DNA of 64,000 nucleotides from contig LJZR01000008.1 of the NCBI GenBank assembly GCA_001314865.1, forward strand, positions 124,001 to 188,000, in the 5' to 3' direction. The position numbers were made by a program, and so were the translations under genes. Position 1 is the stretch's first letter. The number at the start of each line of letters is the position of its first letter. Below are positions 1 through 64,000 of this stretch, piece after piece. The DNA comes from Phormidesmis priestleyi Ana (GTDB lineage: Bacteria; Cyanobacteriota; Cyanobacteriia; Phormidesmidales; Phormidesmidaceae). The notes below the pieces were generated by a model. That model was not told the origin of the DNA. It searched no databases and saw nothing but the letters and a program-made list of their open reading frames with translations.

Positions 1-528
1 CTGAATCGAGTCGTTGTAGACGCCCTTGCCGCGCATCGCATCGACGTTGCGCTCTAAATAGCAGGGCAGTGATGCGACCACCCGCAGCTGATGCTGGGCA
101 AAGTATTCAGGCAAATCTTCGTAACCGGGCTCAAACAAAATAGTCAGATTAGAGCGCACAATTACCTCTTTATCCCTGGCCCGAGCGGCTTCTACCAGTG
201 GCCGAAACCCATAGTTCAGCTCAGGCGCACCGCCGGTTAAATCTATCGATTCCAGCTGATCAAAGCGATTAATCAAAGCGATGAGCTGCTCGCATACCTC
301 GGGCGAAAGCTCCTCACTGCGGTACGGCCCTGCCTCTACATGGCAATGGCTACAGCTAAGGTTGCACCGCCGCCCTAAGTTAATTTGCAAGACGCGGATT
401 GACTGCTTAGTTAATGGCCCGCCTAGCCTTTTGTCAAAAGGTGTAACAGCGGGTATCACAGCAGTCGTCTTGAGAGCATTCGCTGCGTCTTGAACCTCTA
501 GCGGGAAGCGGGGAGACGGCTGAACCAT
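1..528 (-). CDS. arsS: ArsS-like radical SAM protein, 3' end beyond window (partial)
   Basis: The first 176 codons of a minus-strand gene, start ATG at 526-528, run off the left edge. The N-terminal part carries the radical SAM cluster motif C55-x3-C59-x2-C62 in the context GRRCNLSCSHCHVEAGP, followed by LTGGAPEL, which fits the SAM-binding GGE-like motif. This N-terminus is typical of the ArsS family, which makes arsenosugars from dimethylarsenite and SAM. The C-terminal DUF3641 region expected for ArsS lies outside the window, so the assignment rests on the N-terminal half only. No arsM is visible on this side. The open frame on the opposite strand at 281-493 is a shadow of this gene. Another radical SAM enzyme with a similar N-terminus is possible. 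Confidence 0.75.
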   Translation of the reverse strand, partial: MVQPSPRFPLEVQDAANALKTTAVIPAVTPFDKRLGGPLTKQSIRVLQINLGRRCNLSCSHCHVEAGPYRSEELSPEVCEQLIALINRFDQLESIDLTGGAPELNYGFRPLVEAARARDKEVIVRSNLTILFEPGYEDLPEYFAQHQLRVVASLPCYLERNVDAMRGKGVYNDSIQ

Positions 529-785
529 AAGATTTGACAGGCTAACGCTTGACTATTGCAGAACTACGATTACAGAAACATTACAGTGCCATTAAAAGCG
601 ACCATGATGAGTTTTTGCTTAGAAAAGCATGTGAGTATGACATTTGTGGCGTCGGCTTGCCCTCACTCAGAATCCTCACTCAGAGAATCCTGATTTATCT
701 ATCAGCGTTCTCTCAGGCTGAGAGGTTAATGTACAGAATAGTTGAACATCACCATCTTACGTTGGGCGCTAACTCGCTGTTTTTT

Positions 786-2234
786 ATGAAGTCTGTCATC
801 GATCCGCATTCTATTCAATTCAGGCTGACAGTTGGCATGGTATTGGCCTCTACTTTAGGCATTAGTGGGCTCACCGGCTGGGTGAACTTTAGGATGCGTC
901 AGCTGCTGGTTGAAAACCATAAGGAAAATGCGCGGATGGTCGCCTCTCGCCTGGGTGAAGATGTAGACCTATACGAAAAAACAACCGTGGTTTCTCAAGC
1001 GCTCGCCATGGCGATTGATTACCGCGAACAGCCAGATGTCGCCATTTGGGTGATTGCTGATAGCGGCGAGTTGGTGGCTGCCTCTAGAACGCTCTCTATG
1101 GGGTCGTGGCAAGTTGACGGTTTTGCGGACAAATTAATGACGGTTGTGCCTCAACAAAACAAGGGGCTCGATGTGATTAATTTTCAAAATCGTTATTTGG
1201 TTACCTGTTCTAGCCCGCTGAGTATTCAGGGGCAGGTGATTGGGACGTTGTATGTCGTAGATGATGTCACTAAGGACAGAGAGAGTCTGACTCGGATTAC
1301 GCGAACGCTGGCGCTTTCTAGCTTGTTGGTGATCGGTGTAGGGGCGATCGCAACTGCCCTTTATGTGAACCGAGCGATCCGGCCCATTCGTAAAATGAAC
1401 CGTTTAGCCGCTGATATTTCGGCTTATAACTTAGCCGATACCCGACTAGAGTTTGACCGCGCCCCCACCGAAGTGCAGCAGCTGGCGCAGACCTGTAACA
1501 TGATGATCTCGCGGCTATCAGCGGCCTGGGATCAACAGCGGCAGTTTGTCAGCGATGTTTCTCATGAGCTGCGCACGCCGCTCACGCTGGTGCATGGCTA
1601 TTTGCAGAGCACGCTGCGCCGGAGTGACAATCTGACCCCACCTCAAAAAGAGGGCCTAGAAATTGCCGCAGACGAAGCCGACAGAACCATTCGGCTGCTG
1701 CAAGACCTGCTAGATTTGGCCAGGGCCGATGGCGGTCACCTGCGGTTTCAGCTAGAGAGCGAACCCTTGCATAAAATCCTCGCAGAGGTGCTTGAAATGA
1801 GCCAGTATGTGAGTGAATCCCCCAAGAAGAAGCTGAGTCGGCGTATTCATGCAGACCTTCAGCCTGTGTATGCCCTTGCCGACCGTAACCGACTTAAGCA
1901 GGTGCTCATCAACCTCATTGACAACGCCCTGAAGTACTCTGAAGACGACAAACCGATTCAAGTGACTTTAAGGGAACTGGGCGACAGCGCTTATATTGAG
2001 GTGAAAGACCAAGGTTGTGGCATTCCCTTGGCCGACCTCAATAAAATTTTTGAGCCCTTTTATCGGGTCGATGAAGCTCGGTCGCGGGCAACGGGCGGCA
2101 CGGGCTTGGGCTTATCAATTGTTAAAACTCTAGTGGAAGGGATGAACGGTACGCTAAAGGTTCACTCTAAGCTGGGGAAAGGCAGCCTATTTACCGTTAT
2201 CCTACCAATATCTCCAAAATTATCTCCAAAATAG
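786..2234 (+). CDS. Sensor histidine kinase (membrane, HAMP, HisKA, HATPase)
   Basis: Membrane two-component sensor kinase of about 482 residues. After the start come a first transmembrane segment (about residues 12-33), a periplasmic sensor loop of about 140 residues, a second transmembrane segment and a HAMP linker (IRPIRKMNRLAADI). The H-box is DVSHELRTPLT with phospho-acceptor His260. The N-box is LINLIDNALKYS, and the ATP-lid motifs are DQGCGIP and GGTGLGLSIVK. The ATG at 786 just before the first membrane segment is preferred. The frame is open back to a TTG at 549 and has another ATG at 729, but that extension has no family-like character. An OmpR-type regulator follows 99 nt downstream on the same strand and is the probable partner. 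The stimulus cannot be read from the sequence. Confidence 0.85.
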   Translation: MKSVIDPHSIQFRLTVGMVLASTLGISGLTGWVNFRMRQLLVENHKENARMVASRLGEDVDLYEKTTVVSQALAMAIDYREQPDVAIWVIADSGELVAASRTLSMGSWQVDGFADKLMTVVPQQNKGLDVINFQNRYLVTCSSPLSIQGQVIGTLYVVDDVTKDRESLTRITRTLALSSLLVIGVGAIATALYVNRAIRPIRKMNRLAADISAYNLADTRLEFDRAPTEVQQLAQTCNMMISRLSAAWDQQRQFVSDVSHELRTPLTLVHGYLQSTLRRSDNLTPPQKEGLEIAADEADRTIRLLQDLLDLARADGGHLRFQLESEPLHKILAEVLEMSQYVSESPKKKLSRRIHADLQPVYALADRNRLKQVLINLIDNALKYSEDDKPIQVTLRELGDSAYIEVKDQGCGIPLADLNKIFEPFYRVDEARSRATGGTGLGLSIVKTLVEGMNGTLKVHSKLGKGSLFTVILPISPKLSPK

Positions 2235-2292
2235 TCGTATCCCGAAAATAGTCGTATTCCGAAAGTAATTGTGTCTCAAAAATAGTCATATC
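2217..2292. repeat. Degenerate short tandem repeat between kinase and regulator
   Basis: About three imperfect copies of a unit near 19 bp built around AAAATAGTCGTATYCCG cover the last codons of the sensor kinase and most of the gap before the response regulator. The repeat adds no recognisable hairpin. Confidence 0.5.
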
Positions 2293-2333
2293 AAATTCTT
2301 TTTTTCCTGTTCTGATAGAGGAGCTTGGATCTG

Positions 2334-3017
2334 ATGTCTGAAAAGGCAGCGCGTATTTTAGTCGTAGAAGATGAAGAAAAGCTCGCCAAGTTTGTGCAGC
2401 TAGAGCTAGGGTACGAAGGCTATGAGGTTACCGTTGCCAACGACGGTCTCAGCGGTTTGATGGCAGCCCGTGACAGCGAGCCCGATTTGGTTCTGCTTGA
2501 CTGGATGATGCCGGGGCTGACGGGGGTAGAAGTATGCCGTCGGCTGCGGGCAACGGGTGCGATGATGCCTGTGATTTTGCTCACGGCTAAAGACGATATT
2601 GAAGATCGCGTGGCCGGGCTTGATGCGGGTGCAGATGACTATGTGGTCAAGCCTTTTAGTATTGAAGAGCTGCTGGCGCGCGTACGGGCGCATTTGCGCC
2701 GCAATCAGCCTGAAGATTCTGAGATATTGCAGTTTGCGGATCTTACGCTGAGCCGTAAGACCCGAGAAGTAAAAAGGGGCGATCGCCTGATTGACTTAAC
2801 GGCCAAAGAGTTTGACTTGTTAGAGTATCTGATTGCGCATCCTAAACAGGTTTTGTCGCGCGATCGCATCCTTGAAGAAGTCTGGGGCTACGACTTCATG
2901 GGCGACTCTAACATCATTGAAGTGTACATTCGCTACCTTCGCCTCAAGCTAGAAGCCGAAAGCGAAAGTCGCCTTATCCAAACTGTGCGCGGCGTTGGCT
3001 ACGTCATGCGCAGTTAG
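2334..3017 (+). CDS. OmpR/PhoB-family response regulator
   Basis: A 227-residue DNA-binding response regulator. The receiver domain (residues 6-120) has the acidic pocket E12-D13, phospho-acceptor D56 in LLDWMMPG, and the conserved lysine in VVKPFS. The C-terminal winged helix (about 130-227) ends in the typical LIQTVRGVGYVM. The ATG at 2334 is chosen over the upstream TTG at 2325 because the ribosome-binding site AGAGGAG at 2317-2323 is 10 nt before this ATG but only 1 nt before the TTG. It follows the sensor kinase gene and probably forms a pair with it. The regulon is unknown. The sequence resembles many cyanobacterial PhoB-like regulators, so no gene name is assigned. Confidence 0.9.
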   Translation: MSEKAARILVVEDEEKLAKFVQLELGYEGYEVTVANDGLSGLMAARDSEPDLVLLDWMMPGLTGVEVCRRLRATGAMMPVILLTAKDDIEDRVAGLDAGADDYVVKPFSIEELLARVRAHLRRNQPEDSEILQFADLTLSRKTREVKRGDRLIDLTAKEFDLLEYLIAHPKQVLSRDRILEEVWGYDFMGDSNIIEVYIRYLRLKLEAESESRLIQTVRGVGYVMRS

Positions 3018-3104
3018 CAAATACCCTCAATTTTATTTGAATCTACTGCGGTTGGATTCGAGTATTGTTCAACGCCTTAGCCTCCAGCTTCTGAGTCCAA
3101 CTTC

Positions 3105-4856
3105 TTAGTAATAGTTACCAACCTTGCGGTGGTGAACAGCAGTTTGCGCCTCTTCTTTGGAGACCTTGCCATTTTCTACAACGCAGTACACCAGCCAGTG
3201 GTCGCTCAGCTCTATGCGGCTAGAAACCTCGCATTCCAAATAGGCCAGTGCGTCGGCCAGGATAGGCGACTGGTTGTTGGCCGGGCGAGTCCTCACGCCT
3301 GCGAAGCGATCTGCGCCGGGTGGAAAGCGCTTGAGGAAGTGCTTCATCAACGGCAGGTGATTGCCTTCTTCTAAAATGTTGAGTACGAAGGTATCGCCCA
3401 CCTGCATGAGTGATTCAATGGCACGGTCTTTTGCGACTGCGACTGTAAAGCCCAATGGCTCGAAGCTCGCTTGTGTAATCCAGGAGGCGAGCATTGCTGA
3501 CTGCATGTTGCCTTTGGTCGCGGTGATGATGTACAGTCCGCTGCTGATTCGGCCTAATGCCTTTTGTAGGTCGGCATCTAGGGCCTTGATCTTTTTGATT
3601 TTTTTGTTTTGAGCCAGATTTTGACCTAAGTCAGTACCGGTTTCTTCGCACAGCTGATAGATCGCTTCGCCTGGTGTGTCTTTAACGCGAATTGGGTCAA
3701 AGGACACCTTGAGTTCTAAGTCTTGTAGGTTGGTTTGCAGGGTATCAATCGGCTCGTCGTCACCCCCGTAAGACTCAAACAGGCCAAATGTTTTTTTGCT
3801 GTTGACGCTTGCCAAAATAGTGGCCAGCGCGGCCCTGGTTTCTTCCGAATCTTTACCGGTAGAGGGTGGCATCCCAATGACGACGCCCGTCGCCCGGCTC
3901 ACAATTTCAGTGACGTCTTGCGCATCGGCTGAGCGCAGGTCAACCATTTCTACGCCAACGCCGGTTTTGGTAATGCCTCGGGCGATCGCCTGCGAAATGC
4001 GATCGCTATATCCATAGTCAGACGTGTAAAACACCGCAACCAGCGTCTCAGCATCGCTCTTTTCTTGACTCCATTCTCGGTAGCGGCCCGTGAGCGCCTC
4101 TAAGTGATGGCGCAGCAGGGGGCCATGGCCAGTGGCAATCGTGTTAATGGTGCCGTCTAGCTTGTCCATGCGCTTCATGGCCGACACCACAGATCGCGCG
4201 TTAGGGGCCATTAGGCACTCGTAGTAAAAGCGAAAGTCGGGCAAGAGCGCTTCTAGATTTTTGTCAAATGTATCGTCGTTGCAAAAATGTGCGCCAAAGG
4301 CATCGCAGGTATAGAGAATGCCGGTTTTATGGTCAAAGGTAAAAATGGTGTCGGGCCAGTGCAGGTTCGGCGCGTTGGTAAATTCCAAAACATGGCCGTT
4401 GCCTAGATCCAAGGTGTCGCCGTTTTTTACAATCTGTCGCTCAAACGGGGCATGAATGAGATCTTCGAGGAAGGCGATCGCGACCTTTGCGCCGACCACC
4501 ACCGCATTGGGCGCTAGCGCCAGTACGTCTTTAATGAGGCCGCTGTGGTCAGGCTCAGTATGGCTCACCACAATATAGTCAATCGTGGCTGGGTCAATTT
4601 CGCCCTTAAGTGCGTCTATATATAGCTGGCGGAACTTGGCGTGAGAGGTGTCTACTAGGGCTGTTTTTTCGCCCTGAATAATAAAGGAGTTATAGGTAGT
4701 GCCGTTTTGCAAGCCGAATTCAATATCGAATCGGTCGCGATCCCAGTCTTGCGATCTGAGCGTTGTGGTGTTTTGTGCGATCGCCTCTACCTGCATCGTC
4801 AAGCGCTTTTGCTCAGGCGCTTTATCGGCTTTTGTAGTTTCAACAGCAGCAACCAT
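3105..4856 (-). CDS. flv3: Flavodiiron protein Flv3 (diflavin flavoprotein)
   Basis: A 583-residue cyanobacterial C-type flavodiiron protein. Domain order is a metallo-beta-lactamase-like diiron domain (about 25-265), a flavodoxin domain (about 272-410) and a flavin reductase domain (about 430-583). All diiron ligands are present: H99, E101, D103 (in SHTEPDHSG), H166, D185 and H244. This separates it from Flv1 and Flv2, which have substituted ligands, and overall similarity favours Flv3 over Flv4. Flv3 works with Flv1 to reduce O2 to water with electrons from photosystem I acceptors, protecting against fluctuating light. No flv1 is next to it. The start is supported by AGGAGA (TCTCCT on the plus strand near 4865-4870). 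The upstream gap holds an NtcA-like palindrome. Flv4 cannot be fully excluded. Confidence 0.9.
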   Translation of the reverse strand: MVAAVETTKADKAPEQKRLTMQVEAIAQNTTTLRSQDWDRDRFDIEFGLQNGTTYNSFIIQGEKTALVDTSHAKFRQLYIDALKGEIDPATIDYIVVSHTEPDHSGLIKDVLALAPNAVVVGAKVAIAFLEDLIHAPFERQIVKNGDTLDLGNGHVLEFTNAPNLHWPDTIFTFDHKTGILYTCDAFGAHFCNDDTFDKNLEALLPDFRFYYECLMAPNARSVVSAMKRMDKLDGTINTIATGHGPLLRHHLEALTGRYREWSQEKSDAETLVAVFYTSDYGYSDRISQAIARGITKTGVGVEMVDLRSADAQDVTEIVSRATGVVIGMPPSTGKDSEETRAALATILASVNSKKTFGLFESYGGDDEPIDTLQTNLQDLELKVSFDPIRVKDTPGEAIYQLCEETGTDLGQNLAQNKKIKKIKALDADLQKALGRISSGLYIITATKGNMQSAMLASWITQASFEPLGFTVAVAKDRAIESLMQVGDTFVLNILEEGNHLPLMKHFLKRFPPGADRFAGVRTRPANNQSPILADALAYLECEVSSRIELSDHWLVYCVVENGKVSKEEAQTAVHHRKVGNYY

Positions 4857-5000
4857 AATACAAATCTCCTATTTCAGCGCGATACATTGAGGCCACAAGC
4901 TCATAATACCTGCTCTACCTTGAGTTTAACAACGAAGGTGTTGCTTAACTCTATTGTGACGCAACTTTCCCTGATTCAGCGATAGTAAACCGATATTGAT

Positions 5001-5014
5001 GTAGTTATAAATAC
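5001..5014 (-). promoter_or_regulatory. Possible NtcA-type palindrome upstream of flv3
   Basis: The sequence GTA-N8-TAC (GTAGTTATAAATAC on the plus strand) matches the NtcA core consensus. It lies about 145 nt upstream of the flv3 start. Reading towards flv3, a TACTAT that would fit a -10 element starts 14 nt after the box, closer than the 20-24 nt usual for class II NtcA promoters. A 14-nt motif this loose can occur by chance. Confidence 0.25.
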
Positions 5015-5071
5015 TTATCAAACATATTCCGGTATCGCCTTAGCTCAAAAGCTGGCTGTTGAGATCTTGCT

Positions 5072-5107
5072 GTCGAGGCTTAGGTCGAGGCTTAGGTCGA
5101 GGTTTAG
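5072..5107. repeat. 12-bp tandem repeat, three copies
   Basis: Three near-identical copies of GTCGAGGCTTAG lie between rsmD and the flv3 promoter region. They do not form an obvious hairpin. Confidence 0.6.
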
Positions 5108-5139
5108 TCAGGTTTAGCGGTTGGGACTTGGCCTTAGCA

Positions 5140-5697
5140 TTACCGATTCACTCGTCTTACAAAGACTAAACTCGTACTGCCATAGCGTTTTTCTTTCACA
5201 ATTTCTAAATTGAGCGGCAGGTGGCCGGGTTGCCAGTGCGCTGCACTATATTCAATCGCAGCTTCTCCTTGAGGCCCTAAGCAGTCCGCTATCAGTGTCA
5301 GCACAGGCGAGTACAAATCAGCCGCATAGGGCGGGTCAAAATATACCAGGTCAAATGGGGCCATGTTTGTATTGGCGGTCATGCGTTTAAGCTGCTGCAC
5401 CACATCGCCTTTCACAACCTGAAACAGTTGCGCTGGCTTAGCCACCTTTTGCCAATTGTGACCAATCACATCACAGGCCGCGCCCGATGCCTCAATTCCA
5501 ACAACCGCTGTTGCCCCTCTACACAGTGCCTCTGCACCCATGGCACCGCTGCCAGCACACAGGTCTAACCACCGACAGCCCAAAACTCGCCCTTGCCAGA
5601 TATTGAATAAGGCTTCTCTGACCCTTGCTGATGTTGGCCGAGTCGCCTCGCCAGGCAGCGTTTTAATTTCGCGGTTACCGTAAATGCGGACGGCCAT
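5140..5697 (-). CDS. rsmD: 16S rRNA guanine-N2 methyltransferase RsmD
   Basis: A 185-residue Rossmann-fold methyltransferase that methylates G966 (E. coli numbering) of 16S rRNA. The N-terminus MAVRIYGNREIKT and the PTSARVREALFNIW segment are characteristic of RsmD. The SAM-binding motif DLCAGSGAMGAE spans residues 45-56 and the catalytic DPPY motif residues 121-124. The length matches the family. It is co-directional with the genes on both sides but separated from flv3 by a 283-nt gap. Confidence 0.93.
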   Translation of the reverse strand: MAVRIYGNREIKTLPGEATRPTSARVREALFNIWQGRVLGCRWLDLCAGSGAMGAEALCRGATAVVGIEASGAACDVIGHNWQKVAKPAQLFQVVKGDVVQQLKRMTANTNMAPFDLVYFDPPYAADLYSPVLTLIADCLGPQGEAAIEYSAAHWQPGHLPLNLEIVKEKRYGSTSLVFVRRVNR

Positions 5698-5706
5698 TCA
5701 GCTTTC

Positions 5707-5925
5707 CTATTGCGTCTTGTATTTGGCTAGCGTCTTGTATTTAGCTAGCGTCTTGTATTTGGCTAGCGTCTTGTATTTGGCTAGCGCTAAGTGCAGACTA
5801 AACAATCTAAACCTTGCGATTCGGGCAAGTTCAATCTGGAAAACCATTTTAACCAGATTCATCAGCGCTTGAGCCTCTTGAGCCTTTTGATCCTCTTGAG
5901 CAGCTGCCTGCGGATCTGTGGCCAT
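5707..5925 (-). CDS. Possible small protein of 72 residues ending in an LAKYKT repeat
   Basis: Open frame of 72 residues between the sulfurtransferase gene and rsmD on the same strand. The first 50 residues are an Ala/Gln-rich then amphipathic sequence (EAQALMNLVKMVFQIELARIAR). The last 24 are four copies of LAKYKT encoded by an 18-bp tandem repeat. No Shine-Dalgarno sequence is visible before the ATG at 5925 and I recognise no family. It may be a real small gene extended by repeat expansion, or a chance open frame kept open by a repeat whose unit is a multiple of three. Confidence 0.35.
   Translation of the reverse strand: MATDPQAAAQEDQKAQEAQALMNLVKMVFQIELARIARFRLFSLHLALAKYKTLAKYKTLAKYKTLAKYKTQ
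5712..5783. repeat. 18-bp tandem repeat, four copies
   Basis: Four consecutive copies of GCGTCTTGTATTTGGCTA (second copy with one change, G to A) just upstream of rsmD. Read on the minus strand in the frame of the 72-residue ORF, each unit encodes LAKYKT. Confidence 0.9.
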
Positions 5926-5958
5926 AGCGTGTGTCGCTTTAGTTAGGGCACTTGTCGA

Positions 5959-6876
5959 TTAATCCTGGGGTAGGTAGGAGCACCAGTCGCTCCAACCACC
6001 TGGATACAGTCGGTACATCGGATGACCAGCGACGACGAGCGCAAAGAGATTTACGCAGGCAGTGACGCCAGAGCCACAGTAAAAGATGACTTCTGGGGAG
6101 GAATCAGAATTATCTACTGATGGGCCGTTTATTGAGTGAGTGATTGAGTCATTAAGAGATGGTGCGATGCCCAAGTTTGCCATTTGCCTCGCAAGTTCTT
6201 GAGTACTTTTGATCTGTCCTGTTTCGGTTGTGTTTTGCTGCCAAAAGAAGTTCACTGCGCCAGGAATGCTGCCCGCCACTGGGTCGATCGGCTCTACTTC
6301 GCCTCGGAAGCGTTCGGGCGATCGCGAATCAATCACAACCACGCCGGGCAAATCCTTCCGCTGCCTAAGTGTTTCCACATCTACAATCCAATCCGGCTGC
6401 GGATGGGGCTGAAAATTGCCGTTTTTCGCCGCCGGAATTTTAGTACTCAATGGGTACTTGGCCTGCTTCCAAGCTGTAATACCGCCGTCTAAAATCGCGA
6501 CTTTCTCATGTCCCAAATAGCGCAGCATCCACCACAGCCGCGCGGCAAAAGCAAACCGTGAATCATCATAAATAACGACCTGTGTAGGGTCATCAGATGG
6601 CGTAGAACAAATGCCTAACCGGCTCAATGTTTCAGCAAAGTCGTCCCAGTTGGGCAAAGGATGGCGCCCGCCGTGAGATTGTACAGGGCTAGAAAGGTCT
6701 TGGTTGAGACTCAGGTAATATGCACCAGGAATATGGCCCGACAAATACTGAGCATGGCCTAGCTCCAGAGCTGACAAAGAAAAACGAGTATCAATCACCA
6801 CAATCTTGTCGGACTGAGACTGGTTTAGCTGCTGACATAGCTCGGCAGCATTTATAAGATGAGGAGATTTTTGCAT
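5959..6876 (-). CDS. Thiosulfate/3-mercaptopyruvate sulfurtransferase (double rhodanese)
   Basis: A 305-residue protein with two rhodanese domains (about 6-140 and 160-300). The C-terminal domain carries the active-site loop CGSGVTA with Cys267. This six-residue loop type is found in SseA-like 3-mercaptopyruvate sulfurtransferases. The frame is open to 7020, but the upstream extension overlaps the neighbouring methyltransferase gene, so the ATG at 6876 (MQKSPHLINAAEL) is taken as the start. Residues about 241-262, just before the active-site strand, form a low-complexity insert. The gene lies 61 nt downstream of the MnmC-like gene on the same strand, so co-transcription is likely. The in vivo sulfur donor is not determined by sequence. 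Confidence 0.88.
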   Translation of the reverse strand: MQKSPHLINAAELCQQLNQSQSDKIVVIDTRFSLSALELGHAQYLSGHIPGAYYLSLNQDLSSPVQSHGGRHPLPNWDDFAETLSRLGICSTPSDDPTQVVIYDDSRFAFAARLWWMLRYLGHEKVAILDGGITAWKQAKYPLSTKIPAAKNGNFQPHPQPDWIVDVETLRQRKDLPGVVVIDSRSPERFRGEVEPIDPVAGSIPGAVNFFWQQNTTETGQIKSTQELARQMANLGIAPSLNDSITHSINGPSVDNSDSSPEVIFYCGSGVTACVNLFALVVAGHPMYRLYPGGWSDWCSYLPQD

Positions 6877-6884
6877 GAATTTGA

Positions 6885-6934
6885 AAGAGAGTGAGTAGAG
6901 GTAAGAGAGAGTGAGTAGAGGTGAGAGAGTGAGA
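6885..6934. repeat. About 20-bp tandem repeat before the sulfurtransferase start
   Basis: Two and a half copies of a unit like AGAGAGTGAGTAGAGGT fill the gap between the MnmC-like gene and the sulfurtransferase start. On the minus strand this is a CT-rich leader without a ribosome-binding site. Confidence 0.7.
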
Positions 6935-6937
6935 AAA

Positions 6938-7882
6938 TTATCCTTCTTTTTGCGAAGTGTGTTGTTTTCGGTTCGTGTAGCGTCGTCGCCAGGGCTTTGT
7001 GGGTAACAGGTTAGACTCATGCTGCTCTTGACTCCGATGCGCCAATATTTCCTCAGCAGTGGCCTGTAGGGTCGGGTCTCGGTAGGGAACGGCGGCGCGC
7101 GTCTGCAAGTGCTCTTGTTCTTGCTGAGTTAAAGGTGGCAGCATACTAGCCCAGCAGCTGGTTGAATGAGCGGCCATGGTTCCGGGCCATTTGCGGGCGG
7201 CGGTTGATAGGGTGCCAAGGGTGAGTCCAGCGGCGGCGAGAGAAATGCGGACGGCAGCAGCACAGGAATAGGTGATTAGCAGCCCATTTAACGGGCTAAG
7301 GCATTGAGCGACTTGCTGCAAAAACTCTACCGTCCACAGCTGCGGACAATTTTGAGGTGAAAACGGATCGAGAAAGATAATGTCGGCCTGCCAATGTTGC
7401 TGAATGAGTGAGTGAACTTGCTTGCGGGCGTCGCCTAAGAGAATGGCGGCATTTAAGTTTGGCTGAGCGATACTGGAGTGTGCGGCTAGCTGCTGTAGCG
7501 TCTGCTGTACGGCGGGTGGGTAGGCGTGAATGAGGTTTTGTGCGATCGCGCTCCTCGCCACCTCAATATCAATCTCTAGCGCCCTTATTTCTACCGGCAG
7601 CCGATGCGTCTGATCCACCTGCCAAATGGTTTCTAGCGCAGCAGCAGTGTTGTACCCCAATCCGTAGCAAACATCTAAAATTTTGAGAGAATCAGGCGTT
7701 GATTCATGTCCTGCTGCTTCGAGGCGCCGTTGAACAAGCTGCGCTAGCCTGCTGGTTTCTATATAGGTTTGCTGTGCTTCTCGGCAGGCGCCCTCTCGAT
7801 TGTGAAACCATTCACCAAACACCTCTGAGTAAAATGTGCTCGACCCGTCTTTAGTTTTAACCGGCGTAAACACAGCGCTCAA
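6938..7882 (-). CDS. MnmC-like tRNA (5-methylaminomethyl-2-thiouridine) methyltransferase, stand-alone
   Basis: A 314-residue SAM-dependent methyltransferase of the DUF752/MnmC N-terminal family. Motif I is LDVCYGLGYNTAAAL (residues 69-83), the acidic strand ALEID follows, and the family-specific FLDPFSPQNCPQLWT lies near 170-183. The FAD-dependent oxidase half of the fused E. coli MnmC is absent, as is usual for stand-alone versions. The expected role is the final methylation of wobble uridine to mnm5(s2)U in tRNA. The C-terminal 60 residues are basic and poorly conserved in character. The downstream sulfurtransferase could be functionally linked, since the same uridine is 2-thiolated, but this is inference. 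Confidence 0.85.
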   Translation of the reverse strand: MSAVFTPVKTKDGSSTFYSEVFGEWFHNREGACREAQQTYIETSRLAQLVQRRLEAAGHESTPDSLKILDVCYGLGYNTAAALETIWQVDQTHRLPVEIRALEIDIEVARSAIAQNLIHAYPPAVQQTLQQLAAHSSIAQPNLNAAILLGDARKQVHSLIQQHWQADIIFLDPFSPQNCPQLWTVEFLQQVAQCLSPLNGLLITYSCAAAVRISLAAAGLTLGTLSTAARKWPGTMAAHSTSCWASMLPPLTQQEQEHLQTRAAVPYRDPTLQATAEEILAHRSQEQHESNLLPTKPWRRRYTNRKQHTSQKEG

Positions 7883-8596
7883 ACCTCACCTAACATTCTG
7901 TGTGACACATTCTGTGTAATACACCTTATCCTGCTTTGATGTTTTGATCTGCCAGCATGACGGTTTCTTCCAATCTGTGACTAACGGATTTGCTCGCGTT
8001 TTGCCATGAAGGCAGCCGACACATCGCTCTTTTGGTAGGTATGAAAATATTTTTTGTTATGACTGCCTAGAGAAAATACTGACAGGTAAAACTGTAGGGC
8101 TAGCAGTGCGATCGCCTCAATTTCTTGGAGTTAGGTAAACGCTTTATGAAAACTTAGGTGATTTCTCTATTCTTGATCGAGAAATAAAAGATACATAGTT
8201 GTCTAAGTGGTCTAAACCAATGATAGGGCTTTTTAATTGAGCATCTGACCCAGTTAAAGGAAAAACAACAGCGATTTCCTACGCTATTTTCTGATGTGTA
8301 AAAACGAATAAAGAAAGTTTTTGCGCTGTTTGTCGGCAGTAGTCTGATCCCTCTATCAAAAAAAGGCATTAGGACACTGTAGAGGTTGCGCTCTACCGAT
8401 GAGTTTCTGATGTCTTCCTTCCTTCGTTGGTTAGAGAATGACGTGCCCCTGTTGTTGCGTCTATTTTATCTCTAAGTTTTCGCTTTTATTTTTGTTTGCT
8501 CGTTCTTGTTTGCGCGCTTATTAGCCCTTTTTGCGCGCTTATTAGTTTTTTGTCATCAGTTTTTTGTTATCAGTTCTTTGTAATGGAGACACGTGA
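7883..8596. other. 714-nt intergenic region between divergent genes
   Basis: No convincing gene is visible. A 71-codon open frame at 8154-8369 (minus) has no ribosome-binding site and no family features. Near 8506-8580 there are direct repeats (TTTGCGCGCTTATTAG twice, and TCAGTTTTTTGTTATCAG-like). The region must hold promoters for the MnmC-like gene (leftward) and the malectin/beta-helix gene (rightward). No -35/-10 pair stands out clearly. Confidence 0.5.
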
Positions 8597-11371
8597 GTGC
8601 TCGCTGCCGATAATTCTGTTAGCTTGGGTAGTTCCGATAGTTTTGAGATCTCGGATAACAGCGCTTATAGCGCATCTTCGATAGTGAAACTGTCTATAAA
8701 CAGTCCAAGAGATGCTCTGCTCAGTACATCCTTAAGTCCGCAGCTAATCAGAATAGAGGCGGAGGACATGCTGCTCAATAACTATCGCCTCGAATCGATT
8801 GATTTTGCCTCTAATCAAATGGTTGCGAGCTTTTTTGGTGGGCAAAAGAACGAGAAGGGCAGCGTGAGTACTGTCTTTGCAGGGACTGATGGAATCTATG
8901 ATGTGATCTTAGGTTATTTTGACGAAGAGGGCGGCGGGGCAATACTCGATCCACTACTCAACGGCAACTCGTTGGGCAGGCTCAAGCTCGACCAAAAACT
9001 TGGCAGTAACAATGCAACGCCTGACACTTTTGTTCGTCGCACAGTTGGTCACCGTCTTTCCCTTAATCAGGGTGATACTTTCTCCGTACTGGGCTTTGAG
9101 GCTGCCAATGAACATGCTCGGATTGACTATATCGAATTTGTGAAAATTGCCAGTGCGGAGACAGCCTCAAATAAGGCGGATTTGCCTGAACCGATTCGGA
9201 TTAATGTGGGTGGTGACGCCTACACAGACAAATCCGGACAGGTTTGGAGCGCAGACCAATTTTTTGAAGATGGTCAAACCGCTAAAACAGATCGTAGTAT
9301 TTTAGGGAGCCTAAACGATCCGCTTTATCAAAGCGGGCGATATGCTAAGACCATGGACTATCACATTCCGGTTGCCAATGGGGTCTATGACCTAAATTTA
9401 CACTTTGCTGAAGTGGTTTGGGCGAGTGCGGGCGATCGCCTATTCGATATTTTTGTAGAAGGGCAATCACTGAGCGATCGCTTCGACATTTATCAGCAAG
9501 CCGGTCAAAGCAATAAAGCTGTTCAAAAAGGATTTAGCAATATTGTTGTCACCGACGGCAGGTTAGATATTCACTTAAAAGCGGTTAAAAACTACGCTCA
9601 ACTTTCGGGTATTGAAGTTCTCGCCTCTGGCTTAATCGATCCTACAGACGTCGATCCTATAGACATCGATTCTATCGACAATCCTACAGACGCGATTCGG
9701 GTCAACTCAGGCGGCGAAAGCTATATTGATAGCAAAGGCCAAACCTGGTTGGCAGACACCTTTTTTGACGATGGCTGGACAACTTATAAAGAGGTCAGCA
9801 TTCAAGACTCTAACGACGACTTTTTGTACAAAAGTGAGCGCTACGCCAAAACGTTAGACTACTCGGTCGCTGTTGCCAATGGTATTTACGATCTCAATTT
9901 GTTGTTTGCCGAAATTTACTGGTCAAATCCTGGACAGCGAACGTTTGATATTGCGGTTGAAGGTCAGTTGATTACTCAGAATCTTGATATTTACAAAGAA
10001 GTCGGCAAGTTCAAAGCCTTCAATCAGCAAATCAACGAGATTGTTGTGACAGATGGTCGTTTAGATATTTCGCTCACTGGCATTCAAGATAAAGCAAAGA
10101 TCTCTGGTTTTGAGATTTTGCCTGTGGCTTTAAATTCAAGCGCTGATGCTGATGCACCGCCTATTTTACCGGCCACCTCAGGTATGTTGCCGCCCGGCGC
10201 TGTAGCCTTGAGCAACGGTGCGAGCGTGCGCTACGTGAGCCCTACTGGCAGAGGCGATGGCAGCAGTTGGCAGCAGGCCGCTGATATTTCAGAGTTAGAT
10301 CGCCTCATTGAGCAGTCGTCGCCCGGTGATGAAATTTGGATTGCGGGTGATTTAGGGGCCTATAACATGGCTGGTAAATCTATTAGTATAGATAGCGGCA
10401 GTACCGCTGATAAGCCGATTTATATTAGGGGTGTAGCGTCTCAGGTGGGCGGGAATGATACGCCTTTGTTTGTGGGCGATCGCGCTGAAAACTGGGCGCC
10501 AGGTAAAAACAACGGCACGGAAGTATTCCGTTTGCTAAACGGGGCAAAACACTTACACTTTAGCGATTTAGACTTTAAAAACATTGGTAATGGAGCCTTT
10601 CGCTTTGGCGGAGATATCACTGATATTGTGCTAGAAGATATGCGGGCGACGAATGTGCGCCGGTTTGTTGAAAACTATGTGTCAGGGAGCGCCAGATCAG
10701 CCACTGTAAGCAATTTGACGATTCGAGATGTCGATATTAAAGGATTTTCCAAAAGCGCAATTCGCTTGCAGTACAACAGCAACAACATTTTGATTGAAGA
10801 TGTTGTCGGAGACTCGCAGCAGCAAGACGGCGACAACTTTGCCATGGGTGTGCATTTATTGGGCACAGTCAACAATGTGGTGCATCGACGGGTCACGATG
10901 AAAAACGCTGTGCAACGAAAGAGCGATTCAGACTATTGGAACGCTGATGGGTTTGTTACCGACTGGGGCACCTACAACATTACCTATGAAGATACCTTTG
11001 CTTCGGGTAATACCGATGGGGGCTACGATCTAAAATCAAAAGATACGCTACTCGTTCGCGCCGGAGCTGCTGATAACAAACGCAACTTCCGCATCTGGCG
11101 ATCGGCCACTATGATTGATGTCGCAAGCGACGATCCGTTGCGGCGAGGCGGGACTGGCACCAGCGCTCATATTAATGTGCTAGGCAACGAAGGTAACCTT
11201 TCCATTCGAGGCGGCACCTTTAGCGGCGATCGCGGAATCGATAACATTATTTTTGATTTGGACGATCAGGGGAGCGTCACGGTGGATGGCGTAGTGATTA
11301 CAGACGACCTTTACAGGCTGTACACCGTAGAGAAAGGAAAAATAGATCTCAAAAATGTAGTCGAGCCTTAG
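8597..11371 (+). CDS. Large malectin-domain and parallel beta-helix protein
   Basis: A 924-residue predicted carbohydrate-active or surface protein. Residues about 48-185 form a jelly-roll-like segment beginning IRIEAEDM, as in malectin/CBM-like modules. Two malectin domains follow (about 198-345, IRINVGGDAYTD; and about 365-510, IRVNSGGESYID) with the repeated pattern RYAKTxDY ... NGxYDLNLxFAE ... VTDGRLDI. They are joined by an Asp-rich PTDVDPID linker. From about 545 a right-handed beta-helix region begins (VRYVSPTGRGDGSSWQQA), as in pectate-lyase-like proteins. The first codon in frame is GTG at 8597, directly after an in-frame TGA at 8594. There is no N-terminal signal peptide, so export would need another route such as type I secretion, or the true start or frame differs. 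Substrate unknown. Confidence 0.8.
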   Translation: MLAADNSVSLGSSDSFEISDNSAYSASSIVKLSINSPRDALLSTSLSPQLIRIEAEDMLLNNYRLESIDFASNQMVASFFGGQKNEKGSVSTVFAGTDGIYDVILGYFDEEGGGAILDPLLNGNSLGRLKLDQKLGSNNATPDTFVRRTVGHRLSLNQGDTFSVLGFEAANEHARIDYIEFVKIASAETASNKADLPEPIRINVGGDAYTDKSGQVWSADQFFEDGQTAKTDRSILGSLNDPLYQSGRYAKTMDYHIPVANGVYDLNLHFAEVVWASAGDRLFDIFVEGQSLSDRFDIYQQAGQSNKAVQKGFSNIVVTDGRLDIHLKAVKNYAQLSGIEVLASGLIDPTDVDPIDIDSIDNPTDAIRVNSGGESYIDSKGQTWLADTFFDDGWTTYKEVSIQDSNDDFLYKSERYAKTLDYSVAVANGIYDLNLLFAEIYWSNPGQRTFDIAVEGQLITQNLDIYKEVGKFKAFNQQINEIVVTDGRLDISLTGIQDKAKISGFEILPVALNSSADADAPPILPATSGMLPPGAVALSNGASVRYVSPTGRGDGSSWQQAADISELDRLIEQSSPGDEIWIAGDLGAYNMAGKSISIDSGSTADKPIYIRGVASQVGGNDTPLFVGDRAENWAPGKNNGTEVFRLLNGAKHLHFSDLDFKNIGNGAFRFGGDITDIVLEDMRATNVRRFVENYVSGSARSATVSNLTIRDVDIKGFSKSAIRLQYNSNNILIEDVVGDSQQQDGDNFAMGVHLLGTVNNVVHRRVTMKNAVQRKSDSDYWNADGFVTDWGTYNITYEDTFASGNTDGGYDLKSKDTLLVRAGAADNKRNFRIWRSATMIDVASDDPLRRGGTGTSAHINVLGNEGNLSIRGGTFSGDRGIDNIIFDLDDQGSVTVDGVVITDDLYRLYTVEKGKIDLKNVVEP

Positions 11372-11394
11372 CCAAGGACTGTAGCCCAGATCCA

Positions 11395-11470
11395 TGAGCG
11401 CTAGACCCATGAGCGCTAGACCCATGAGAGCCAGAATCATCAGCGCTAGACCCATGAGAGCCAGAACGAT
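11395..11470. repeat. 15-bp tandem repeat, about five copies
   Basis: Imperfect copies of GAGCGCTAGACCCAT and the variant GAGAGCCAGAAYSAT lie between the convergent malectin/beta-helix gene and the YaiI-family gene. Confidence 0.75.
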
Positions 11471-11474
11471 GGGA

Positions 11475-11924
11475 TCAGATCTTGTGATGCTTTGCCAAAA
11501 AACGGTCGAGCTGATTGGCAAAGTTGGCCTTGTCACGATTGTTTAAAGGTGGCGGCCCACCACCCACTGGATCTGCGCCACCGCGAAAGGATTCTAGGAA
11601 ATTGCGAACGGAGAGGCGATCGCCAATATTCCGGCTCGTATATTCATCGCCTCTCGGGTTAAATACATAGCCCCCCTTATCGAGCACTTTGGCCGCTAAG
11701 GGGATATCTGCGGTAATGACCAAATCTCCCGCTACCAATAGCTCTACAATTTTGTTGTCAGCACCATCAAAGCCGGAAGGTACCACCAACATTTCGGCAT
11801 AGACAGGAATCTGCACCGGCTGATTGGCCACTAAAGTCAGCGGACATTGAGTTCGTTTTGCGGCTCTAAAAATAATCTCCTTAATAGCATTCGGACAGGC
11901 ATCTGCATCTATCCATATCTTCAT
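11475..11924 (-). CDS. YaiI/YqxD (UPF0178, DUF188) family protein
   Basis: A 149-residue protein of the UPF0178 family, which has a PIN/NYN-nuclease-like fold. Family signatures are the start [17 protein letters not shown] with the acidic DADACP motif, the strand [25 protein letters not shown] and the C-terminal NPRGDEYT. Length matches the family. The acidic residues suggest a metal site, but no biochemical function is established. It converges on the malectin/beta-helix gene across a tandem repeat. Confidence 0.9.
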
Positions 11925-11945
11925 GACTCGCTCCTAATGCTCCTA

Positions 11946-11978
11946 ATAAAGACGGGATAAAGACGGGATAAAGACGGG
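11946..11978. repeat. 11-bp tandem repeat, three copies
   Basis: Three perfect copies of ATAAAGACGGG lie just upstream of the YaiI-family gene on its 5' side. An 11-bp period would break any reading frame. Confidence 0.85.
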
Positions 11979-12200
11979 TGTTTGGATCAAGACAGGCGTT
12001 GAAATTAAGACAGGCATTTGGGCTAAAAACATTTGAGCTGAGGACTCTTTACGTACAAACACTGGCAAACTGGCAAAAAACTATCATCTCCTGGTGAAGG
12101 TTGGTCGATTTTACTCATGCGGTCTCTCCGTAGGATGGCTTACGCTGTCGGGCATCGCTCACTTTGTCTGCGCTCCCTATTTTTCCGCTAAATCCCTGCC

Positions 12201-12803
12201 ATGTTCTTGACCTCAAACCCTATTAAACCTCTGCGTCGTCGAGTTTGTAGCTGGAGACTTGCCGCCTCTTTTCTGTCTGTATTTTCTACAGTCACTCTGG
12301 TGAGTACCCTGTCAGTACATCCGGCAACAGCCCAGTCGGTTACGCCAATGCCCGATGGCCGCATTAGGTCAACGCCAGCCCCTGGGCTATCAACGGCAGG
12401 GATGACCTTTAAGCAGGCGATGAACATAGGCTATGCAGCCTCACGCCAGGGTGATTTTAATACCGCACTGATTAATTTTCAAAGGGCGCTACTGATTCAG
12501 CCTGGAAATGCCTATGCAGCGGCAGCCGCAGACAATATGGCCTTTTACATACAGTATGGGCGGGTTTCTACTCGGCAGCGAGCTATAACCCAGCTCCAGT
12601 CCACCTTGACGAGTGCCATCACACAAAAGGACTGGGTCTGCGCGGCCACTACGATTGATCAGCTCACGACCTACACTGAGCCGGGTTCACTCAACCGGGA
12701 GCGCCTGATTGGTCAACGCGGAGAAATCAGCGGTCTGCTAGATGCTCGCTTAGACCACGATCGATGGTCTACCGTGTGCTCGGCCCAGCAGCCTGTTTAT
12801 TAA
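12201..12803 (+). CDS. Secreted TPR-like protein
   Basis: A 200-residue protein with a Sec-type signal peptide: a basic N-terminus (KPLRRRVCSWR), a hydrophobic core at about 18-38, and a probable AxA cleavage site after ATA at 42-44. The mature part contains one or two TPR-like helical pairs (about 70-105, AMNIGYAASRQGDFNTALINFQRALLIQP), then a region without recognised features that contains two cysteines. Proteins of this kind are common in cyanobacteria without known function. The mature protein is probably periplasmic. Confidence 0.75.
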   Translation: MFLTSNPIKPLRRRVCSWRLAASFLSVFSTVTLVSTLSVHPATAQSVTPMPDGRIRSTPAPGLSTAGMTFKQAMNIGYAASRQGDFNTALINFQRALLIQPGNAYAAAAADNMAFYIQYGRVSTRQRAITQLQSTLTSAITQKDWVCAATTIDQLTTYTEPGSLNRERLIGQRGEISGLLDARLDHDRWSTVCSAQQPVY

Positions 12804-12999
12804 CTCATTACGTTGCAAGCAGCGTTACATTTTGTTACATTGATAGATGTTAACGAAAGTTTACATATCGTACTGATGGGTCTGCCAAGACTTTTTGATA
12901 AAGTTCAGGCCGCCTGTCGGGTTTCAATGGGTAAATTTTCGTCATCGGATTTGTCAGGGATTTCTAAATGTAGTCGCTGAACTTAATGTAGTCAGAGAG

Positions 13000-13608
13000 A
13001 TGAACCCATACCAATTGGTTGAGAAACAGTTAGCTGACCGATATGCATCGGGTCATCGTGACTTTGCACGGATAGATTTGCGCGAGGCGAGGCTAAAAGG
13101 CATTGTGCTGACAGGCGCTCAGCTATGCTGGGCGGATTTAACTCAGGCCAACCTTACAGAGGCCTCCTTGGACGATGCAAACCTGATGGGCGCAATTATG
13201 TGGCGGGCGGTTTTAGCGGGCACTCGACTACGCTGGGCTAACCTTCACCAGGCAATGATGGTGCGCTGCGATGCAGCAGCTGCTGACTTTAAAGGCGCAA
13301 ACCTTCATAGAGCCGATTTACGACTGGGAAATCTTCGCGGTGCGAACCTAGCCGGGGCCGACTTGCACGGGGCGAAGCTTTGCTACAGCGATCTGCGCAA
13401 GGCTGATTTGACGGGGGCTGATTTGACTGGAGCTGATTTGACAGGGGCTAATTTAACGGGTGCTCGGATGGAAGCCGTTTGTTGGCAGGCGACCTTGCTC
13501 CAGCGAACACAGCTAGATGCCAGCTTTGCCCTAGAAAGTGCCTGTATGAAGGATTCTGCTTTGAGGCGCGCATGTTATACACCTATGCCTCCACTGACAG
13601 TTGTATAA
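13000..13608 (+). CDS. Pentapeptide-repeat protein
   Basis: A 202-residue protein dominated by pentapeptide repeats of the A(D/N)LxX type from about residue 20 to 175, for example ADLTGADLTGADLTGANLTG. It should fold as a right-handed quadrilateral beta-helix. The ATG at 13000 is preferred over the TTG at 12895 because the conserved-looking part begins MNPYQLVEKQLADRYASGHRDF. The stretch at about 13407-13460 is a perfect 15-bp DNA repeat, consistent with recent expansion. Function is unknown; such proteins are very common in cyanobacteria. Confidence 0.85.
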   Translation: MNPYQLVEKQLADRYASGHRDFARIDLREARLKGIVLTGAQLCWADLTQANLTEASLDDANLMGAIMWRAVLAGTRLRWANLHQAMMVRCDAAAADFKGANLHRADLRLGNLRGANLAGADLHGAKLCYSDLRKADLTGADLTGADLTGANLTGARMEAVCWQATLLQRTQLDASFALESACMKDSALRRACYTPMPPLTVV

Positions 13609-13676
13609 CCCGTGGTATAGCTTATAAAAATGGCGACTGTGTAAAAATGGAAGCTGTGTTTTGAGCTGCGCTTGCC

Positions 13677-14579
13677 ATGGAATTTTATACTTGGAATAAC
13701 TATCGCTGCGCTTTTTCAAAAGTGCCGGGTGAGTCTGGAAAACCTGCGCTGCTGCTGATCCATCCGATTGGGGTAGGACTTTCGGGGGAGTTTTGGCAGC
13801 CATTTATCGCTCAGTGGGGGCGGAGTGAAGCGGCTAATAATTCTATTTACAATGTGGATTTGCTGGGCTGTGGCGCAAGTGATATGCCCAAGCGGGCCTA
13901 CCGGCCTGAGGACTGGGCCGAGCAGTTGGCTTGTTTCTTGAGTACGGTAGCAACTGAACCGGTGATACTGGTTGTGCAGGGCGCATTGCTGCCGGTGGCT
14001 GTTCGACTGATGGCACTGCCAGCGGCTGAGAAGGTAAAAGGATTGGTACTGTCTGGCCCGCCTGCTTGGCGCCTGATGACGACCCCAACCGCAGACTGGA
14101 AGCAGTCACTGAGCTGGAGCCTGTTTGCTTCGCCTTTGGGTAATTTGTTTTATCGCTATGCGCGGCGCGAGAAATTTTTGCGGTCGTTTTCGCAGCGGCA
14201 GCTGTTTGAACGGGTAGAAGATGTGACCGATGGCTGGTTACAAATGCTAGAGACCGGCGCAAAGGATCTCGATAGCCGATATGCCGTGTTTTCTTTTTTG
14301 GCTGGATTTTGGCGGCAGGACTATGCTGAGGCGATCGCTCAAATTCAGCAGCCGGTCTTAGTTGTCATGGGCGAAGAAGCCTCTACGATTGATCGCACAA
14401 CCGCGCAGCAAATAAAGAAAGCGACTGATAACCCTAGCCAAAAGCGATTGCAAGACTATATTGATCACTTCCCAAGAGCCCAAGGTGTCAGCATTGCAGG
14501 TCGTAATGTGTTGCCTTATGAGTCATCGGGTGAGTTTGTCGATGCGATCGCACCCTTCATTACCGCGCTTTCCGCCTAA
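13677..14579 (+). CDS. Alpha/beta-hydrolase-fold protein lacking the canonical catalytic residues
   Basis: A 300-residue protein with the alpha/beta-hydrolase fold: LLLIHPIGVGLSGEFW (oxyanion region, about 25-40), NVDLLGCGASDMP (59-71), a helical cap (about 140-215) and a last strand/loop region. The nucleophile elbow, normally G-x-S-x-G, reads V-V-Q-G-A-L (residues 99-104), with no serine, cysteine or aspartate. The usual catalytic histidine near the C-terminus is replaced in GRNVLPYES (N277). From memory, related cyanobacterial proteins share the VVQGALLP and GRNVLPYE motifs, so this looks like a family property rather than damage. A binding or scaffold role, or a different chemistry, is possible. 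Start ATG at 13677. Confidence 0.8.
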   Translation: MEFYTWNNYRCAFSKVPGESGKPALLLIHPIGVGLSGEFWQPFIAQWGRSEAANNSIYNVDLLGCGASDMPKRAYRPEDWAEQLACFLSTVATEPVILVVQGALLPVAVRLMALPAAEKVKGLVLSGPPAWRLMTTPTADWKQSLSWSLFASPLGNLFYRYARREKFLRSFSQRQLFERVEDVTDGWLQMLETGAKDLDSRYAVFSFLAGFWRQDYAEAIAQIQQPVLVVMGEEASTIDRTTAQQIKKATDNPSQKRLQDYIDHFPRAQGVSIAGRNVLPYESSGEFVDAIAPFITALSA

Positions 14580-14645
14580 ATTTCGATAGGCCGCGAAGCA
14601 CGCTGTTTTTCTTGCCTTTAGGATTGACTGTTTATTCGTCAGATT

Positions 14646-14726
14646 CAGTCGTTACATTTAGTCGTTACATTTAGTCGTTGACAGTCACCTTCAGTCGTTG
14701 ACAGTCACATTTAGTCGTTGACAGTC
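14646..14726. repeat. Tandem repeat at the 3' end of the pseudokinase gene
   Basis: Five copies of a unit built on AGTCGTTACATTT or AGTCGTTGACAGTCAC run from the intergenic region into the last codons and stop codon of the pseudokinase gene, so the terminal residues TVND are encoded within the repeat. Confidence 0.8.
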
Positions 14727-17206
14727 TCAGATTCAGGTGTCGCTTCTAGATTGGTTGAATTAGTCGGGCGATTTCTATTTTCAACCCTGTCGGACATGGT
14801 TCTCGGCGTTTCTTCTGGCTCAGTTGTTGTAGATTCTTCAGGTGGCTCGGCTGGTGGTGCAACTGGCGTAGTCGAAACGTTATCTACCGAAATCGCGAGC
14901 TGATAGTCAATCGCCTGATTAGACCGGTTGACCACAACCACTTCATAAAGCCCCGACTGAGTGAGTGCGCCCGACCAAGTGGTTTGCGCTGAGTCTGCAA
15001 ACACAGCAGGCGAATCATCTGTTTGCTCTGGCGGATACAGCGAAAGCTGAGTGCTCTCTGGTGGTGCGCTCAGGTTTAGCCTCAGCAACTGCCCAGCCGA
15101 GAGCGACATTAAATAAATGCGTCCTTCACCTGGGCCGAGCCGACCGCTGACATCGCGGCTGAGCTGGCCATCGCTAAAGGCAACTGTTTCAGTGACGCTG
15201 CCTGTGCTGATGGCTTGAGCGCGGTTTTCAGCGATCGCATAATACAGCTGCCCAACGGGCTGAGCCAAAAAATCCTGCCCTGCTTGATTGGGAAACAGGT
15301 TGAAAAACTTGGCATCGACCAGATCGTTGAGGGCGCGATCATTCACGTTGGCAGAGGCAATGAGCGATCGCCACTGGCTCCGACTCTCCTCGCTATAGCT
15401 GCCCAAAGCCGTTAGGCTGCTTCTGTCAAGGTTTCCTTCCAACCTGTTGAGCACGCGAGTGGCAATATTGTCCCTACGAATGCGCAACGGTTCATCGGTA
15501 GCCGCCGCCGTCAGCTCCTTGCGTCCGCCGTTGGGGCCTGCTGTGAGCAGTGCCGGATATTCCTGGTAAAACAGTTGATTAACTAGATCATTAAAGTAAC
15601 TTTCGTTAATTCCTAGCGCTTCTCGACGACTCCGAATAGCTTGCTGGCGTGCCGTTTCTTCAGGCGAATATTCACCGTCTCTAAGCGCATTGTTGCTAGC
15701 GAGCTGCGCGCCGTTTCGCTGATCCCCAGTTAGACCAGCATCTAACGGTGAACGATTATTGCGCGCGAGCGCATACAGCATTAGCGCTGTACCGGCTAAG
15801 CCTAAGGTCAGCAGCAGTCCAATGAGTGCCTGACTCGCGCCGGGTTTATCGCCTGATTCTCTGGGCCTGAGTTCTCGTTCGTATACATTAGACTCACTAG
15901 CGGCGCTGTCTCGGTAGCCGATGGGTTCAGCGGGCATCACCTCAGGTGCGGTTACCGACAGCATCATTGTGTCATCGTCATAGTCCGTTTCTCCAGCTAT
16001 ACCCGTCATGTCAGGCACTCCAGTTGCAGCGCCCCCTATCCCAACTGAGGGATAAAGCTGACTAAAAGTCGCTGCTATGCTGCCATCCTCATATCCGCTG
16101 TCTGCGACACCCACCCAAGGTACATCAGGAGAAGTTTCGCTCGCCTGCAAAGTGCTAAGCACTGCGTCGGCAGTTGGAAAACGCTCACTGGGCGCTGCCG
16201 ACAGCATCTTTCTTAAAATTTGGCCTAGTTTAGGACTCAGCAATTCATATCCCCGCCATGAGCCATGCTGCAAATCATGCAGCATTTCGGGTGATTCACC
16301 CGTGGCCAGCACCAGCATAGTGGCCGCTAGCCCGTATAAATCAGTCGTTGGATCGACTTCATCAGCCTCTTCATCAATTTTTTCATCAATTTTTTCATTC
16401 GCCTCAAAGCCTTCCGTGTTTTTGGCTCCAAAGCCTTCTGTGTTTTTGGCTCCAAAGCCTTCTATGCCCTTGGCTTCGGCTGATTCAGCAAATGCTTGTG
16501 TTTCGAGCAGTCCTTTTAGCGATTCTGGGCCTTCAGAGGCTGAGACTTCAGATGCTGAGACTTCAGAGACTGAGACTTCAGAGACTGAGACTTCAGAGGC
16601 TGAGACTTCAGAGGCTGTGCTCTTGCCAGTGCCCGCCGTGTCTTGCTGCTTGAGGTCGCCAAAGCCAATGAGTACAGGTAGTCCATCAGCCTGCCTAAGA
16701 ATGATCTTTTTAGGAGAGATGTTGCCGTGGATAATGCCCTTGCTGTGAATGTGCGAAAGGACGGGCAGGAGCTGATAAAGCAGCTGTATGATTTCAGTTT
16801 CTGAAAAAGAGCCGCCCCATTGCTGTCGGTCTTCTAACAGGGACTGATAGCTAGGGCCTTGCACATAGTCTCTCACTCGGTATAGCTTGCTGCCCTGCGT
16901 ATTTGCAGAGGTCGGATCGGCTAGCGTCGGATCGGCAGGCGTCGGATAGAACTTAGGGATTTGCTCGTGGTCTAACTGGGCTAGTGCCTGCACCGACCGA
17001 TCGAGCAGTGCTTGGGTGCGGGCGATCGCACTATCCTCGTCAGCGGGCGGAATGAATTCTTGGACAACGCACAGCGCATTGCCATTATGTCGGTCTTGAG
17101 CCAGATAGGTTCGATGAGACAAATCCTCGCTTAACACCTGCACGACTTGGTAGCGATCGCCCAATCGCAACGTTGGTTTATCCTGCTGACCACTCTCTGA
17201 ATTCAT
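14711..17206 (-). CDS. Membrane pseudokinase with C-terminal PPC-like domain
   Basis: An 831-residue protein with an N-terminal Ser/Thr-kinase-like domain (about 14-355). Key catalytic residues are replaced: the beta3 lysine position reads CVVQEF (Gln49), the HRD motif reads HGN (160-162) and the DFG motif reads GFG (181-183). Between the DFG position and the rest of the C-lobe is a low-complexity insert (about 190-285) made of SEVSA and FGAKNTEG repeats and acidic residues. A single transmembrane helix lies at about 460-481. The extracytoplasmic part has a helical region (510-665) and a beta-rich domain (about 690-785) resembling bacterial pre-peptidase C-terminal (PPC) domains, followed by a Pro/Glu/Thr-rich tail. 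It is probably a cytoplasmic sensor or scaffold linked to an envelope domain. Confidence 0.82.
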   Translation of the reverse strand: MNSESGQQDKPTLRLGDRYQVVQVLSEDLSHRTYLAQDRHNGNALCVVQEFIPPADEDSAIARTQALLDRSVQALAQLDHEQIPKFYPTPADPTLADPTSANTQGSKLYRVRDYVQGPSYQSLLEDRQQWGGSFSETEIIQLLYQLLPVLSHIHSKGIIHGNISPKKIILRQADGLPVLIGFGDLKQQDTAGTGKSTASEVSASEVSVSEVSVSEVSASEVSASEGPESLKGLLETQAFAESAEAKGIEGFGAKNTEGFGAKNTEGFEANEKIDEKIDEEADEVDPTTDLYGLAATMLVLATGESPEMLHDLQHGSWRGYELLSPKLGQILRKMLSAAPSERFPTADAVLSTLQASETSPDVPWVGVADSGYEDGSIAATFSQLYPSVGIGGAATGVPDMTGIAGETDYDDDTMMLSVTAPEVMPAEPIGYRDSAASESNVYERELRPRESGDKPGASQALIGLLLTLGLAGTALMLYALARNNRSPLDAGLTGDQRNGAQLASNNALRDGEYSPEETARQQAIRSRREALGINESYFNDLVNQLFYQEYPALLTAGPNGGRKELTAAATDEPLRIRRDNIATRVLNRLEGNLDRSSLTALGSYSEESRSQWRSLIASANVNDRALNDLVDAKFFNLFPNQAGQDFLAQPVGQLYYAIAENRAQAISTGSVTETVAFSDGQLSRDVSGRLGPGEGRIYLMSLSAGQLLRLNLSAPPESTQLSLYPPEQTDDSPAVFADSAQTTWSGALTQSGLYEVVVVNRSNQAIDYQLAISVDNVSTTPVAPPAEPPEESTTTEPEETPRTMSDRVENRNRPTNSTNLEATPESETVND
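16531..16617. repeat. 15-bp in-frame tandem repeat, about six copies
   Basis: Units of GAGGCTGAGACTTCA with small changes encode the SEVSA/SEVSV repeats in the pseudokinase insert. A second repeat of 24 bp at about 16419-16466 encodes FGAKNTEG twice. Confidence 0.85.
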
Positions 17207-17467
17207 GACCTATTTCTCCTGAGAGTAAACGAGATGCCGAGCGCTAACACAGCGTTAATACTAAAAATTGTACAGAAGTACCAACCGGCTATACAGAACT
17301 CCCAGGTAGATTAGCAGGCAATCTGCCTATCAAGATAGATGTCAATATGGCCAATGTATGACCGGTGCCAGATACATCTTATTTCCATCTGTATTTTCAT
17401 TTATGTAGTGTAGTACTGGTGTATAACACTGATACCATTCAATATTGATCACAGCCCTCCTCTGCCC

Positions 17468-18763
17468 ATGAAGTCTCTCGGTCGCCATATTTTAGTCGAG
17501 TTCCATGGTTGCTCCGCCGAAATCCTCAACGACGTGCCTCGCATTGAGCACGACATGCTGGAAGCCGCAACGCGATCTGGAGCTACCATTATCAACTCGG
17601 TATTTCATCACTTTTCACCCTTCGGCGTATCCGGCGTTATCGTCATTCAAGAAAGTCATCTGGCGATTCATACCTGGCCAGAATATCGCTACGCAGCGGT
17701 TGATTTATTTACCTGCGGCGATTCAGTGAATCCTTGGGTGTCTTACGAGAGTCTTAAAACCGCGTTTGAAGCAGAACATGGTTCTGCCATTGAGCTCAAT
17801 CGCGGTCAGCTAGAGCTGCTCGAAAAAATTAATATTGATCTGGGCGATATGCGCGACCAGGCCACGCAAAAGCTGATGCCGCCTAAGCAAAGCCGTAGCG
17901 TATGGTTCACTGACAAAGATGACAATATTGCGCTCTCAATTCGGCACAAGGGCGATCGCCTCTTTCAAGAAAAGTCTCCCTATCAGCTGGTTGAAATTTA
18001 CGACACGTTTAAATACGGCAAAATGCTCACCGTCGATAAGATGGTGATGTGTAGTGAAAAGGACGAAACCGCCTATCACGAGATGATTATTCATGTGCCG
18101 ATGCTGGCCCATGCCACCGCTACACCTGGCCTGAAAAAGGCTCTAGTGATCGGCGGCGGGGACGGTGGCAGCGTGCGCGAAATTTTGCGTCATCCACAGG
18201 TAGAGAGCGTCACCATGGTCGAAATTGACGAGGTGGTCGTGCGAGCTTCTCGAAAGTTTTTACCCTCGCTTTCTTCTTCCCTAGACGATCCCAAGCTGAA
18301 TTTAATCATTGGCGATGGCATCAATTATTTAGAAGATGCTCAGGACGAAAGTTTTGATTTTATTGTGGTGGACTCATCCGATCCGGTCGGACCATCGGTG
18401 GGGCTATTTAGTGCCGAATTTTATAAAAACGTTCACCGTGTGCTGACACCGCATGGGGTAATTGCTGCCCAAAGCGAATCACCACGCTTCAACCAAGCGG
18501 CCTTTGTAGACCTGACTGGCTGTTTGCAAAACATTTTTGGGCCGGAAAATATCCATACCTATTTGGCATTTATTCAGACTTACCCAACGGGGATGTGGAG
18601 TTTTACCTATGGCACCAAAAACGGCATTCATCCGGTCGATGCATTAGACCCAGCAGGGGCCACTGAGTTCACGAAAAAACATGATTTGCAGTATTACAAC
18701 CCTGATGTTCATCGGGCGGCGTTTTGTCTGCCAACGTTCATTCAAAACCTGTTGGCCCGGTGA
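17468..18763 (+). CDS. Fused S-adenosylmethionine decarboxylase and spermidine synthase (SpeD-SpeE)
   Basis: A single 431-residue frame joins two polyamine enzymes. Residues 1 to about 130 are a bacterial AdoMet decarboxylase: the self-processing site is in [13 protein letters not shown] with Ser63 (pyruvoyl precursor) and His68, and Cys83 lies in FTCGD, the same spacing as in stand-alone SpeD of the Thermotoga type. Residues about 143-431 are an aminopropyltransferase: [16 protein letters not shown] (227-234), VEID (251-254) and the catalytic aspartate in [10 protein letters not shown] (about 301-310). The fusion would make decarboxylated AdoMet and transfer its aminopropyl group to putrescine, giving spermidine. 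Self-cleavage would release a small beta chain and leave the pyruvoyl alpha chain attached to SpeE. The agmatinase gene follows 21 nt downstream. Confidence 0.93.
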
Positions 18764-18784
18764 CGGTGATTTATCTCCTAACTC

Positions 18785-19834
18785 ATGACAGACAAACAAC
18801 AGCTTATTGATGCGTTTGATCCCGGCGGTGTTGGTTTAGATAACGGCAATATATTTGGTTTTCCGTTTGACTACGACACTGCCGATATCGTCATTTTGGG
18901 TGTGCCTTGGGAGGTGACGGTGTCGTTTCATAGCGGCACGGCCCAAGGGCCAAAGGCGGTATTGGCTGCTTCGCCGCAGCTGGATTTTTATGACTATGAC
19001 AACCCCGACGGTTGGCAGCAGGGGATTTATATGCCGCCTATGCCCGACTGGATAGTTGAGCAAAACAAGGCGCTGCGATCGCCCGCCGAAAAAATCGTTG
19101 CGCTCACCGAGCAGGTAACGCCTCTGAGCCCGCCACAGCAGGAGGCGCTTAAGCAGGATTTGGATCGGGTCAATGCGGGGTGCGATCGCGTCAATCAATG
19201 GCTGCTCGGCGAAACCCGTAAAGCGCTAAGCGCTGGCAAAAAAGTTGGCATTCTGGGGGGCGATCACAGTGTGCCATTGGGCGCTTTGCAGGCGTTGGCC
19301 AGTCAGTATCCCGACTTTGGCATTCTTCATATTGATGCCCATTGCGACTTGCGCGAGGCCTATCAGGGCTTCCGCTTTTCTCATGCGTCGATTATGCACA
19401 ACGCCCTTCAAATTCCCCAAATTTCTAAGCTGGTGCAGGTGGGTATTCGCGATGTGTCCGCTCAAGAAATACATCGAGCTGAGACCTCGCAAGGGCGAAT
19501 TGTGCTGCATCACGACACGGCTTTAAAGCGATCGCGCTACGCTGGCACTGCCTGGTTAGATCTATGCCGCACCATTATCCAAGACCTCCCACCGCATGTT
19601 TATATCAGCTTTGATATAGACGGACTAGACCCCAAACTATGTCCTAAAACAGGTACGCCCGTTCCCGGCGGGCTAGAACTCGACGAAGCCTTCTGCCTGC
19701 TCCGAGAAGTCGCCGACAGCCGCGAAATCATTGGTTTTGACCTTTGCGAAGTAGGCCCAGATGAGTGGGATGGCAATGTGGGCGCTCGCATTATTTACAA
19801 GCTGTGCAATCTGATGGGGTTATCTTCAAGCTAG
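18785..19834 (+). CDS. speB: Agmatinase (ureohydrolase family)
   Basis: A 349-residue arginase/agmatinase-family enzyme with the full dinuclear metal site: GGDHS (H161), DAHCD (D184, H186, D188) and SFDIDGLDP (D277, D279). It would hydrolyse agmatine to putrescine and urea. Its position 21 nt behind the speD-speE fusion, on the same strand, supports this substrate because putrescine is the acceptor for SpeE. The family also contains guanidine hydrolases and guanidinobutyrase-type enzymes, so the substrate is inferred from context. Confidence 0.88.
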   Translation: MTDKQQLIDAFDPGGVGLDNGNIFGFPFDYDTADIVILGVPWEVTVSFHSGTAQGPKAVLAASPQLDFYDYDNPDGWQQGIYMPPMPDWIVEQNKALRSPAEKIVALTEQVTPLSPPQQEALKQDLDRVNAGCDRVNQWLLGETRKALSAGKKVGILGGDHSVPLGALQALASQYPDFGILHIDAHCDLREAYQGFRFSHASIMHNALQIPQISKLVQVGIRDVSAQEIHRAETSQGRIVLHHDTALKRSRYAGTAWLDLCRTIIQDLPPHVYISFDIDGLDPKLCPKTGTPVPGGLELDEAFCLLREVADSREIIGFDLCEVGPDEWDGNVGARIIYKLCNLMGLSSS

Positions 19835-19918
19835 CGAAAATCTTTCTTGCGAAAATTTTTCTTGCGAAAATCTTTAGAAGCGAAATCTTTCTTGCGAAAA
19901 TCTTTAGAAGCGATCGCG
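19833..19918. repeat. Tandem repeat GCGAAAATCTTTCTT, about five copies
   Basis: Five imperfect copies of GCGAAAATCTTTCTT or GCGAAAATCTTTAGAA begin at the agmatinase stop codon and end in a HIP1 site. Confidence 0.8.
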
Positions 19919-19984
19919 CTTAAGGTCGCTCTTTTGTATGGCGCGATACACTAAATCGTAAAACCTATTCTTTTTCAGCGATTC

Positions 19985-20584
19985 ATGACTTCGGAGCCTC
20001 GGCCATCGGATTTTGCTCAACCGGCTGCTCAGCCAGATTCGGTTGCAGCTGCGCTCAATCGGCTAAACGATCCAGAAAAAAGGGCGCAGGCCAAGGAAGC
20101 CTTGGCGGTGGGGCAAGCGATGTTTGGGCGAGGGCGCTATCGTGAAGCCATTGATGCCTTTAAGCTGGCGCGATCGCTCTCTAACCCGATGAGTGCGAGC
20201 GGGGGCGAAATTCAAATGTGGCTAGTCAATGCCTATGTCGCAGCCGGTGATGACGAATCTGGCTTAGCCCTGTGCCGCAAGCTTATTTTGCATCCAGACC
20301 TAGATACCAAGCAGCAGAGCAAACGCCTGCTGTACATACTGGAAGCACCCCAGCTAGAAATGAAGCCAGAATGGGTGACTCAAATTCCAGACCTGAGCGA
20401 GCTAGATGATGAAAAGGGCCATAAAGCTTATGTTCAAACGCCTAAAAAGCCTCGTCGCCGCAAGCCCAAGCCCGAACCCGAGCCGCTGGACTTAAGCCAA
20501 GTTAACACCGCCGACAATCAGTTTGTTTGGATAGCCCTGATCGCGATTATGCTCACTTTAGGCGGACTGTTTTGGTTAAGCTAA
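19985..20584 (+). CDS. Conserved TPR-like protein with C-terminal membrane anchor
   Basis: A 199-residue protein. Residues about 35-125 form helical TPR-like repeats (AVGQAMFGRGRYREAIDAFKLARSL). A basic, proline-rich segment follows (KKPRRRKPKPEPEP, about 153-166) and a single C-terminal transmembrane helix (VWIALIAIMLTLGGLFWL, about 181-198). The topology is a tail-anchored protein with the TPR domain in the cytoplasm. I recognise it as a conserved cyanobacterial type without assigned function. Confidence 0.78.
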   Translation: MTSEPRPSDFAQPAAQPDSVAAALNRLNDPEKRAQAKEALAVGQAMFGRGRYREAIDAFKLARSLSNPMSASGGEIQMWLVNAYVAAGDDESGLALCRKLILHPDLDTKQQSKRLLYILEAPQLEMKPEWVTQIPDLSELDDEKGHKAYVQTPKKPRRRKPKPEPEPLDLSQVNTADNQFVWIALIAIMLTLGGLFWLS

Positions 20585-20818
20585 AACCTTCACAACAACA
20601 GCCGTCCTTAAAGCAGCTATCACAGAAGCATAAGAACAGTCCTCCCAAAATCAGTCCTCCCAAAATCAGCCATCCCAGCAGCTGCGGCTAAAGCATCTTG
20701 AGATTGAATCAATTAGGCAACCCTGTTGTCCTGGCTTAGCGCCTTTCCCCCCTGCATTCACAGCAGTATGATAAGAGCTGATTAATCCTTGTCAGTTCTT
20801 TGAGATCTGTACGCCCCT

Positions 20819-21469
20819 ATGGCCTTACAACTGCGTATCTACGTTCCGCCCCATCCTTTAATTAAGCACTGGCTGGGCGTTTTACGCAGCGCATCAACAC
20901 CCTCTCCGGTGTTTCGCAGCGCTATGACTGAGCTAGGTCGTTGGCTTGCCTACGAAGCCATGCGCGACTGGCTGCCGACCATAGAAATGACCATAGAAAC
21001 GCCGATGACCACCTGCTTGGCCACCTTTGTAGACCCCGAAGCGCCGCTGGTAATTGTCCCGATTTTACGAGCCGGGCTAGCACTGGTAGAAGGCATTCAA
21101 AGTGCTGTGCCCAACGCTAGCACCTATCACATTGGGCTGGCTCGCGATGAAGAAACGTTAGAGCCAGCCTGGTATCTCAATAAGCTGCCCGAAAAATTTG
21201 AGCCAGGGACTCGCCTTATTATTTCTGAACCCATGCTGGCTACCGGTGGCACCATTATGGCCACTATGGCCGAACTCACCGAGCGAGGGATTGATCCGGC
21301 ATTGGTTCGTATTATCTCTATAGTTACCGCGCCGCCAGCCCTACAAAAGCTCGCCGAAAACTACCCCTCAGTGACCGTCTACGCCGCTATCATTGACGAA
21401 GGCTTAGATGAAAATGGCTTTATTGTTCCGGGGCTGGGCGATGCGGGCGATCGCACCTTTGGCACCTGA
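20819..21469 (+). CDS. upp: Uracil phosphoribosyltransferase
   Basis: A 216-residue type I phosphoribosyltransferase. The PRPP-binding loop is EPMLATGGTIMA, preceded by VPILRAGLALVEG, and the uracil-binding C-terminus is DEGLDENGFIVPGLGDAGDRTFGT. It converts uracil and PRPP to UMP in pyrimidine salvage. Length and motifs are complete. It is a single gene with no clear operon partners. Confidence 0.95.
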   Translation: MALQLRIYVPPHPLIKHWLGVLRSASTPSPVFRSAMTELGRWLAYEAMRDWLPTIEMTIETPMTTCLATFVDPEAPLVIVPILRAGLALVEGIQSAVPNASTYHIGLARDEETLEPAWYLNKLPEKFEPGTRLIISEPMLATGGTIMATMAELTERGIDPALVRIISIVTAPPALQKLAENYPSVTVYAAIIDEGLDENGFIVPGLGDAGDRTFGT

Positions 21470-21604
21470 TTTGACTGGCCTAATAACCTACTTGCCCTTT
21501 GTTTCTTGAACATTTTCTTGAACATTTTCTTGACCATCTGGCCGTAACCATTTGGTTGTGACTATTAGACCGTAACCATTAGACTGTGACCATTAGGAGA
21601 TTTC

Positions 21605-21931
21605 ATGAGTCAACATAATTTTGCCAGCGGCTTTTTTGCCGGAGCTCTTTTGGGCGGCATTATTGGGGGCGTTATTGGGGTGTTAGCAAGCGATCGCCTG
21701 CGCCAAGAACCCGATGACGACTTTAGTCAGCTCTCAGAAGAAGAGCGACGACGACTGAAAAACGCCACCACTGAAGAGCGCATGGAAATTGCCAGACGCG
21801 GCCTAGAAGACAAAATTGCCCAGCTCAATTTGGCAATAGAAGATGTCAGAGGCCAAATGGGCAGCGTAAACAGTCCTTACTCTAATGATGTGGTTAGCAA
21901 AGCCTCCACCCAAAATGAATCGTTCGAGTAA
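21605..21931 (+). CDS. Small membrane protein, conserved cyanobacterial type
   Basis: A 108-residue protein with one glycine-rich N-terminal transmembrane segment (GFFAGALLGGIIGGVIGVLA, about 8-27). A charged region (LSEEERRRLKNATTEERMEIARRGLEDKIAQLNLAIEDVRGQM) is predicted to be helical or coiled. It resembles YtxH-like glycine-zipper membrane proteins. A good ribosome-binding site, AGGAGA at 21595-21600, precedes the ATG at 21605. Function unknown. Confidence 0.75.
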   Translation: MSQHNFASGFFAGALLGGIIGGVIGVLASDRLRQEPDDDFSQLSEEERRRLKNATTEERMEIARRGLEDKIAQLNLAIEDVRGQMGSVNSPYSNDVVSKASTQNESFE

Positions 21932-22120
21932 TCGTTTGAGTCGATTAAAGTAACCCACCCAAAACGGAATCTTAAAAAAAGGGCCTCACCCAACCCTGGG
22001 TAGATAGCCGTAACAAAGCGCGTTATCAGTGAGGAACTAGATCGGATAGAATACCAGCAGCTATCAAAAAGTTGTCCAGGTTTACTTTTGTCCAGCCATC
22101 TCAGTTTCCTAAATCAAGCT

Positions 22121-22447
22121 ATGAATGATCTCGCTGCCGTCCCTGCCCTCGCCATCTCCGGAATTGCCTTAGTCCAAGGCTTAGCCACCTTTTTTCAAAT
22201 TTACTCGGCGCTGATTTTCGTCCGCATTTTACTGACTTGGTTTCCCAATGTGGATTGGTCTAACCCTATTTTTTCGACCATTGCTCAGCTCACCGACCCC
22301 TACCTCAACCTTTTCCGCTCTATCATTCCGCCGCTCGGAGGCATCGATCTATCAGCCATCGTCGCCATCCTCGCTTTGAACCTTGGCTCAAACCTAATTA
22401 TCAATGCCGGTCGTCAGTTGGTTGCACTGAGTATGAACTCCTTTTAA
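22121..22447 (+). CDS. YggT/YlmG family membrane protein
   Basis: A 108-residue membrane protein with two hydrophobic segments (about 8-35 and 75-102) and the family signature FVRILLTWFPNVDWSNPIFSTIAQLTDPYLNLFRSIIPP in the middle (given here as key parts RILLTWFPNV, LTDPYL and FRSIIPP). The ATG at 22121 is chosen over an upstream TTG at 22088. In cyanobacteria and chloroplasts YlmG homologues have been linked to nucleoid distribution and to cytochrome b6 assembly (CCB3). Which applies here is not known. A strong bidirectional hairpin terminator follows. Confidence 0.88.
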   Translation: MNDLAAVPALAISGIALVQGLATFFQIYSALIFVRILLTWFPNVDWSNPIFSTIAQLTDPYLNLFRSIIPPLGGIDLSAIVAILALNLGSNLIINAGRQLVALSMNSF

Positions 22448-22528
22448 AGCACCCTCTGAGCGTTTTTTGATCAGAGACTGCGGTTTCAAGAGATTTTGAG
22501 CGTGCTATAAGCATCACAAAATAAAGCC

Positions 22529-22567
22529 AAAAAGGCCCTGTATGAAAAGCTCATACAAGGCCTTTTT
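22529..22567. terminator. Intrinsic terminator, bidirectional hairpin
   Basis: A 17-bp stem, arms 22529-22545 and 22551-22567, with one G-U-type mismatch and a 5-nt loop. The outer stem is AAAAAGGCC/GGCCTTTTT, so the right arm ends in a T-run. It lies 82 nt after the yggT stop codon and is well placed to end that transcript. Confidence 0.85.
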
Positions 22568-22711
22568 GTTTATCAATCCAATTAAGTCTGATACTACTTT
22601 AGGGAGTAAATGGGGCAATCTATAGCATGTCTTCAGTGCAGTTTTAGATAGTATTTGTCTAAAAACGCGCAAAAGCACCCGTGATCTTCTCAATTGGTCT
22701 CATGTGTTGCA

Positions 22712-24091
22712 ATGGTTGTAAACGGCGCATTTCAGAATTCTCAGGCTGACAATTTCACGGCTCAAGCCGACAGCACAGCCTCTGAGACAATGCCAATAGA
22801 GTTCTATCTCGCCCAGCAGCAAATCTACGACGATCTGCTAGAAGCGGTTCGAACACTCCCGGCAGTTGAGGCTCTCGCCGAGTTCGAAGCAACTTTCTTT
22901 GGTCCTAGCAATTCGCTAGATGCCGATGTATCTCCCTTCCTATACAGAATTTTGTTTGCTGACAACGAAGCGGAGTTTCGTAATACGCTCAAACGCGCCT
23001 GCTACATTTTTGTAAATAACTGGGATTTGGCGCGCCAGGGTGACATGCTGCACTTACTGCTAGAGCTTTTTGAGCAGCCGAGCCTGACCAAAAGCACGCT
23101 CTCACCAAGCCTTAAGCGCCTGCGAAATTGGCTACTTAATTTTGCCAATAGCAAAGATTTTGAAGAGCTTGAGCTATTTGCCAGCCAGCGAACTCAAAAT
23201 AGCCGCAGCAGCAACTGGAGCTTTCGCTACACGACCTATCAGCTCATTGGTCAATATATTGATGAAAATAATTCGTTAGAGCAACGCGAAGCTGCCCGAT
23301 CCCTATCTCGGCGAATTAAAGATAAATATAAACATGATCTGGCCATGTACACGGCCTTTTCACAAAACTCCTCGCGACTAAACCGCAAATACGCTAATCC
23401 GACGGTGCTAGGCGATGAGGTGCTTAGGCTGATCAAGGCCATTTTGGTGCGGCGGGGACAGTATAGCTATCACAACGTAGCTCGCCTGTTTCAGCAGCAA
23501 ACTCACGAAAGTTCTTACAGTGACTATAAGGAGAGCCTAATTGAATATCTGTGCTTTTCGATTAGTGATCTGGCCTTTTTGAATGTGATTGAAGCTGGGC
23601 TGAACACCAAGCTGCCGCCGCTGTATCAAATGCACGATAGGGATGCAGTCGATCCGTCTTTAAACTTAAGAACCTGCAACCGTCTCATCGATTTTCTGAT
23701 TACAGAGGATAAGAATATGCCCTCGATGCTGTTTGTCAGAATGCTCGAACAGGGCAATCCGTTGAATATTGCTGTGATGTTGCTCAAAATTGTGCTGATT
23801 TCTCCCAACTCTCAGCTGTATTTAGAGGCGCGGTTGGCCAATCTAATTAACTACTACAAGCAGTTTACAGAAGCTGAGTGTCAAGGCATTATTCAGCTGT
23901 TAGAAATTTTTGGTGTGACCTTTGCGATTTACAGCGACAATGTCGAGTACAACCTGGTGCAGGTTTCTGATAGCTCTAACGGATCGGCAACGCCTTCTGA
24001 TGATGATTTTCGAATATTTTCACGTAGCTTTAGGGCAGCGCAGAAACGGGCAAAGCTTGAGCTTGAGCAACGGCAGCTGGTTAAAGACTGA
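22712..24091 (+). CDS. Conserved hypothetical protein, all-helical
   Basis: A protein of about 459 residues with no signal peptide or transmembrane segment. The sequence is rich in helical patterns with scattered aromatic and basic residues (for example FRYTTYQLIGQYI, LARQGDMLHLLLELFEQ, RLIKAILVRRGQYSYHNVARLF). The C-terminal end is charged (SRSFRAAQKRAKLELEQRQ). I do not recognise a domain, though a protein of this kind appears to be conserved in cyanobacteria. The ATG at 22712 is preferred to the TTG at 22694. It converges on larC with a gap of only 42 nt. Confidence 0.7.
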   Translation: MVVNGAFQNSQADNFTAQADSTASETMPIEFYLAQQQIYDDLLEAVRTLPAVEALAEFEATFFGPSNSLDADVSPFLYRILFADNEAEFRNTLKRACYIFVNNWDLARQGDMLHLLLELFEQPSLTKSTLSPSLKRLRNWLLNFANSKDFEELELFASQRTQNSRSSNWSFRYTTYQLIGQYIDENNSLEQREAARSLSRRIKDKYKHDLAMYTAFSQNSSRLNRKYANPTVLGDEVLRLIKAILVRRGQYSYHNVARLFQQQTHESSYSDYKESLIEYLCFSISDLAFLNVIEAGLNTKLPPLYQMHDRDAVDPSLNLRTCNRLIDFLITEDKNMPSMLFVRMLEQGNPLNIAVMLLKIVLISPNSQLYLEARLANLINYYKQFTEAECQGIIQLLEIFGVTFAIYSDNVEYNLVQVSDSSNGSATPSDDDFRIFSRSFRAAQKRAKLELEQRQLVKD

Positions 24092-24133
24092 TACTGACGA
24101 TTGGCCAGCTGTGGCTCGTATTAACGACTGGCA

Positions 24134-25594
24134 TTAACGATTGGCGGCGGCGATCGCGGCTTGATGCACTTGCTGCCAAGGGACGTTGTGAGATCGCGCC
24201 ATTTTTGCACAGTCCTCATACTCTGGCTGTCGGTTAAGCACTTTGCCACCCGGCTGACTTCGGGCTACCTTAACGGCAATCTCGCCATAGGCTGTCGAGA
24301 CCTTAACGATTTCTCTGGCCAGTACAGAGCGCTGTTGCTGCTGTCGCCGAATTCCCAATGTCGTCGTCTCACGAAACAAAAGTGTCTCACAGTCAGCGAC
24401 GGCAGAGAGCGGACATAGCACTGTCAGCAACGTGCCTAAGCGACTTTTTTTCATCATTACCGGCTGTGTGAAGACATCTACAGCGCCCGTAGCAAATAGG
24501 CCATCAAATACATAGGCGATCGCCTGCGGCGAAATATCATCTAGCTGAGTTTGCAGCTCTATTATTGTTTCCGTATCCGGCGTTTCCGTATCCGGCGCGG
24601 TTGTCTCTGGCGTGGCTGTCTCTGAAGATGCGATAGATGAGATCTCTTTAGCGGCAAAAGGATTTACCTCATGAGGCAGAACATCCGTTTCTATCGTGCC
24701 TATCCATAAGCGCAAAATGTTGGGCAAGGGCAAATCGCATCCGCCTGCGCCCAATCCTACTGTTTGCAGCTTAAACCGAGGCGGCGGCCCAAAGGATTGA
24801 GCCAGCGCAGTTGCGATCGCACAGCCTGTCGGCGTCACCAGCTCGCGATTAATACCATTGCTATACACTGACATTTGTACGCTCGCCATCATCTGCAATA
24901 CGGCTGGCGCAGGTACGGGCAGCAGCCCATGCTCACAGCGCACCGTTCCACCGCCCGTTGGCAAGGGCGAGCATATCAGCACATCTACTTTCAGCCAGTC
25001 TAACCCCAGGCAAGTGCCCACAATATCGACAATGGCATCAGTCGCCCCGACTTCATGAAAATGTACTTTTTCGGGCGGAATGTTGTGGACTGCCGCTTCA
25101 GCCTGAGCCAGCTGCCGGAAAACAGCCAGACTCCACTCGGCCGCCCGCTTAGGTAAGCCTGCCTGCTGAATTAAAGCTTCTATCTCAAGCAGCCCACGGC
25201 CTCTAGGTGAATCGTGGCTATGAGAATCGTGGCTATGAGAATCGTGGCTGTGAGAAGTATGGCTGTGGGAATCGTGGCTATGAGAAGTATGGCTATGAGA
25301 AGTATGACCATGAGAATCATGACTATGAGAATCATGACTATGAGAATCATGACTATGAGAATCATGGCTGTGAGAATCATGATCAGGTAACGGCTTTAAA
25401 TCTACATAGACCTTCGTAGCAGCCTGCTGATTGCGCATCACCGTCTCAGCTCGCAGCGCAAACTCAGATTGAATCCCTAATTTAGCCAGCTGAAGCTCTA
25501 AATAGTGCAGCGGCACGCCTGCATGAACCAACGCCCCCAAGCACATATCGCCCGAAATTCCAGTCGGGCAGTCCAGGTAGGTTAACGTTTTCAT
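24134..25594 (-). CDS. larC: LarC-like nickel pincer cofactor biosynthesis protein with long His-rich insert
   Basis: A 486-residue DUF111/LarC family protein. The N-terminus [22 protein letters not shown] and later segments ([24 protein letters not shown], and the C-terminal [25 protein letters not shown]; cited as key parts HEVGATDAI and LDDISPQ) are family hallmarks. LarC inserts nickel into the pyridinium bis-thiocarboxylate cofactor of lactate racemase and relatives. Between about residues 71 and 129 the protein carries a run of [10 protein letters not shown] units with about 23 histidines. His-rich stretches occur in LarC and in nickel chaperones, but this one is unusually long and regular. 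larB and larE are not in the window. The start [10 protein letters not shown] at 25594 fits the family. Confidence 0.9.
25205..25385. repeat. 15-bp in-frame tandem repeat encoding HDSHS, about eleven to twelve copies
   Basis: Units such as GAATCGTGGCTATGA and GAATCATGACTATGA alternate with GAAGTATGGCTATGA (HTSHS) units. The three central copies around 25325-25370 are identical, which suggests recent slippage. Confidence 0.9.
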
Positions 25595-25693
25595 AAGCCT
25601 CAGGCCGCTAAAAAATAAATAGCCTCTATTGAGAGAAAATATAGCATTGCCAGTTCTTCAGCTGCTTGCCCTTAGTCCTCACTATTTATCGCT

Positions 25694-26353
25694 ATGGCAA
25701 AGATCTATAACATCCATCCTACGACGCCTCAAACCCGTGAGATTGAGGCGCTTATAGAAGATCTTCGGCGAGGTGCAGTGATGCTATACCCCACCGATAC
25801 GGTATATGCCATTGGCTGCGATCTCAATGCCAAAAAAGCGATTGAAAAGGTGCGCCAGCTCAAGCAAATTGCCAACGACAAGCCTCTTACCTTCCTTTGC
25901 TATTCGCTCTCCAATATCGCCAGCTATGCTCATGTCAGCGATCCGGCTTACCGCATCATTAAGCACCTCATACCAGGGCCTTATACTTTTTTACTCCCTG
26001 CCACCAAAGCCGTACCCCGCCTTGTGCTTAACCCCAAACGCCGGACGACCGGCATCCGCGTTCCTAAAAGCCCTATTTGTAACGCGCTGCTCGAATCACT
26101 AGGCAATCCTGTCATTTCTACATCGGCTTTATCTGTTGTTCGTAATTCTACGGAAGATGATATCGAAGCTTTATCAAAAGCCGATTTGTTCGACCGGATG
26201 GATAAACAGGTAGACGTAATTCTAGATAGTGATACTGAACTTAGGTATCAGGTGTCCACAATACTAGATCTAACCGGAAACTCTCCTGTAGTTACTCGGA
26301 AAGGACTGGGATGGCAAGAGGCCATCGAGTGGGGCGCCGAGCTAGATGATTAA
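25694..26353 (+). CDS. YciO/Sua5/YrdC family L-threonylcarbamoyladenylate synthase-like protein
   Basis: A 219-residue protein with the YrdC fold: GAVMLYPTDTVYAIGCDL (nucleotide/threonine-binding region), RQLKQIANDKPLTFLC, the basic PKRRTTGIRVP strand and the closing NPVISTSAL. The N-terminal MAKIYNIHPTTPQTREI and the overall length fit the YciO branch rather than TsaC. Sua5/TsaC proteins make threonylcarbamoyl-AMP for tRNA t6A37. For YciO-type members this activity is less certain. TsaE, another t6A gene, is 25 kb away in this window. Confidence 0.85.
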   Translation: MAKIYNIHPTTPQTREIEALIEDLRRGAVMLYPTDTVYAIGCDLNAKKAIEKVRQLKQIANDKPLTFLCYSLSNIASYAHVSDPAYRIIKHLIPGPYTFLLPATKAVPRLVLNPKRRTTGIRVPKSPICNALLESLGNPVISTSALSVVRNSTEDDIEALSKADLFDRMDKQVDVILDSDTELRYQVSTILDLTGNSPVVTRKGLGWQEAIEWGAELDD

Positions 26354-26810
26354 GCAAAATAATCCTCTCCTTTTTGAACCTATGGCGCATTAAAACAGCG
26401 CTGGTTATGTCTGCTCATACATGGTTATCCATGGGTTATTCATGGCCATTCAAAGGTGAAGGTAGACCCTTTTGCAAACTGTCATAGGGGGCTAAACCCC
26501 CTCAATGACAAAATTGTCTGCGCTTAAGAACGTCATATCCCTTGTCCCATAACGCTCTCAGGAACATCTATGAAAACCTTTGCAAAGAGCGCACTTATAT
26601 GTGCCAATTGCCGTGTGACAGTTGATTGGGATACTGCCACAGCGATTCTCAAAGATCGGATTCATATTCTCTAGAGTGAAACTGTCAAATCCGGAAAATA
26701 TCTAACTTTCTTATATATACAGTCTGTTTTTGGTACAGACCATTTTGATAGAGAGCAAACGTTAGATAGCGACGCGATCGCAGCGTCTTGTGCATCACAC
26801 ACTAAGAATT
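26354..26810. other. 457-nt intergenic region with a G/C hairpin
   Basis: No supported gene. A hairpin at 26482-26508 (AGGGGG/CCCCCT stem with 5-nt loop, flanked by TCAT/ATGA) is followed at once by the small palindrome GACAAAATTGTC (26507-26518). A 34-codon frame from the ATG at 26570 (MKTFAKSALICANCRVTVDW...) has no ribosome-binding site. The last 100 nt, AT-rich with TATATA, probably hold the promoter of the HetZ-related gene. Confidence 0.45.
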
Positions 26811-28343
26811 ATGAATTCATCTACCATGTTTAATCCCTTACCCGACAACCTCAGAGGCAGCCATCAGCCTAACGTTGCCTTTTATACTACCGAGCTACCA
26901 AAACAGCATCCGGATGAACAAAAGAGAAACTACAGCGAGTTGCCTATCCCACCGTCATTAGCTGAGGCAGAGATACCTGACTCTATCACTCAAAAGTCTG
27001 TTCAAAATCTCTCCATAGCATCAACTACAAAACCTGCTTTTCAAAAAGATCTGAAAGAATCAACCGATGTATCAGTTGGTCTATCAGCCGATACCTCAGC
27101 CGATATAACGGGGGACGTTTTCGACAGCGTTGTAGTCATTAGTAACAGCACGCCTGCATTGGCCCAAGGCGATGAACAAACCCTTTGCCCGGTTGATCAA
27201 AAGCTAATTGATGTGTTGGCCCAAGAGATTAACGACCAAATTACCACCAGTAAAAAGGTGGTGAATGCGGTGGCCACTCGGTTGGCCATTGAGGTCACTC
27301 GAATATGCCGCAAAAGCCCGCGGATTCAAGCTTCAGGTGAGGTTAGTTCGTGGCAGCGATCGCTCGCTCAAAATCGAATTAAAAAGTACCTAGACTACTA
27401 CCAGCTAGGATCTCGGCAGGGCCGCATTGAGCTACATAGTCGGCTCAGTGCGATCGCCTATCGCTATATCGCCCCGGCCAAAACCCAGCTCGGTTTTCAG
27501 GGCCGCTGCACCTTATTAGAAGATTTTTTGCAGAGCTTTTACATTGAGGTGCTCAAAGCCTTTCGTCGCGAAAATAATTTAGGCGATCAGTACACGCCGC
27601 GTACCCGGCTAGAACTCTCTGAGTACATGGCCTTTAGTGAGCACTATGCTAAGCGTCGTATTTCGCTACCCGGTTGCTACAACCAGCAGCTAGTGGTTTT
27701 GAGGGCTCAGGCCTTTGCACGTCGTCTCCCCGGCGAAACCTCCGTTGATATCGAAAGGGCCGTAGACTCACCCAAAGGGGACGATGCCGATGGCTTTTTC
27801 CACTCGCCTGCCATCCAGCAGATTCGGGAGAAAATGGTTGCCAACACGGTTGATCCATCTGAGGCAGTGCTACGCGATCGCATCGTCAAAGAACTCATCA
27901 CCTACCTCGAAGCCCAAGACCAGCAAGCCTGCGTAGACTATCTCACCCTGCGCCTACAGGACATGGCCGCCTCCGAAATTGACGAAGTATTGGGCCTGAG
28001 TGCTCGCCAGCGTGACTACCTACAGCAGCGCTTTAAGTACCATGTTGAAAAGTTCGCTCAGTTCCACCGATGGGAACTCGTTCACCAGTGGCTAGGCGCT
28101 GACCTAGACAAAAACTTTGGCCTATCACCGCAGGAGTGGCGCATCTTTATCGAGCAGCTTAACGATGAGCAAATTCAGTTGCTCACGCTCAAGCAGCAGC
28201 AGCAAGAAGATTCTGAGCAAGGACCTTCTGATATGGCCATTGCCCAAGCCCTAAAATGGACACCCAAGCGAGTTGAGCGTCGTTGGGGCAAGCTCATTAG
28301 CCTTGCCTGGAAAGTTCGCAACCAACACCACCACAGCAAATGA
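26811..28343 (+). CDS. HetZ-related protein
   Basis: A protein of about 510 residues. Residues 1 to about 130 are a variable, Ser/Thr/Pro-rich region. The conserved part begins near VDQKLIDVLAQEINDQI and contains RIKKYLDYYQLGSRQGRIELHS, the segment YRYIAPAKT, LLEDFLQSFYIEVLKAFRREN, LELSEYMAFSEHYAKRRI and, later, ASEIDEVLGLSARQRDYLQQRFKYHVEKF. These match what I know of HetZ and its paralogues, regulators of heterocyst differentiation in filamentous cyanobacteria that also occur in strains without heterocysts. The region around LSARQRDYLQQRF resembles a helix-turn-helix. The first in-frame ATG is 26811 (GTG at 26790 also possible). The assignment to the family is by motif memory and is not certain. 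Confidence 0.6.
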   Translation: MNSSTMFNPLPDNLRGSHQPNVAFYTTELPKQHPDEQKRNYSELPIPPSLAEAEIPDSITQKSVQNLSIASTTKPAFQKDLKESTDVSVGLSADTSADITGDVFDSVVVISNSTPALAQGDEQTLCPVDQKLIDVLAQEINDQITTSKKVVNAVATRLAIEVTRICRKSPRIQASGEVSSWQRSLAQNRIKKYLDYYQLGSRQGRIELHSRLSAIAYRYIAPAKTQLGFQGRCTLLEDFLQSFYIEVLKAFRRENNLGDQYTPRTRLELSEYMAFSEHYAKRRISLPGCYNQQLVVLRAQAFARRLPGETSVDIERAVDSPKGDDADGFFHSPAIQQIREKMVANTVDPSEAVLRDRIVKELITYLEAQDQQACVDYLTLRLQDMAASEIDEVLGLSARQRDYLQQRFKYHVEKFAQFHRWELVHQWLGADLDKNFGLSPQEWRIFIEQLNDEQIQLLTLKQQQQEDSEQGPSDMAIAQALKWTPKRVERRWGKLISLAWKVRNQHHHSK

Positions 28344-28356
28344 GTACCCAGCAAAT

Positions 28357-28396
28357 GAGCCCTTCTCGCCTGACCAGTCAGCTGTAAGAAGGGCTC
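28357..28396 (+). terminator. Hairpin after the HetZ-related gene, possible terminator
   Basis: A perfect 10-bp stem GAGCCCTTCT/AGAAGGGCTC (arms 28357-28366 and 28387-28396) begins 13 nt after the stop codon. The 20-nt loop can form an inner CTGAC/GTCAG pairing. There is no downstream T-run, so intrinsic termination is only possible. Confidence 0.5.
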
Positions 28397-28543
28397 TATG
28401 TTGAGACTTGGGTGACTTGGGGCTTGGAAGACTGGGGGCTTGGGAGACTGGGGGCTGGGGAAACTTTAGACTTGGAACTTTGGGCGAGTCCTAATGCCAG
28501 GACGCAGCTAAGCGGTGCCAAGTACCCTGAAGTGCCACCGAGT

Positions 28544-28599
28544 TTCAGTTCAAGTGCTTCAGTTCAAGTGCTTCAGTTCAAGTGCTTCAGTTCAAGCGC
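28544..28599. repeat. 14-bp tandem repeat, four copies
   Basis: Four copies of TTCAGTTCAAGTGC (last with one change) lie between the HetZ-related gene and the convergent response regulator gene. A degenerate G-rich repeat (GACTTGGGGCTTGGAA-like) precedes it at about 28405-28460. Confidence 0.88.
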
Positions 28600-28610
28600 T
28601 TAATTCAAAA

Positions 28611-29321
28611 CTAAGTTTCAGTTTGAGCATCTAGCGGCGGCTCAAACTTGTAGCCCACTCCCCGCACCGTCTGAATCAATGTCGGCTGGGTCGTATCTAT
28701 CTCAATTTTTTTTCTGATTTGGCCGATATGCACATCGACCACCCGCTGATCCCCAACATACTCATAGTCCCACACCTTTTGAATCAGCTCAGAACGCCGC
28801 CACACGCGACCGGGATGGCCCGCCAAAAAATGCAAAAGATCAAACTCCAATGCAGTTAAAGGAACCAAGTCACCCGCGAGTGTTACTTCCCGACGAATCG
28901 GATCGATTGCGAGCTTATTAAAGGTGAGGCATTGCTGCTCGGCAACCGTAACCGGACGCTGCCGCTTTAAGATAGCGCCTAAGCGAACCTCTAGCTCTCC
29001 TAAGCTAAAAGGCTTCGTAATATAGTCATCTGCACCCGTATTAAAGCCGCGAATTTTATCGGCCTCGTCAGTTCGACTAGTGAGCATGAGCACAAACACG
29101 TTTGTACGCGACTGCATCTCTTTACAGAGGTCATAGCCGTTTGCATCTGGCAAATTGACGTCCAAAATGACCAGATCGGGGTTGAACTGCTCAAAAACAG
29201 TCAGCGCACTCTTGCCATCCTCGGCCGACTCCATCTGATAATCTTGCTTAGCTAAAAATCGATGGATCAGGTTGCGGATTGCGGGTTCGTCGTCAACCAC
29301 AAGGATTTTGGCAGCGGCCAT
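28611..29321 (-). CDS. OmpR/PhoB-family response regulator, orphan
   Basis: A 236-residue response regulator. The receiver has D10-D11, phospho-acceptor D54 in VILDVNLPDANGYDL and the lysine of TKPFS. The winged-helix domain (about 130-228) ends LIQTVRGVGYKFEPP. No histidine kinase gene is adjacent, so the partner is encoded elsewhere. The closest types I know are conserved cyanobacterial OmpR regulators, but I cannot assign a gene name. The gene begins a leftward transcript from a 536-nt gap shared with the CPP1-like gene. Confidence 0.9.
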   Translation of the reverse strand: MAAAKILVVDDEPAIRNLIHRFLAKQDYQMESAEDGKSALTVFEQFNPDLVILDVNLPDANGYDLCKEMQSRTNVFVLMLTSRTDEADKIRGFNTGADDYITKPFSLGELEVRLGAILKRQRPVTVAEQQCLTFNKLAIDPIRREVTLAGDLVPLTALEFDLLHFLAGHPGRVWRRSELIQKVWDYEYVGDQRVVDVHIGQIRKKIEIDTTQPTLIQTVRGVGYKFEPPLDAQTET

Positions 29322-29857
29322 AGTTTAGAATCCTGGTACTAAAGCAAATAAAAAGCGGCAAATATGAGGACAACTTTGTGAACTTAGCAAAATCAGTGCA
29401 AAATCAGTAGGGCGCAGATCAAAAAAGGCTTGCTCCGACTTAGCTTTCGCCCATACCGTTGCAGGGCCTTTCCCCTACTTTACTTCCGAGTATTTTAGAA
29501 GATTCAGTAAAGTTTTCCATAATGCATTCACACCTTAGCAAAAAAAACCTCTATTGCCAGATGGAATTTACGTTAAAAGCCTGTGATATTTGGCAATATG
29601 ACCGGAGAAACGGACATTGTCTACGAGTAATTACGGGATCTGCGTACTTTATACTCAAAAAAACAACTGTATAATTGCATATAAATGAATTTTAGCTGGG
29701 GTTAGATGTCCTCATTCGGGATTTATATCCTAAACATTACAGTCAGCGTTGTATTTCACCCATTATTGTGTTTGGGCTTTAAAGTAAAAAGTAGAAACAC
29801 GCTGCCTTGAAACAGTAAACTGCTTAAGCTAAGCTCGGGTCGATTCGGAGGGTTAGG
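29322..29857. other. 536-nt divergent promoter region
   Basis: Separates the leftward response regulator and the rightward CPP1-like gene. A TATAAT at 29670-29675 could be a -10 element for the rightward gene, but no good -35 is seen 17 nt upstream. A 71-codon frame at 29459-29674 has neither a ribosome-binding site nor protein-like composition. No RNA gene is recognised. Confidence 0.4.
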
Positions 29858-30502
29858 ATGAGTGATCGCAACATTCACTACGAAACATTAGGACTCACAG
29901 AAGCCTCTTCATTTGAAGAGGTACAGTCTGCGCGTAAGCGCTTGGTCGCCGATTACGAAGACAGCCCACAGAAAAAAGAATCTGTCGAAGCGGCTTATGA
30001 TGCCATTTTGATGGAACGGCTAAAACTACGTCAGGAAGGCAAGATTAAGGTTCCTGACCGAATTCGCTTTGCCGAAAAGCAAGCCAAGCCTATCGCGACG
30101 GCTTCGTCGAAAACCGACAAGATTGAAAACAATGGACCGCAGTGGTTTTCAGATTTACTTGACCAGCCTGAGAGTAGCAGTGAGCTACTTTGGCCCTCAA
30201 TTGTGTTTGCCGGGTTAGCCGGGTTTAGTTGGCTGCTTACCTCAGATGATTCTTTGGGTGCTTCGACTGCTTTGGCTTTAGGCATGATGAGCGCCATCTA
30301 TTTCCTAAATAAGAAAACTCGTAAGCTATGGCGATCGCTCGGCCTAACCAGTATTGGCCTGCTAGTGGGTTTAGGTTTAGGCGTCTTAATTGTGCAAATT
30401 TTCAGCAGCCAGGGTACAGCGCTACCGGATGCTCAGGTGTCGTCTTTAGCCGCTAGTATTACGCTGCTAGTGCTTTGGTTCATCACGGGCTTTTTGAGAT
30501 AA
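29858..30502 (+). CDS. CPP1-like J-domain membrane protein (DUF3353)
   Basis: A 214-residue protein with an N-terminal degenerate J-like domain (about 6-65, HYETLGLTEASSFEEVQSARKRL), in which the HPD motif of true DnaJ is missing. Three or four transmembrane helices follow at about 110-214. This is the architecture of CPP1, which stabilises protochlorophyllide oxidoreductase in plastids. The role in cyanobacteria is inferred by similarity. The ribosome-binding site GGAGGG at 29847-29852 supports the start at 29858. It converges on the hppD gene. Confidence 0.85.
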   Translation: MSDRNIHYETLGLTEASSFEEVQSARKRLVADYEDSPQKKESVEAAYDAILMERLKLRQEGKIKVPDRIRFAEKQAKPIATASSKTDKIENNGPQWFSDLLDQPESSSELLWPSIVFAGLAGFSWLLTSDDSLGASTALALGMMSAIYFLNKKTRKLWRSLGLTSIGLLVGLGLGVLIVQIFSSQGTALPDAQVSSLAASITLLVLWFITGFLR

Positions 30503-30558
30503 GCAGCTAATGAAAAACGCCTATCTCAGTTGAAATCACCCCACCCAGCTAAAGCACC

Positions 30559-31698
30559 TCAGTTGAAAACGCCTCCCCGCGCTGCCTGAGCTCGCTCAAT
30601 GGCTTCGAACAGGGCCTGGAAGTTGCCTTCTCCAAAGCCCTGTGCCCGTTTGGTTTGGCCTGCTTCTTGGTAAAGGCTGCGCTCGATAATTTCAAAGAAA
30701 AACGTAGGCTCTGAAAAAATGGGCTTGGTAAATGTTTGCAGTAGCATTCCTTGCTGTCCACCGGGTGCCCAGTCCAACAGCAGCTGCTGGCGGCTCGCGG
30801 CGGACGTGTTGGGTATTGGACAGTCAGGTCGTTGATGCAGGCCGTCGTAGTAGGTTGTAGGGACGCTGATGAGGTCTAGCCCTCGCTGCCTAAAATGGGC
30901 GATCGCCCGAGTCGCCTGCTCGCTTCGTAGGGCCACATGCTGAATGCCTGCGCCCCGATTGTGGTTCAAAAACTCTTGAATTTGTGAATTGGCCGAAGTC
31001 GGCTCGTTAATCGGCATTTGCAAGGTGCCTTCGGGGTGCATCAAAACCTGGCTGCGCAGTCCTGAGTGAGCGGTCGTAATATCAAAGTGCTGGCCGCGCA
31101 CTAAGCCAAACACTGCCTGATACCAGTCCACGGCGGCGGCTAGCTCACCTTGCGGAACGTTGAGCACAACATGATCAACCGCGCAGAGCCAGTCCTCTAT
31201 ATGTCGATGGCCGGTATTCTGGTGTCCAGTATTCTGGTGTCCAGTATTCTGATGGCCGGTATTCTGATGTCCGGCTAAATGAGCCGCCACCCAAACGGGA
31301 GATACCTCAACGAGGGTATGGCGTAAGTCGGCCCAGCCCTGAATTTGGCATTCTCGCTGCCCCTGGTCGTTAATGCTGACTGGCGTCACTAAGGTCGCGC
31401 CCGCTGCGATCGCCCGCTGTAGGGTGGCCTCAAAACAGTCGGTTGCTAAACCCACATCCACAAGCCCAGGCGGATGCTTATGGAGATAAGTCGCTGCCTC
31501 AGAATCCTCAGAATTCTCAGAATCTTTAGAACCCTCAGAAAGCCGAATTTCAATCGCGCCTTGAACTAAAACTTCATGGGCCGCACTTGCCGCAGCCACG
31601 GCCTCAAAACAAAGCTTACAAATAAACCAATCTCGCCAAAACGCCACGTCCCTAACATAAAAGTGCAGATGGTGAAAATACATGGCTGCTTTTGTCAT
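30559..31698 (-). CDS. hppD: 4-hydroxyphenylpyruvate dioxygenase
   Basis: A 379-residue, two-domain vicinal-oxygen-chelate enzyme converting 4-hydroxyphenylpyruvate to homogentisate, the first committed step of tocopherol head-group synthesis. The three Fe(II) ligands are present in the C-terminal domain: His in AVDHVVLNVP, His in GIQHVALRS and Glu in FFEIIER. The substrate-binding QGMLLQTFTKP is also seen. The N- and C-domains are joined by a linker carrying four copies of GHQNT, encoded by a 15-bp tandem repeat and unlikely to be part of the fold. A second possible start is MYFHHLHFYVRD, five codons in. Confidence 0.92.
   Translation of the reverse strand: MTKAAMYFHHLHFYVRDVAFWRDWFICKLCFEAVAAASAAHEVLVQGAIEIRLSEGSKDSENSEDSEAATYLHKHPPGLVDVGLATDCFEATLQRAIAAGATLVTPVSINDQGQRECQIQGWADLRHTLVEVSPVWVAAHLAGHQNTGHQNTGHQNTGHQNTGHRHIEDWLCAVDHVVLNVPQGELAAAVDWYQAVFGLVRGQHFDITTAHSGLRSQVLMHPEGTLQMPINEPTSANSQIQEFLNHNRGAGIQHVALRSEQATRAIAHFRQRGLDLISVPTTYYDGLHQRPDCPIPNTSAASRQQLLLDWAPGGQQGMLLQTFTKPIFSEPTFFFEIIERSLYQEAGQTKRAQGFGEGNFQALFEAIERAQAARGGVFN
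31211..31270. repeat. 15-bp in-frame tandem repeat encoding GHQNT, four copies
   Basis: Four units of CCGGTATTCTGGTGT with one to three changes each. They fall exactly in the interdomain linker of hydroxyphenylpyruvate dioxygenase. Confidence 0.9.
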
Positions 31699-31974
31699 TC
31701 GAATCGTTCTTGTTCCGTCTAAATCACCCCTGATAGGCTAACGCGCTCTGCCAAAGGTAAGCGTCTGTACATAGGAAAAGATGTTACAGGGAAATATTGT
31801 GTCAATGCTGAGCTAAGTGCTGCTCGTACAGTGCCTATACAGTGCCTATTTAAGCCGTTTTTATCACCCAGGTAGTCGCCAGTATGACGAATGCTCGCCA
31901 AAAATAGGCCAAAGTTGCGTTTAATTTCATCCCTTGAGATAATAGCAGCGAAAATTTTATTAAGGAATGTTTAG

Positions 31975-32406
31975 ATGAGTTTTTTAAGGCACCTATCCGT
32001 TCCCGCTCAGTTTGCAAATGCCCTGGCAGCTGCAACCCTGTCAGGCATTTGCTCGGCGCTTTTAGTTCCTACTGTACTGACTACTGCCCTGGCGACTACG
32101 GTATTGGCTCAAGCTGCGATCGCAGCGCCTATGCTAGTGAGCTGGTATGGGCCCGGTTTTGAGGGTGGTTATACAGCCAATGGCGAGGTCTTTTCTCGCT
32201 ACGATTATACTGCTGCGCATCCGAGCTGGCCTTTTAACACTCTTGTACAGCTCACCAATCCCGACACGGGCGCAGTTGTCACCGTTCGTATTAACGACCG
32301 CTCTGGCGGCAGTCTGGACATTTCCGAGCAGGCTGCTCGCGACCTCGGCACTTACAGCGCAGGTATTGCCTCTGTCAATGTAGAAATTTTACAGTGGGGC
32401 GAATGA
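31975..32406 (+). CDS. RlpA-like double-psi beta-barrel protein
   Basis: A 143-residue exported protein. A signal peptide spans about residues 1-48 (two hydrophobic stretches, cleavage probably after AIA). The mature part is a single RlpA/DPBB domain: SWYGPGFEGGYTANGEVF, NTLVQLTNPDTGAVVTVRINDR and the closing LDISEQAARDLG. RlpA proteins are lytic transglycosylases acting on denuded peptidoglycan or septal-ring proteins. There is no SPOR domain. Secretion makes a periplasmic or cell-surface location likely. Confidence 0.85.
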   Translation: MSFLRHLSVPAQFANALAAATLSGICSALLVPTVLTTALATTVLAQAAIAAPMLVSWYGPGFEGGYTANGEVFSRYDYTAAHPSWPFNTLVQLTNPDTGAVVTVRINDRSGGSLDISEQAARDLGTYSAGIASVNVEILQWGE

Positions 32407-33063
32407 TAACAAACAGCTAAAAACAGCATAGCAACAATAGCAACATAGATGCTTGCATCTCGTTTGATGAATTTTATGTAGTTTTTTTATAGAAACATAT
32501 CAATTTTTTTTGAAGTTATGGTTCTGTCAATGAAAGTAAAAACAAACAATCTTCAAACTCGTTTGAGAATAGTTTGTTGAAATGATTAGGCTTTATTTCA
32601 AAAGGTTCAAATAACTCGCTATAAAGCAGAACGCAATCTCTGCTCTCACTCCATACTTAAACTAAAGGTAAATCTATAATTTCTGGAGAATCTATAACAT
32701 TTTCCACACTCGATTTACTTACTATTTATTACGTTTGAATACATGAAAATCGCTGTTTTTTTATACACGTGATGTAACTTAAAACATAGGTATATAGGTA
32801 ATTAAGAAGGAATGAAATCAAAGCCGAATAGATAAATAAAAAACTATTTTTTGCCATTAATACCGTTATTAATAATCTGCCATCAGTCACTAACTTAGAG
32901 AGGAACTGATGGGGAGAAACTAATGGGAAAAAATAGTAGTCGATGTGATAGTTGGTTTGATAGTTGACACTATTTGGCACTGTCTGTTTTGCAATGCATA
33001 GTTGGCGTAATGTTCGGCCATTCTAAGCAAATCTTTGAAATGAACTGTTAAGGTAAGGTCAAC
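32407..33063. other. 657-nt AT-rich intergenic region
   Basis: Clearly more AT-rich than its neighbours, with long T and A tracts. It holds no gene that I can support. An 83-codon minus-strand frame at 32729-32980 has an unusual Phe/Tyr/Ser-rich composition and no ribosome-binding site. The region ends with AAGG (33051-33054) before the sulfotransferase start. Confidence 0.5.
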
Positions 33064-34110
33064 ATGAATTCTTGTGAGCTTAGCCCGGTAATAGAGAGTT
33101 CGTCACTCATTGCCAAACACTCTGTTCCTCCTGTTATTGTTGTTGGCCTACCAAGAAGCGGATCTTCCTACCTGTCACATGTGCTCTCTTGCATGGATGA
33201 TTGGTTTATTTTTGACGATTTATATCCCTATCAAAAGGCCGCCTCTCTGGGCCTTTTGGCTGACACAGACATCGCTCAAAAGCCAGAACTCATTACCCAA
33301 TATGTCAGTCAGCTGACTTGGCAACTGCGGGCCAAAATAAAGTTTGAGAAAAATTTTGAGGTTCCTAATCTCAGCTTAGACGATGTAGCTGCTATGGAGC
33401 AGGCGCTTTTACAATCTTTGAAACAGTGTTCTTCACTGACTTGGCCCCAGGTGCTAGGAGAATGGATTACGCGACTGGCCATTCACAGCGGTAAGCGGCG
33501 GTGGGGTTACAAAACGCCGCAAGATTTTATGCATATGGATGAGCTAACTGACATTTTTCCGGGGGTTCGGTTTATCTATATCTTGCGAGATCCGCGTCAG
33601 GTGATGCGCTCGTTTAAAAATTTACCCCGTGTGAAAACCAACGGTAGTCAAGACGGCGAATCTAGGCAGTATCATCCGTTTGTTTATGCCCTTTACTGGA
33701 AAATTGCCTACCAGAAAGTTCAGGCTTTTTCTCGGCGAAACCGAGGGCCTGTTGAGGTAGTTCGATTTGAGGACTTGGTGAGTATGCCGGAAGCGACTGC
33801 GCAGCGGCTAGCGAATTTTTTAGAGACGCGGGTTGCCGGACAAGTTATTTCACCGAGTGTCAATTCTTCTTTAAATAAGGGGACTATAAGGGAATTAACT
33901 AACACTGAACTGTTGATCTGCGAGAAAATTGCTGGCAAGCAAATGAAAGCTGCTGGGTATGCCCTATCTCATCCATCACCGCAGCTATCGGATGCTGTGG
34001 ACTTAATAAAAACAACGCTAGATTTTGCCGCTTATCAAATTGGCAGAGTCGTTACCAACAAACGCGCGAGAACGTCAGTGGCAGCTTTTGTGAAAAATCT
34101 GGGCAGCTAA
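33064..34110 (+). CDS. Sulfotransferase family protein
   Basis: A 348-residue PAPS-dependent sulfotransferase-fold protein. The 5'-phosphosulfate loop VVGLPRSGSSYLSHVL lies at about 26-41. The 3'-phosphate motif is IYILRDPRQVMRSF. The segment VEVVRFEDLVSMPEATAQRLANFL near the C-terminus is typical of the family. The acceptor substrate cannot be deduced; such genes often belong to surface polysaccharide or glycolipid modification. It sits alone after an AT-rich gap, which would fit acquisition by transfer but does not prove it. Confidence 0.85.
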   Translation: MNSCELSPVIESSSLIAKHSVPPVIVVGLPRSGSSYLSHVLSCMDDWFIFDDLYPYQKAASLGLLADTDIAQKPELITQYVSQLTWQLRAKIKFEKNFEVPNLSLDDVAAMEQALLQSLKQCSSLTWPQVLGEWITRLAIHSGKRRWGYKTPQDFMHMDELTDIFPGVRFIYILRDPRQVMRSFKNLPRVKTNGSQDGESRQYHPFVYALYWKIAYQKVQAFSRRNRGPVEVVRFEDLVSMPEATAQRLANFLETRVAGQVISPSVNSSLNKGTIRELTNTELLICEKIAGKQMKAAGYALSHPSPQLSDAVDLIKTTLDFAAYQIGRVVTNKRARTSVAAFVKNLGS

Positions 34111-34211
34111 ATATCGGTGGCAGCTTACAAGTGAGTGTCACTCTGCATTGCGATAGGATAAAGGCACTTTACTTGTTTCTAAGCCTTTGCCTGTTAGGAC
34201 ATATCAATTGG

Positions 34212-35093
34212 ATGGTTCAGCGAATTACGATTAGCCAGCATCAGTATCAGGCGCAAAATGGGGGGCAAGAGGCTGATGCAATCATTCAGCTTCAGACTCC
34301 TCAGGTTCATTATTTAATGCGGGTGCTGCGGCTGAATGTGGGCGATCGCTTTATTGCCCAAAACGGCCAGGGTCAGCAGTGGCTGGTAGAAATTACCCCT
34401 ACAACAAACGAAGCCCAGGTTGTTAAAACGCTTACACCTAGATCGGTTCAGCCCGAATCTGCAATCAGGCTAATTGCGGCCTTACCAAAGGGCAATCGCT
34501 TTGATGAAGTGGTGAGGCAAACCACGGAGCTAGGTGTCACGCATATTCATCCGGTGATTGCTCAGCGAACACTGCTTAAGCCCAGTGATAACAAGCTTGC
34601 CCGCTGGCGGCGTATCGCCCAAGAAGCTTCAGAACAAAGCGAGCGCATTACTGTTCCGGAAATTTTTGAGCCTGTTAGCTTCCAGCAATGCATTCAGCAT
34701 CCTATCTGGGAAGGTGAGCATGCTAGGGCCGACGCCAAAGAAACATTCCAGAATTTGTCTTCAGAGTTGCGCTATATCTGTGCGGCCAGAGCGAATAATC
34801 AGTCGTTGAAAGAAGGCTCAGTAAAAGAGGGTTCAGGGAGAGAGGGTTCGGTGCCAACGGTGCATTTGCTAGCCGACTTACTAACCCATCAATCAGCAAA
34901 TTTAGCTTCAGCAACTTTACCGAGCATTGTTTTGGCAATTGGCCCCGAAGGCGGATGGACACCAGACGAAATTACGGTTGCCATTAACAATAGCTATAAA
35001 GTTGCTTCACTGGGCTCAGTAATTTTACGGGCAGTGACTGCGCCAGTTACCGCGCTATCCCTAGTTGCATCAGTCAGAGACCTATTGATATAG
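34212..35093 (+). CDS. rsmE: 16S rRNA (uracil-1498-N3)-methyltransferase RsmE
   Basis: A SPOUT-class methyltransferase of 293 residues. The N-terminal PUA-like part includes VHYLMRVLRLNVGDRFIAQNG (cited as key VLRLNVGD). The catalytic part includes LPKGNRFDEVVRQTTELGV and the trefoil-knot motifs LAIGPEGGWTPDE and SLGSVILRAVTAP. The ATG at 34212 (MVQRITIS) is used because the upstream extension to the GTG at 34131 is a hydrophobic non-family sequence. Residues about 199-216 hold a repeat-derived insert, EGSVKEGSGREGSV, before the SAM-binding core. The usual TETA-like ending reads AVTAP here. Confidence 0.9.
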   Translation: MVQRITISQHQYQAQNGGQEADAIIQLQTPQVHYLMRVLRLNVGDRFIAQNGQGQQWLVEITPTTNEAQVVKTLTPRSVQPESAIRLIAALPKGNRFDEVVRQTTELGVTHIHPVIAQRTLLKPSDNKLARWRRIAQEASEQSERITVPEIFEPVSFQQCIQHPIWEGEHARADAKETFQNLSSELRYICAARANNQSLKEGSVKEGSGREGSVPTVHLLADLLTHQSANLASATLPSIVLAIGPEGGWTPDEITVAINNSYKVASLGSVILRAVTAPVTALSLVASVRDLLI

Positions 35094-35229
35094 CTTGATT
35101 TCATCGTATAAGCTCGGATGGCCAAATCGATTTGGCTTGTTTAAGCTTGCAGTATCTAGCGTTACATAGGATTTCCTTATTGCGCAGATGTTCAGAGCTA
35201 TCTCCAGGTCAAATTTTAACTATCTACCA

Positions 35230-35505
35230 ATGGCTAAATCATCAGATACGGTTTTCACCGGCTTTCACGCGCTTTCAGAACCCATTCGAATTCAAGTTAT
35301 TGAACTTTTACAGGAGGGAGAGTTTTGCGTTGGCGATATGTGCGATCGCCTATGCATCGCGCAGTCTAAGCTCTCTTTTCATCTTAAAACACTCAAAGAA
35401 GCAGGCCTAGTAACTGCTCGTCAGCAGGGTCGCTGGATGTATTACAGCCTCAATGCAGACCGATTTAATGCGCTTGAAGGCTACCTGAGCGGCTATGGTG
35501 AATAG
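35230..35505 (+). CDS. ArsR/SmtB-family transcriptional regulator
   Basis: A winged-helix regulator of 91 residues. FHALSEPIRIQVIELLQEGEFCVGDMCDRL is the helix containing the metal-sensing motif (key part EFCVGDMCD), and IAQSKLSFHLKTLKEAGLV is the recognition helix. Classical arsenic sensors have ELCVCDLC; here one cysteine is replaced by glycine, leaving two cysteines four residues apart. It may still sense a thiophilic metal. The ATG at 35230 gives the usual family length; the frame also has an ATG at 35188. No resistance gene lies next to it, although an arsS-like gene is at the window start. Confidence 0.88.
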   Translation: MAKSSDTVFTGFHALSEPIRIQVIELLQEGEFCVGDMCDRLCIAQSKLSFHLKTLKEAGLVTARQQGRWMYYSLNADRFNALEGYLSGYGE

Positions 35506-35558
35506 CTAAAGGCTAGTTTCAAGTCGTTAACTCTTTTCCGCTCCAGACTTTCGTTCTA

Positions 35559-35594
35559 AATTCCGCTCCCAATTCCGCTCCCAATTCCGCTCCA
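35559..35594. repeat. 12-bp tandem repeat, three copies
   Basis: Three copies of AATTCCGCTCCC (last with one change) lie in the gap between the convergent ArsR-family gene and opcA. Confidence 0.88.
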
Positions 35595-35751
35595 AAATAT
35601 AATGACTCAATCCATAGCTTCTTTTATATGGATTGTTGTCACTTGAAGTTTGCCTCACATTACTGACTTTTGACAGCAGCAATGTAGGCAATTTTTTTGG
35701 CTTTTTGGTCTGTTTAAGGCGCAAAAAGCCAATGCTGAAAAAGGGGTGCTA

Positions 35752-37107
35752 CTAATGCCGAGCAATGGTCTCTAAAATTTCAGAGGTGACCGCGAGGCTT
35801 TCTTCAAACAAAACATCTTCGCCCCAGCGCTGGAGCTGTTGCCCTAACAGCAGGTCTGAGCGTTGATCGGAGAGCGAGGTCACTTCTTTGACCAGGCTGC
35901 TTTGGGCGCTACCGCCAGATTCCATGCGCATACAGCCCACTGTTTCAGAGCACAAAATCGTGTTGCAGTTGGCATGAGGATTGGTCGATTGTAGGCGAAC
36001 GCCGGTCAGGTCTCCCATGACTTCACCTTGATCGATGACTGGCACACCTGCTAGCTCGGCTTCGATAGTGCGATCGCCCTCACCGATAAAATAAACCCGC
36101 TCAATATCATAGTCACCCCCTTCATACTCATAGCCTTTGAGCTTCCAGTCCATCCGGCTCGCCAGCCAGCCCAAAAACATCAGCGCCTGCGCCGGATTAC
36201 CCTTTTCATAATCCACCCCAACCCGGTCTACATCCTTAAGCGCGATTCGCCGCTCCGGTGGGTCAAAAGCTGCCGCTGCTAGCTCTTGCCAGGGCGCCAA
36301 GCGATACCAATTCAAATCGGCAATATTTGTACGCTCATCTACCAGCTTTTGAATCTTGATAATTTCAGCGCCCGCATCGCCGTAATAGCTCGAATCCAAA
36401 ATCAAACAGCTACTGTTTAAAGCGAGCTTTTGAAACAGCATCTGCTCAGGATTAGGCGTTCCCTTCCACCATACAAACTTAGGCAAACCCGCTACCACCA
36501 GCGAGTTGACCAAATCGCCCACTTTCTCTAGCGACTCTTTGGTCCCGCGCAGCGTAATGTATTCACTGCACACCAAACTATTGCTACTGCTCTTTTGCAC
36601 CGGACAATAGGCCGACACCTGTGCCGTCACTCCTTCATCTTCGCCAAAGGTAGGGCACAGCGTAATGACCCGGCCCGGATTCTGCGCAGCCAAAGGCCCA
36701 TCGAAGTTAAAGCCGCGAACATCAGCATTTTTAAACTGACGTTTTTCAGCCGGCAGTTTACGCACCTCTGCTCGCAGCCGCGCCAGCGTCGGATTGTCCA
36801 CGCGCGCCGTTAGCCGTAGATTGTATTCTTTTTGAGCCGCTAAAATAGCCTCGCGCGTCTCAGAGCGCTGTAAGCCGTCAATGTCATTTTTATAAAAGCC
36901 CAATGTGGCTAGCAGCTGCTGAATCTCTTCGGGCTCATAAATCACAATCGTAAAGGTGGTTGCCCGTGCGACCACAGACGCATTGCTATCGTCCTCTCCA
37001 GTTTTCCAAATGTTTTGAAGCTCAGCTTCAATTTCGTCCGGAGAAATGTCTTTAGGCTTTTGCAGTGCCAGAGTAGAGGTCGCTGCGGGCGGTTTGTACT
37101 TGTCCAT
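35752..37107 (-). CDS. opcA: Glucose-6-phosphate dehydrogenase assembly protein OpcA
   Basis: A 451-residue OpcA, the cyanobacterial allosteric partner required for active, oligomeric glucose-6-phosphate dehydrogenase. Recognisable features are the N-terminal half with the FYKNDIDGLQRSETREAILAAQKEY segment (key FYKNDIDGLQ), the central PKFVWWKGTPNPEQMLFQKL and the C-terminal RLQSTNPHANCNTILCSETVGCMRMESGG (key ANCNTILC). The gene lies 57 nt downstream of zwf, in the classical cyanobacterial order fbp-zwf-opcA. OpcA activity is redox-controlled by thioredoxin through cysteines, and several are present in the C-terminal part. Confidence 0.93.
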   Translation of the reverse strand: MDKYKPPAATSTLALQKPKDISPDEIEAELQNIWKTGEDDSNASVVARATTFTIVIYEPEEIQQLLATLGFYKNDIDGLQRSETREAILAAQKEYNLRLTARVDNPTLARLRAEVRKLPAEKRQFKNADVRGFNFDGPLAAQNPGRVITLCPTFGEDEGVTAQVSAYCPVQKSSSNSLVCSEYITLRGTKESLEKVGDLVNSLVVAGLPKFVWWKGTPNPEQMLFQKLALNSSCLILDSSYYGDAGAEIIKIQKLVDERTNIADLNWYRLAPWQELAAAAFDPPERRIALKDVDRVGVDYEKGNPAQALMFLGWLASRMDWKLKGYEYEGGDYDIERVYFIGEGDRTIEAELAGVPVIDQGEVMGDLTGVRLQSTNPHANCNTILCSETVGCMRMESGGSAQSSLVKEVTSLSDQRSDLLLGQQLQRWGEDVLFEESLAVTSEILETIARH

Positions 37108-37164
37108 GCTTAATATGGTTAAGAAAAGAGAAAAGAAGTCGCTAAAAAATAAACAAAAATGCCG

Positions 37165-38697
37165 TTACAGTCTTCGCCAGCGACGGTTAGTGCGATTTAA
37201 CAACAGCTCAGCCTCAATAGGGCCCCAGGTCCCGGCTTCGTAAAGTGGAATACTGCTAGCCGGTGCAGGCGCATCCCATACTTCTAACAAAGGCGTGAGG
37301 ACTCGCCATGACTGCTCTACCTCATCGCCTCGGGTAAACAATGTTTGATCGCCGAGCATGGCATCTATCAGTAGGCGGCTGTAGGCATCGGTACTCGGTT
37401 GACCAAAAGCTGCCTCGTAGCGAAAGTCCATTTCTACAGAACGTGTCCGCAGCGAAGATCCAGGTGTCTTGACCTCAAAGCGCATGGCAATGCCCTCATT
37501 CGGCTGAATGCGCAAGGCCAAAATATTGTGACTCAACTGCTTCGTGGCTGACTGAAACATCAGGTGGGGTACAGACTTGAAATGAATGGAAATTTCAGAG
37601 ACTTTTTTGGGTAGGCGTTTTCCTGTCCGCAGATAAAACGGCACGCCCTGCCAGCGCCAGTTATCGACCCGCAGTGATAGGGCCGCAAAGGTATTGTTAG
37701 TCGATTCTTCAATCCCTTCTTCTTCATGGCGGTAGCCATTTACCTGCTTGCCTTTCATCCAGCCTGACGAATACTGGCCTCTCACCGCTGACTTAGACAA
37801 ATCGCTTTCGTCCGCTAGCCGAGTTGCCTGCAATACCTTGACCTTTTCATTCCGAATGCTAGCGGCATCTAAGGAGTTAGGGGTTTCCATTGCCGTCAGG
37901 CTAAACAGCTGCATCAGATGGTTTTGAACCATGTCTCGGATGGCACCTGCCGTTTCATAGTAGCCCGCTCGCCCCTCCAAACCCACCGTTTCAGCCACGG
38001 TAATTTGCACATGGTCAACGAACTGGCGATTCCACAGCGGTTCAAAAATCGCGTTGGCAAAGCGGAAAACAAGGAGGTTTTGAACCGTTTCCTTGCCGAG
38101 ATAGTGATCAATGCGATAGATTTGCTGCTCGTCGCACACGTTGCGCACTTTGTAGTTTAGCGACTGAGCCGAGGCCAAATCGCGCCCAAAGGGTTTCTCA
38201 ATCACTAAGCGTTGCTTGCTGGGATCAGCCAGCATACCAGCGCCGCCGAGCTGCTGGGCCGCCTCAGCAAAAAATCGAGGTGCCACAGAAAGATAAAACA
38301 CCCGATTGCCCTGAGTGCCTCTTTTTTCATCGAGCTCGGCTAAGAACTGCTTGAGCCGCTGATAGTCTTCTGGTTTATCAATATTGCCAGGGCAGTAAAA
38401 CAGACCCGCAGCAAACTTCTCCCAGCTAGAAGCATCTGAGCTGATCCCGCCGCCAAACTCCTCTACGCCCTCTTTCATATGCTGACGAAAGTAGTCGTGG
38501 CTCCATTCTCGACGGGCTACGCCGACAATTGTTAATTCGGGTGGTAGCCTGCGTTCTAGGCGCATTTGATACAAGGCGGGTACGAGCTTACGCTGGGTAA
38601 GGTCGCCAGAGGCTCCAAAGATGACCAAAATTTGAGGAGCCGGAATGCGGTCGTGTTGAAGGCCGACACGGAGAGGATTTTCGAGGAGTGAAACCAT
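37165..38697 (-). CDS. zwf: Glucose-6-phosphate dehydrogenase
   Basis: A 510-residue NADP-dependent enzyme opening the oxidative pentose phosphate pathway. The cofactor loop is [14 protein letters not shown], followed by VARREWS. The active-site motif is [14 protein letters not shown], with the catalytic His two residues after Asp. C-terminal substrate-binding segments such as [20 protein letters not shown] (key [11 protein letters not shown]) are intact. It is flanked by fbp upstream (147 nt) and opcA downstream. In cyanobacteria Zwf supplies NADPH in the dark. Confidence 0.96.
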
Positions 38698-38844
38698 ATT
38701 AAGGCAGGCTTAGAAAGTAGTGGAAAATGAGGATATGGGTGATAGAACGCTACCTACTTTGGCGGTTTGTGTCTGTTGTCTGGATATCCTTTTAAATGTC
38801 TTGATGAAAGGTGCTGATGGAAGGTTCGGATGAAAGGTGCTTGA

Positions 38845-39915
38845 CTAAACTGAGCTAGAACTCGCAGGGATAGGCGGCTGTTCTAGCGATCGCTCTTGCA
38901 AAAACGACTCTACCAGTGCAACATCCTCAGTGCTACCAATAATCAGCGGCGTTCTCATATGAATGTGGTCGGGCTGCAAATCTAACACTGGTTGACGATC
39001 CCCGACAATGGCCCGACCGCCTGCCTGGGCAGCCAAAAAAGCCAGCGGCGCAGACTCATAAAGCAACCGTAGCTTACCTTGTGGTTGTTTGATAGTGCCA
39101 GGGTACAAAAACACCCCGCCCTGCATCAAAATTCGGTGAAAGTCGCCCACCAGCGCACCGCTATAACGGCTTGAATAGCCTTCGTGGCGATGCATGTAGC
39201 GAATATAGTCTCTAAAGGGATCTTCCCACTGCCAAAAATTACCTTCGTTCACACTGTAGTTAGAACCATGCTGGGGAATTTGAATATTTTCACTAGCTAG
39301 AATAAACTCGCCCAGGCTGGGATCTAGGGTAAACGAGTGAACCCCTTTACCGAGCGAATATACAAACACCGTACTTGGCCCATAAAGAATGTAGCCTGCG
39401 GCCAGCTGCTGGTGACCTGGTGTAAGCAAATCGGCCCCGGATTGATCGGTATTGTCGCCCTGCTGACAGCGCAGCGCAAAAATAGAGCCGACATTAAGGT
39501 TGATATCGACGTTAGAAGATCCATCAATTGGATCATAGAGCAGCGTATAGCGACTCGTAGAGCAGCTTTCGGTCAGATGAAAAATGTCATCCATTTCTTC
39601 AGAGACCAGCCGACATACTAGGCCACTCTGCTGAAATACAGAAATAAAAACGTCGTTGGCGTACATGTCCATTTTTTTAACAGATTCGCCCTGCACGTTT
39701 TTGCGCCCTGTAAAGCCCAACGCATCTTCGACTAGGCCGGCTCGGGTTAGCCTACGAGAAACCAGCTTAGCGGCAAAGGCAATGCGGTTCATGATGGCGC
39801 TGAGATCTTGGGCATCGGGGCCAAAACTATCGAGTTGCCGAAGCACATGTTGTGTCAGGGTCATACTGTCGCGGCCCAAGGTTTCGCTGGCTTCGGGCTG
39901 GTAACTATCTGCCAT
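38845..39915 (-). CDS. fbp: Class I fructose-1,6-bisphosphatase
   Basis: A 356-residue class I FBPase that hydrolyses fructose-1,6-bisphosphate in gluconeogenesis and the Calvin cycle. The metal-binding site is [20 protein letters not shown] (key DPIDGSSN). [10 protein letters not shown] segment and the C-terminal [19 protein letters not shown] (key LRLLYE) are present. It is the first gene of the fbp-zwf-opcA group. Upstream, at about 39937-39980, is a 14-bp tandem repeat CTGCTTTTAGCTGA in three copies. Confidence 0.95.
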
Positions 39916-39936
39916 TACACTTTCCTAAAGGTTCTC

Positions 39937-39980
39937 TTGCTTTTAGCTGACTGCTTTTAGCTGACTGCTTTTAGTTGACT
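39937..39980. repeat. 14-bp tandem repeat upstream of fbp, three copies
   Basis: Three copies of CTGCTTTTAGCTGA with minor changes lie within the 5' region of the fbp gene, between its start codon and the probable promoter. Confidence 0.85.
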
Positions 39981-40085
39981 CTATCTTAAGAAGAGATTTA
40001 TGGCTCAGAGATCAACCTTTAGACGAACTATAGAAAGTTTCTTTGATATGTATTTTTATGAATCAAATTTTTACGAAGTAAAGTG

Positions 40086-40127
40086 GGTGAATCAAGGCAG
40101 GTGAATCAAGGCAGGTGAATCAAGGCG
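40086..40127. repeat. 14-bp tandem repeat, three copies
   Basis: Three copies of GGTGAATCAAGGCA lie just downstream of the potassium channel gene's stop codon. Confidence 0.88.
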
Positions 40128-40129
40128 GG

Positions 40130-41221
40130 CTAACGCCGCACTCTGGCCCCTCGATATCTCAGCTGTGCAACGGCGGCATGTCGCTGCGCAAAATTGGGCA
40201 TATCGCTTTGATGACCTATGATAATCACTGTATCGCCCTCTTGAAGGCGTTCGTGCGGCGACGGGTGAATCATCATATCGCCCGATTTCCGCCTTAGCGC
40301 AACGATCACAAACGTGCCTCGGCTGCCGCGTTCTACCTCGCTGATGTCGCGGCCTAATAGCGCAGAATTGGCCAGTACAGAAAGTTCGTTGACCTGAATA
40401 TCAATTTTGGCAAGCAGCTCATTGAGGTTGGCACGACCATCGCCCTGATCTAGCAAGTTAACGGCGTTGGGATGATTGATAATATGCGCCATTCGCAGGG
40501 CGCCAATGTTGGCTGGCAAAATTACTTCATCGGCCCCAGCTAGACGCAGCTTTTTTTCGGAAGAGGGTAAGATGCCACGAGCGGCAATCATTAGGTTTGG
40601 GTTAAGTTCGCGGGCTGTGAGGCTGATAAACACGTTTGCCGCGTCATCAGGTAGCACAATGGCGAGTGCCCTAGCGCGACTGATGCCGACCGTTTGGAGG
40701 TGGGTTTCGTCGGTTGCATTGCCCATGTAGGCCAGATAGCCCTCTTCTTGAGCCGCATTAACGCGATTGGTATCACGTTCTAAAATGATGAATTTTTGCT
40801 GGTCTGCGTGGAGCTGAGATGAGAGCATTTGGCCCATTCGGCCATAGCCGCACACAATGACATGGTTAGACAGATTTTGAATTTCTTGGGTCATTTGTCT
40901 CATCCGTAAAACACGGCGAATTTCGCCTTCGGTTAGGAGCTGTACGAAGCCTGCCACCATATAGGCGACTGACAGCGCACCCGCAATAATGACGAGTATT
41001 GTAAAAACTCTGAGGCTAGCCGTTTCCAAGGGCTTGACTTCGCCGTAGCCCACCCCAAAGATAGTGATAACGACCATGTAGATGGCATCAAGGGTGGTCC
41101 AACCTGCCAATATGTAGCCGATGACGGCAACAAATATGGTGGTTAAAAAGAAGGTCGCACCGATGAAAATGCGCTTGAATGAGCTTTGCATATAAGAGGC
41201 CGTAGGGCGTGAGTTGGCCAT
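40130..41221 (-). CDS. Potassium channel/TrkA-N (RCK) protein
   Basis: A K+ channel with two transmembrane helices flanking a pore (about residues 16-38 and 70-92). The selectivity filter TIFGVGYGE is a variant of TVGYG. A cytoplasmic RCK domain with an NAD-type Rossmann motif VIVCGYGRMGQ follows, then a TrkA-C domain (about 280-363). The ATG at 41221 (MANSRPTASYMQSS) is preferred. The frame extends to a GTG at 41332, but that extension is a repeat (catccgcacttta-like units) giving the odd sequence MDKVRMANVQMTKVRM. Probable function: K+ flux controlled by nucleotide or ion binding to the RCK domain. Confidence 0.85.
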   Translation of the reverse strand: MANSRPTASYMQSSFKRIFIGATFFLTTIFVAVIGYILAGWTTLDAIYMVVITIFGVGYGEVKPLETASLRVFTILVIIAGALSVAYMVAGFVQLLTEGEIRRVLRMRQMTQEIQNLSNHVIVCGYGRMGQMLSSQLHADQQKFIILERDTNRVNAAQEEGYLAYMGNATDETHLQTVGISRARALAIVLPDDAANVFISLTARELNPNLMIAARGILPSSEKKLRLAGADEVILPANIGALRMAHIINHPNAVNLLDQGDGRANLNELLAKIDIQVNELSVLANSALLGRDISEVERGSRGTFVIVALRRKSGDMMIHPSPHERLQEGDTVIIIGHQSDMPNFAQRHAAVAQLRYRGARVRR

Positions 41222-41441
41222 ATCGTACAGATGCAAAAGGTAGTTTATAGCGACACGGATGCGCTGTACTGTAGTCATCCGCACTTTAGTCATCTGCACG
41301 TTAGCCATCCGCACTTTATCCATTACCCTCACTTTAGGTACAGCCTAAATCCGATTCTTTAGACAGAGTTTAATGGTTACCGGTGTCTCGTAAGCTAGGG
41401 CATGACTAGCCCTTAGCCGTTTAGGCCAATGAGGAAAATCG

Positions 41442-42560
41442 GTGAATTTTGGGAAGCTAATTGGCATTGTTGTAGTTGTCGCCCTGACGCTGCTGCTTTG
41501 GAGAATTCGGCAGGTACTGTTGTTGGTATTTGCGGCGATTGTGTTTGCAACGGCGATTAATGGCCTAGTACGGCTAATTCAGAGGTTACCTATCCCAATT
41601 TCTAGGGGCGTTGCGGTGGCGATCGCACTGCTTGGCGTTATGGGCTCTTTGATTGCAGCTGGCTGGTTTATTGCCCCCGCTATTATCGATCAGCTCCCTC
41701 AGTACACCTTTTTTTCAGGTCAGGGCTTAGACCAAATTCAGGAATGGTATCGTCAGTTCAGAGGTCTGCTGCCAGGTGATCCGCTATCAGGTACACCGCT
41801 TAGTGATTTGCTGCCACGGCTAGCACAGCTTAATGTTGACTGGGTAGATGGCTTGATTTCTGTATTTACAGGCTCGTTAGACTTTTTTCTGAATTTGCTA
41901 TTGGTATTGGTGCTGATTGTGATGCTGCTGGCCAATCCTAGAAGCTATCGCCATATGCTGCTGCTGGCGTTTCCGAAGTTCTATCGAAGGCGGGTGGATG
42001 GCATTTTGACCCAGTGCGATCAATCGCTGACTGGCTGGTCTCTAGCTGTTTTGTTTGAGATGGTCATTATCACGGCCTTCAGCTGGATTGGCCTCTCACT
42101 GATTGGCGTCCCCCTGCCTTTGGTTAATGCCCTCATTGCGGGGTTGTTGACGTTTATCCCAAATTTAGGCCCTTTCATTAGCACGATTCCGCCTATGCTG
42201 ATGGGCTTGGCTATTCATCCTTGGATGGCCTTGGCTGTAGTCATTCTTTATATCGCTATTCAACAGTTAGAGAGTTTAGTACTCACACCTTTGGTGATGA
42301 AGCAACAGGTATCTCTACTGCCTGCAGTAACACTGATTTCCCAGGTAATTGCGGCTTTGTTCTTTGGTCTTTTGGGATTGTTTTTGGCTTTGCCGCTGGT
42401 AGTGGTGGTTCAGGTATGGCTCAAGGAACTACTAGTAAACGATATTTTAAACCATTGGCCAGCGCCGCGCCGACTCGCACAACCTGCATCGCTACAGCGA
42501 AAGTCATTACAGCAAACGTCACCACAGCAAACGTCACAGAAAAAGCAGCTATATCCTTAG
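41442..42560 (+). CDS. AI-2E family (DUF20) membrane protein
   Basis: A 372-residue polytopic membrane protein with about seven or eight transmembrane segments. Family features are the paired N-terminal helices, a loop of about 80 residues, and the C-terminal half PLPLVNALIAGLLTFIPNLGPFIS (key LTFIPNLGP) with PLVMKQQVSLLPAVTLISQV (key LTPLVMKQQVSL). The gene starts with GTG at 41442 (CGGTGAATTTTGG). The C-terminal tail ends in a repeat-derived QQTSPQQTSQKK. The family includes the TqsA exporter and Na+/H+ antiporters; the substrate here is unknown. The end overlaps nothing but faces the N-formylglutamate amidohydrolase gene 15 nt away. Confidence 0.88.
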   Translation: MNFGKLIGIVVVVALTLLLWRIRQVLLLVFAAIVFATAINGLVRLIQRLPIPISRGVAVAIALLGVMGSLIAAGWFIAPAIIDQLPQYTFFSGQGLDQIQEWYRQFRGLLPGDPLSGTPLSDLLPRLAQLNVDWVDGLISVFTGSLDFFLNLLLVLVLIVMLLANPRSYRHMLLLAFPKFYRRRVDGILTQCDQSLTGWSLAVLFEMVIITAFSWIGLSLIGVPLPLVNALIAGLLTFIPNLGPFISTIPPMLMGLAIHPWMALAVVILYIAIQQLESLVLTPLVMKQQVSLLPAVTLISQVIAALFFGLLGLFLALPLVVVVQVWLKELLVNDILNHWPAPRRLAQPASLQRKSLQQTSPQQTSQKKQLYP

Positions 42561-42575
42561 GCGATATTTTTAATG

Positions 42576-43487
42576 CTATGCACTTTCATGCTTTGCAGAT
42601 TTTATATCTGCGCAGATGTCTTGAAAGATGTTTTTGAGATGGGCTTGAGCCTGTTCAAATTGTAGGCCTTGCCATTCTGGAATTGGCTGTGGAATTGGCT
42701 GTGAAATTGACTGAACTTCTAGCTGGTCTGCGGGCTGGTCTGCGGGCTGGTCTGCGGGCTGGTCTGCGGGCTGGTCTGCGGCTAGTTGGTCTGCGGGTAA
42801 ATAAATGGGGTAGCGAATCTCAATTTGAAGCGCTTCTATGTTGGGATACTGACCATAGTGACGGGTGATGTATCCACCGGTAAAAACTTTGTTGATAACT
42901 GTTTGGTAACCCTGCTTAACAAAGCTGCGAGCGGTAGCCTCTATAAATTCAGTTTGGCAAGTTTTGCCATTGGCGTTACCGAGGCACACATCATCTGTAA
43001 TGAGGCCCATAAAGCTATGGAGATCTAGCAAATACACTTGGTTGTAAAGGAGGCTGTGCTCAGCGATCGCTTCATTTAGCAGCCCGGCGAGCCGTTGGTG
43101 GTAGGGCGTGTAGAATTCATCAATTCGCTCTCTGACAGCCGCTTTGCTGGGTTTTTCGCCCTGGTATATGGGCTGCTTGAATGCGGTTGATTCGGGTACA
43201 ACTGCCGACCAAAAAGAGCCGAAGAAGGGCGGCTTAAGTGCTCGATTGAGATCTACTACGTAGCGGCTATAGTTGGCTTGCATGACTGTAATGCCCAACT
43301 CTGGCAAGAAGCGATAGAGCTGTTGCAAGTGCCAGTCGGAGTTGGGGAGGCCGCTGAGATGCTCGGGGGTAAATTGCGCGGCGATCGCATCTGGCACTTG
43401 GAGGCCGCTGTGGGGTAAGTTCGCGACAATGGGTAGGCGGGTTGTGCCTGCGGGCGGGTGGCGGATGGTGAATAAATCTGCTGGCAA
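42576..43487 (-). CDS. N-formylglutamate amidohydrolase family protein
   Basis: A 303-residue member of the FGase family (PF05013). Family features are VANLPHSGLQVPD near the start, SDWHLQQLY, ANYSRYVVDLNR, LLDLHSFMG and the C-terminal EALQIEIRYPIYL. Known members hydrolyse N-formylglutamate in histidine degradation, but many cyanobacterial members are not in hut operons and may act on other N-formyl amino acids. The C-terminal part contains five copies of ADQP encoded by a 12-bp tandem repeat. It is on the same strand as the upstream baeRF-type gene, with a 95-nt gap that contains a strong hairpin. Confidence 0.85.
   Translation of the reverse strand: MPADLFTIRHPPAGTTRLPIVANLPHSGLQVPDAIAAQFTPEHLSGLPNSDWHLQQLYRFLPELGITVMQANYSRYVVDLNRALKPPFFGSFWSAVVPESTAFKQPIYQGEKPSKAAVRERIDEFYTPYHQRLAGLLNEAIAEHSLLYNQVYLLDLHSFMGLITDDVCLGNANGKTCQTEFIEATARSFVKQGYQTVINKVFTGGYITRHYGQYPNIEALQIEIRYPIYLPADQLAADQPADQPADQPADQPADQLEVQSISQPIPQPIPEWQGLQFEQAQAHLKNIFQDICADIKSAKHESA
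42721..42787. repeat. 12-bp in-frame tandem repeat encoding ADQP, five copies
   Basis: Five copies of CTGGTCTGCGGG in the 3' part of the N-formylglutamate amidohydrolase gene. The copies are essentially identical, which indicates recent expansion. Confidence 0.9.
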
Positions 43488-43512
43488 GAGAGCGTTCCGC
43501 GATATATAGGCT

Positions 43513-43544
43513 ATATACGCAGCCTACCCGTAGGCTGCGTATAT
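43513..43544. terminator. Strong palindromic hairpin between two genes
   Basis: A perfect 15-bp inverted repeat with a 2-nt loop: ATATACGCAGCCTAC, CC, GTAGGCTGCGTATAT. It lies 26 nt upstream of the amidohydrolase start codon and 38 nt downstream of the baeRF-type gene. The very short loop makes a cruciform or RNA hairpin plausible. There is no T-run, so termination is only one reading; it may be a dispersed palindromic repeat. Confidence 0.6.
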
Positions 43545-43582
43545 TCAAAGTATATTCAAAGGCGGATTATCTTCGCGGGTGC

Positions 43583-44782
43583 TTATGCGCTGACAGGATC
43601 GGTTTTGAGAATGGGATAGCGTAGGGTGGCGATCGCATCTGCTCCCTGCGGAATGTCATCGCGATCGCTCACATACACCTGGGCATCTGTTGCAGTAGCC
43701 AGTGAAACGGCCATACCTAGCAGCTCCTCGCTATCAGCCGTGGGCTCAGCATCGTCAGCATCATAGGTTGCCTTGCGAGCAGATGCATCAAAGCGTCCCC
43801 ACTTTTGGGCTCCGGCGGCCACAATGAGGGTATCGACTTGACCGTCGTGAGCCGCGCTCAAAATCTGCTCCAGATTATCAGTTGCTTGGTTTTTGTCTTT
43901 GAGGCTGCCGTATTGCTCAAGCGCTTGTTTGCGGCGAGCAGTAAAGTGAGATTCGACAATTTTAACGGCGCGATCGCGTATCTCTTCAGGGCTTAGCTGG
44001 TCGGGCTGAAAGGCAACCGCTTGCTCCATCAAATAGGGATACTTGTTGGCTTGTTGATAAATTGGGAAGAGAAAGTCTACCCCAACAAAGACCAAAGGCG
44101 CTGTTTGTCCGCCTAGTGCCTTTTCTACACCATCAGAAACCAGCTGGAAGAATCTCAAAATATCTGTATTTTCACTATCTTTACCGCCGCCTTGGCCGCT
44201 GAAGATTTGCCGATGACTGCTGCTAGCGCCCGAACCGAGTCGAGTTCCTGTGTGGCTTTGCAAAGACTCTTCTGGATCATCATATCGCAGTGCAACTGCT
44301 AGGCTCAGTGGCGTATTTCCTAACTCTACCGACTGCACGCTATGACGAGTCGCCTGATACAGCGCGACCTTATTTTGGCTGGCAGCAAGAATATAAAATT
44401 GCCCATCGTCACTCACTAGTGGCACCAGCGGCTGCGTATAAAACTGATCACTCACCATCGTCATGGGCTCAAATGCGACCGGCACTCGATAGTAGCGAAA
44501 CTGATCTGAGGTGATAAACAACGCTAGGCCTACGCTTTGATGCTGCCAAAAGTTGTTGTCTTCTAGTAGGTCAACTGCGGGTTTGAGGAAATCCTGACTT
44601 TGTTTTTCATTTAGGCCCTTTTCGCCTAACAACTTTTCAGCTTCGGTGATTTGATTTTTTAGGCGGATAGGGTCTTGCCGAGTTTCTCGTCCGAGTTCAT
44701 GCGTGGGCAAATAAATTGAGACGCAGGGAGACTGCTGAGTTTGAATCAGCGATTGAAGTGTTTGTTTTGAAAATACTGTCAT
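43583..44782 (-). CDS. baeRF-type protein (bacterial relative of archaeo-eukaryotic release factor)
   Basis: A 399-residue protein of the type found in bacterial eRF1-like families (baeRF3-like). Indicative features are the start SVYLPTH-like SIYLPTHELGRETRQDPIRLKNQITEAEKLL (key SIYLPTHELGRE, QDPIRLKN), a central PLVFVGVDFLFPIYQQANKYP (key LVFVGVDFLFPIYQ) and the C-terminal half VDTLIVAAGAQKWGRFD with LLGMAVSLATATDAQVYV. The eRF1-like fold is inferred from the family. It is unclear whether these proteins act in ribosome rescue or in nucleic-acid stress. Same strand as the cupin gene upstream. Confidence 0.7.
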   Translation of the reverse strand: MTVFSKQTLQSLIQTQQSPCVSIYLPTHELGRETRQDPIRLKNQITEAEKLLGEKGLNEKQSQDFLKPAVDLLEDNNFWQHQSVGLALFITSDQFRYYRVPVAFEPMTMVSDQFYTQPLVPLVSDDGQFYILAASQNKVALYQATRHSVQSVELGNTPLSLAVALRYDDPEESLQSHTGTRLGSGASSSHRQIFSGQGGGKDSENTDILRFFQLVSDGVEKALGGQTAPLVFVGVDFLFPIYQQANKYPYLMEQAVAFQPDQLSPEEIRDRAVKIVESHFTARRKQALEQYGSLKDKNQATDNLEQILSAAHDGQVDTLIVAAGAQKWGRFDASARKATYDADDAEPTADSEELLGMAVSLATATDAQVYVSDRDDIPQGADAIATLRYPILKTDPVSA

Positions 44783-44832
44783 ATCTTTTCTTTACTGTCA
44801 TATTTTTTGAGTCTGCTGTGAGTCCGCTGCGA

Positions 44833-44882
44833 TTATTGGCCAGAATTATTGGCCATAATTATTGGCCAGAATTATTGGCCAG
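44833..44882. repeat. About 15-bp tandem repeat GGCCAGAATTATT, three to four copies
   Basis: Copies of GGCCAGAATTATT and GGCCATAATTATT run from the intergenic region into the 3' end of the cupin gene. Confidence 0.85.
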
Positions 44883-45225
44883 TGCGGTATCCACGGGCTG
44901 GTGGATGAGTGGCTTCTACGGCGCGGAAGGGCTCTAGAATGCGGTAGGAATGCTCAGAATTTTGAGGCACTATCCAGGAAACGCCTGGTTCTAGCAAGAG
45001 GGCTTTACCGTCAATGGTTAGCTCAGCGCGACCTTCAATCACATAGCCTACGGTTTCGTAGCTGCTCATTCTGCTAGATTTTTTTTCAGCATCGCCGGGT
45101 TTCTCGTCCCACATTCTCAGTGCAATTTGGTCGCCGCTAATCAGCAGCTTTTCGCCCATACTGCCAGTGTTGGCGCTGTCTGTATCAACTGTTAGATTGT
45201 CAGCTTTCATTGACTCGGTATTCAT
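44872..45225 (-). CDS. Cupin-domain protein
   Basis: A 117-residue single-domain cupin. After a poorly conserved N-terminal stretch, the beta-barrel core (about 25-105) includes VGYVIEGRAELTIDGKALLLEPGVSWIVPQNSEHSYRILEP (key EGRAELTIDG and SEHSYRI). The metal-binding histidines are reduced: the first cupin motif lacks the usual HxH and only the late H in SEHSY is clear. It may bind a small molecule rather than catalyse. The neighbours do not indicate a pathway. Confidence 0.8.
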   Translation of the reverse strand: MNTESMKADNLTVDTDSANTGSMGEKLLISGDQIALRMWDEKPGDAEKKSSRMSSYETVGYVIEGRAELTIDGKALLLEPGVSWIVPQNSEHSYRILEPFRAVEATHPPARGYRTGQ

Positions 45226-45533
45226 TTTTTTGTTTGTTTAATTTCACTTTTCGATAGGCTTTATAGTGAGCGATCGCGCCAACATTTACGTCCCTCACCC
45301 GAAAGATTTTGCCTCAACAGCCTCCTAACAACAAAAGTAAATCTCTTTCGGTAGGTATAAGACGCTATCTCTAAAGCATGAATAAGCATATATAGTAATA
45401 AACGCGGTGCGGCCCAAGCCGAGTTGCTTGAACTGACGAGGCTTAAGCTAACTGCAACTTAAGCTAACCGCAACAAGTCGCTGTGACTTTAAACAGCGAT
45501 TTTAAACTTGAGAGGAATTCACTAGGAAATTTT
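45226..45533. other. 308-nt divergent region
   Basis: Contains the upstream regions of the leftward cupin gene and the rightward CDGSH gene. A repeat of CTTAAGCTAACYGCAA (about 45438-45476) is present. CTAGGAAAT just before the ATG at 45534 is a weak ribosome-binding site. No gene of its own is recognised. Confidence 0.45.
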
Positions 45534-45752
45534 ATGGCTGACACCCAAATCACAATCAAAGATAGCGGCCCTTTTGTCGTTAAAGGCCCTATCACGCTTA
45601 CAGACGCTGAAGGCAACGACTTTACCATTGACAAAGAGATTGTTGCCCTGTGTCGCTGCGGCGCATCTACTACGCAGCCTTTTTGCAACGGCACCCATCG
45701 CAAAATTGAGTTTGAATCGATTGTGCGATCGCCCCAATCCGAAAGCGCCTAA
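45534..45752 (+). CDS. CDGSH iron-sulfur domain protein (mitoNEET-type)
   Basis: A 72-residue protein. The CDGSH motif reads C40-R-C42-x2-S-x3-Q-P-F-C51-N-G-T-H55, giving the 3Cys-1His ligands of a [2Fe-2S] cluster of the mitoNEET type. The strand FVVKGPITLTDAEGNDF precedes it. The ATG at 45534 (MADTQITIKD) is used instead of a GTG at 45483. The likely role is redox or Fe-S transfer in the cytoplasm. Confidence 0.9.
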   Translation: MADTQITIKDSGPFVVKGPITLTDAEGNDFTIDKEIVALCRCGASTTQPFCNGTHRKIEFESIVRSPQSESA

Positions 45753-45780
45753 TGAAAGCGCCTAATGAAAGCGTTTAATT
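45742..45780. repeat. 14-bp tandem repeat overlapping the CDGSH gene stop
   Basis: Three copies of GAAAGCGCCTAAT begin in the final codons of the CDGSH gene and continue past its stop codon. Confidence 0.8.
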
Positions 45781-45788
45781 ATTGAGGA

Positions 45789-48700
45789 TTACTTCAACAA
45801 CGACGCGATCGCTTCTACCAACGCATGGGGTTCAACGGGTTTGGTAATATGCCGTTGAAACCCTGCGGCCATGGCCGCTCGATAGTCGAGTTCTCCGGCA
45901 TAGGCGGTCAGCGCGATCGCTCGCACTTTTCCACCTTGACTCACCGGCAAGCGCCTCACCTGTCGCATTAGCTCATAGCCATTCATCTCTGGCATTCCAA
46001 TATCGCTAAGTAATACATCCGGTAGGGGCTGCATGTATGATTCAGTTTTTCTATCGTCCTCGTCCCTTTTATCCCCCATTCTATCGGTGAGGCAAGTGCT
46101 ATCGGTGAGGTAAGCTAATGCCGCATTTGCAGAATCTACGACCATAACACTCGCACCGTAAGCCTCCAAAGCAGACGCAATATAGTCCCGGCTACTTTGG
46201 TCATCTTCCACCACTAGCACCTCAACACCCTGTAGATCTTGCGAAGGTGCTAGGGGTTTTGCCGTCGCGTGAGCCAAAGACGGTTGCTGACCCGATGATT
46301 GAGACTGAGTTTGATTGAGCGATGAATCCAGCGACTGATCTGGCAGTTGATTTGGCAGTTGATTTGGCAGTTGATCTGACGGCTTCAATGGAGTCAATGG
46401 AGCCAGCAGCGGCAGCCTTACGGTAAAGGTCGCCCCCCGACCTTCTCCCACGCTATCTGCTCTGACCGTGCCACCGTGCAGTTCTACCAGCTGGCGAACG
46501 ATGGCCAACCCTAAGCCCAGTCCGCCAAACTGCCGCGTAATGGTGCCATCTTCCTGACGAAAGTGATCAAACACATAAGGGACAAACTCAGGATCAATGC
46601 CCTTACCCGTATCGCTAACTGCAATTTGAGCGTAGCCATTAACTGACTCAAGCGTGATATCAATACGGCCACCCTCAGGCGTAAATTTAACTGCATTAGA
46701 GAGCAAATTCCATATCACTTGCTGTAGCCGACTAGCATCCCCCGAAATTTGCCCAACCGGTTGATCAAACATTGTGTAAATCTTAATTGATTTAGCCATT
46801 GCTGATAGCTGCACTGTTTCTAGCGCAGCTCGAACAATGGCGGCCAAATCAACCGAGCTTGCATTGAGGCTAAGCTTGCCTCGCAAAATGCGAGACACAT
46901 CCAGCAAGTCGTCAATGAGTTGAGCCTGCGTTTTGGCACTTCGTGAAATAATCTGCAATGCCTTATCTGCTTTTTCGGGTGATAGCTTGCCTTTTTGCAA
47001 CAGCTGCGACCATCCCAAAATCGGATTGAGCGGCGTTCGCAATTCATGCGAGACCACTGCCAAAAACTCGTCTTTAATTCGATTCGCTGATTCTGCCGAT
47101 AGGCGAGCCTGCTGTTCTCTTTCTAACAGCATTTCTTTTTCCCGCTCAGCCGCTTGCCGCTCCGTAATGTCGGTATCAGTGCCAAACCAGCGCAGCACTT
47201 TGCCATGCTTATTTTTAATGGGCACCGCCCTCGCCAAAAACCAACGATACTGCCCATCTTTGCCGCGTAGCGGAAAGGTATCTTCCCACAGCTCACCGGT
47301 TTTAAAGCAATGTGTAATTTTGCGCACTACCCGCTCAACATGGTCAGGATGGTGCCACCGTTGCCAGCCCTGATTGGCGGCTTCAGCTAGGGTTGCACCT
47401 GTGTAGTCCAACCAGCGTCGGTTGTACCAAAAAATCGATCCGTTTTTATCGGCTATCCAGGCAAACTGAGCAATGTTATCGGCCAGGTTACGAAAGCGTT
47501 CTTCACTTTCTTCGAGCGCATCGGTAGCTTTTTGGCGGGCTGTGATGTCGGTAGCTTCTTGCACCACAAAAACAACTTCGTCTGCCTCATTGCGAATGGG
47601 ATAAAACGACATATCAAACGTAGATACTTCGCCGTTTGGCCGAACAATGGGCAAGTCAAACCGGAGACTTTCTCCTGCTAGCGCTCGCTTGATGGATCTT
47701 TGAACCTTTGCTGAAGCCTTGGGCGTGTTTTGAAACCAAACAGACTCCCAAAAAGGCTGACCAATTACAGTGTCTAAATCAGCATCCATTAGCTCACGCG
47801 AGGCACGGTTGGATCGAACCAATCGCCCTTGCCTGTCAATTAACCCCATAGACCGAGATGTGCTGTTGAAGATGGTCCGAAGCTGCTGTTCGGAGGCTCG
47901 GAGGGTGGCTTCGGATTCTCTTTGCTCGGTGATGTTTCTAAAATAAACCGTAATGCCATCAGCCGCTGGGTACGAACGTACTTCGTACCAGCGGTTGTGA
48001 TCAGGATAAAAAGCGGTTGTGGATGCGGCTATTCCCTCGGTAGCCGACTGGTAGTAAGCTCGCTCAAACTCAGTCCCGATCAAACCGGGAAAAGCTTCCC
48101 ATATGATTTGGCCTAATAATTTACCATTGGTGCCATTTAAAAGCTCTTCGCACTGCGGGTTGAGATAGGTAAAACGCCAGGCTCGATCAACCGTAAAAAA
48201 GGCGTCTGTAATACTCTCTAGAATGTTTCGACTTTGTGCCTCACTGGCCGACAGGGCTTGCTCTACCTGTTTGCGTGCAGTGGTGTTGGTAAACAGCACT
48301 GCAAATTGATTATTTTGCGCTTCGCCTACTGGAAAGGCATTGACATCAAACCAACGATTGAGCGCAGGTGAGTACTGCTCAAATCGGGTGGGCTGGCTGG
48401 TGCGGACAACGTTGCCATATATTTCAAACCATTCGGGTTCTAAATCGGGCACTAGCTCTCGCATCGTTTTGCCAACCGCGCCTTCTAAACCGGTGAGCAA
48501 GTGCAGCATGGGATTCGTTTCTAAAAACTTATAGTCCACTGGTTGACCCTGGGCGTCGAAGAGCATTTCGCAAATGCAAAAGCCTTCGTCCATTGATTCA
48601 AAGAGGGCGCGGTATTTTTCTTCAGATTGGCGAATGGCTGAATGGGTGCGATCGCGCTGCAACGCCACTTCTGCATATCTGGCCCCAAACTCCGTCAGCT

Positions 48701-49703
48701 GAATTTCCCAATCTGTTGGCTCCCTAGTCTCCTCAAAACACAGGACCAAAGAGCCGCCTTCTAGCTCGTCAGACGGCAGCCAAGGCTCCACTGCCGCATG
48801 CACAATAGGCGTAAAATGGCGGCTCCAATAGCCGTGAGCCACCCATCGGTCTGCGCAGTTTGAATCACAGCGACCGCTACTGGCAATATCGGTACAGGCT
48901 AGCGGCGTGCCTGACGATACCGCCTGACGGTGAGCATCTATAGCTATTTCACTAATGGGCATACCTTCTAGGCTTTTCTGCAAAGCAGGCGGGAAATCGG
49001 GCATCACTGAGCGGGAGACCCTTTGTTGCTCATCGTCAAAGACTAAAATGCACGCTTGAGCCCGAGAACTCAACCGCGACACTGATTGGCAAACCGCACT
49101 GAGACATTCATCAATAGGATGGCCTTCGGCAATTAATGACAGCAGCTGGTTTTGCTCTTTGAGTAGCAGCTCTGTTTGCTTGCGTTCGGTAATCTCTGTG
49201 GCTATCACCGTCAGACGATTGGGCGTGGGATACAGCCGGATGTCGTACCATCGGTTCCAAGTGGTGTACTGATACTCAAACTGATCGGGTTGCTGCATCG
49301 TCATCGCCCGATCAAACCGAGTGTGGATTTTTGTGCCCACAGTCTCTGGCAATAGCTCCCAAATGCTCTGGCCCAAAATTTGCTCGCGACTTAGATTAAT
49401 CGCGGCGCATAGGCGATCGTTCGCATAGATAAATTGCCAGTCGCGGTTGAGTATATAAAATGAGTCGTTTACCTCCGATAAAATTAGCTCTAGCTGTTGC
49501 CTGGTTTCGCTAATTTCTTGCTGGAGTGCTTGATCTGGCTTTCTATCTGGCTTTCTATCTGGCTTTCTATCTGGCCTTGTATCGGGCTGTTTATCTAGCT
49601 TTCTATGTGGCCTCATAGTGGTTTGGGGCGATAATGTTTTCTCTTTTAAAAAGTCACTTTTTAAAAATTGAGTTTTTGGGGTGCGATCGCCAGTGGGAAC
49701 CAT
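45789..49703 (-). CDS. Hybrid sensor histidine kinase/response regulator with five PAS and one GAF domain
   Basis: A 1304-residue cytoplasmic hybrid kinase; no transmembrane segment is seen. Order: repeat-rich N-terminus (DRKP units, about 44-57), PAS (about 65-178), GAF (185-355), PAS (360-480), PAS (488-600), PAS (603-725), PAS-PAC (735-850), coiled segment (850-875), HisKA with H886 in VVSHELRTPLNPILG, HATPase (990-1100; N-box IWNLLSNAVKF, ATP-lid DTGKGID and GGLGLGLAI), a Gln-rich linker (1108-1150, NQLP units) and a C-terminal receiver with D1234 (LLSDIGMPEMNG). The receiver holds an insert of about 25 residues (1200-1225) between helix alpha2 and the D1234 strand that carries an 18-bp DNA duplication. 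The signals are unknown; some PAS domains could bind heme or flavin. Confidence 0.88.
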   Translation of the reverse strand: MVPTGDRTPKTQFLKSDFLKEKTLSPQTTMRPHRKLDKQPDTRPDRKPDRKPDRKPDQALQQEISETRQQLELILSEVNDSFYILNRDWQFIYANDRLCAAINLSREQILGQSIWELLPETVGTKIHTRFDRAMTMQQPDQFEYQYTTWNRWYDIRLYPTPNRLTVIATEITERKQTELLLKEQNQLLSLIAEGHPIDECLSAVCQSVSRLSSRAQACILVFDDEQQRVSRSVMPDFPPALQKSLEGMPISEIAIDAHRQAVSSGTPLACTDIASSGRCDSNCADRWVAHGYWSRHFTPIVHAAVEPWLPSDELEGGSLVLCFEETREPTDWEIQLTEFGARYAEVALQRDRTHSAIRQSEEKYRALFESMDEGFCICEMLFDAQGQPVDYKFLETNPMLHLLTGLEGAVGKTMRELVPDLEPEWFEIYGNVVRTSQPTRFEQYSPALNRWFDVNAFPVGEAQNNQFAVLFTNTTARKQVEQALSASEAQSRNILESITDAFFTVDRAWRFTYLNPQCEELLNGTNGKLLGQIIWEAFPGLIGTEFERAYYQSATEGIAASTTAFYPDHNRWYEVRSYPAADGITVYFRNITEQRESEATLRASEQQLRTIFNSTSRSMGLIDRQGRLVRSNRASRELMDADLDTVIGQPFWESVWFQNTPKASAKVQRSIKRALAGESLRFDLPIVRPNGEVSTFDMSFYPIRNEADEVVFVVQEATDITARQKATDALEESEERFRNLADNIAQFAWIADKNGSIFWYNRRWLDYTGATLAEAANQGWQRWHHPDHVERVVRKITHCFKTGELWEDTFPLRGKDGQYRWFLARAVPIKNKHGKVLRWFGTDTDITERQAAEREKEMLLEREQQARLSAESANRIKDEFLAVVSHELRTPLNPILGWSQLLQKGKLSPEKADKALQIISRSAKTQAQLIDDLLDVSRILRGKLSLNASSVDLAAIVRAALETVQLSAMAKSIKIYTMFDQPVGQISGDASRLQQVIWNLLSNAVKFTPEGGRIDITLESVNGYAQIAVSDTGKGIDPEFVPYVFDHFRQEDGTITRQFGGLGLGLAIVRQLVELHGGTVRADSVGEGRGATFTVRLPLLAPLTPLKPSDQLPNQLPNQLPDQSLDSSLNQTQSQSSGQQPSLAHATAKPLAPSQDLQGVEVLVVEDDQSSRDYIASALEAYGASVMVVDSANAALAYLTDSTCLTDRMGDKRDEDDRKTESYMQPLPDVLLSDIGMPEMNGYELMRQVRRLPVSQGGKVRAIALTAYAGELDYRAAMAAGFQRHITKPVEPHALVEAIASLLK
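46081..46116. repeat. 18-bp duplication within the receiver domain coding region
   Basis: CTATCGGTGAGGCAAGTG followed by CTATCGGTGAGGTAAGCT, two copies within the insert before the phospho-acceptor strand. Confidence 0.75.
49529..49597. repeat. 12-bp in-frame tandem repeat encoding DRKP, three to five copies
   Basis: Units of GGCTTTCTATCT (minus-strand Arg-Lys-Pro-Asp) repeat near the N-terminus of the hybrid kinase. A second 12-bp in-frame repeat (ggcagttgattt-type, Asn-Gln-Leu-Pro) is at about 46350-46378. Confidence 0.85.
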
Positions 49704-49864
49704 CTGTGTAGGGAGTAGTAAAGGTAGATTACCTTTCGGTCAATGCATTAACCGGAAACCTATTTTTTTGTTTGCAAATTTTTACTCTGCAAATTTTACT
49801 CTGCAAACAATTACTCCCTCAAAGTAGGATACCGGAGGCTTATACAGACCTGTCTTCAGATAGA

Positions 49865-49990
49865 TGTTTTGGAAAGATTTAAGATTGAAAAGACTTAAAA
49901 TTTAAGAGACTTAAGATTTAAAATTAAAAAGACTTAAGATTTAAAATTAAAAAGACTTAAGATTTAAGATTTAAAGTTGAAAAGACTTAA
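49865..49990. repeat. AT-rich tandem repeat between the hybrid kinase and parA
   Basis: Five to six copies of a unit like AAAAAGACTTAAGATTTAAA lie between the hybrid kinase start and the parA stop. The centre of the unit, CTTAAG, is a palindrome. The parA stop codon and the last two Phe codons lie at its edge. Confidence 0.85.
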
Positions 49991-50643
49991 AAGAAGTCTC
50001 CTCTGTCAGACATTCCTTGAGACGGCGCGTCGAATGCTCGTGCTGCCATAATGTCTAAAATTTCTTGACCAACGTTTTCATAGTCTTGCCAACCCGCTTC
50101 TGCTCGCGGATCTTTCACAGAGTAAACGGGTAGGCCCTGCAAAGCCGCTTTTTGAAAGGCCGCAAACCGGCGAATCCCTTGCTCAAAAACAGGCAGATTT
50201 GCTTCTTGCAACAGCGCTTTGACTTCTTCGCCAGCCTTACTGGGCTTAGGTGGAATGGAGGTAATTAAAATTCGATAGTGCGGTGAGCGAATTGCCTTGA
50301 GATATTCAATGGTGAGCACTAGCGCATCGAGTGCCAAAATATCTGGCGTGGTGGGTAACACCAGCAAGTCGCAGGTGGCTGCTAAGGCCGAGAGATCTTC
50401 GGCGATGGGTCTCGCTTGGGTATCAATGACTACGTTGACGCGCGCATCTACCTTTTGCCCAGCTGCCCACTCGTCCATCACTTCAAAAGGCAGCTCGCCT
50501 CGGCTCGCCCAGCCCAGTGCCGAGCGGTTGGGGTCTGCGTCAACCAGCAGGGTTCGCCCCTGCCCCTGTAAAAAGGCGGCAAGGTGAATGGCCGTCGTCG
50601 TTTTGCCGACGCCGCCTTTAAAGCTGGCAACGGTGATAATCAT
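49987..50643 (-). CDS. ParA-family ATPase, orphan
   Basis: A 218-residue MinD/ParA-type ATPase. The deviant Walker A is FKGGVGKTTTA (K9-G-G-V-G-K14-T). LLVDADPNRSALGW is the A' motif and NVVIDTQARP the Walker B region. It has no N-terminal DNA-binding extension, and parB is not next to it. Such orphans can position protein complexes such as carboxysomes (McdA) or other cargo, but no partner is visible here. The gene is divergent from tsaE with 56 nt between them. Confidence 0.85.
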   Translation of the reverse strand: MIITVASFKGGVGKTTTAIHLAAFLQGQGRTLLVDADPNRSALGWASRGELPFEVMDEWAAGQKVDARVNVVIDTQARPIAEDLSALAATCDLLVLPTTPDILALDALVLTIEYLKAIRSPHYRILITSIPPKPSKAGEEVKALLQEANLPVFEQGIRRFAAFQKAALQGLPVYSVKDPRAEAGWQDYENVGQEILDIMAARAFDAPSQGMSDRGDFF

Positions 50644-50699
50644 GTTTATAGTTTATATGGCTGTTGAGGCAGAAAATAAGAGCATAGCAAGAGGATCGT

Positions 50700-51191
50700 G
50701 TGCGAATGGTGATTAACTTACCCAATGCCCAAGCGACTCAGGCATTGGGCCAAGCTTTCGGCGAGCAGCTGCCCGCAGGTAGCCTGCTGCTATTAAAAGG
50801 AAACCTCGGTAGTGGTAAGACAACGCTGATACAGGGTCTAGGGCGAGGGCTAGGACTTGCTGAAATTGATAGCCCCACTTTTACGCTAATTAACGAATAC
50901 ACCCGTGGGCGGCTACCGCTATACCATATCGATTTATATCGGCTTTCACCCGCTGAGGCCGATGCGCTGTTTTTAGAAACCTATTGGGATGGCGTAGAGG
51001 TAGAGCCTGGTATCGTGGCGATTGAATGGTCGGAACGGCTGACTCATGTGCCACCTGATGCGATTGAGCTATCGCTGAGCTATTTGCCTGAAGGCAGGCA
51101 GGCTGAGTTGGTAGTGCCGCGATCGCTAACTCTCGATCTCACCTCTCTTCTCACCTCTCTATTGGGCCCGAAGGGTCTTCATGCTGAATAG
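50700..51191 (+). CDS. tsaE: tRNA t6A biosynthesis ATPase TsaE
   Basis: A 163-residue P-loop ATPase, partner of TsaD/TsaB in threonylcarbamoyl transfer to A37 of ANN-decoding tRNAs. The Walker A is GNLGSGKTT (34-42). Other signatures are SPTFTLINEYTRGRLPLYHIDLYRL (key SPTFTLINEY, HIDLYRL) and AIEWSERL. The gene starts with GTG at 50700; an ATG is two codons further at 50706. The 3' end overlaps the convergent response regulator by 41 nt. Confidence 0.93.
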   Translation: MRMVINLPNAQATQALGQAFGEQLPAGSLLLLKGNLGSGKTTLIQGLGRGLGLAEIDSPTFTLINEYTRGRLPLYHIDLYRLSPAEADALFLETYWDGVEVEPGIVAIEWSERLTHVPPDAIELSLSYLPEGRQAELVVPRSLTLDLTSLLTSLLGPKGLHAE

Positions 51192-51894
51192 ACTGTGCGA
51201 GGAGTGCGACTTGAGTGCGATCGCGCAATCCGAGCCGACCTAAAATATTGGTCACATGGTTTTTCACGGTGCCCTCTGACAAATGCAGCTGCTGGGCAAT
51301 CTCGCGGTTGCTAGCCCCTTGCCCAATGCAGCTAAAAACCTCCTTTTCTCGCGGCGTAAGCGCTTCAACTTCGGGCGGTATTGGCGGCTGACTGACGGCT
51401 CCAATTGAGCGATCGCTCGCCAGTTGTGCGCTCGATTGTGTGCCCGGTTGTGTGCCCGGTTGTGTGCCCGATTGCGTGCCCATCATTTTTTGTACAATGC
51501 CGGGGCCAAAATGGCTATAACCCTTAGCCACCGATCGAATAGCCATGGCTAGCTCTTCTGAAGGCGTATCTTTTAGCAAGTAGCCCTGAGCGCCAACGGC
51601 CATCGCTTGAGCAATGAGTTCATCGTCGTCAAAGGTGGTGAGCACGAGTACTTGGATGTCCGGATAGCGATCGCGCAACGCTGCTGCGGTAGCCACGCCG
51701 TCCATCACGGGCATTCGCATATCTAGCAAGGCGACCTGTGGGAATTGGTCTGGCGGGAGCTGATTGAGGAGTGCTAAGGCTAGCTGGCCATTTTCAGCTT
51801 CACCGGTAATTGTAAGATCGGCTTCGAGCGAGAGCAGGGCCTTAAGTCCTTCGCGGATGAGCTTTTGATCTTCCACAATGAGAATGTTGATCAT
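51151..51894 (-). CDS. NarL/FixJ-type response regulator
   Basis: A 247-residue regulator. The receiver has D9, phospho-acceptor D58 in VALLDMRMPVMDG and the lysine of LLKDTPSEE. The C-terminal LuxR-type helix-turn-helix (about 180-240) includes LTPREKEVFSCIGQGASNREIAQQL (key LTPREKEV, NREIAQQL) and GTVKNHVTNIL. The linker contains four copies of GTQPG encoded by a 12-bp repeat. The sensor kinase gene lies immediately upstream (75 nt), forming a NarX/NarL-like pair. The 3' end overlaps tsaE by 41 nt in convergent orientation. Confidence 0.92.
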   Translation of the reverse strand: MINILIVEDQKLIREGLKALLSLEADLTITGEAENGQLALALLNQLPPDQFPQVALLDMRMPVMDGVATAAALRDRYPDIQVLVLTTFDDDELIAQAMAVGAQGYLLKDTPSEELAMAIRSVAKGYSHFGPGIVQKMMGTQSGTQPGTQPGTQSSAQLASDRSIGAVSQPPIPPEVEALTPREKEVFSCIGQGASNREIAQQLHLSEGTVKNHVTNILGRLGLRDRTQVALLAQSIQHEDPSGPIER

Positions 51895-51968
51895 GGTAAA
51901 AGTTGGCCCATAGCAAATAAATCAGCAAATCAGCAAATCAGCAATCAGAAATCAGTAAGTGAACAGTC

Positions 51969-53351
51969 TTAAGCCGAAGGCAGTTGGGGGATTGGGAGGC
52001 TAACTTGAAGGCGGGTGCCCGATAGCTGGTTAGATGATTGGCCAGATGATGATTGGCCAGAAGCGTGGTTGAGGCTGGTAAGGGTAAATGTACCGCCTGT
52101 CGATTCGGCGCGATCGCGCATACTCTGCAAGCCAAAGCCAGTTCGGGCCTGGGCTGGATCAAAGCCCACGCCGTTGTCTTCTAAGGTCAGTGTGACGATG
52201 GCCTGCGAGCAAACTAAATTAACATGGATATGGCTAGCGTTGGCATATTTGAGAATATTTGTGAGTCCTTCTTGAACAATGCGATACAGCACAACATTCA
52301 GGTTTGCAGGCAGCGAGCGGTTGATCTGAATGTTTTGAGTGATGGTGATGGGCAAGTTCTCTTTCGAGTTCTCTTTCGAGTTTTCTTTAGCAAGGGCGGT
52401 TGAATGAGAGAAGGCGGTTGAATTATGCTGAAAGTTCTTAAGCAGGCGAGCGATCACACCTGCCAAATTCTCTCCTGCCAGTGGATCGTGCTGAAGCGCG
52501 GCCACCGACTGGCGCACCTCCTGTAAAGATTGACTCCCCAACCGCTTAGATTCTTTTAAAAATCCTCTGGCCCTGTCAGGATCTTTATCCCATAGCTTTA
52601 TAGCACTCTCTAGCTGAATGTTCAGCGCTGTTAGCGAATGGCCTAAAGAGTCGTGAATGTCGCGAGCAATGCGGCTGCGCTCTTGATCCATCGCCAGCTT
52701 TTCAATTTCCTGCGCCGACTGCCGTAGCGTTTGGTTAGCCTGCTCTAGTCGCTGCTGACTTTGACGCTCGGTCAACAAAGCGTTAATCAGCAGCACCACC
52801 AGCAGCAGCGACAGCCCAAAGAGCACAATGAAATTGAGCTGAAAGTTCATTATGAGCCCTTCTAACCGCCGCTGAGCCGACGGCGGTAAACGACGGCCCA
52901 GCCCAGAGAGGGACTGTAGCCGCAGCTGAAGCCCGGTTAAAAATAGAACAAAGGCAAAGCCGGTTAAAGCAATCCGGGCAGCCAAGCCAAACATCAGGCA
53001 ACCCCGAATCACCAAGATCAAATAGACCATCGGCACAATTCGACCATCGCTAAACAGGCTGCCGGAGATAATGAGCGTCAGTAAAATGAACAGAATTTGT
53101 CCAAACGTATGACCCAATCGCGACAGCTTGCTCATGGGCAAATACAGCCCCATTAAACCAAATAAAACCAGCGGTACAAGCGCTAATAGCGGGCTATGCG
53201 CCCAACTGGCCGACAGTCCCCAATGCGATCGCCCGCGTCCACCTGGCATCGGCCCATCTAGGATGCTAACAAAGGCCACTGCTAGCAGGCCCCACTCTAA
53301 GTACAACAAAAAGCGGAAAGGATGATTTTGCAGCTGAATGGCTCGACGCAT
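51969..53351 (-). CDS. Sensor histidine kinase, NarX-type (HisKA_3)
   Basis: A 460-residue membrane kinase. The N-terminal region has about five or six transmembrane segments (14-31, 54-73, 84-99, 108-140, 170-193). The dimerisation domain follows a coiled segment, with phospho-acceptor H233 in IARDIHDSLGHSLTALNIQ. The HATPase domain has LTNILKYANA, LEDNGVGFDP and GFGLQSMRDRAESTGG. It should phosphorylate the LuxR-type regulator downstream. A sensory domain cannot be recognised apart from the membrane region. A 12-bp repeat (gttctctttcga) encodes SKEN units in a linker before the ATPase core. Confidence 0.9.
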   Translation of the reverse strand: MRRAIQLQNHPFRFLLYLEWGLLAVAFVSILDGPMPGGRGRSHWGLSASWAHSPLLALVPLVLFGLMGLYLPMSKLSRLGHTFGQILFILLTLIISGSLFSDGRIVPMVYLILVIRGCLMFGLAARIALTGFAFVLFLTGLQLRLQSLSGLGRRLPPSAQRRLEGLIMNFQLNFIVLFGLSLLLVVLLINALLTERQSQQRLEQANQTLRQSAQEIEKLAMDQERSRIARDIHDSLGHSLTALNIQLESAIKLWDKDPDRARGFLKESKRLGSQSLQEVRQSVAALQHDPLAGENLAGVIARLLKNFQHNSTAFSHSTALAKENSKENSKENLPITITQNIQINRSLPANLNVVLYRIVQEGLTNILKYANASHIHVNLVCSQAIVTLTLEDNGVGFDPAQARTGFGLQSMRDRAESTGGTFTLTSLNHASGQSSSGQSSNQLSGTRLQVSLPIPQLPSA

Positions 53352-53443
53352 AGAGGTTGTACTGGAAAAGCGGGATTTAAAAAATCAGGGCTGAGAACAA
53401 TTAAACGCCAATCGGAATCGTAAACGCCAATCGGAATCGAAGG

Positions 53444-54961
53444 CTATTCCCTGGGCTTAGGGCCTGCTAGGGTGTCTTCTGTTTTAATCACTACGTCGCG
53501 GACAAGGCGTTCGCTAAAGCCTGCAACGAAGGCGATCGCCACATAAAAGTAAGCCCGATCAGCGTCCTGGCGATTATCAATGTCAAACAGTCCTGAAAAA
53601 ATGCCCGCTTCTACCAGCGCCACGCAAAAAATGGCAAAAGACATGCCGACAAAAGGTCGAAAAAAGCCGGTAAGGAACAGATCATTATCTGACTGCTGGG
53701 CTTGCTGAATAAAGGTGTCAGCCCGAACAATAACGCTGATAGTGCTACCGAGCGCACCCATAGAAATGGCCAACAATATTAAAGAAAAACGATTGGTGAC
53801 TAAATCATCAACGGTTGTAATTGCGCCCGCCGCTGCATCCCTAATTTTTGCGGGGACTGATGCGCTACTCGCCTCTGGCACGGACCCAGCGGTAGGTCTA
53901 ATAACCGGGTTATCTGCAGAGCCCGCGTTAGGCATCGCCGCTTGTTCTGTTGTTCCATTATTAGGTTCGTTATTGGGTTCGTTATTGGGTTCGTTATTAG
54001 GTTCATTATTAGGACTCTCCAAAGTGACTGGCGAGGGCAGCGGCGTAGCCGCAGGCACTGGGCCAACAGTGTCATTAACCCGTAACTCAGTGCTGATGTC
54101 TCGACTAATATCTTCTAACGTTCCCAGTGATACCGTCACTTGCCTGGCAGACACACCGCCGTTTTGAGCCGCTGCCTCCGAGCTAACCACCAGATGCTCA
54201 GACAGATTCGATAGCTTGCTTTCGGTCACGCCTAGCTGCGCAATCAGCGCCTTGTTGCGATTTTCTAACCTTTCTTTTTCTGTGGCTAGCTGCGCATTGG
54301 CTCCTTGCAATTTTGTGTTTTCATTAGTGAGCGACGCAGCCGTTTGCTTGGCCTCCGTATAGTCAGCTAAATCGCGCGCGGCTTCTCGTACCACCAGCGT
54401 AGCGCCCAAAAGCAGTAAGGGAGCCAGCACAAAAACAAAGAAAAACCAGCTCAGGCCCGAAACTAAACGGATATAGGGCGTTCCGTTACCTGTAAATATT
54501 GCTCGCATGACGTCAGGGTAGGTGCGAGACTGTTGATCAATTTGTCTTCTGGTTTCTTGAACAAAAACTAAGTTTTTGGGTTCTTTCTTGGAGCCTTTGA
54601 AGATCTTGGAGGCATTGGACGCTTTGGAGACATTCGAATCTTTGGAGGCATGGGAGACTGTCGTGTCAGTGGCATTACCGGTTAAGGGCTGATGGTGATT
54701 GGTTTCATCGGACTCAATTAATAGCGAAACGGCTAAATCTAGTAAATCTAGCTGCTGAGTATGATGATCTTTTAGACTGGGCGCTAGGCTTAAAAGTCTG
54801 GCCAGTTCTTTTTGAGTTTTGGCGGTTAGGGTTTGCGATCGCAAGCTTTTCTTAATCAGCCCAATCAAGCGCTGCACCCGCGCTTGAACTTCGCCGTTGT
54901 CCACCTCTGGCGCATCTATCTTGAGCTGATCGACCTGCGACTTTATTTCATTTGCTGTCAT
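53444..54961 (-). CDS. Membrane protein with coiled coil and repeat linker, unknown function
   Basis: A protein of about 505 residues. The N-terminal cytoplasmic region (1-165) includes a segment of SKASN-like repeats (about 115-135). A transmembrane helix (about 171-193) is followed by a coiled coil (about 205-265, KLQGANAQLATEKERLENRNKALIAQLG-like). A low-complexity stretch with NNEP repeats (about 318-340) comes before three further hydrophobic segments in the C-terminal third (about 395-415, 430-455 and 465-485), the last containing VAIAFVAGFSERLVRDVV. The ATG at 54961 has GAGG nine nt upstream. I do not recognise the family. Topology suggests a coiled-coil domain between membrane anchors, possibly a stress or cell-envelope sensor. 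Confidence 0.6.
   Translation of the reverse strand: MTANEIKSQVDQLKIDAPEVDNGEVQARVQRLIGLIKKSLRSQTLTAKTQKELARLLSLAPSLKDHHTQQLDLLDLAVSLLIESDETNHHQPLTGNATDTTVSHASKDSNVSKASNASKIFKGSKKEPKNLVFVQETRRQIDQQSRTYPDVMRAIFTGNGTPYIRLVSGLSWFFFVFVLAPLLLLGATLVVREAARDLADYTEAKQTAASLTNENTKLQGANAQLATEKERLENRNKALIAQLGVTESKLSNLSEHLVVSSEAAAQNGGVSARQVTVSLGTLEDISRDISTELRVNDTVGPVPAATPLPSPVTLESPNNEPNNEPNNEPNNEPNNGTTEQAAMPNAGSADNPVIRPTAGSVPEASSASVPAKIRDAAAGAITTVDDLVTNRFSLILLAISMGALGSTISVIVRADTFIQQAQQSDNDLFLTGFFRPFVGMSFAIFCVALVEAGIFSGLFDIDNRQDADRAYFYVAIAFVAGFSERLVRDVVIKTEDTLAGPKPRE
53961..54019. repeat. 12-bp in-frame tandem repeat encoding NNEP, five copies
   Basis: Five units of TTATTGGGTTCG (minus strand Asn-Asn-Glu-Pro type) in the coiled-coil membrane protein. 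Confidence 0.9.
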
Positions 54962-55055
54962 CGCCAGTCGCCTCAAAATACTGAAATACGCTTAAATGTT
55001 AAGGGAAAAGGATAGTTTTAGCGTTCAGCATTAGAAATTTAAGAAGAAACGAAAC

Positions 55056-55511
55056 ATGAACTATTGGCTAATGAAGTCTGAGCCAGATGTTTATAGCATT
55101 GACGACCTCGCTCGCGATAAAACCGAGCTGTGGGATGGTGTACGCAACTATCAGGCCCGAAACTTTTTAAAAAGTATGGCGGTGGGTGACATCGCCTTCT
55201 TTTACCACTCCAACACCAAACCGCCCGGTATCGCAGGGCTCATGACCATTCATCAGGCAGGCGTGGTCGATCACACGCAGTTTGAAGAAGGTAACAAATA
55301 CTACGATCCAAAATCTACACCCGACGCACCTCGATGGTACACAGTCGTCGTTGCCTACGAGCGCAAGTTCGAGCATTACATTTCGCTCGATCAGCTCAAA
55401 GCCACCTTTAGCCCCGAAGAATTGCAGGTTGTAAAGCGCGGCAATCGTCTGTCGGTTATGCCTGTTGATACGGAAACTGCAAAGCGTCTGCTGACTCTGA
55501 CTGAGTCATAA
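55056..55511 (+). CDS. EVE-domain protein
   Basis: A 151-residue single EVE domain, a PUA-like fold. Features are MNYWLMKSEPDVYSIDDL, TELWDGVRNYQARNFLKSMAVGDIAFFYHSNTKPPGIAGLMTI (key WDGVRNYQARN, FFYHSN) and the C-terminal LVVKRGNRLSVMPV. EVE domains bind modified bases in DNA or RNA. Function of this one is unknown. It overlaps the convergent class II aldolase gene by 56 nt at the 3' end. Confidence 0.92.
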   Translation: MNYWLMKSEPDVYSIDDLARDKTELWDGVRNYQARNFLKSMAVGDIAFFYHSNTKPPGIAGLMTIHQAGVVDHTQFEEGNKYYDPKSTPDAPRWYTVVVAYERKFEHYISLDQLKATFSPEELQVVKRGNRLSVMPVDTETAKRLLTLTES

Positions 55512-56166
55512 AGCCGGTCATCAAACATGCGTTAATCAGCACGCGATAGGCCATTTGCAGGCTCTCACCAAAGGCTACAATGCCGTCTTCATGCCCTGCC
55601 ATCGCCAATATCTTTTGCTGAGGCAGGGGGCTTTGTTGCAAGAGCCTTTGCGTTTCGGCGGCCATTTCGGGTGTGCCATAAGGCACCTCGGCGCGAGTGG
55701 TCGGCACTTGGTTCAGCAGCCTTTTCCAGAGCTGGGGGCTATGGATATGGATAATCGCGTGAATGCCAAGCTGGCTAGCGTAAATCACGCCATGCGTTAG
55801 CGATTCTGATGAGGCTTTGCGGAGGCCTTTGCAGATCAATGCATTTTGCTGCGGGGCAAAATCGGTGACTAGCGAGTAGTCAGCTGCCGTCAGTGTGGGC
55901 AAATGTCCGGTTTGAGTGCCTGTAATCACAAAATGCGGTGAAGCCGCCGCAGACAATGGGGCATATGCAGGCATCGGCACGCGTTGGGAAAGGTTGCCAA
56001 AGCCAATGCCGTTAGAATATTCGCCAATAAAGTTGAGCCGATAGAGCGCATTGCGATAGGCCGTGAGTTCTGCTACCGACTGGGTCGCAACGATATCTTC
56101 TTTTATCCACTGGCAGCGGTACTTAATATAGCCTTCGTCAATCGTTCGGTTGCTGACGGGTTCCAT
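55456..56166 (-). CDS. Class II aldolase/adducin family protein
   Basis: A 236-residue member of the aldolase class II family, which includes fuculose-1-phosphate aldolase and ribulose-5-phosphate 4-epimerase. SNGIGFGNLSQRV (substrate loop), SLTHGVIYASQLGIHAIIHIHSP with the metal-binding histidines (HIH), and LAMAGHEDGIVAFGESL (third His) are present. The start ATG at 56166 lies within the 3' end of the upstream alpha/beta hydrolase gene (29-nt overlap), so the two are probably translated from one transcript. The substrate is unknown. Confidence 0.85.
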   Translation of the reverse strand: MEPVSNRTIDEGYIKYRCQWIKEDIVATQSVAELTAYRNALYRLNFIGEYSNGIGFGNLSQRVPMPAYAPLSAAASPHFVITGTQTGHLPTLTAADYSLVTDFAPQQNALICKGLRKASSESLTHGVIYASQLGIHAIIHIHSPQLWKRLLNQVPTTRAEVPYGTPEMAAETQRLLQQSPLPQQKILAMAGHEDGIVAFGESLQMAYRVLINACLMTGFMTQSESADALQFPYQQA

Positions 56167-57268
56167 GGTTGGCCTTATTCACTTGCGAGTTTTGCTGCTG
56201 TTGCATCCAATCTATAATCAGTCGGTTCACAATCTCAGGTCGCTCATCATGCGGGCAATGACCGGTTTCAGGAATGGCATGAAATTCTACAGACCGCTCA
56301 GCTCGGTTATCGGCAGCGAGTTCCTGATAAATTCCAGCAGCCGAGATCGGTGTCCAAGGGTCTTTTTCTCCCCATAAAACCAGCAGGGGCTGAGTCACTT
56401 GGGGCAGTAGCTCGCTGGGCCGAGGGCCAGGGGGCGCGGTTAGAATAGAGGCAAATACCTTTTGCGCACCTGGTTGGCAGGCGGGGCCATGCAAAATATC
56501 AATGAGTTCCGGGGTGATGGCTTTGCGGTTGCCGTACACCTGCTTAAGCGAGCCGCGAATGCGCCCTTTAGTTCGAACACGGTTGAACAAAAAAGGGCCA
56601 GTAAAACGGGAGCTAACGAGCTTACTAAAGGTGCCCATGACAATGCGCAGCGGGCCAGGCAGGTCTTCGGGGCGATGATTAAGGCTGCCTGCACAGTTCA
56701 GCAGTACACCGCCACTGGCGGTTTCGGGGTAAGAAACGAGGGTCATTAGCGCCATGAGTGCGCCGATGGAGTTGCCAGCAAATATGGCGGGTTCTTTAAC
56801 GTGAGTTTGCCAAAAGTCGTGCAGCAGCTTAACCCAAAACGTGAGGCTATAGCTGAGATCGGGTTTGTCAGAGTCACCAAATCCGAGCAGATCTAGCGCG
56901 TAGACTCGGTGGCCTGCTTGCGCGATCGCGGGAATATTTTTCCGCCAGTGGCCAATGGATGCGCCAAAGCCATGAATGAGCACAACCGGCGGGCCTTCTC
57001 CATAGGCAACGTACTTGATGTCATAGCCGCGCCAGTCCCAATTAAGCTTTTCGCCTGTGTACGCCGCAGGGGCAACGGCGACAGGACTACTTGTGACAGG
57101 GTTACTTGTGACAGAACTACTTGTGACAGAACTACTTTCTAAATCAGCGTTTGGAGATGCGTTAGCTTGGCCGTTTGATGATTCTAAAGGCGGTTTGGGG
57201 GATTTTTCTGGGGGGGCTTCTGAAGGTTTTTCTGGGGGGGCTGGCTGACTAGTCAGTTGGGCCGTCAT
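56138..57268 (-). CDS. Alpha/beta hydrolase, catalytic triad intact
   Basis: A 376-residue hydrolase. The oxyanion motif HGFG is at 99-102, the nucleophile Ser167 in FAGNSIGALMAL, the acid in LLVLWGEKDPWTP and the histidine in ETGHCPHDE. Residues 1-70 are a Pro/Ser-rich extension including a repeat (VTSSSVTSNPVTSSPV) from a 15-bp DNA repeat. The core resembles cyanobacterial and chloroplast proteins related to chlorophyll dephytylase or pheophytinase, but the substrate is not certain. It overlaps the aldolase gene downstream. Confidence 0.85.
   Translation of the reverse strand: MTAQLTSQPAPPEKPSEAPPEKSPKPPLESSNGQANASPNADLESSSVTSSSVTSNPVTSSPVAVAPAAYTGEKLNWDWRGYDIKYVAYGEGPPVVLIHGFGASIGHWRKNIPAIAQAGHRVYALDLLGFGDSDKPDLSYSLTFWVKLLHDFWQTHVKEPAIFAGNSIGALMALMTLVSYPETASGGVLLNCAGSLNHRPEDLPGPLRIVMGTFSKLVSSRFTGPFLFNRVRTKGRIRGSLKQVYGNRKAITPELIDILHGPACQPGAQKVFASILTAPPGPRPSELLPQVTQPLLVLWGEKDPWTPISAAGIYQELAADNRAERSVEFHAIPETGHCPHDERPEIVNRLIIDWMQQQQNSQVNKANHGTRQQPND
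57077..57135. repeat. 15-bp in-frame tandem repeat encoding VTSSS-like units, four copies
   Basis: Four copies of GACAGGACTACTTGT with small changes in the N-terminal extension of the alpha/beta hydrolase. Confidence 0.85.
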
Positions 57269-57320
57269 TGATATAACCGTTGTTCGTAGAATATTCTTCT
57301 ATCATATCGTTCTGACGGGC

Positions 57321-58139
57321 TTAGGAGGCGCAGGGGCGCATTCCCACTTGTTGCAAGAAGTCTTCTAGCCAGATGTTTTCCTGATGTCGGAGGGGAGGGA
57401 GCGGGGCCTGCTGGTAGTTGACGAGGAGATCGGTGCGATCGCACGCCTGATCCACCACAGCCTTTAGGCAAAGCGGCAGACCATCTGATCCTAGCAGGGG
57501 CAATACAATGGGCGGGATTGGCTCAGTAACTGTCCAGGTATATAGCTCAGCCCGAGGCCGCTGCTCACTGCGACTGACTAAAATGCGGTAGTCACCGGCT
57601 TCGTCAGGGCCATAGATAGACAACGGTTCCCAACCCCGCAGTAGGTCGATTTCGACAAAGTGAATCGAGCTTCCAAAAATCGTTTCCCGCTGGCGTTCAT
57701 AAGCGGTGCGACCTCGGCCTGGCCGCTTCTTTTTGGGCGAGAGTGCCTCAATGACCGTTACGATATCGCCCGTCGTCGTCACGATTTCTAGGTAGGTTTC
57801 ATATATTTTTTGAGGTACCGGAATCAGCACCGGAATCGGCCTTTTACGCCTCACACAGGCGCTCGTTTCGGGTGCAGCAAGCGAGGGGGCCAGGTGTATA
57901 TTGGGCGATTCTAAACGAGGCGCAGTGGTGTTCAACCCCCAGTCTAGGCCGGGTGAGCCTACGACTAAGGAATCTTCACCGCTGACCCGGTAGTATCGTT
58001 CTCGCAGTCTGACTTGGTAATGAGGCGACAACTGCTGCTCTAACCGACTGGCTAGAGCAGCAATCATTTTTTGATGAAAGCTAGGCCATAAATCAGGATG
58101 CTCTAAATAGGGATTCATCCCCGGAAATGGAATAGGCAT
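57321..58139 (-). CDS. DUF4058 family protein
   Basis: A protein of about 272 residues. The beginning MPIPFPGMNPYLEHPDLWPSFHQKMI is the family signature, followed by LPPHYxVRLRERYY-like (LSPHYQVRLRERYY), ETYLEIVTTTGDIVTVIEALSPKKKRPGRGRTAYERQR (key VIEALSPKKK) and FVEIDLLRGWEP. Such proteins are numerous in cyanobacteria and of unknown function, with possible links to restriction-like or PD-(D/E)XK folds. The start is the ATG at 58139; an upstream GTG at 58148 is also in frame. The gene is on the same strand as the alpha/beta hydrolase. Confidence 0.88.
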   Translation of the reverse strand: MPIPFPGMNPYLEHPDLWPSFHQKMIAALASRLEQQLSPHYQVRLRERYYRVSGEDSLVVGSPGLDWGLNTTAPRLESPNIHLAPSLAAPETSACVRRKRPIPVLIPVPQKIYETYLEIVTTTGDIVTVIEALSPKKKRPGRGRTAYERQRETIFGSSIHFVEIDLLRGWEPLSIYGPDEAGDYRILVSRSEQRPRAELYTWTVTEPIPPIVLPLLGSDGLPLCLKAVVDQACDRTDLLVNYQQAPLPPLRHQENIWLEDFLQQVGMRPCAS

Positions 58140-58616
58140 GACATGCACTCTTAGATAAATGGAGTTGGCGAATGGAGTTGACGAAGGGAGTTGGCGAATG
58201 GAAGGCGTGCAACGTAAAGATCAGGTGAAAGATTCGTTTATAGTGAACTTTTTGATGGATCTATGCGTCTGCCTCTCACATTTACCTTTATTGTTCAAAG
58301 GAATGTCTGTGATTCAGACAGGTTTCAGTACTTTTTCTGAGGTTGCTGAAAATTAAACACATCAATTTTTCTTGATACGTTGACAGATACGCAGGCGCAT
58401 CAAGGCTATGCCCCTGAGTTGCCGCAGGCACTTCGCTGCTTAGCCCCTATCTAAGTCGGTAAGTTATTTAATTGCGGCTCCCCAGGCGGTAGGCTAAAGA
58501 TGGCGCTGAGCGGATGATTTCTTTCTAGATGGTCTCTTTGAATAATTGGAGCACCCAAGCGGAACTTCGCCTCAACGCCAACTGCTCTGCTCACTGTCTC
58601 TAATTTTTTAAGCCTC
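58140..58616. other. 477-nt intergenic region with a GGAGTTGRCGAAKGG repeat
   Basis: A short repeat (GGAGTTGGCGAAT, three copies at about 58161-58200) lies upstream of the DUF4058 gene. The rest (58200-58616) is not coding: frames here are short and without family features. A 117-codon minus-strand frame at 58451-58804 is a shadow of the TPR gene. The region should hold the TPR gene's promoter. Confidence 0.45.
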
Positions 58617-59072
58617 ATGGAAGTTTCTAATTTTATCGTCTGGGCTGTGGTCGTCTTTGGGATTGGCGGATTTGCGATCGCAGCGATGCTCAGTGCCTTT
58701 CGCAAGCCAGTTGCGAAGACGCCGTTTCCTACCGGTGCGATCGCCCAGCCTTCCATTCCCATCAGCGACACTGCCATGACCGCCTTCGTCAGCGCGGCCA
58801 GCACCTTTGACGCTGGCGACTATCGCAAGGCCCTAGATCAGCTCACCCAGGTCATTGAACAGGAGCCAAACTGCGCCGAAGCTTGGCACAACATTGGACT
58901 GGCCTACGCCAATGTAGGCGATAACAATAAAGCTGTTCGTAGCTTTCTTAAAGCAGGCGATGCCTACGATAAGCAGGGGACTCAAGCAGGAATTGCCCGC
59001 GTCAAACAGGATCTGGAAACGCTAAAAGCAAACTGTTCGACGGATACCTCTACTGTGACTCAGACATTATAA
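58617..59072 (+). CDS. Membrane-anchored TPR protein
   Basis: A 151-residue protein. An N-terminal transmembrane helix (FIVWAVVVFGIGGFAIAAML, about 6-25) is followed by a proline-rich stretch and two TPR repeats (about 62-130, AEAWHNIGLAYANVGDNNKAVRSFLKAGDAY). The TPR part should be cytoplasmic or luminal depending on topology. Function unknown; small TPR proteins like this often act in protein assembly. Confidence 0.8.
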   Translation: MEVSNFIVWAVVVFGIGGFAIAAMLSAFRKPVAKTPFPTGAIAQPSIPISDTAMTAFVSAASTFDAGDYRKALDQLTQVIEQEPNCAEAWHNIGLAYANVGDNNKAVRSFLKAGDAYDKQGTQAGIARVKQDLETLKANCSTDTSTVTQTL

Positions 59073-59188
59073 TGGCCAAAAAAAGCGCATAAAGAGTTTC
59101 TAGTCCGTCAATTTCTTCTTTTTTCTTTTCCGCATTCTCTCTTATTCTGTCTTTGTTATATTTTCTCTCTTTTTCGCACGATTTTCCG

Positions 59189-60796
59189 CTAAGAAACCGA
59201 TGCCACCATTTTAGGTGATTTTTGAGTCTCTCTGGTCGCAATCACCTCAGCAATCTGAGATTCGATTTGATCTTTAACAATTTGGCGATACTCTAAAAAA
59301 TGTTCTATCTGAGCGCACACGGTGAGGTAGCTGGCGACCCCTCCTCTGTTGTACTTGTACATTTCAAAGAGATACTTCCAAAAGGTTGAGCGAGTTTTTC
59401 TTTCTACGCCCTGCTTCCAACAAACAATCGCCAGCGCTTTGACTAAATGCCAGTTAAAAGGCTCTTTAGCAGATTTGGGCTTGGGCCCTCGGCTTTTGTC
59501 ATTGTGGCAAGGTGCTTCGCCCAAAATGCGATAGTGGCGATAACAGCGATCCAAGTATTTCTGTGGATCGTACAAATTCCAAAAGGCGTTGACATATTCT
59601 TGCGCAACCTCTTCAACCGGACGGGTTGGCACAAAGTTCATGAGCGTTGTTTGGTGAATATTCGCCGTCTCTTTACCGGCTAGGAGCCTGTTTTCCTTTT
59701 CTAACCGGTGCCATAGCGCCGTATCGGGAAGCGCTTGCAACATGCTAAATAGCGCTGTGGGAATGGAGCAATTTTCAACGAATTGAACGATGCGATCGCC
59801 CGCTCCCTTCTTCTCCCCATCAAAACCAATAATAAAACCCGCCATCACCCGAATTCCAGCACTGGCAATCTTATGGATAGACTCACTAAGTGGATCGCGA
59901 TTATTTTGAAACTTCTGAGTCAGCGCTAGGCTTGCCTCATCCGGTGTTTCTACGCCTAAAAACACTGCCCCAAAATTACAAGACGTCATCAACTCCATCA
60001 TTTCCGGGTCTTGCGCTAAATCTACCGAGGCCTCAGTAGAAAAGGTAAAGGGATAGCCCTTCGCTTTCATCCAGGGTGCCAGCGCCTTTAGCATCAGCTT
60101 CACATTGCGCTTATTGCCAATAAAATTATCATCCACCATGAAAATGCTGCGCCGCCAGCCCAAGTCATACAGACACTGTAATTCAGCTATCATTTGCTCC
60201 GGCGACTTCGTCCGTGGCTTACGCCCGTACAGCACAATAATGTCGCAAAACTCGCACTGAAACGGACAGCCGCGCGAAAACTGAACCGCCATTTCTGAAT
60301 AGGCATCTAGTTTTAGTAAATCAAATCTAGGCACTGGACTCGCTGATACATCAGGCCGTTCTAACGCCCTAAAAGTCCCTTCTGTTTCTCCCTTTTCAAT
60401 GGCTTCTACCAGCATCGGCAGCGTCACTTCGCCCTCATCCAACACGCGAAAATCAGCGCCTGCTTCAATAACTTCGTGAGGCAACGCCGTGGCATAAGGC
60501 CCACCCACCGCTACCGATTTTCCTCGCCGCTTAGCCTCTTTAATCTGCGCCAGCATATCGGGCTTTTGGACAATCATGCCCGAAAAAATCACCAATTCTG
60601 CCCAATCCCAATCAGCCTCGCTCAATTCCTCTACATTGCGATCTACCAGTCGTAAATCCCAGTCTTGAGGCAGTATGCCAGCCACCGTAACCAGCCCTAA
60701 CGGCGGTAAAATCGCTTGGCGACCAGCTAATGCGATCGCCTTGTCAAATGACCAAAAACTTTTGGGAAACAAAGGATAAATCAGCAAAGCTTTCAT
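59189..60796 (-). CDS. B12-binding radical SAM protein (DUF4070)
   Basis: A 535-residue enzyme. An N-terminal cobalamin-binding-like domain (about 1-150; PPLGLVTVAGIL, GGPYATALPHEVIEAGADF) precedes a radical SAM core with the 4Fe-4S cysteines C177-x3-C181-x2-C184 (SRGCPFQCEFCDI). The core continues with VDDNFIGNKRNVKLMLKAL, AVFLGVETPDE and GFIIGFDGEK. The C-terminal DUF4070 domain follows. The group includes HpnP hopanoid C-2 methylases and other B12-dependent methylases. I cannot distinguish HpnP from related members by reading alone. Confidence 0.85.
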   Translation of the reverse strand: MKALLIYPLFPKSFWSFDKAIALAGRQAILPPLGLVTVAGILPQDWDLRLVDRNVEELSEADWDWAELVIFSGMIVQKPDMLAQIKEAKRRGKSVAVGGPYATALPHEVIEAGADFRVLDEGEVTLPMLVEAIEKGETEGTFRALERPDVSASPVPRFDLLKLDAYSEMAVQFSRGCPFQCEFCDIIVLYGRKPRTKSPEQMIAELQCLYDLGWRRSIFMVDDNFIGNKRNVKLMLKALAPWMKAKGYPFTFSTEASVDLAQDPEMMELMTSCNFGAVFLGVETPDEASLALTQKFQNNRDPLSESIHKIASAGIRVMAGFIIGFDGEKKGAGDRIVQFVENCSIPTALFSMLQALPDTALWHRLEKENRLLAGKETANIHQTTLMNFVPTRPVEEVAQEYVNAFWNLYDPQKYLDRCYRHYRILGEAPCHNDKSRGPKPKSAKEPFNWHLVKALAIVCWKQGVERKTRSTFWKYLFEMYKYNRGGVASYLTVCAQIEHFLEYRQIVKDQIESQIAEVIATRETQKSPKMVASVS

Positions 60797-60941
60797 ACAA
60801 AATGCCTAGGCTAAGGTTTGTGAAGTTCCAATTAACCTTTAGACTAACACGCCTTAGAAAGACCCATCATGCATAAATAGCCACTTGTGTAGTCAGCCTT
60901 TGATCCAATCAGTCAGCCATATTCGCTGAAGCCAGCCTAGC

Positions 60942-60971
60942 TGATTGGATCAATTGGATCAATTGGATCAA
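60942..60971. repeat. 10-bp tandem repeat, three copies
   Basis: Three copies of TTGGATCAAT lie just downstream of the methyltransferase gene's 3' end. A 10-bp period is not compatible with coding. Confidence 0.8.
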
Positions 60972-60988
60972 AGGGCTGGCTAACAAAA

Positions 60989-61639
60989 CTACTGACTCAC
61001 CACCACAAACGATTTTTTTAAGAAAAGAAATTTTTCAGCAACAATCTTTCGCTGAGGAAACAAATGCTGTAGCTGGTTTAACGTCAGCAGTTCAGTTGTT
61101 TCAAACTCCCGATCAAAGTTTCTCCTTTCAATAGGATTGTTGATAGTAAATGGATAGCGTAAAGAAAGAAAACATAGTTTTTTATACAGCGGACGAGGCA
61201 GCCAATGAATGAAAGCCACGCCTAGATGTGCATCTACAGGAAACCAACGATTGGGCGTCTGAATATAAATCTTTTTACCCACCCGTTCACATTCTTGAGA
61301 GAACTGAACCATTTCATTTTTGCGACCGACATGCTCAAGCACCGAGTTAGAAAACACCAGATCAAAGCTTTGGTTTTCGTAGGGCAAGTTACAACCATCC
61401 GCAATTTTAACCGTGTAGTCACCTGACTCACACAGCAGATTTTCAGACGGCGTATTGAGTAACACGAGCTTTTTGGGCACGATGTTATAATGCTCCTTGA
61501 GTAGCTCCCAAATAAAGGGACGACCGCCCACGTCTAGCACAGAATAGTTTTCCAAGTCTGGATAGATTCGCAACAACTCAGCCAATCGTTTGCGGCGAAA
61601 GTAAGCCATTACAGGATAAGTTACATCACGCCAATTCAT
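60989..61639 (-). CDS. Class I SAM-dependent methyltransferase
   Basis: A 216-residue protein with a methyltransferase-11-type core. YSVLDVGGRPFIWELLKEHY is motif I, IADGCNLPYENQSFDLVFSNSVLEHV covers motifs II and III, and RVGKKIYIQTPNRWFPVDAH follows. The substrate is unknown; the PNRWFPVDAHLG segment occurs in methyltransferases linked to glycan or lipid pathways. The gene stands alone between the B12-radical SAM gene and the DUF3288 gene. Confidence 0.85.
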   Translation of the reverse strand: MNWRDVTYPVMAYFRRKRLAELLRIYPDLENYSVLDVGGRPFIWELLKEHYNIVPKKLVLLNTPSENLLCESGDYTVKIADGCNLPYENQSFDLVFSNSVLEHVGRKNEMVQFSQECERVGKKIYIQTPNRWFPVDAHLGVAFIHWLPRPLYKKLCFLSLRYPFTINNPIERRNFDREFETTELLTLNQLQHLFPQRKIVAEKFLFLKKSFVVVSQ

Positions 61640-61915
61640 ATACTGTTCTCCTTAAGATTCTATAGATCATCGCTTTTACAGAAGGTAGACAGAAGACAGA
61701 AAAATGGCTGAAAAAAGAAAGCTCTCGTGGCAAGGTTATCTTGCACGCATCTTCTAATGTTTATGGCTTAATTGCAGCCTAGCTACTCCTATCGCAGCCA
61801 GTCGGCGGATAAGCCCTAAATGACCCTGATTGTCAGGTAATTATACTCAAGCTAAATTAAAGAATTCGGAAAATTTGATAAATAATGCAAAGAACATGCA
61901 CTTACTTCATACTAC

Positions 61916-62212
61916 TTAACTCCAATCTTCACCTTTCTTTAACCAAGTCGGCGTGAAGATAGTCTCTGTTTTGTGTAGCTCTCTGGTTTTGGCAAACAGC
62001 TGCGCTTCAGTAATACCCCAATTGTCTAGCGCTTTATCCAAGTCACTGCGAATATCACGCGCCCCTGGAAAGCCGTCGTAGCGAATACGCAACCGAGCTA
62101 GCTCTGCCATATTGAGGGTATCAGCAGGGCCTGCCAGAATGGTATTGAGCGTGTCACGGTCTTTTGTATACTGCGGATGAGGATAGTCTTTATTGCTGGG
62201 AGTATCTGTCAT
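61916..62212 (-). CDS. DUF3288 family protein
   Basis: A 98-residue conserved cyanobacterial protein. Characteristic motifs are DYPHPQYTKDRDTLNTIL, NMAELARLRIRYDGFPGARDI and the closing WGITEAQLFAKTRELH. Its function is unknown. It is the gene downstream of fghA on the same strand, with an 82-nt gap carrying a short repeat. Confidence 0.88.
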   Translation of the reverse strand: MTDTPSNKDYPHPQYTKDRDTLNTILAGPADTLNMAELARLRIRYDGFPGARDIRSDLDKALDNWGITEAQLFAKTRELHKTETIFTPTWLKKGEDWS

Positions 62213-62294
62213 AACGGCGATATAGCGGTGATGAAGTAAACAGCATTCTGGCGAAATCAGCTACTTATATAAAAGAGTTACTTACATAAAAGAG

Positions 62295-63143
62295 TTACTT
62301 ACATAAAATAGTGGCGTGATGACGAATGTGGTCTTCCATGAATGAGGCAATAAAATAATAGCTATGATCATATCCAGGCTGCATCCGTAGCGTTAGGGCC
62401 TGACCCGCTTGCTCACATGCGGCCCAAAATATCTTTGGCAGCAGCTGGCCCTTGGCCAAAAAGGGATCTTCTAAACCCTGATCAATCAGAATAGGGGTCG
62501 ATATTTGAGCCCCTGATTTAATCAGTTCAGTCGCGTCGTAAGTTGCCCATCGCTGTTCATCTACACCGAGGTATCCGGTAAATGCTTTTTTACCCCAAGG
62601 GCATTGAGACGGTGCAGCAATCGGCGCAAAAGCAGATACAGAGGCGTATTTATCTGGGTTTTTAAGTCCGCAAATTAACGCGCCATGGCCGCCCATCGAA
62701 TGGCCAAAAATGCCTGTTCGGTCTTCTTTTATCGGAAATGCTTTGGCAATTAGGGTCGGCAACTCTGCTGTCACATAGTCGTACATTTGGTAGTGTTGAG
62801 CCCAGGGCTGCTCACTCGCGTTGACATAAAAGCCTGCACCCGACCCAAAGTCCCAGCTTTCATCTTCGCCGGTAATATTCACGCCGCGCGGGCTAGTATC
62901 AGGAGCCACTATCACTAGCCCATGTTCTGCCGCGTAGCGCTGCGCACCGGCTTTCTCAATAAAGTTCTTTTCTGTGCAGGTGAGACCTGATAGGTAATAC
63001 AGTACGGGAACTGGGCCTGCTTGTGCTTGAGGCGGCACATACACCGCTATGTTCATTTCGCAGCGGCAAATGTCAGACGGGTGGCTGTAAAACCGAGTGG
63101 TGCCGCCGAAGCTTTTGGTTCTTGAGGTTTCCTTTAGTTCCAT
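62295..63143 (-). CDS. fghA: S-formylglutathione hydrolase
   Basis: A 282-residue esterase-D-type alpha/beta hydrolase. The catalytic serine S149 lies in [10 protein letters not shown], the acid in [11 protein letters not shown] and the histidine in [35 protein letters not shown] (key [11 protein letters not shown]) and [10 protein letters not shown] are diagnostic. It completes formaldehyde detoxification by hydrolysing S-formylglutathione to formate and glutathione. The dehydrogenase gene lies directly upstream (34 nt). Confidence 0.95.
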
Positions 63144-63186
63144 TATCTCAATCGTACTTATCTTAATCGTACTTATCTCAATCGTA
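63143..63186. repeat. About 17-bp tandem repeat in the adh-fghA gap
   Basis: Three copies of ATCTCAATCGTACTT-like units fill the gap between the dehydrogenase stop codon and the fghA start. A similar 17-bp repeat (TACATAAAAGAGTTACT) lies at about 62267-62305 after fghA. Confidence 0.85.
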
Positions 63187-64000
63187 TAAAACTACGCTTC
63201 GGATTGACTCGCCGCGATGCATCAAATCAAAGGCATCGTTGATTTTTTCGAGCGGCATGGTGTGAGTGATCAAATCGTCAATATTGATTTTGCCATCCAT
63301 ATACCAGTCTACGATTTTAGGGACATCGGTGCGACCTCTGGCCCCGCCAAATGCGCTGCCCTGCCAAACGCGGCCTGTGACCAGTTGAAAAGGCCGTGTG
63401 CTGATTTCGGCACCGGCTTCAGCGACGCCAATAATCGTACAAACGCCCCAGCCTTTGTGGCAGCATTCTAATGCTTGCCGCATCACATTGACATTGCCAA
63501 TGCATTCAAACGAATAGTCGGCACCGCCGCCTGTGAGTTCTACGATGTGACCGACCACATCGCCGTCAATCTCTTTAGGGTTCACAAAGTCTGTCATGCC
63601 AAATTTTTCTGAGATCGCCCGCTTATCCGAGTTAATATCTACCCCCACAATCCGATCTGCGCCGACCATCTTTGCGCCCTGAATGACATTCAAGCCAATA
63701 CCGCCCAGGCCAAATACCACCACTGTAGAACCCGCTTCCACCTTAGCGGTAAACAGCACCGCGCCAATGCCAGTGGTCACACCACAACCGATGTAGCAAA
63801 TTTTATCAAACGGCGCATCCGAGCGAACTTTTGCCAGTGAAATCGCAGGCAGCACGGTGTAGTTCGCAAAAGTGGAGGTGCCCATATAGTGATAAATCGG
63901 CTTACCTCCGAGCGAAAAACGGCTCGTGCCATCGGGCATCACCCCTTTGCCTTGCGTAGCACGTACCGCCTGACACAGATTGGTTTTAGGGTTTAAACAG
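63178..64000 (-). CDS. frmA: S-(hydroxymethyl)glutathione dehydrogenase/class III alcohol dehydrogenase, 5' part outside window
   Basis: The C-terminal 273 residues of a zinc-dependent alcohol dehydrogenase of about 369 residues. The N-terminal ~95 residues, with part of the structural and catalytic zinc sites, lie beyond position 64000. The preserved part begins [19 protein letters not shown] and contains [11 protein letters not shown], the nucleotide-binding [22 protein letters not shown] and the class III hallmark [23 protein letters not shown]. It is adjacent to fghA on the same strand and forms the glutathione-dependent formaldehyde oxidation pair. NAD specificity is expected from VGVDI. 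Confidence 0.95.

Follow-up and report, generated by a model that had tools for sequence, protein, structure and literature searches.

The question raised by this locus is what a membrane-anchored kinase fold is kept for once the residues that make a kinase an enzyme have gone from it and, to our knowledge, bacterial pseudokinases are mostly unstudied. The gene lies on the minus strand of the window, by which we mean the whole 64,000-nucleotide stretch of DNA analysed here. A preliminary description of this stretch had proposed either a scaffold or signalling from the envelope to the cytoplasm that needs no phosphorylation, and this reading fits the results given below. Judged from its sequence and from its relatives, the gene is the descendant of a protein kinase that most close relatives keep intact, and its product, related to membrane kinases of the SpkE type, has lost all of its catalytic residues.

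Gene and predicted product

14711..17206, minus strand: whole gene, encoding an 831-aa membrane pseudokinase (ORF, Pfam, AlphaFold2 model)

The reading frame starts with ATG and is intact, and the sole Pfam match above cut-off in the 831-aa product is Pkinase (residues 70-187, E 7.3e-10). Homology over the full length places the protein in a SpkE-type family composed of a kinase, a membrane helix, and a helical/beta outer domain. An AlphaFold2 model built with 26 relatives contained a kinase-like N- and C-lobe, the membrane helix, and a well-predicted outer part (mean pLDDT 70.5 and pTM 0.44 for the whole protein), with pLDDT below 50 at aa 190-264, at aa 358-454, and in some shorter stretches. 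The genome is a draft of 136 contigs, which leaves room for an assembly or sequencing artefact; given the many coherent in-frame changes, the lack of any stop or frameshift, and the normal neighbours, we attach next to no weight to this explanation.

Loss of the catalytic motifs

16127..17164, minus strand: kinase-fold domain, aa 15-360 (Pfam, model, PknB 2fum Z 22.2)
17114..17131, minus strand: lost glycine-rich loop, aa 26-31, SEDLSH where the congener G055 has GRGGFG (orthologue alignment)
17060..17062, minus strand: beta-3 Lys changed to Gln49 (orthologue alignment)
16994..16996, minus strand: alpha-C Glu changed to Ser71 (orthologue alignment, conserved-column list)
16721..16729, minus strand: HRD changed to HGN, aa 160-162 (orthologue alignment)
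16706..16708, minus strand: catalytic-loop Asn changed to Lys167 (orthologue alignment, conserved-column list)
16658..16666, minus strand: DFG changed to GFG, aa 181-183 (orthologue alignment)

The three catalytic landmarks that had earlier been read as changed, Q49, HGN160-162, and GFG181-183, do fall in the alignment columns where the orthologues have Lys, HRD, and DFG, and the same alignment shows that the TRxGKxGYxPxEQ motif of the activation/P+1 segment is lost. A misaligned catalytic region with its residues intact elsewhere could be rejected because the orthologues, including one fully syntenic congener, pin every motif, the alignment being fixed by congeners at 42-50% identity. Retention of the kinase fold, also proposed before, was borne out by the Pfam match and by the kinase-part model, which superimposed on PknB of M. 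tuberculosis (2fum) with Z 22.2 and rmsd 4.0 over 249 residues. The protein thus has a Hanks-type kinase fold and lacks the beta-3 Lys, HRD Asp, and DFG Asp of an active Ser/Thr kinase (Q49, N162, and G181), which supports the pseudokinase call if a pseudokinase is defined by the presence of the fold and the degradation of at least one of the three catalytic motifs.

All 26 control orthologues keep the Lys, the HRD Asp, and the DFG Asp. These controls were the best-scoring matches of the order plus L041, minus the window protein, the degenerate L011, and three partial rows; neither they nor the family table described below contain L016, L032, and L037, which are partial, or L039 and L040, which duplicate L010 and L011. 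Deviating members of the order outside the control set were L054 (Lys to Arg) and L055, L208, L209, and L210 (HRN).

From the residues lost, we infer that the protein has no kinase activity. The catalytic parts are gone and the anchor and outer domain are kept; therefore, the protein probably binds and does not phosphorylate. SidJ, which couples a pseudokinase fold to another activity, sets a precedent for the alternative of a protein that has remained an enzyme, either through altered chemistry or through catalytic residues placed elsewhere. We consider this improbable, since the loss extends over the glycine loop, the beta-3 Lys, the alpha-C Glu, the HRD Asp and Asn of the catalytic loop, the DFG Asp, and the P+1 motif, and no substitute Lys or Asp was seen by eye in the alignment. 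The fold of SidJ is described as a pseudokinase fold in the portion of PMC12599244 that treats it, and the activity cited for SpkE (see below) also argues for an enzyme.

Repeat expansion in the activation segment

16412..16639, minus strand: low-complexity expansion in the activation segment, aa 190-265, present in the window protein only (alignment, TRF)
16405-16475 and 16531-16617, minus strand: tandem arrays (TRF)

Where the activation region of G055 contains TRIGKVGYVPPEQ, the window protein carries a low-complexity repeat stretch, encoded chiefly by 15- and 24-base units. The preliminary description had taken this stretch for a long insert kept along with the fold, which is wrong because aa ~190-265 are a tandem-repeat expansion absent from all 12 relatives aligned with the window protein.

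Membrane anchor and outer part

15758..15838, minus strand: membrane helix, aa 457-483 (model, hydrophobicity)
15203..15664, minus strand: helical domain, aa 515-668, putatively extracytoplasmic (models, class-wide profile matches)
14882..15193, minus strand: beta-sandwich of PliG/PPC/GOLD-type fold, aa 672-775 (models, structure comparison)

The single membrane pass suggested earlier corresponds to the one hydrophobic helix of the protein, and the outer part beyond it consists of the two pieces listed above, which, modelled alone, gave helices followed by a beta-sandwich at a mean pLDDT of 90. The predicted beta-sandwich has a PPC/PliG-like fold: its model matched PliG (4dzg; Z 13.3, rmsd 3.5, 104 aligned), the PPC domain of B. 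anthracis collagenase (5sv5; Z 10.6, rmsd 3.0, 101 aligned), and collagen-binding or PPC domains at Z 10-11.4. The window protein has no match to Pfam PPC (PF04151) at E 0.1, and among the outer parts of 22 members scanned no Pfam family reached the cut-off, PPC appearing in one of the 22 at E 0.069. The term PPC-like, as applied to this domain before, is thus right as a fold and not as a Pfam family; the literature searched, mostly outside subscription papers, yielded nothing on a PPC domain joined to a protein kinase domain in cyanobacteria.

A hydrophobic segment is present in 147 of the 158 family members tabulated below, 17 of which have a second one. In these 147 members, Lys plus Arg in 20 residues amount to 2.34 before the segment vs 1.71 after it; the count is higher before in 80, higher after in 33, and equal in 34, the window protein having four before and three after. 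This excess weakly favours an inside kinase and an outside outer domain, and the kinase may accordingly be cytosolic and the beta-sandwich external.

Gene neighbourhood and congeners

13677..14579, plus strand: alpha/beta hydrolase neighbour (Pfam, gene-order comparison)
17468..18763, plus strand: AdoMet decarboxylase-spermidine synthase fusion, head-to-head with the pseudokinase gene (Pfam, gene-order comparison)

An alpha/beta hydrolase adjoins the family kinase also in G015, G016, G020, and several congeners. In Leptolyngbya sp. BC1307 (G055), a canonical orthologue sits between the same neighbours in identical order, the neighbours being 60-87% identical (hydrolase 73%, speD-speE fusion 87%, agmatinase-like protein 79%). 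Canonical copies were found in G053, G055, G056, and G057, four of the six further genomes of this genus. A Leptolyngbya foveolarum bin (G052) has a half-degraded one, in which Lys is changed to Gln, alpha-C Glu to Asp, and DFG to NFA and HRD is kept, and G054 lacks both the gene and speDE.

A single loss shared by the window lineage (G000) and G052 is disfavoured by a tree of the neighbours and outer domain, which groups G000 with the canonical G053 and G056 (82/99), and by an AU test that rejects a G000+G052 grouping (p 0.024). The neighbours-only tree was poorly supported apart from the G054-G057 branch (32, 52, 64, and 75), and the kinase-part tree placed G000 and G052 together with a support of 38. 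Going by these trees, we marginally favour separate catalytic losses in the two genomes.

Decay or selection

Columns conserved in at least 95% of the 26 canonical orthologues were lost by the window protein at 32 of 102 positions in the kinase part vs 3 of 44 in the C-terminal part (p 0.0013). Within the kinase, the losses took 18 of 23 active-site or activation-segment columns vs 14 of 79 others (Fisher p 1.5e-7), the 23 having been picked from textbook roles after the conserved-column list was known. Leave-one-out treatment of the 26 controls gave losses of 0-3 active-site, 0-10 other kinase, and 0-12 C-terminal columns, with no active-site loss in 25 controls and three in the remaining one (L036). 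The window protein therefore keeps 65 of the 79 non-catalytic columns, including all 17 between D289 and L353, and the concentration of losses in the active site together with the kept scaffold speaks for a pseudokinase with a job. The losses of G052 are spread evenly (6 of 23 active-site vs 16 of 79 other kinase columns, p 0.57), a pattern that looks like general relaxation.

Amino-acid differences in the kinase domain are 50-53% between the window protein and its four canonical congeners and 26-30% between G055 and the other three; in the C-terminal part, they are 38-45% between the window protein and congeners and 37-42% between G055 and the other three canonical congeners. The end branch of the window protein measures 0.76 for the kinase part vs 0.30 for the C-terminal part, those of the canonical congeners 0.15-0.30 and 0.19-0.34, respectively. 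On these comparisons, the kinase part of the window protein evolves faster and its outer part at the congeners' pace.

The main rival to a working pseudokinase is kinase decay, in which only the anchored outer domain would be under selection and the kinase part would be a passive remnant heading to deletion. The long kinase end branch is consistent with decay, as are the repeat expansion inside the activation segment, the faster change outside the active site (14 of 79 columns lost, the highest control losing 10), the unspecific relaxation of G052, the lack of the gene in G054, and the four kinase-less homologues described in the next section, in which deletion seems to have happened. The open frame bears on the matter from both sides. 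Over 831 codons there is no stop codon or frameshift, despite differences at 55-75% of four-fold sites between the window gene and five congeners (43 of 70 kinase sites and 64 of 91 C-terminal sites against G055). In a neutral simulation of 277 codons, the probability of a frame staying open was 0.055, 0.009, and 0.001 at 0.1, 0.2, and 0.3 substitutions per site, the first of which makes the open frame alone compatible with a short, recent decay. The kept non-catalytic columns and the focus of the losses on the active site argue against decay, which we regard as unlikely and yet as the alternative most deserving of attention.

A working pseudokinase is the most likely reading, the protein possibly being a remnant beside a working outer domain. 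More fully, we think it probable that this membrane pseudokinase is kept for both its outer domain and a kinase-shaped cytosolic scaffold. ATP binding and phosphotransfer would have been lost from the kinase fold in the window lineage, the outer helical/beta-sandwich module would do an envelope job that needs the membrane anchor, and the kinase-shaped cytosolic part would be a docking or allosteric platform that works without phosphorylation. Retention of the scaffold would, by the same reasoning from conserved columns, reflect function.

Catalytic loss across the family

Of the 388 genomes of the class, 212 have a match to the outer-domain profile at E 1e-20, many of the weaker matches spanning the helical half only. 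From the matches, 158 relatives were tabulated: the best by E-value, with 19 second copies from a family (f32) that we take to be Nostocaceae-like and 12 rows from 18 odd-looking genomes that were re-searched. The Lys, the catalytic Asp, the DFG Asp, or the whole kinase is missing from 24 of the 158 (24 of 139 without the f32 second copies, whose outer domain is partial), a fraction that is not a rate because part of the sample was picked for its oddity. L036 (Asn to His) is counted as intact because the Asn was not among the loss criteria, and L116 and L118, each a locus that encodes the kinase and the outer domain in separate frames, were kept out of the kinase-less count. The lost class comprises the following:

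the window protein (G000) and G052
HGN in a tandem copy beside a canonical copy: G086, G100, and G113
HGN in a second copy: G076
HRN: four genomes of one genus
Lys to Gln with alpha-C Glu to Lys: G323 and G364
single cases: G039 (Lys to Arg), G339 (Lys to Ser), and G384 (DFG to NFG)
no Lys, in small genomes of family code f2: G243 and G290
genus code g55: HGQ in G257 and G293, HRN in G269
no kinase: G368, G388, G303, and G123 (the last also g55)

A quick outer-domain tree with 137 rows, 22 of them of the lost class, calls for at least seven changes; the other 21 of the 158 rows, including two of the lost class, were less than 80% filled and were left out. Repeated catalytic loss in a mostly canonical family is, as read from these alignments, the new part of this work, and we found no description of it for the SpkE-type family in a literature search that mostly did not extend to subscription papers.

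A search for the HGN signature in other cyanobacteria, as the preliminary description had advised, found it again in a separate lineage, as HGNLSP in three genomes and HGNLSL in a fourth. The HGN copies of other genera were rejected as the source of the window gene, being placed away from it on the outer-domain tree. Inheritance from an old pseudo copy was likewise rejected, all 19 second tandem copies of f32 (L213-L231) being canonical; these match the outer-domain profile in part only. The four kinase-less members (L236, L237, L240, and L241) are frames of 328-355 codons with a hydrophobic segment and the outer domain, and no kinase was found in their flanks of about 1.2-1.5 kb on each side.

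In three genomes of one other genus, degenerate copies (L232, L196, and L195) stand in tandem with canonical ones (L134, L139, and L140). Such pairs agree with a special case of the favoured reading in which the pseudokinase would pair with an active kinase and tune its activity. Candidate partners exist in the host genome, which has 30 Pkinase matches (26 recovered by the family kinase profile and four not), including a relative of 702 aa whose HRD and DFG are intact; among the 21 of the 26 profile-found kinases with a readable motif (five were unreadable), only the window gene has HGN. This allosteric partnership is nevertheless rather doubtful, less probable to us than decay: no other kinase-like gene was found among the 10 window proteins scanned with Pfam (8.6-24.1 kb), and, at E 1e-20, the outer-domain profile matches no gene of the genome other than the window gene. 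The probabilities that we attach to the several readings do not sum to one because this one overlaps the best reading.

For the family as a whole, we tentatively suggest, at somewhat less than even confidence, that the conserved job may reside in the outer domain and that phosphorylation may be optional, catalysis having been removed pointwise or the kinase being absent and the anchored outer domain always being kept. Grouped in this way, the pointwise-loss lineages would be the window lineage, G052, the HGN copies, and Synechocystis SpkE, and the kinase-less members would be those of four genomes. The family ranges from intact through half-degraded kinases to full pseudokinases and outer domains that have no kinase, and swapping these natural variants in Synechocystis offers a way to ask what the non-catalytic part does.

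SpkE and Synechocystis

The statements on SpkE given here follow those parts of the cited papers that treat it. In SpkE (Slr1443), the catalytic Asp is missing, as are other residues, and the protein showed no activity (Zhang 2007, PMC2176072); the same paper assigns it to class cbSTKI-other, with a long unidentified C-terminal part, and places it close to marine Synechococcus and Prochlorococcus kinases on its tree. The f2 members of our table, with their small genomes, may be such marine Synechococcus/Prochlorococcus-type organisms. The inactivity of SpkE is repeated in PMC3102658, and SpkE is termed a pseudokinase in PMC12189002. Both inactive and active reports are cited in PMC11863333, which refers to Zorina 2014 for kinase activity and cold shock, so that a degenerate member may keep activity, and to Kim 2004 for a link to pilin modification. 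The gene is listed among pilin-regulation genes (PMC7076178), and its mutant grows slowly under diurnal conditions (PMC10651672). Drawing on the SpkE literature only, a role of the window protein near the envelope or pili may be proposed by analogy.

One genome of our set, G257 (genus g55), matches Synechocystis sp. PCC 7338 through two plasmid contigs at 100%. Of the 30 Pkinase loci of G257 and G293, which share a genus code, 20 gave a readable motif; with the spurious L280 set aside, HxD is kept by 17 of the 19 readable kinases, the two exceptions being the family members, one per genome. Among the readable kinases of these genomes, only family members lack HxD, and therefore SpkE, given its published traits, is likely the Synechocystis member of the family.

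Comparison with known systems

Like SpkE, the window protein is a Hanks-type kinase that has a long C-terminal part and is missing further residues besides the catalytic Asp. Its HGN, GFG, and expanded activation region set it apart from the copies of G257 and G293, where HGQ and DFS or NFS are found and the activation region is shortened. It shares the fold and the kinase-then-membrane layout with membrane Ser/Thr kinases of the PknB type, but has no PASTA match in Pfam and has lost the catalytic residues. The resemblance of aa 672-775 to the PliG lysozyme inhibitor and the PPC domain concerns the predicted fold and implies no function.

By description (PMC12599244, as far as its relevant passages go), EssB/YukC of type VIIb secretion is likewise a membrane-anchored pseudokinase in which all catalytic motifs and the glycine loop are degraded; its activation loop is reduced, whereas that of the window protein is expanded, and no secretion gene was found among the 10 window proteins scanned (8.6-24.1 kb). 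The same review, in its account of bacterial pseudokinases, names seven families, ActPs1-3, GLW, CP1, DYD, and DLHK. GLW resembles the window protein in having a membrane anchor after the kinase. CP1 is partly cyanobacterial, but is described as lacking membrane regions and carrying COG3899; the window protein has a membrane helix and only kinase models matched it in Pfam, which sets it outside CP1. As far as these descriptions go, all seven families are pseudokinases throughout or largely, whereas the family of the window protein is mostly canonical and has lost catalysis case by case.

Gene neighborhood in the window

8597-11371: protein of 924 aa, matched to malectin domains in Pfam (6.4e-62)
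14711-17206 (-): pseudokinase, 831 aa
17207-17467: intergenic region, 261 bases
17468-18763 (+): speD-speE fusion (AdoMet decarboxylase-spermidine synthase)
22694-24091: 465-aa ORF with zero matches in Pfam and NCBIfam searches at E 0.1

The pseudokinase and speD-speE genes are arranged head to head across the intergenic region. The congeneric genome G054 contains neither a family kinase gene nor the fusion, and in a second congener, G057, the family kinase is present and no speDE match was found.

Domain and motif variation among relatives

The kinase domain is absent from four family loci that possess the membrane anchor and outer domain (L236 in G368, L237 in G388, L240 in G303, and L241 in G123; frames of 328-355 codons), and a fifth gene of this architecture, L247 in G299, is apparently interrupted by stops. 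In three genomes of one genus, a pseudokinase and a canonical kinase of the same family were found side by side (L195/L140, L196/L139, and L232/L134, respectively), with the pseudokinases bearing beta-3 Lys to Gln, HGN, and NFG or HFG. HRN replaces HRD in L055, L208, L209, and L210, which come from four genomes belonging to a single genus; these kinases retain Lys, alpha-C Glu, Asn, and DFG.

In L177 and L194, beta-3 Lys to Gln is accompanied by alpha-C Glu to Lys, HRD and DFG are retained, and the glycine loop, GQGKLG, contains a Lys. WNK kinases have a relocated lysine, and the catalytic lysine of L177 and L194 may possibly have been relocated likewise.
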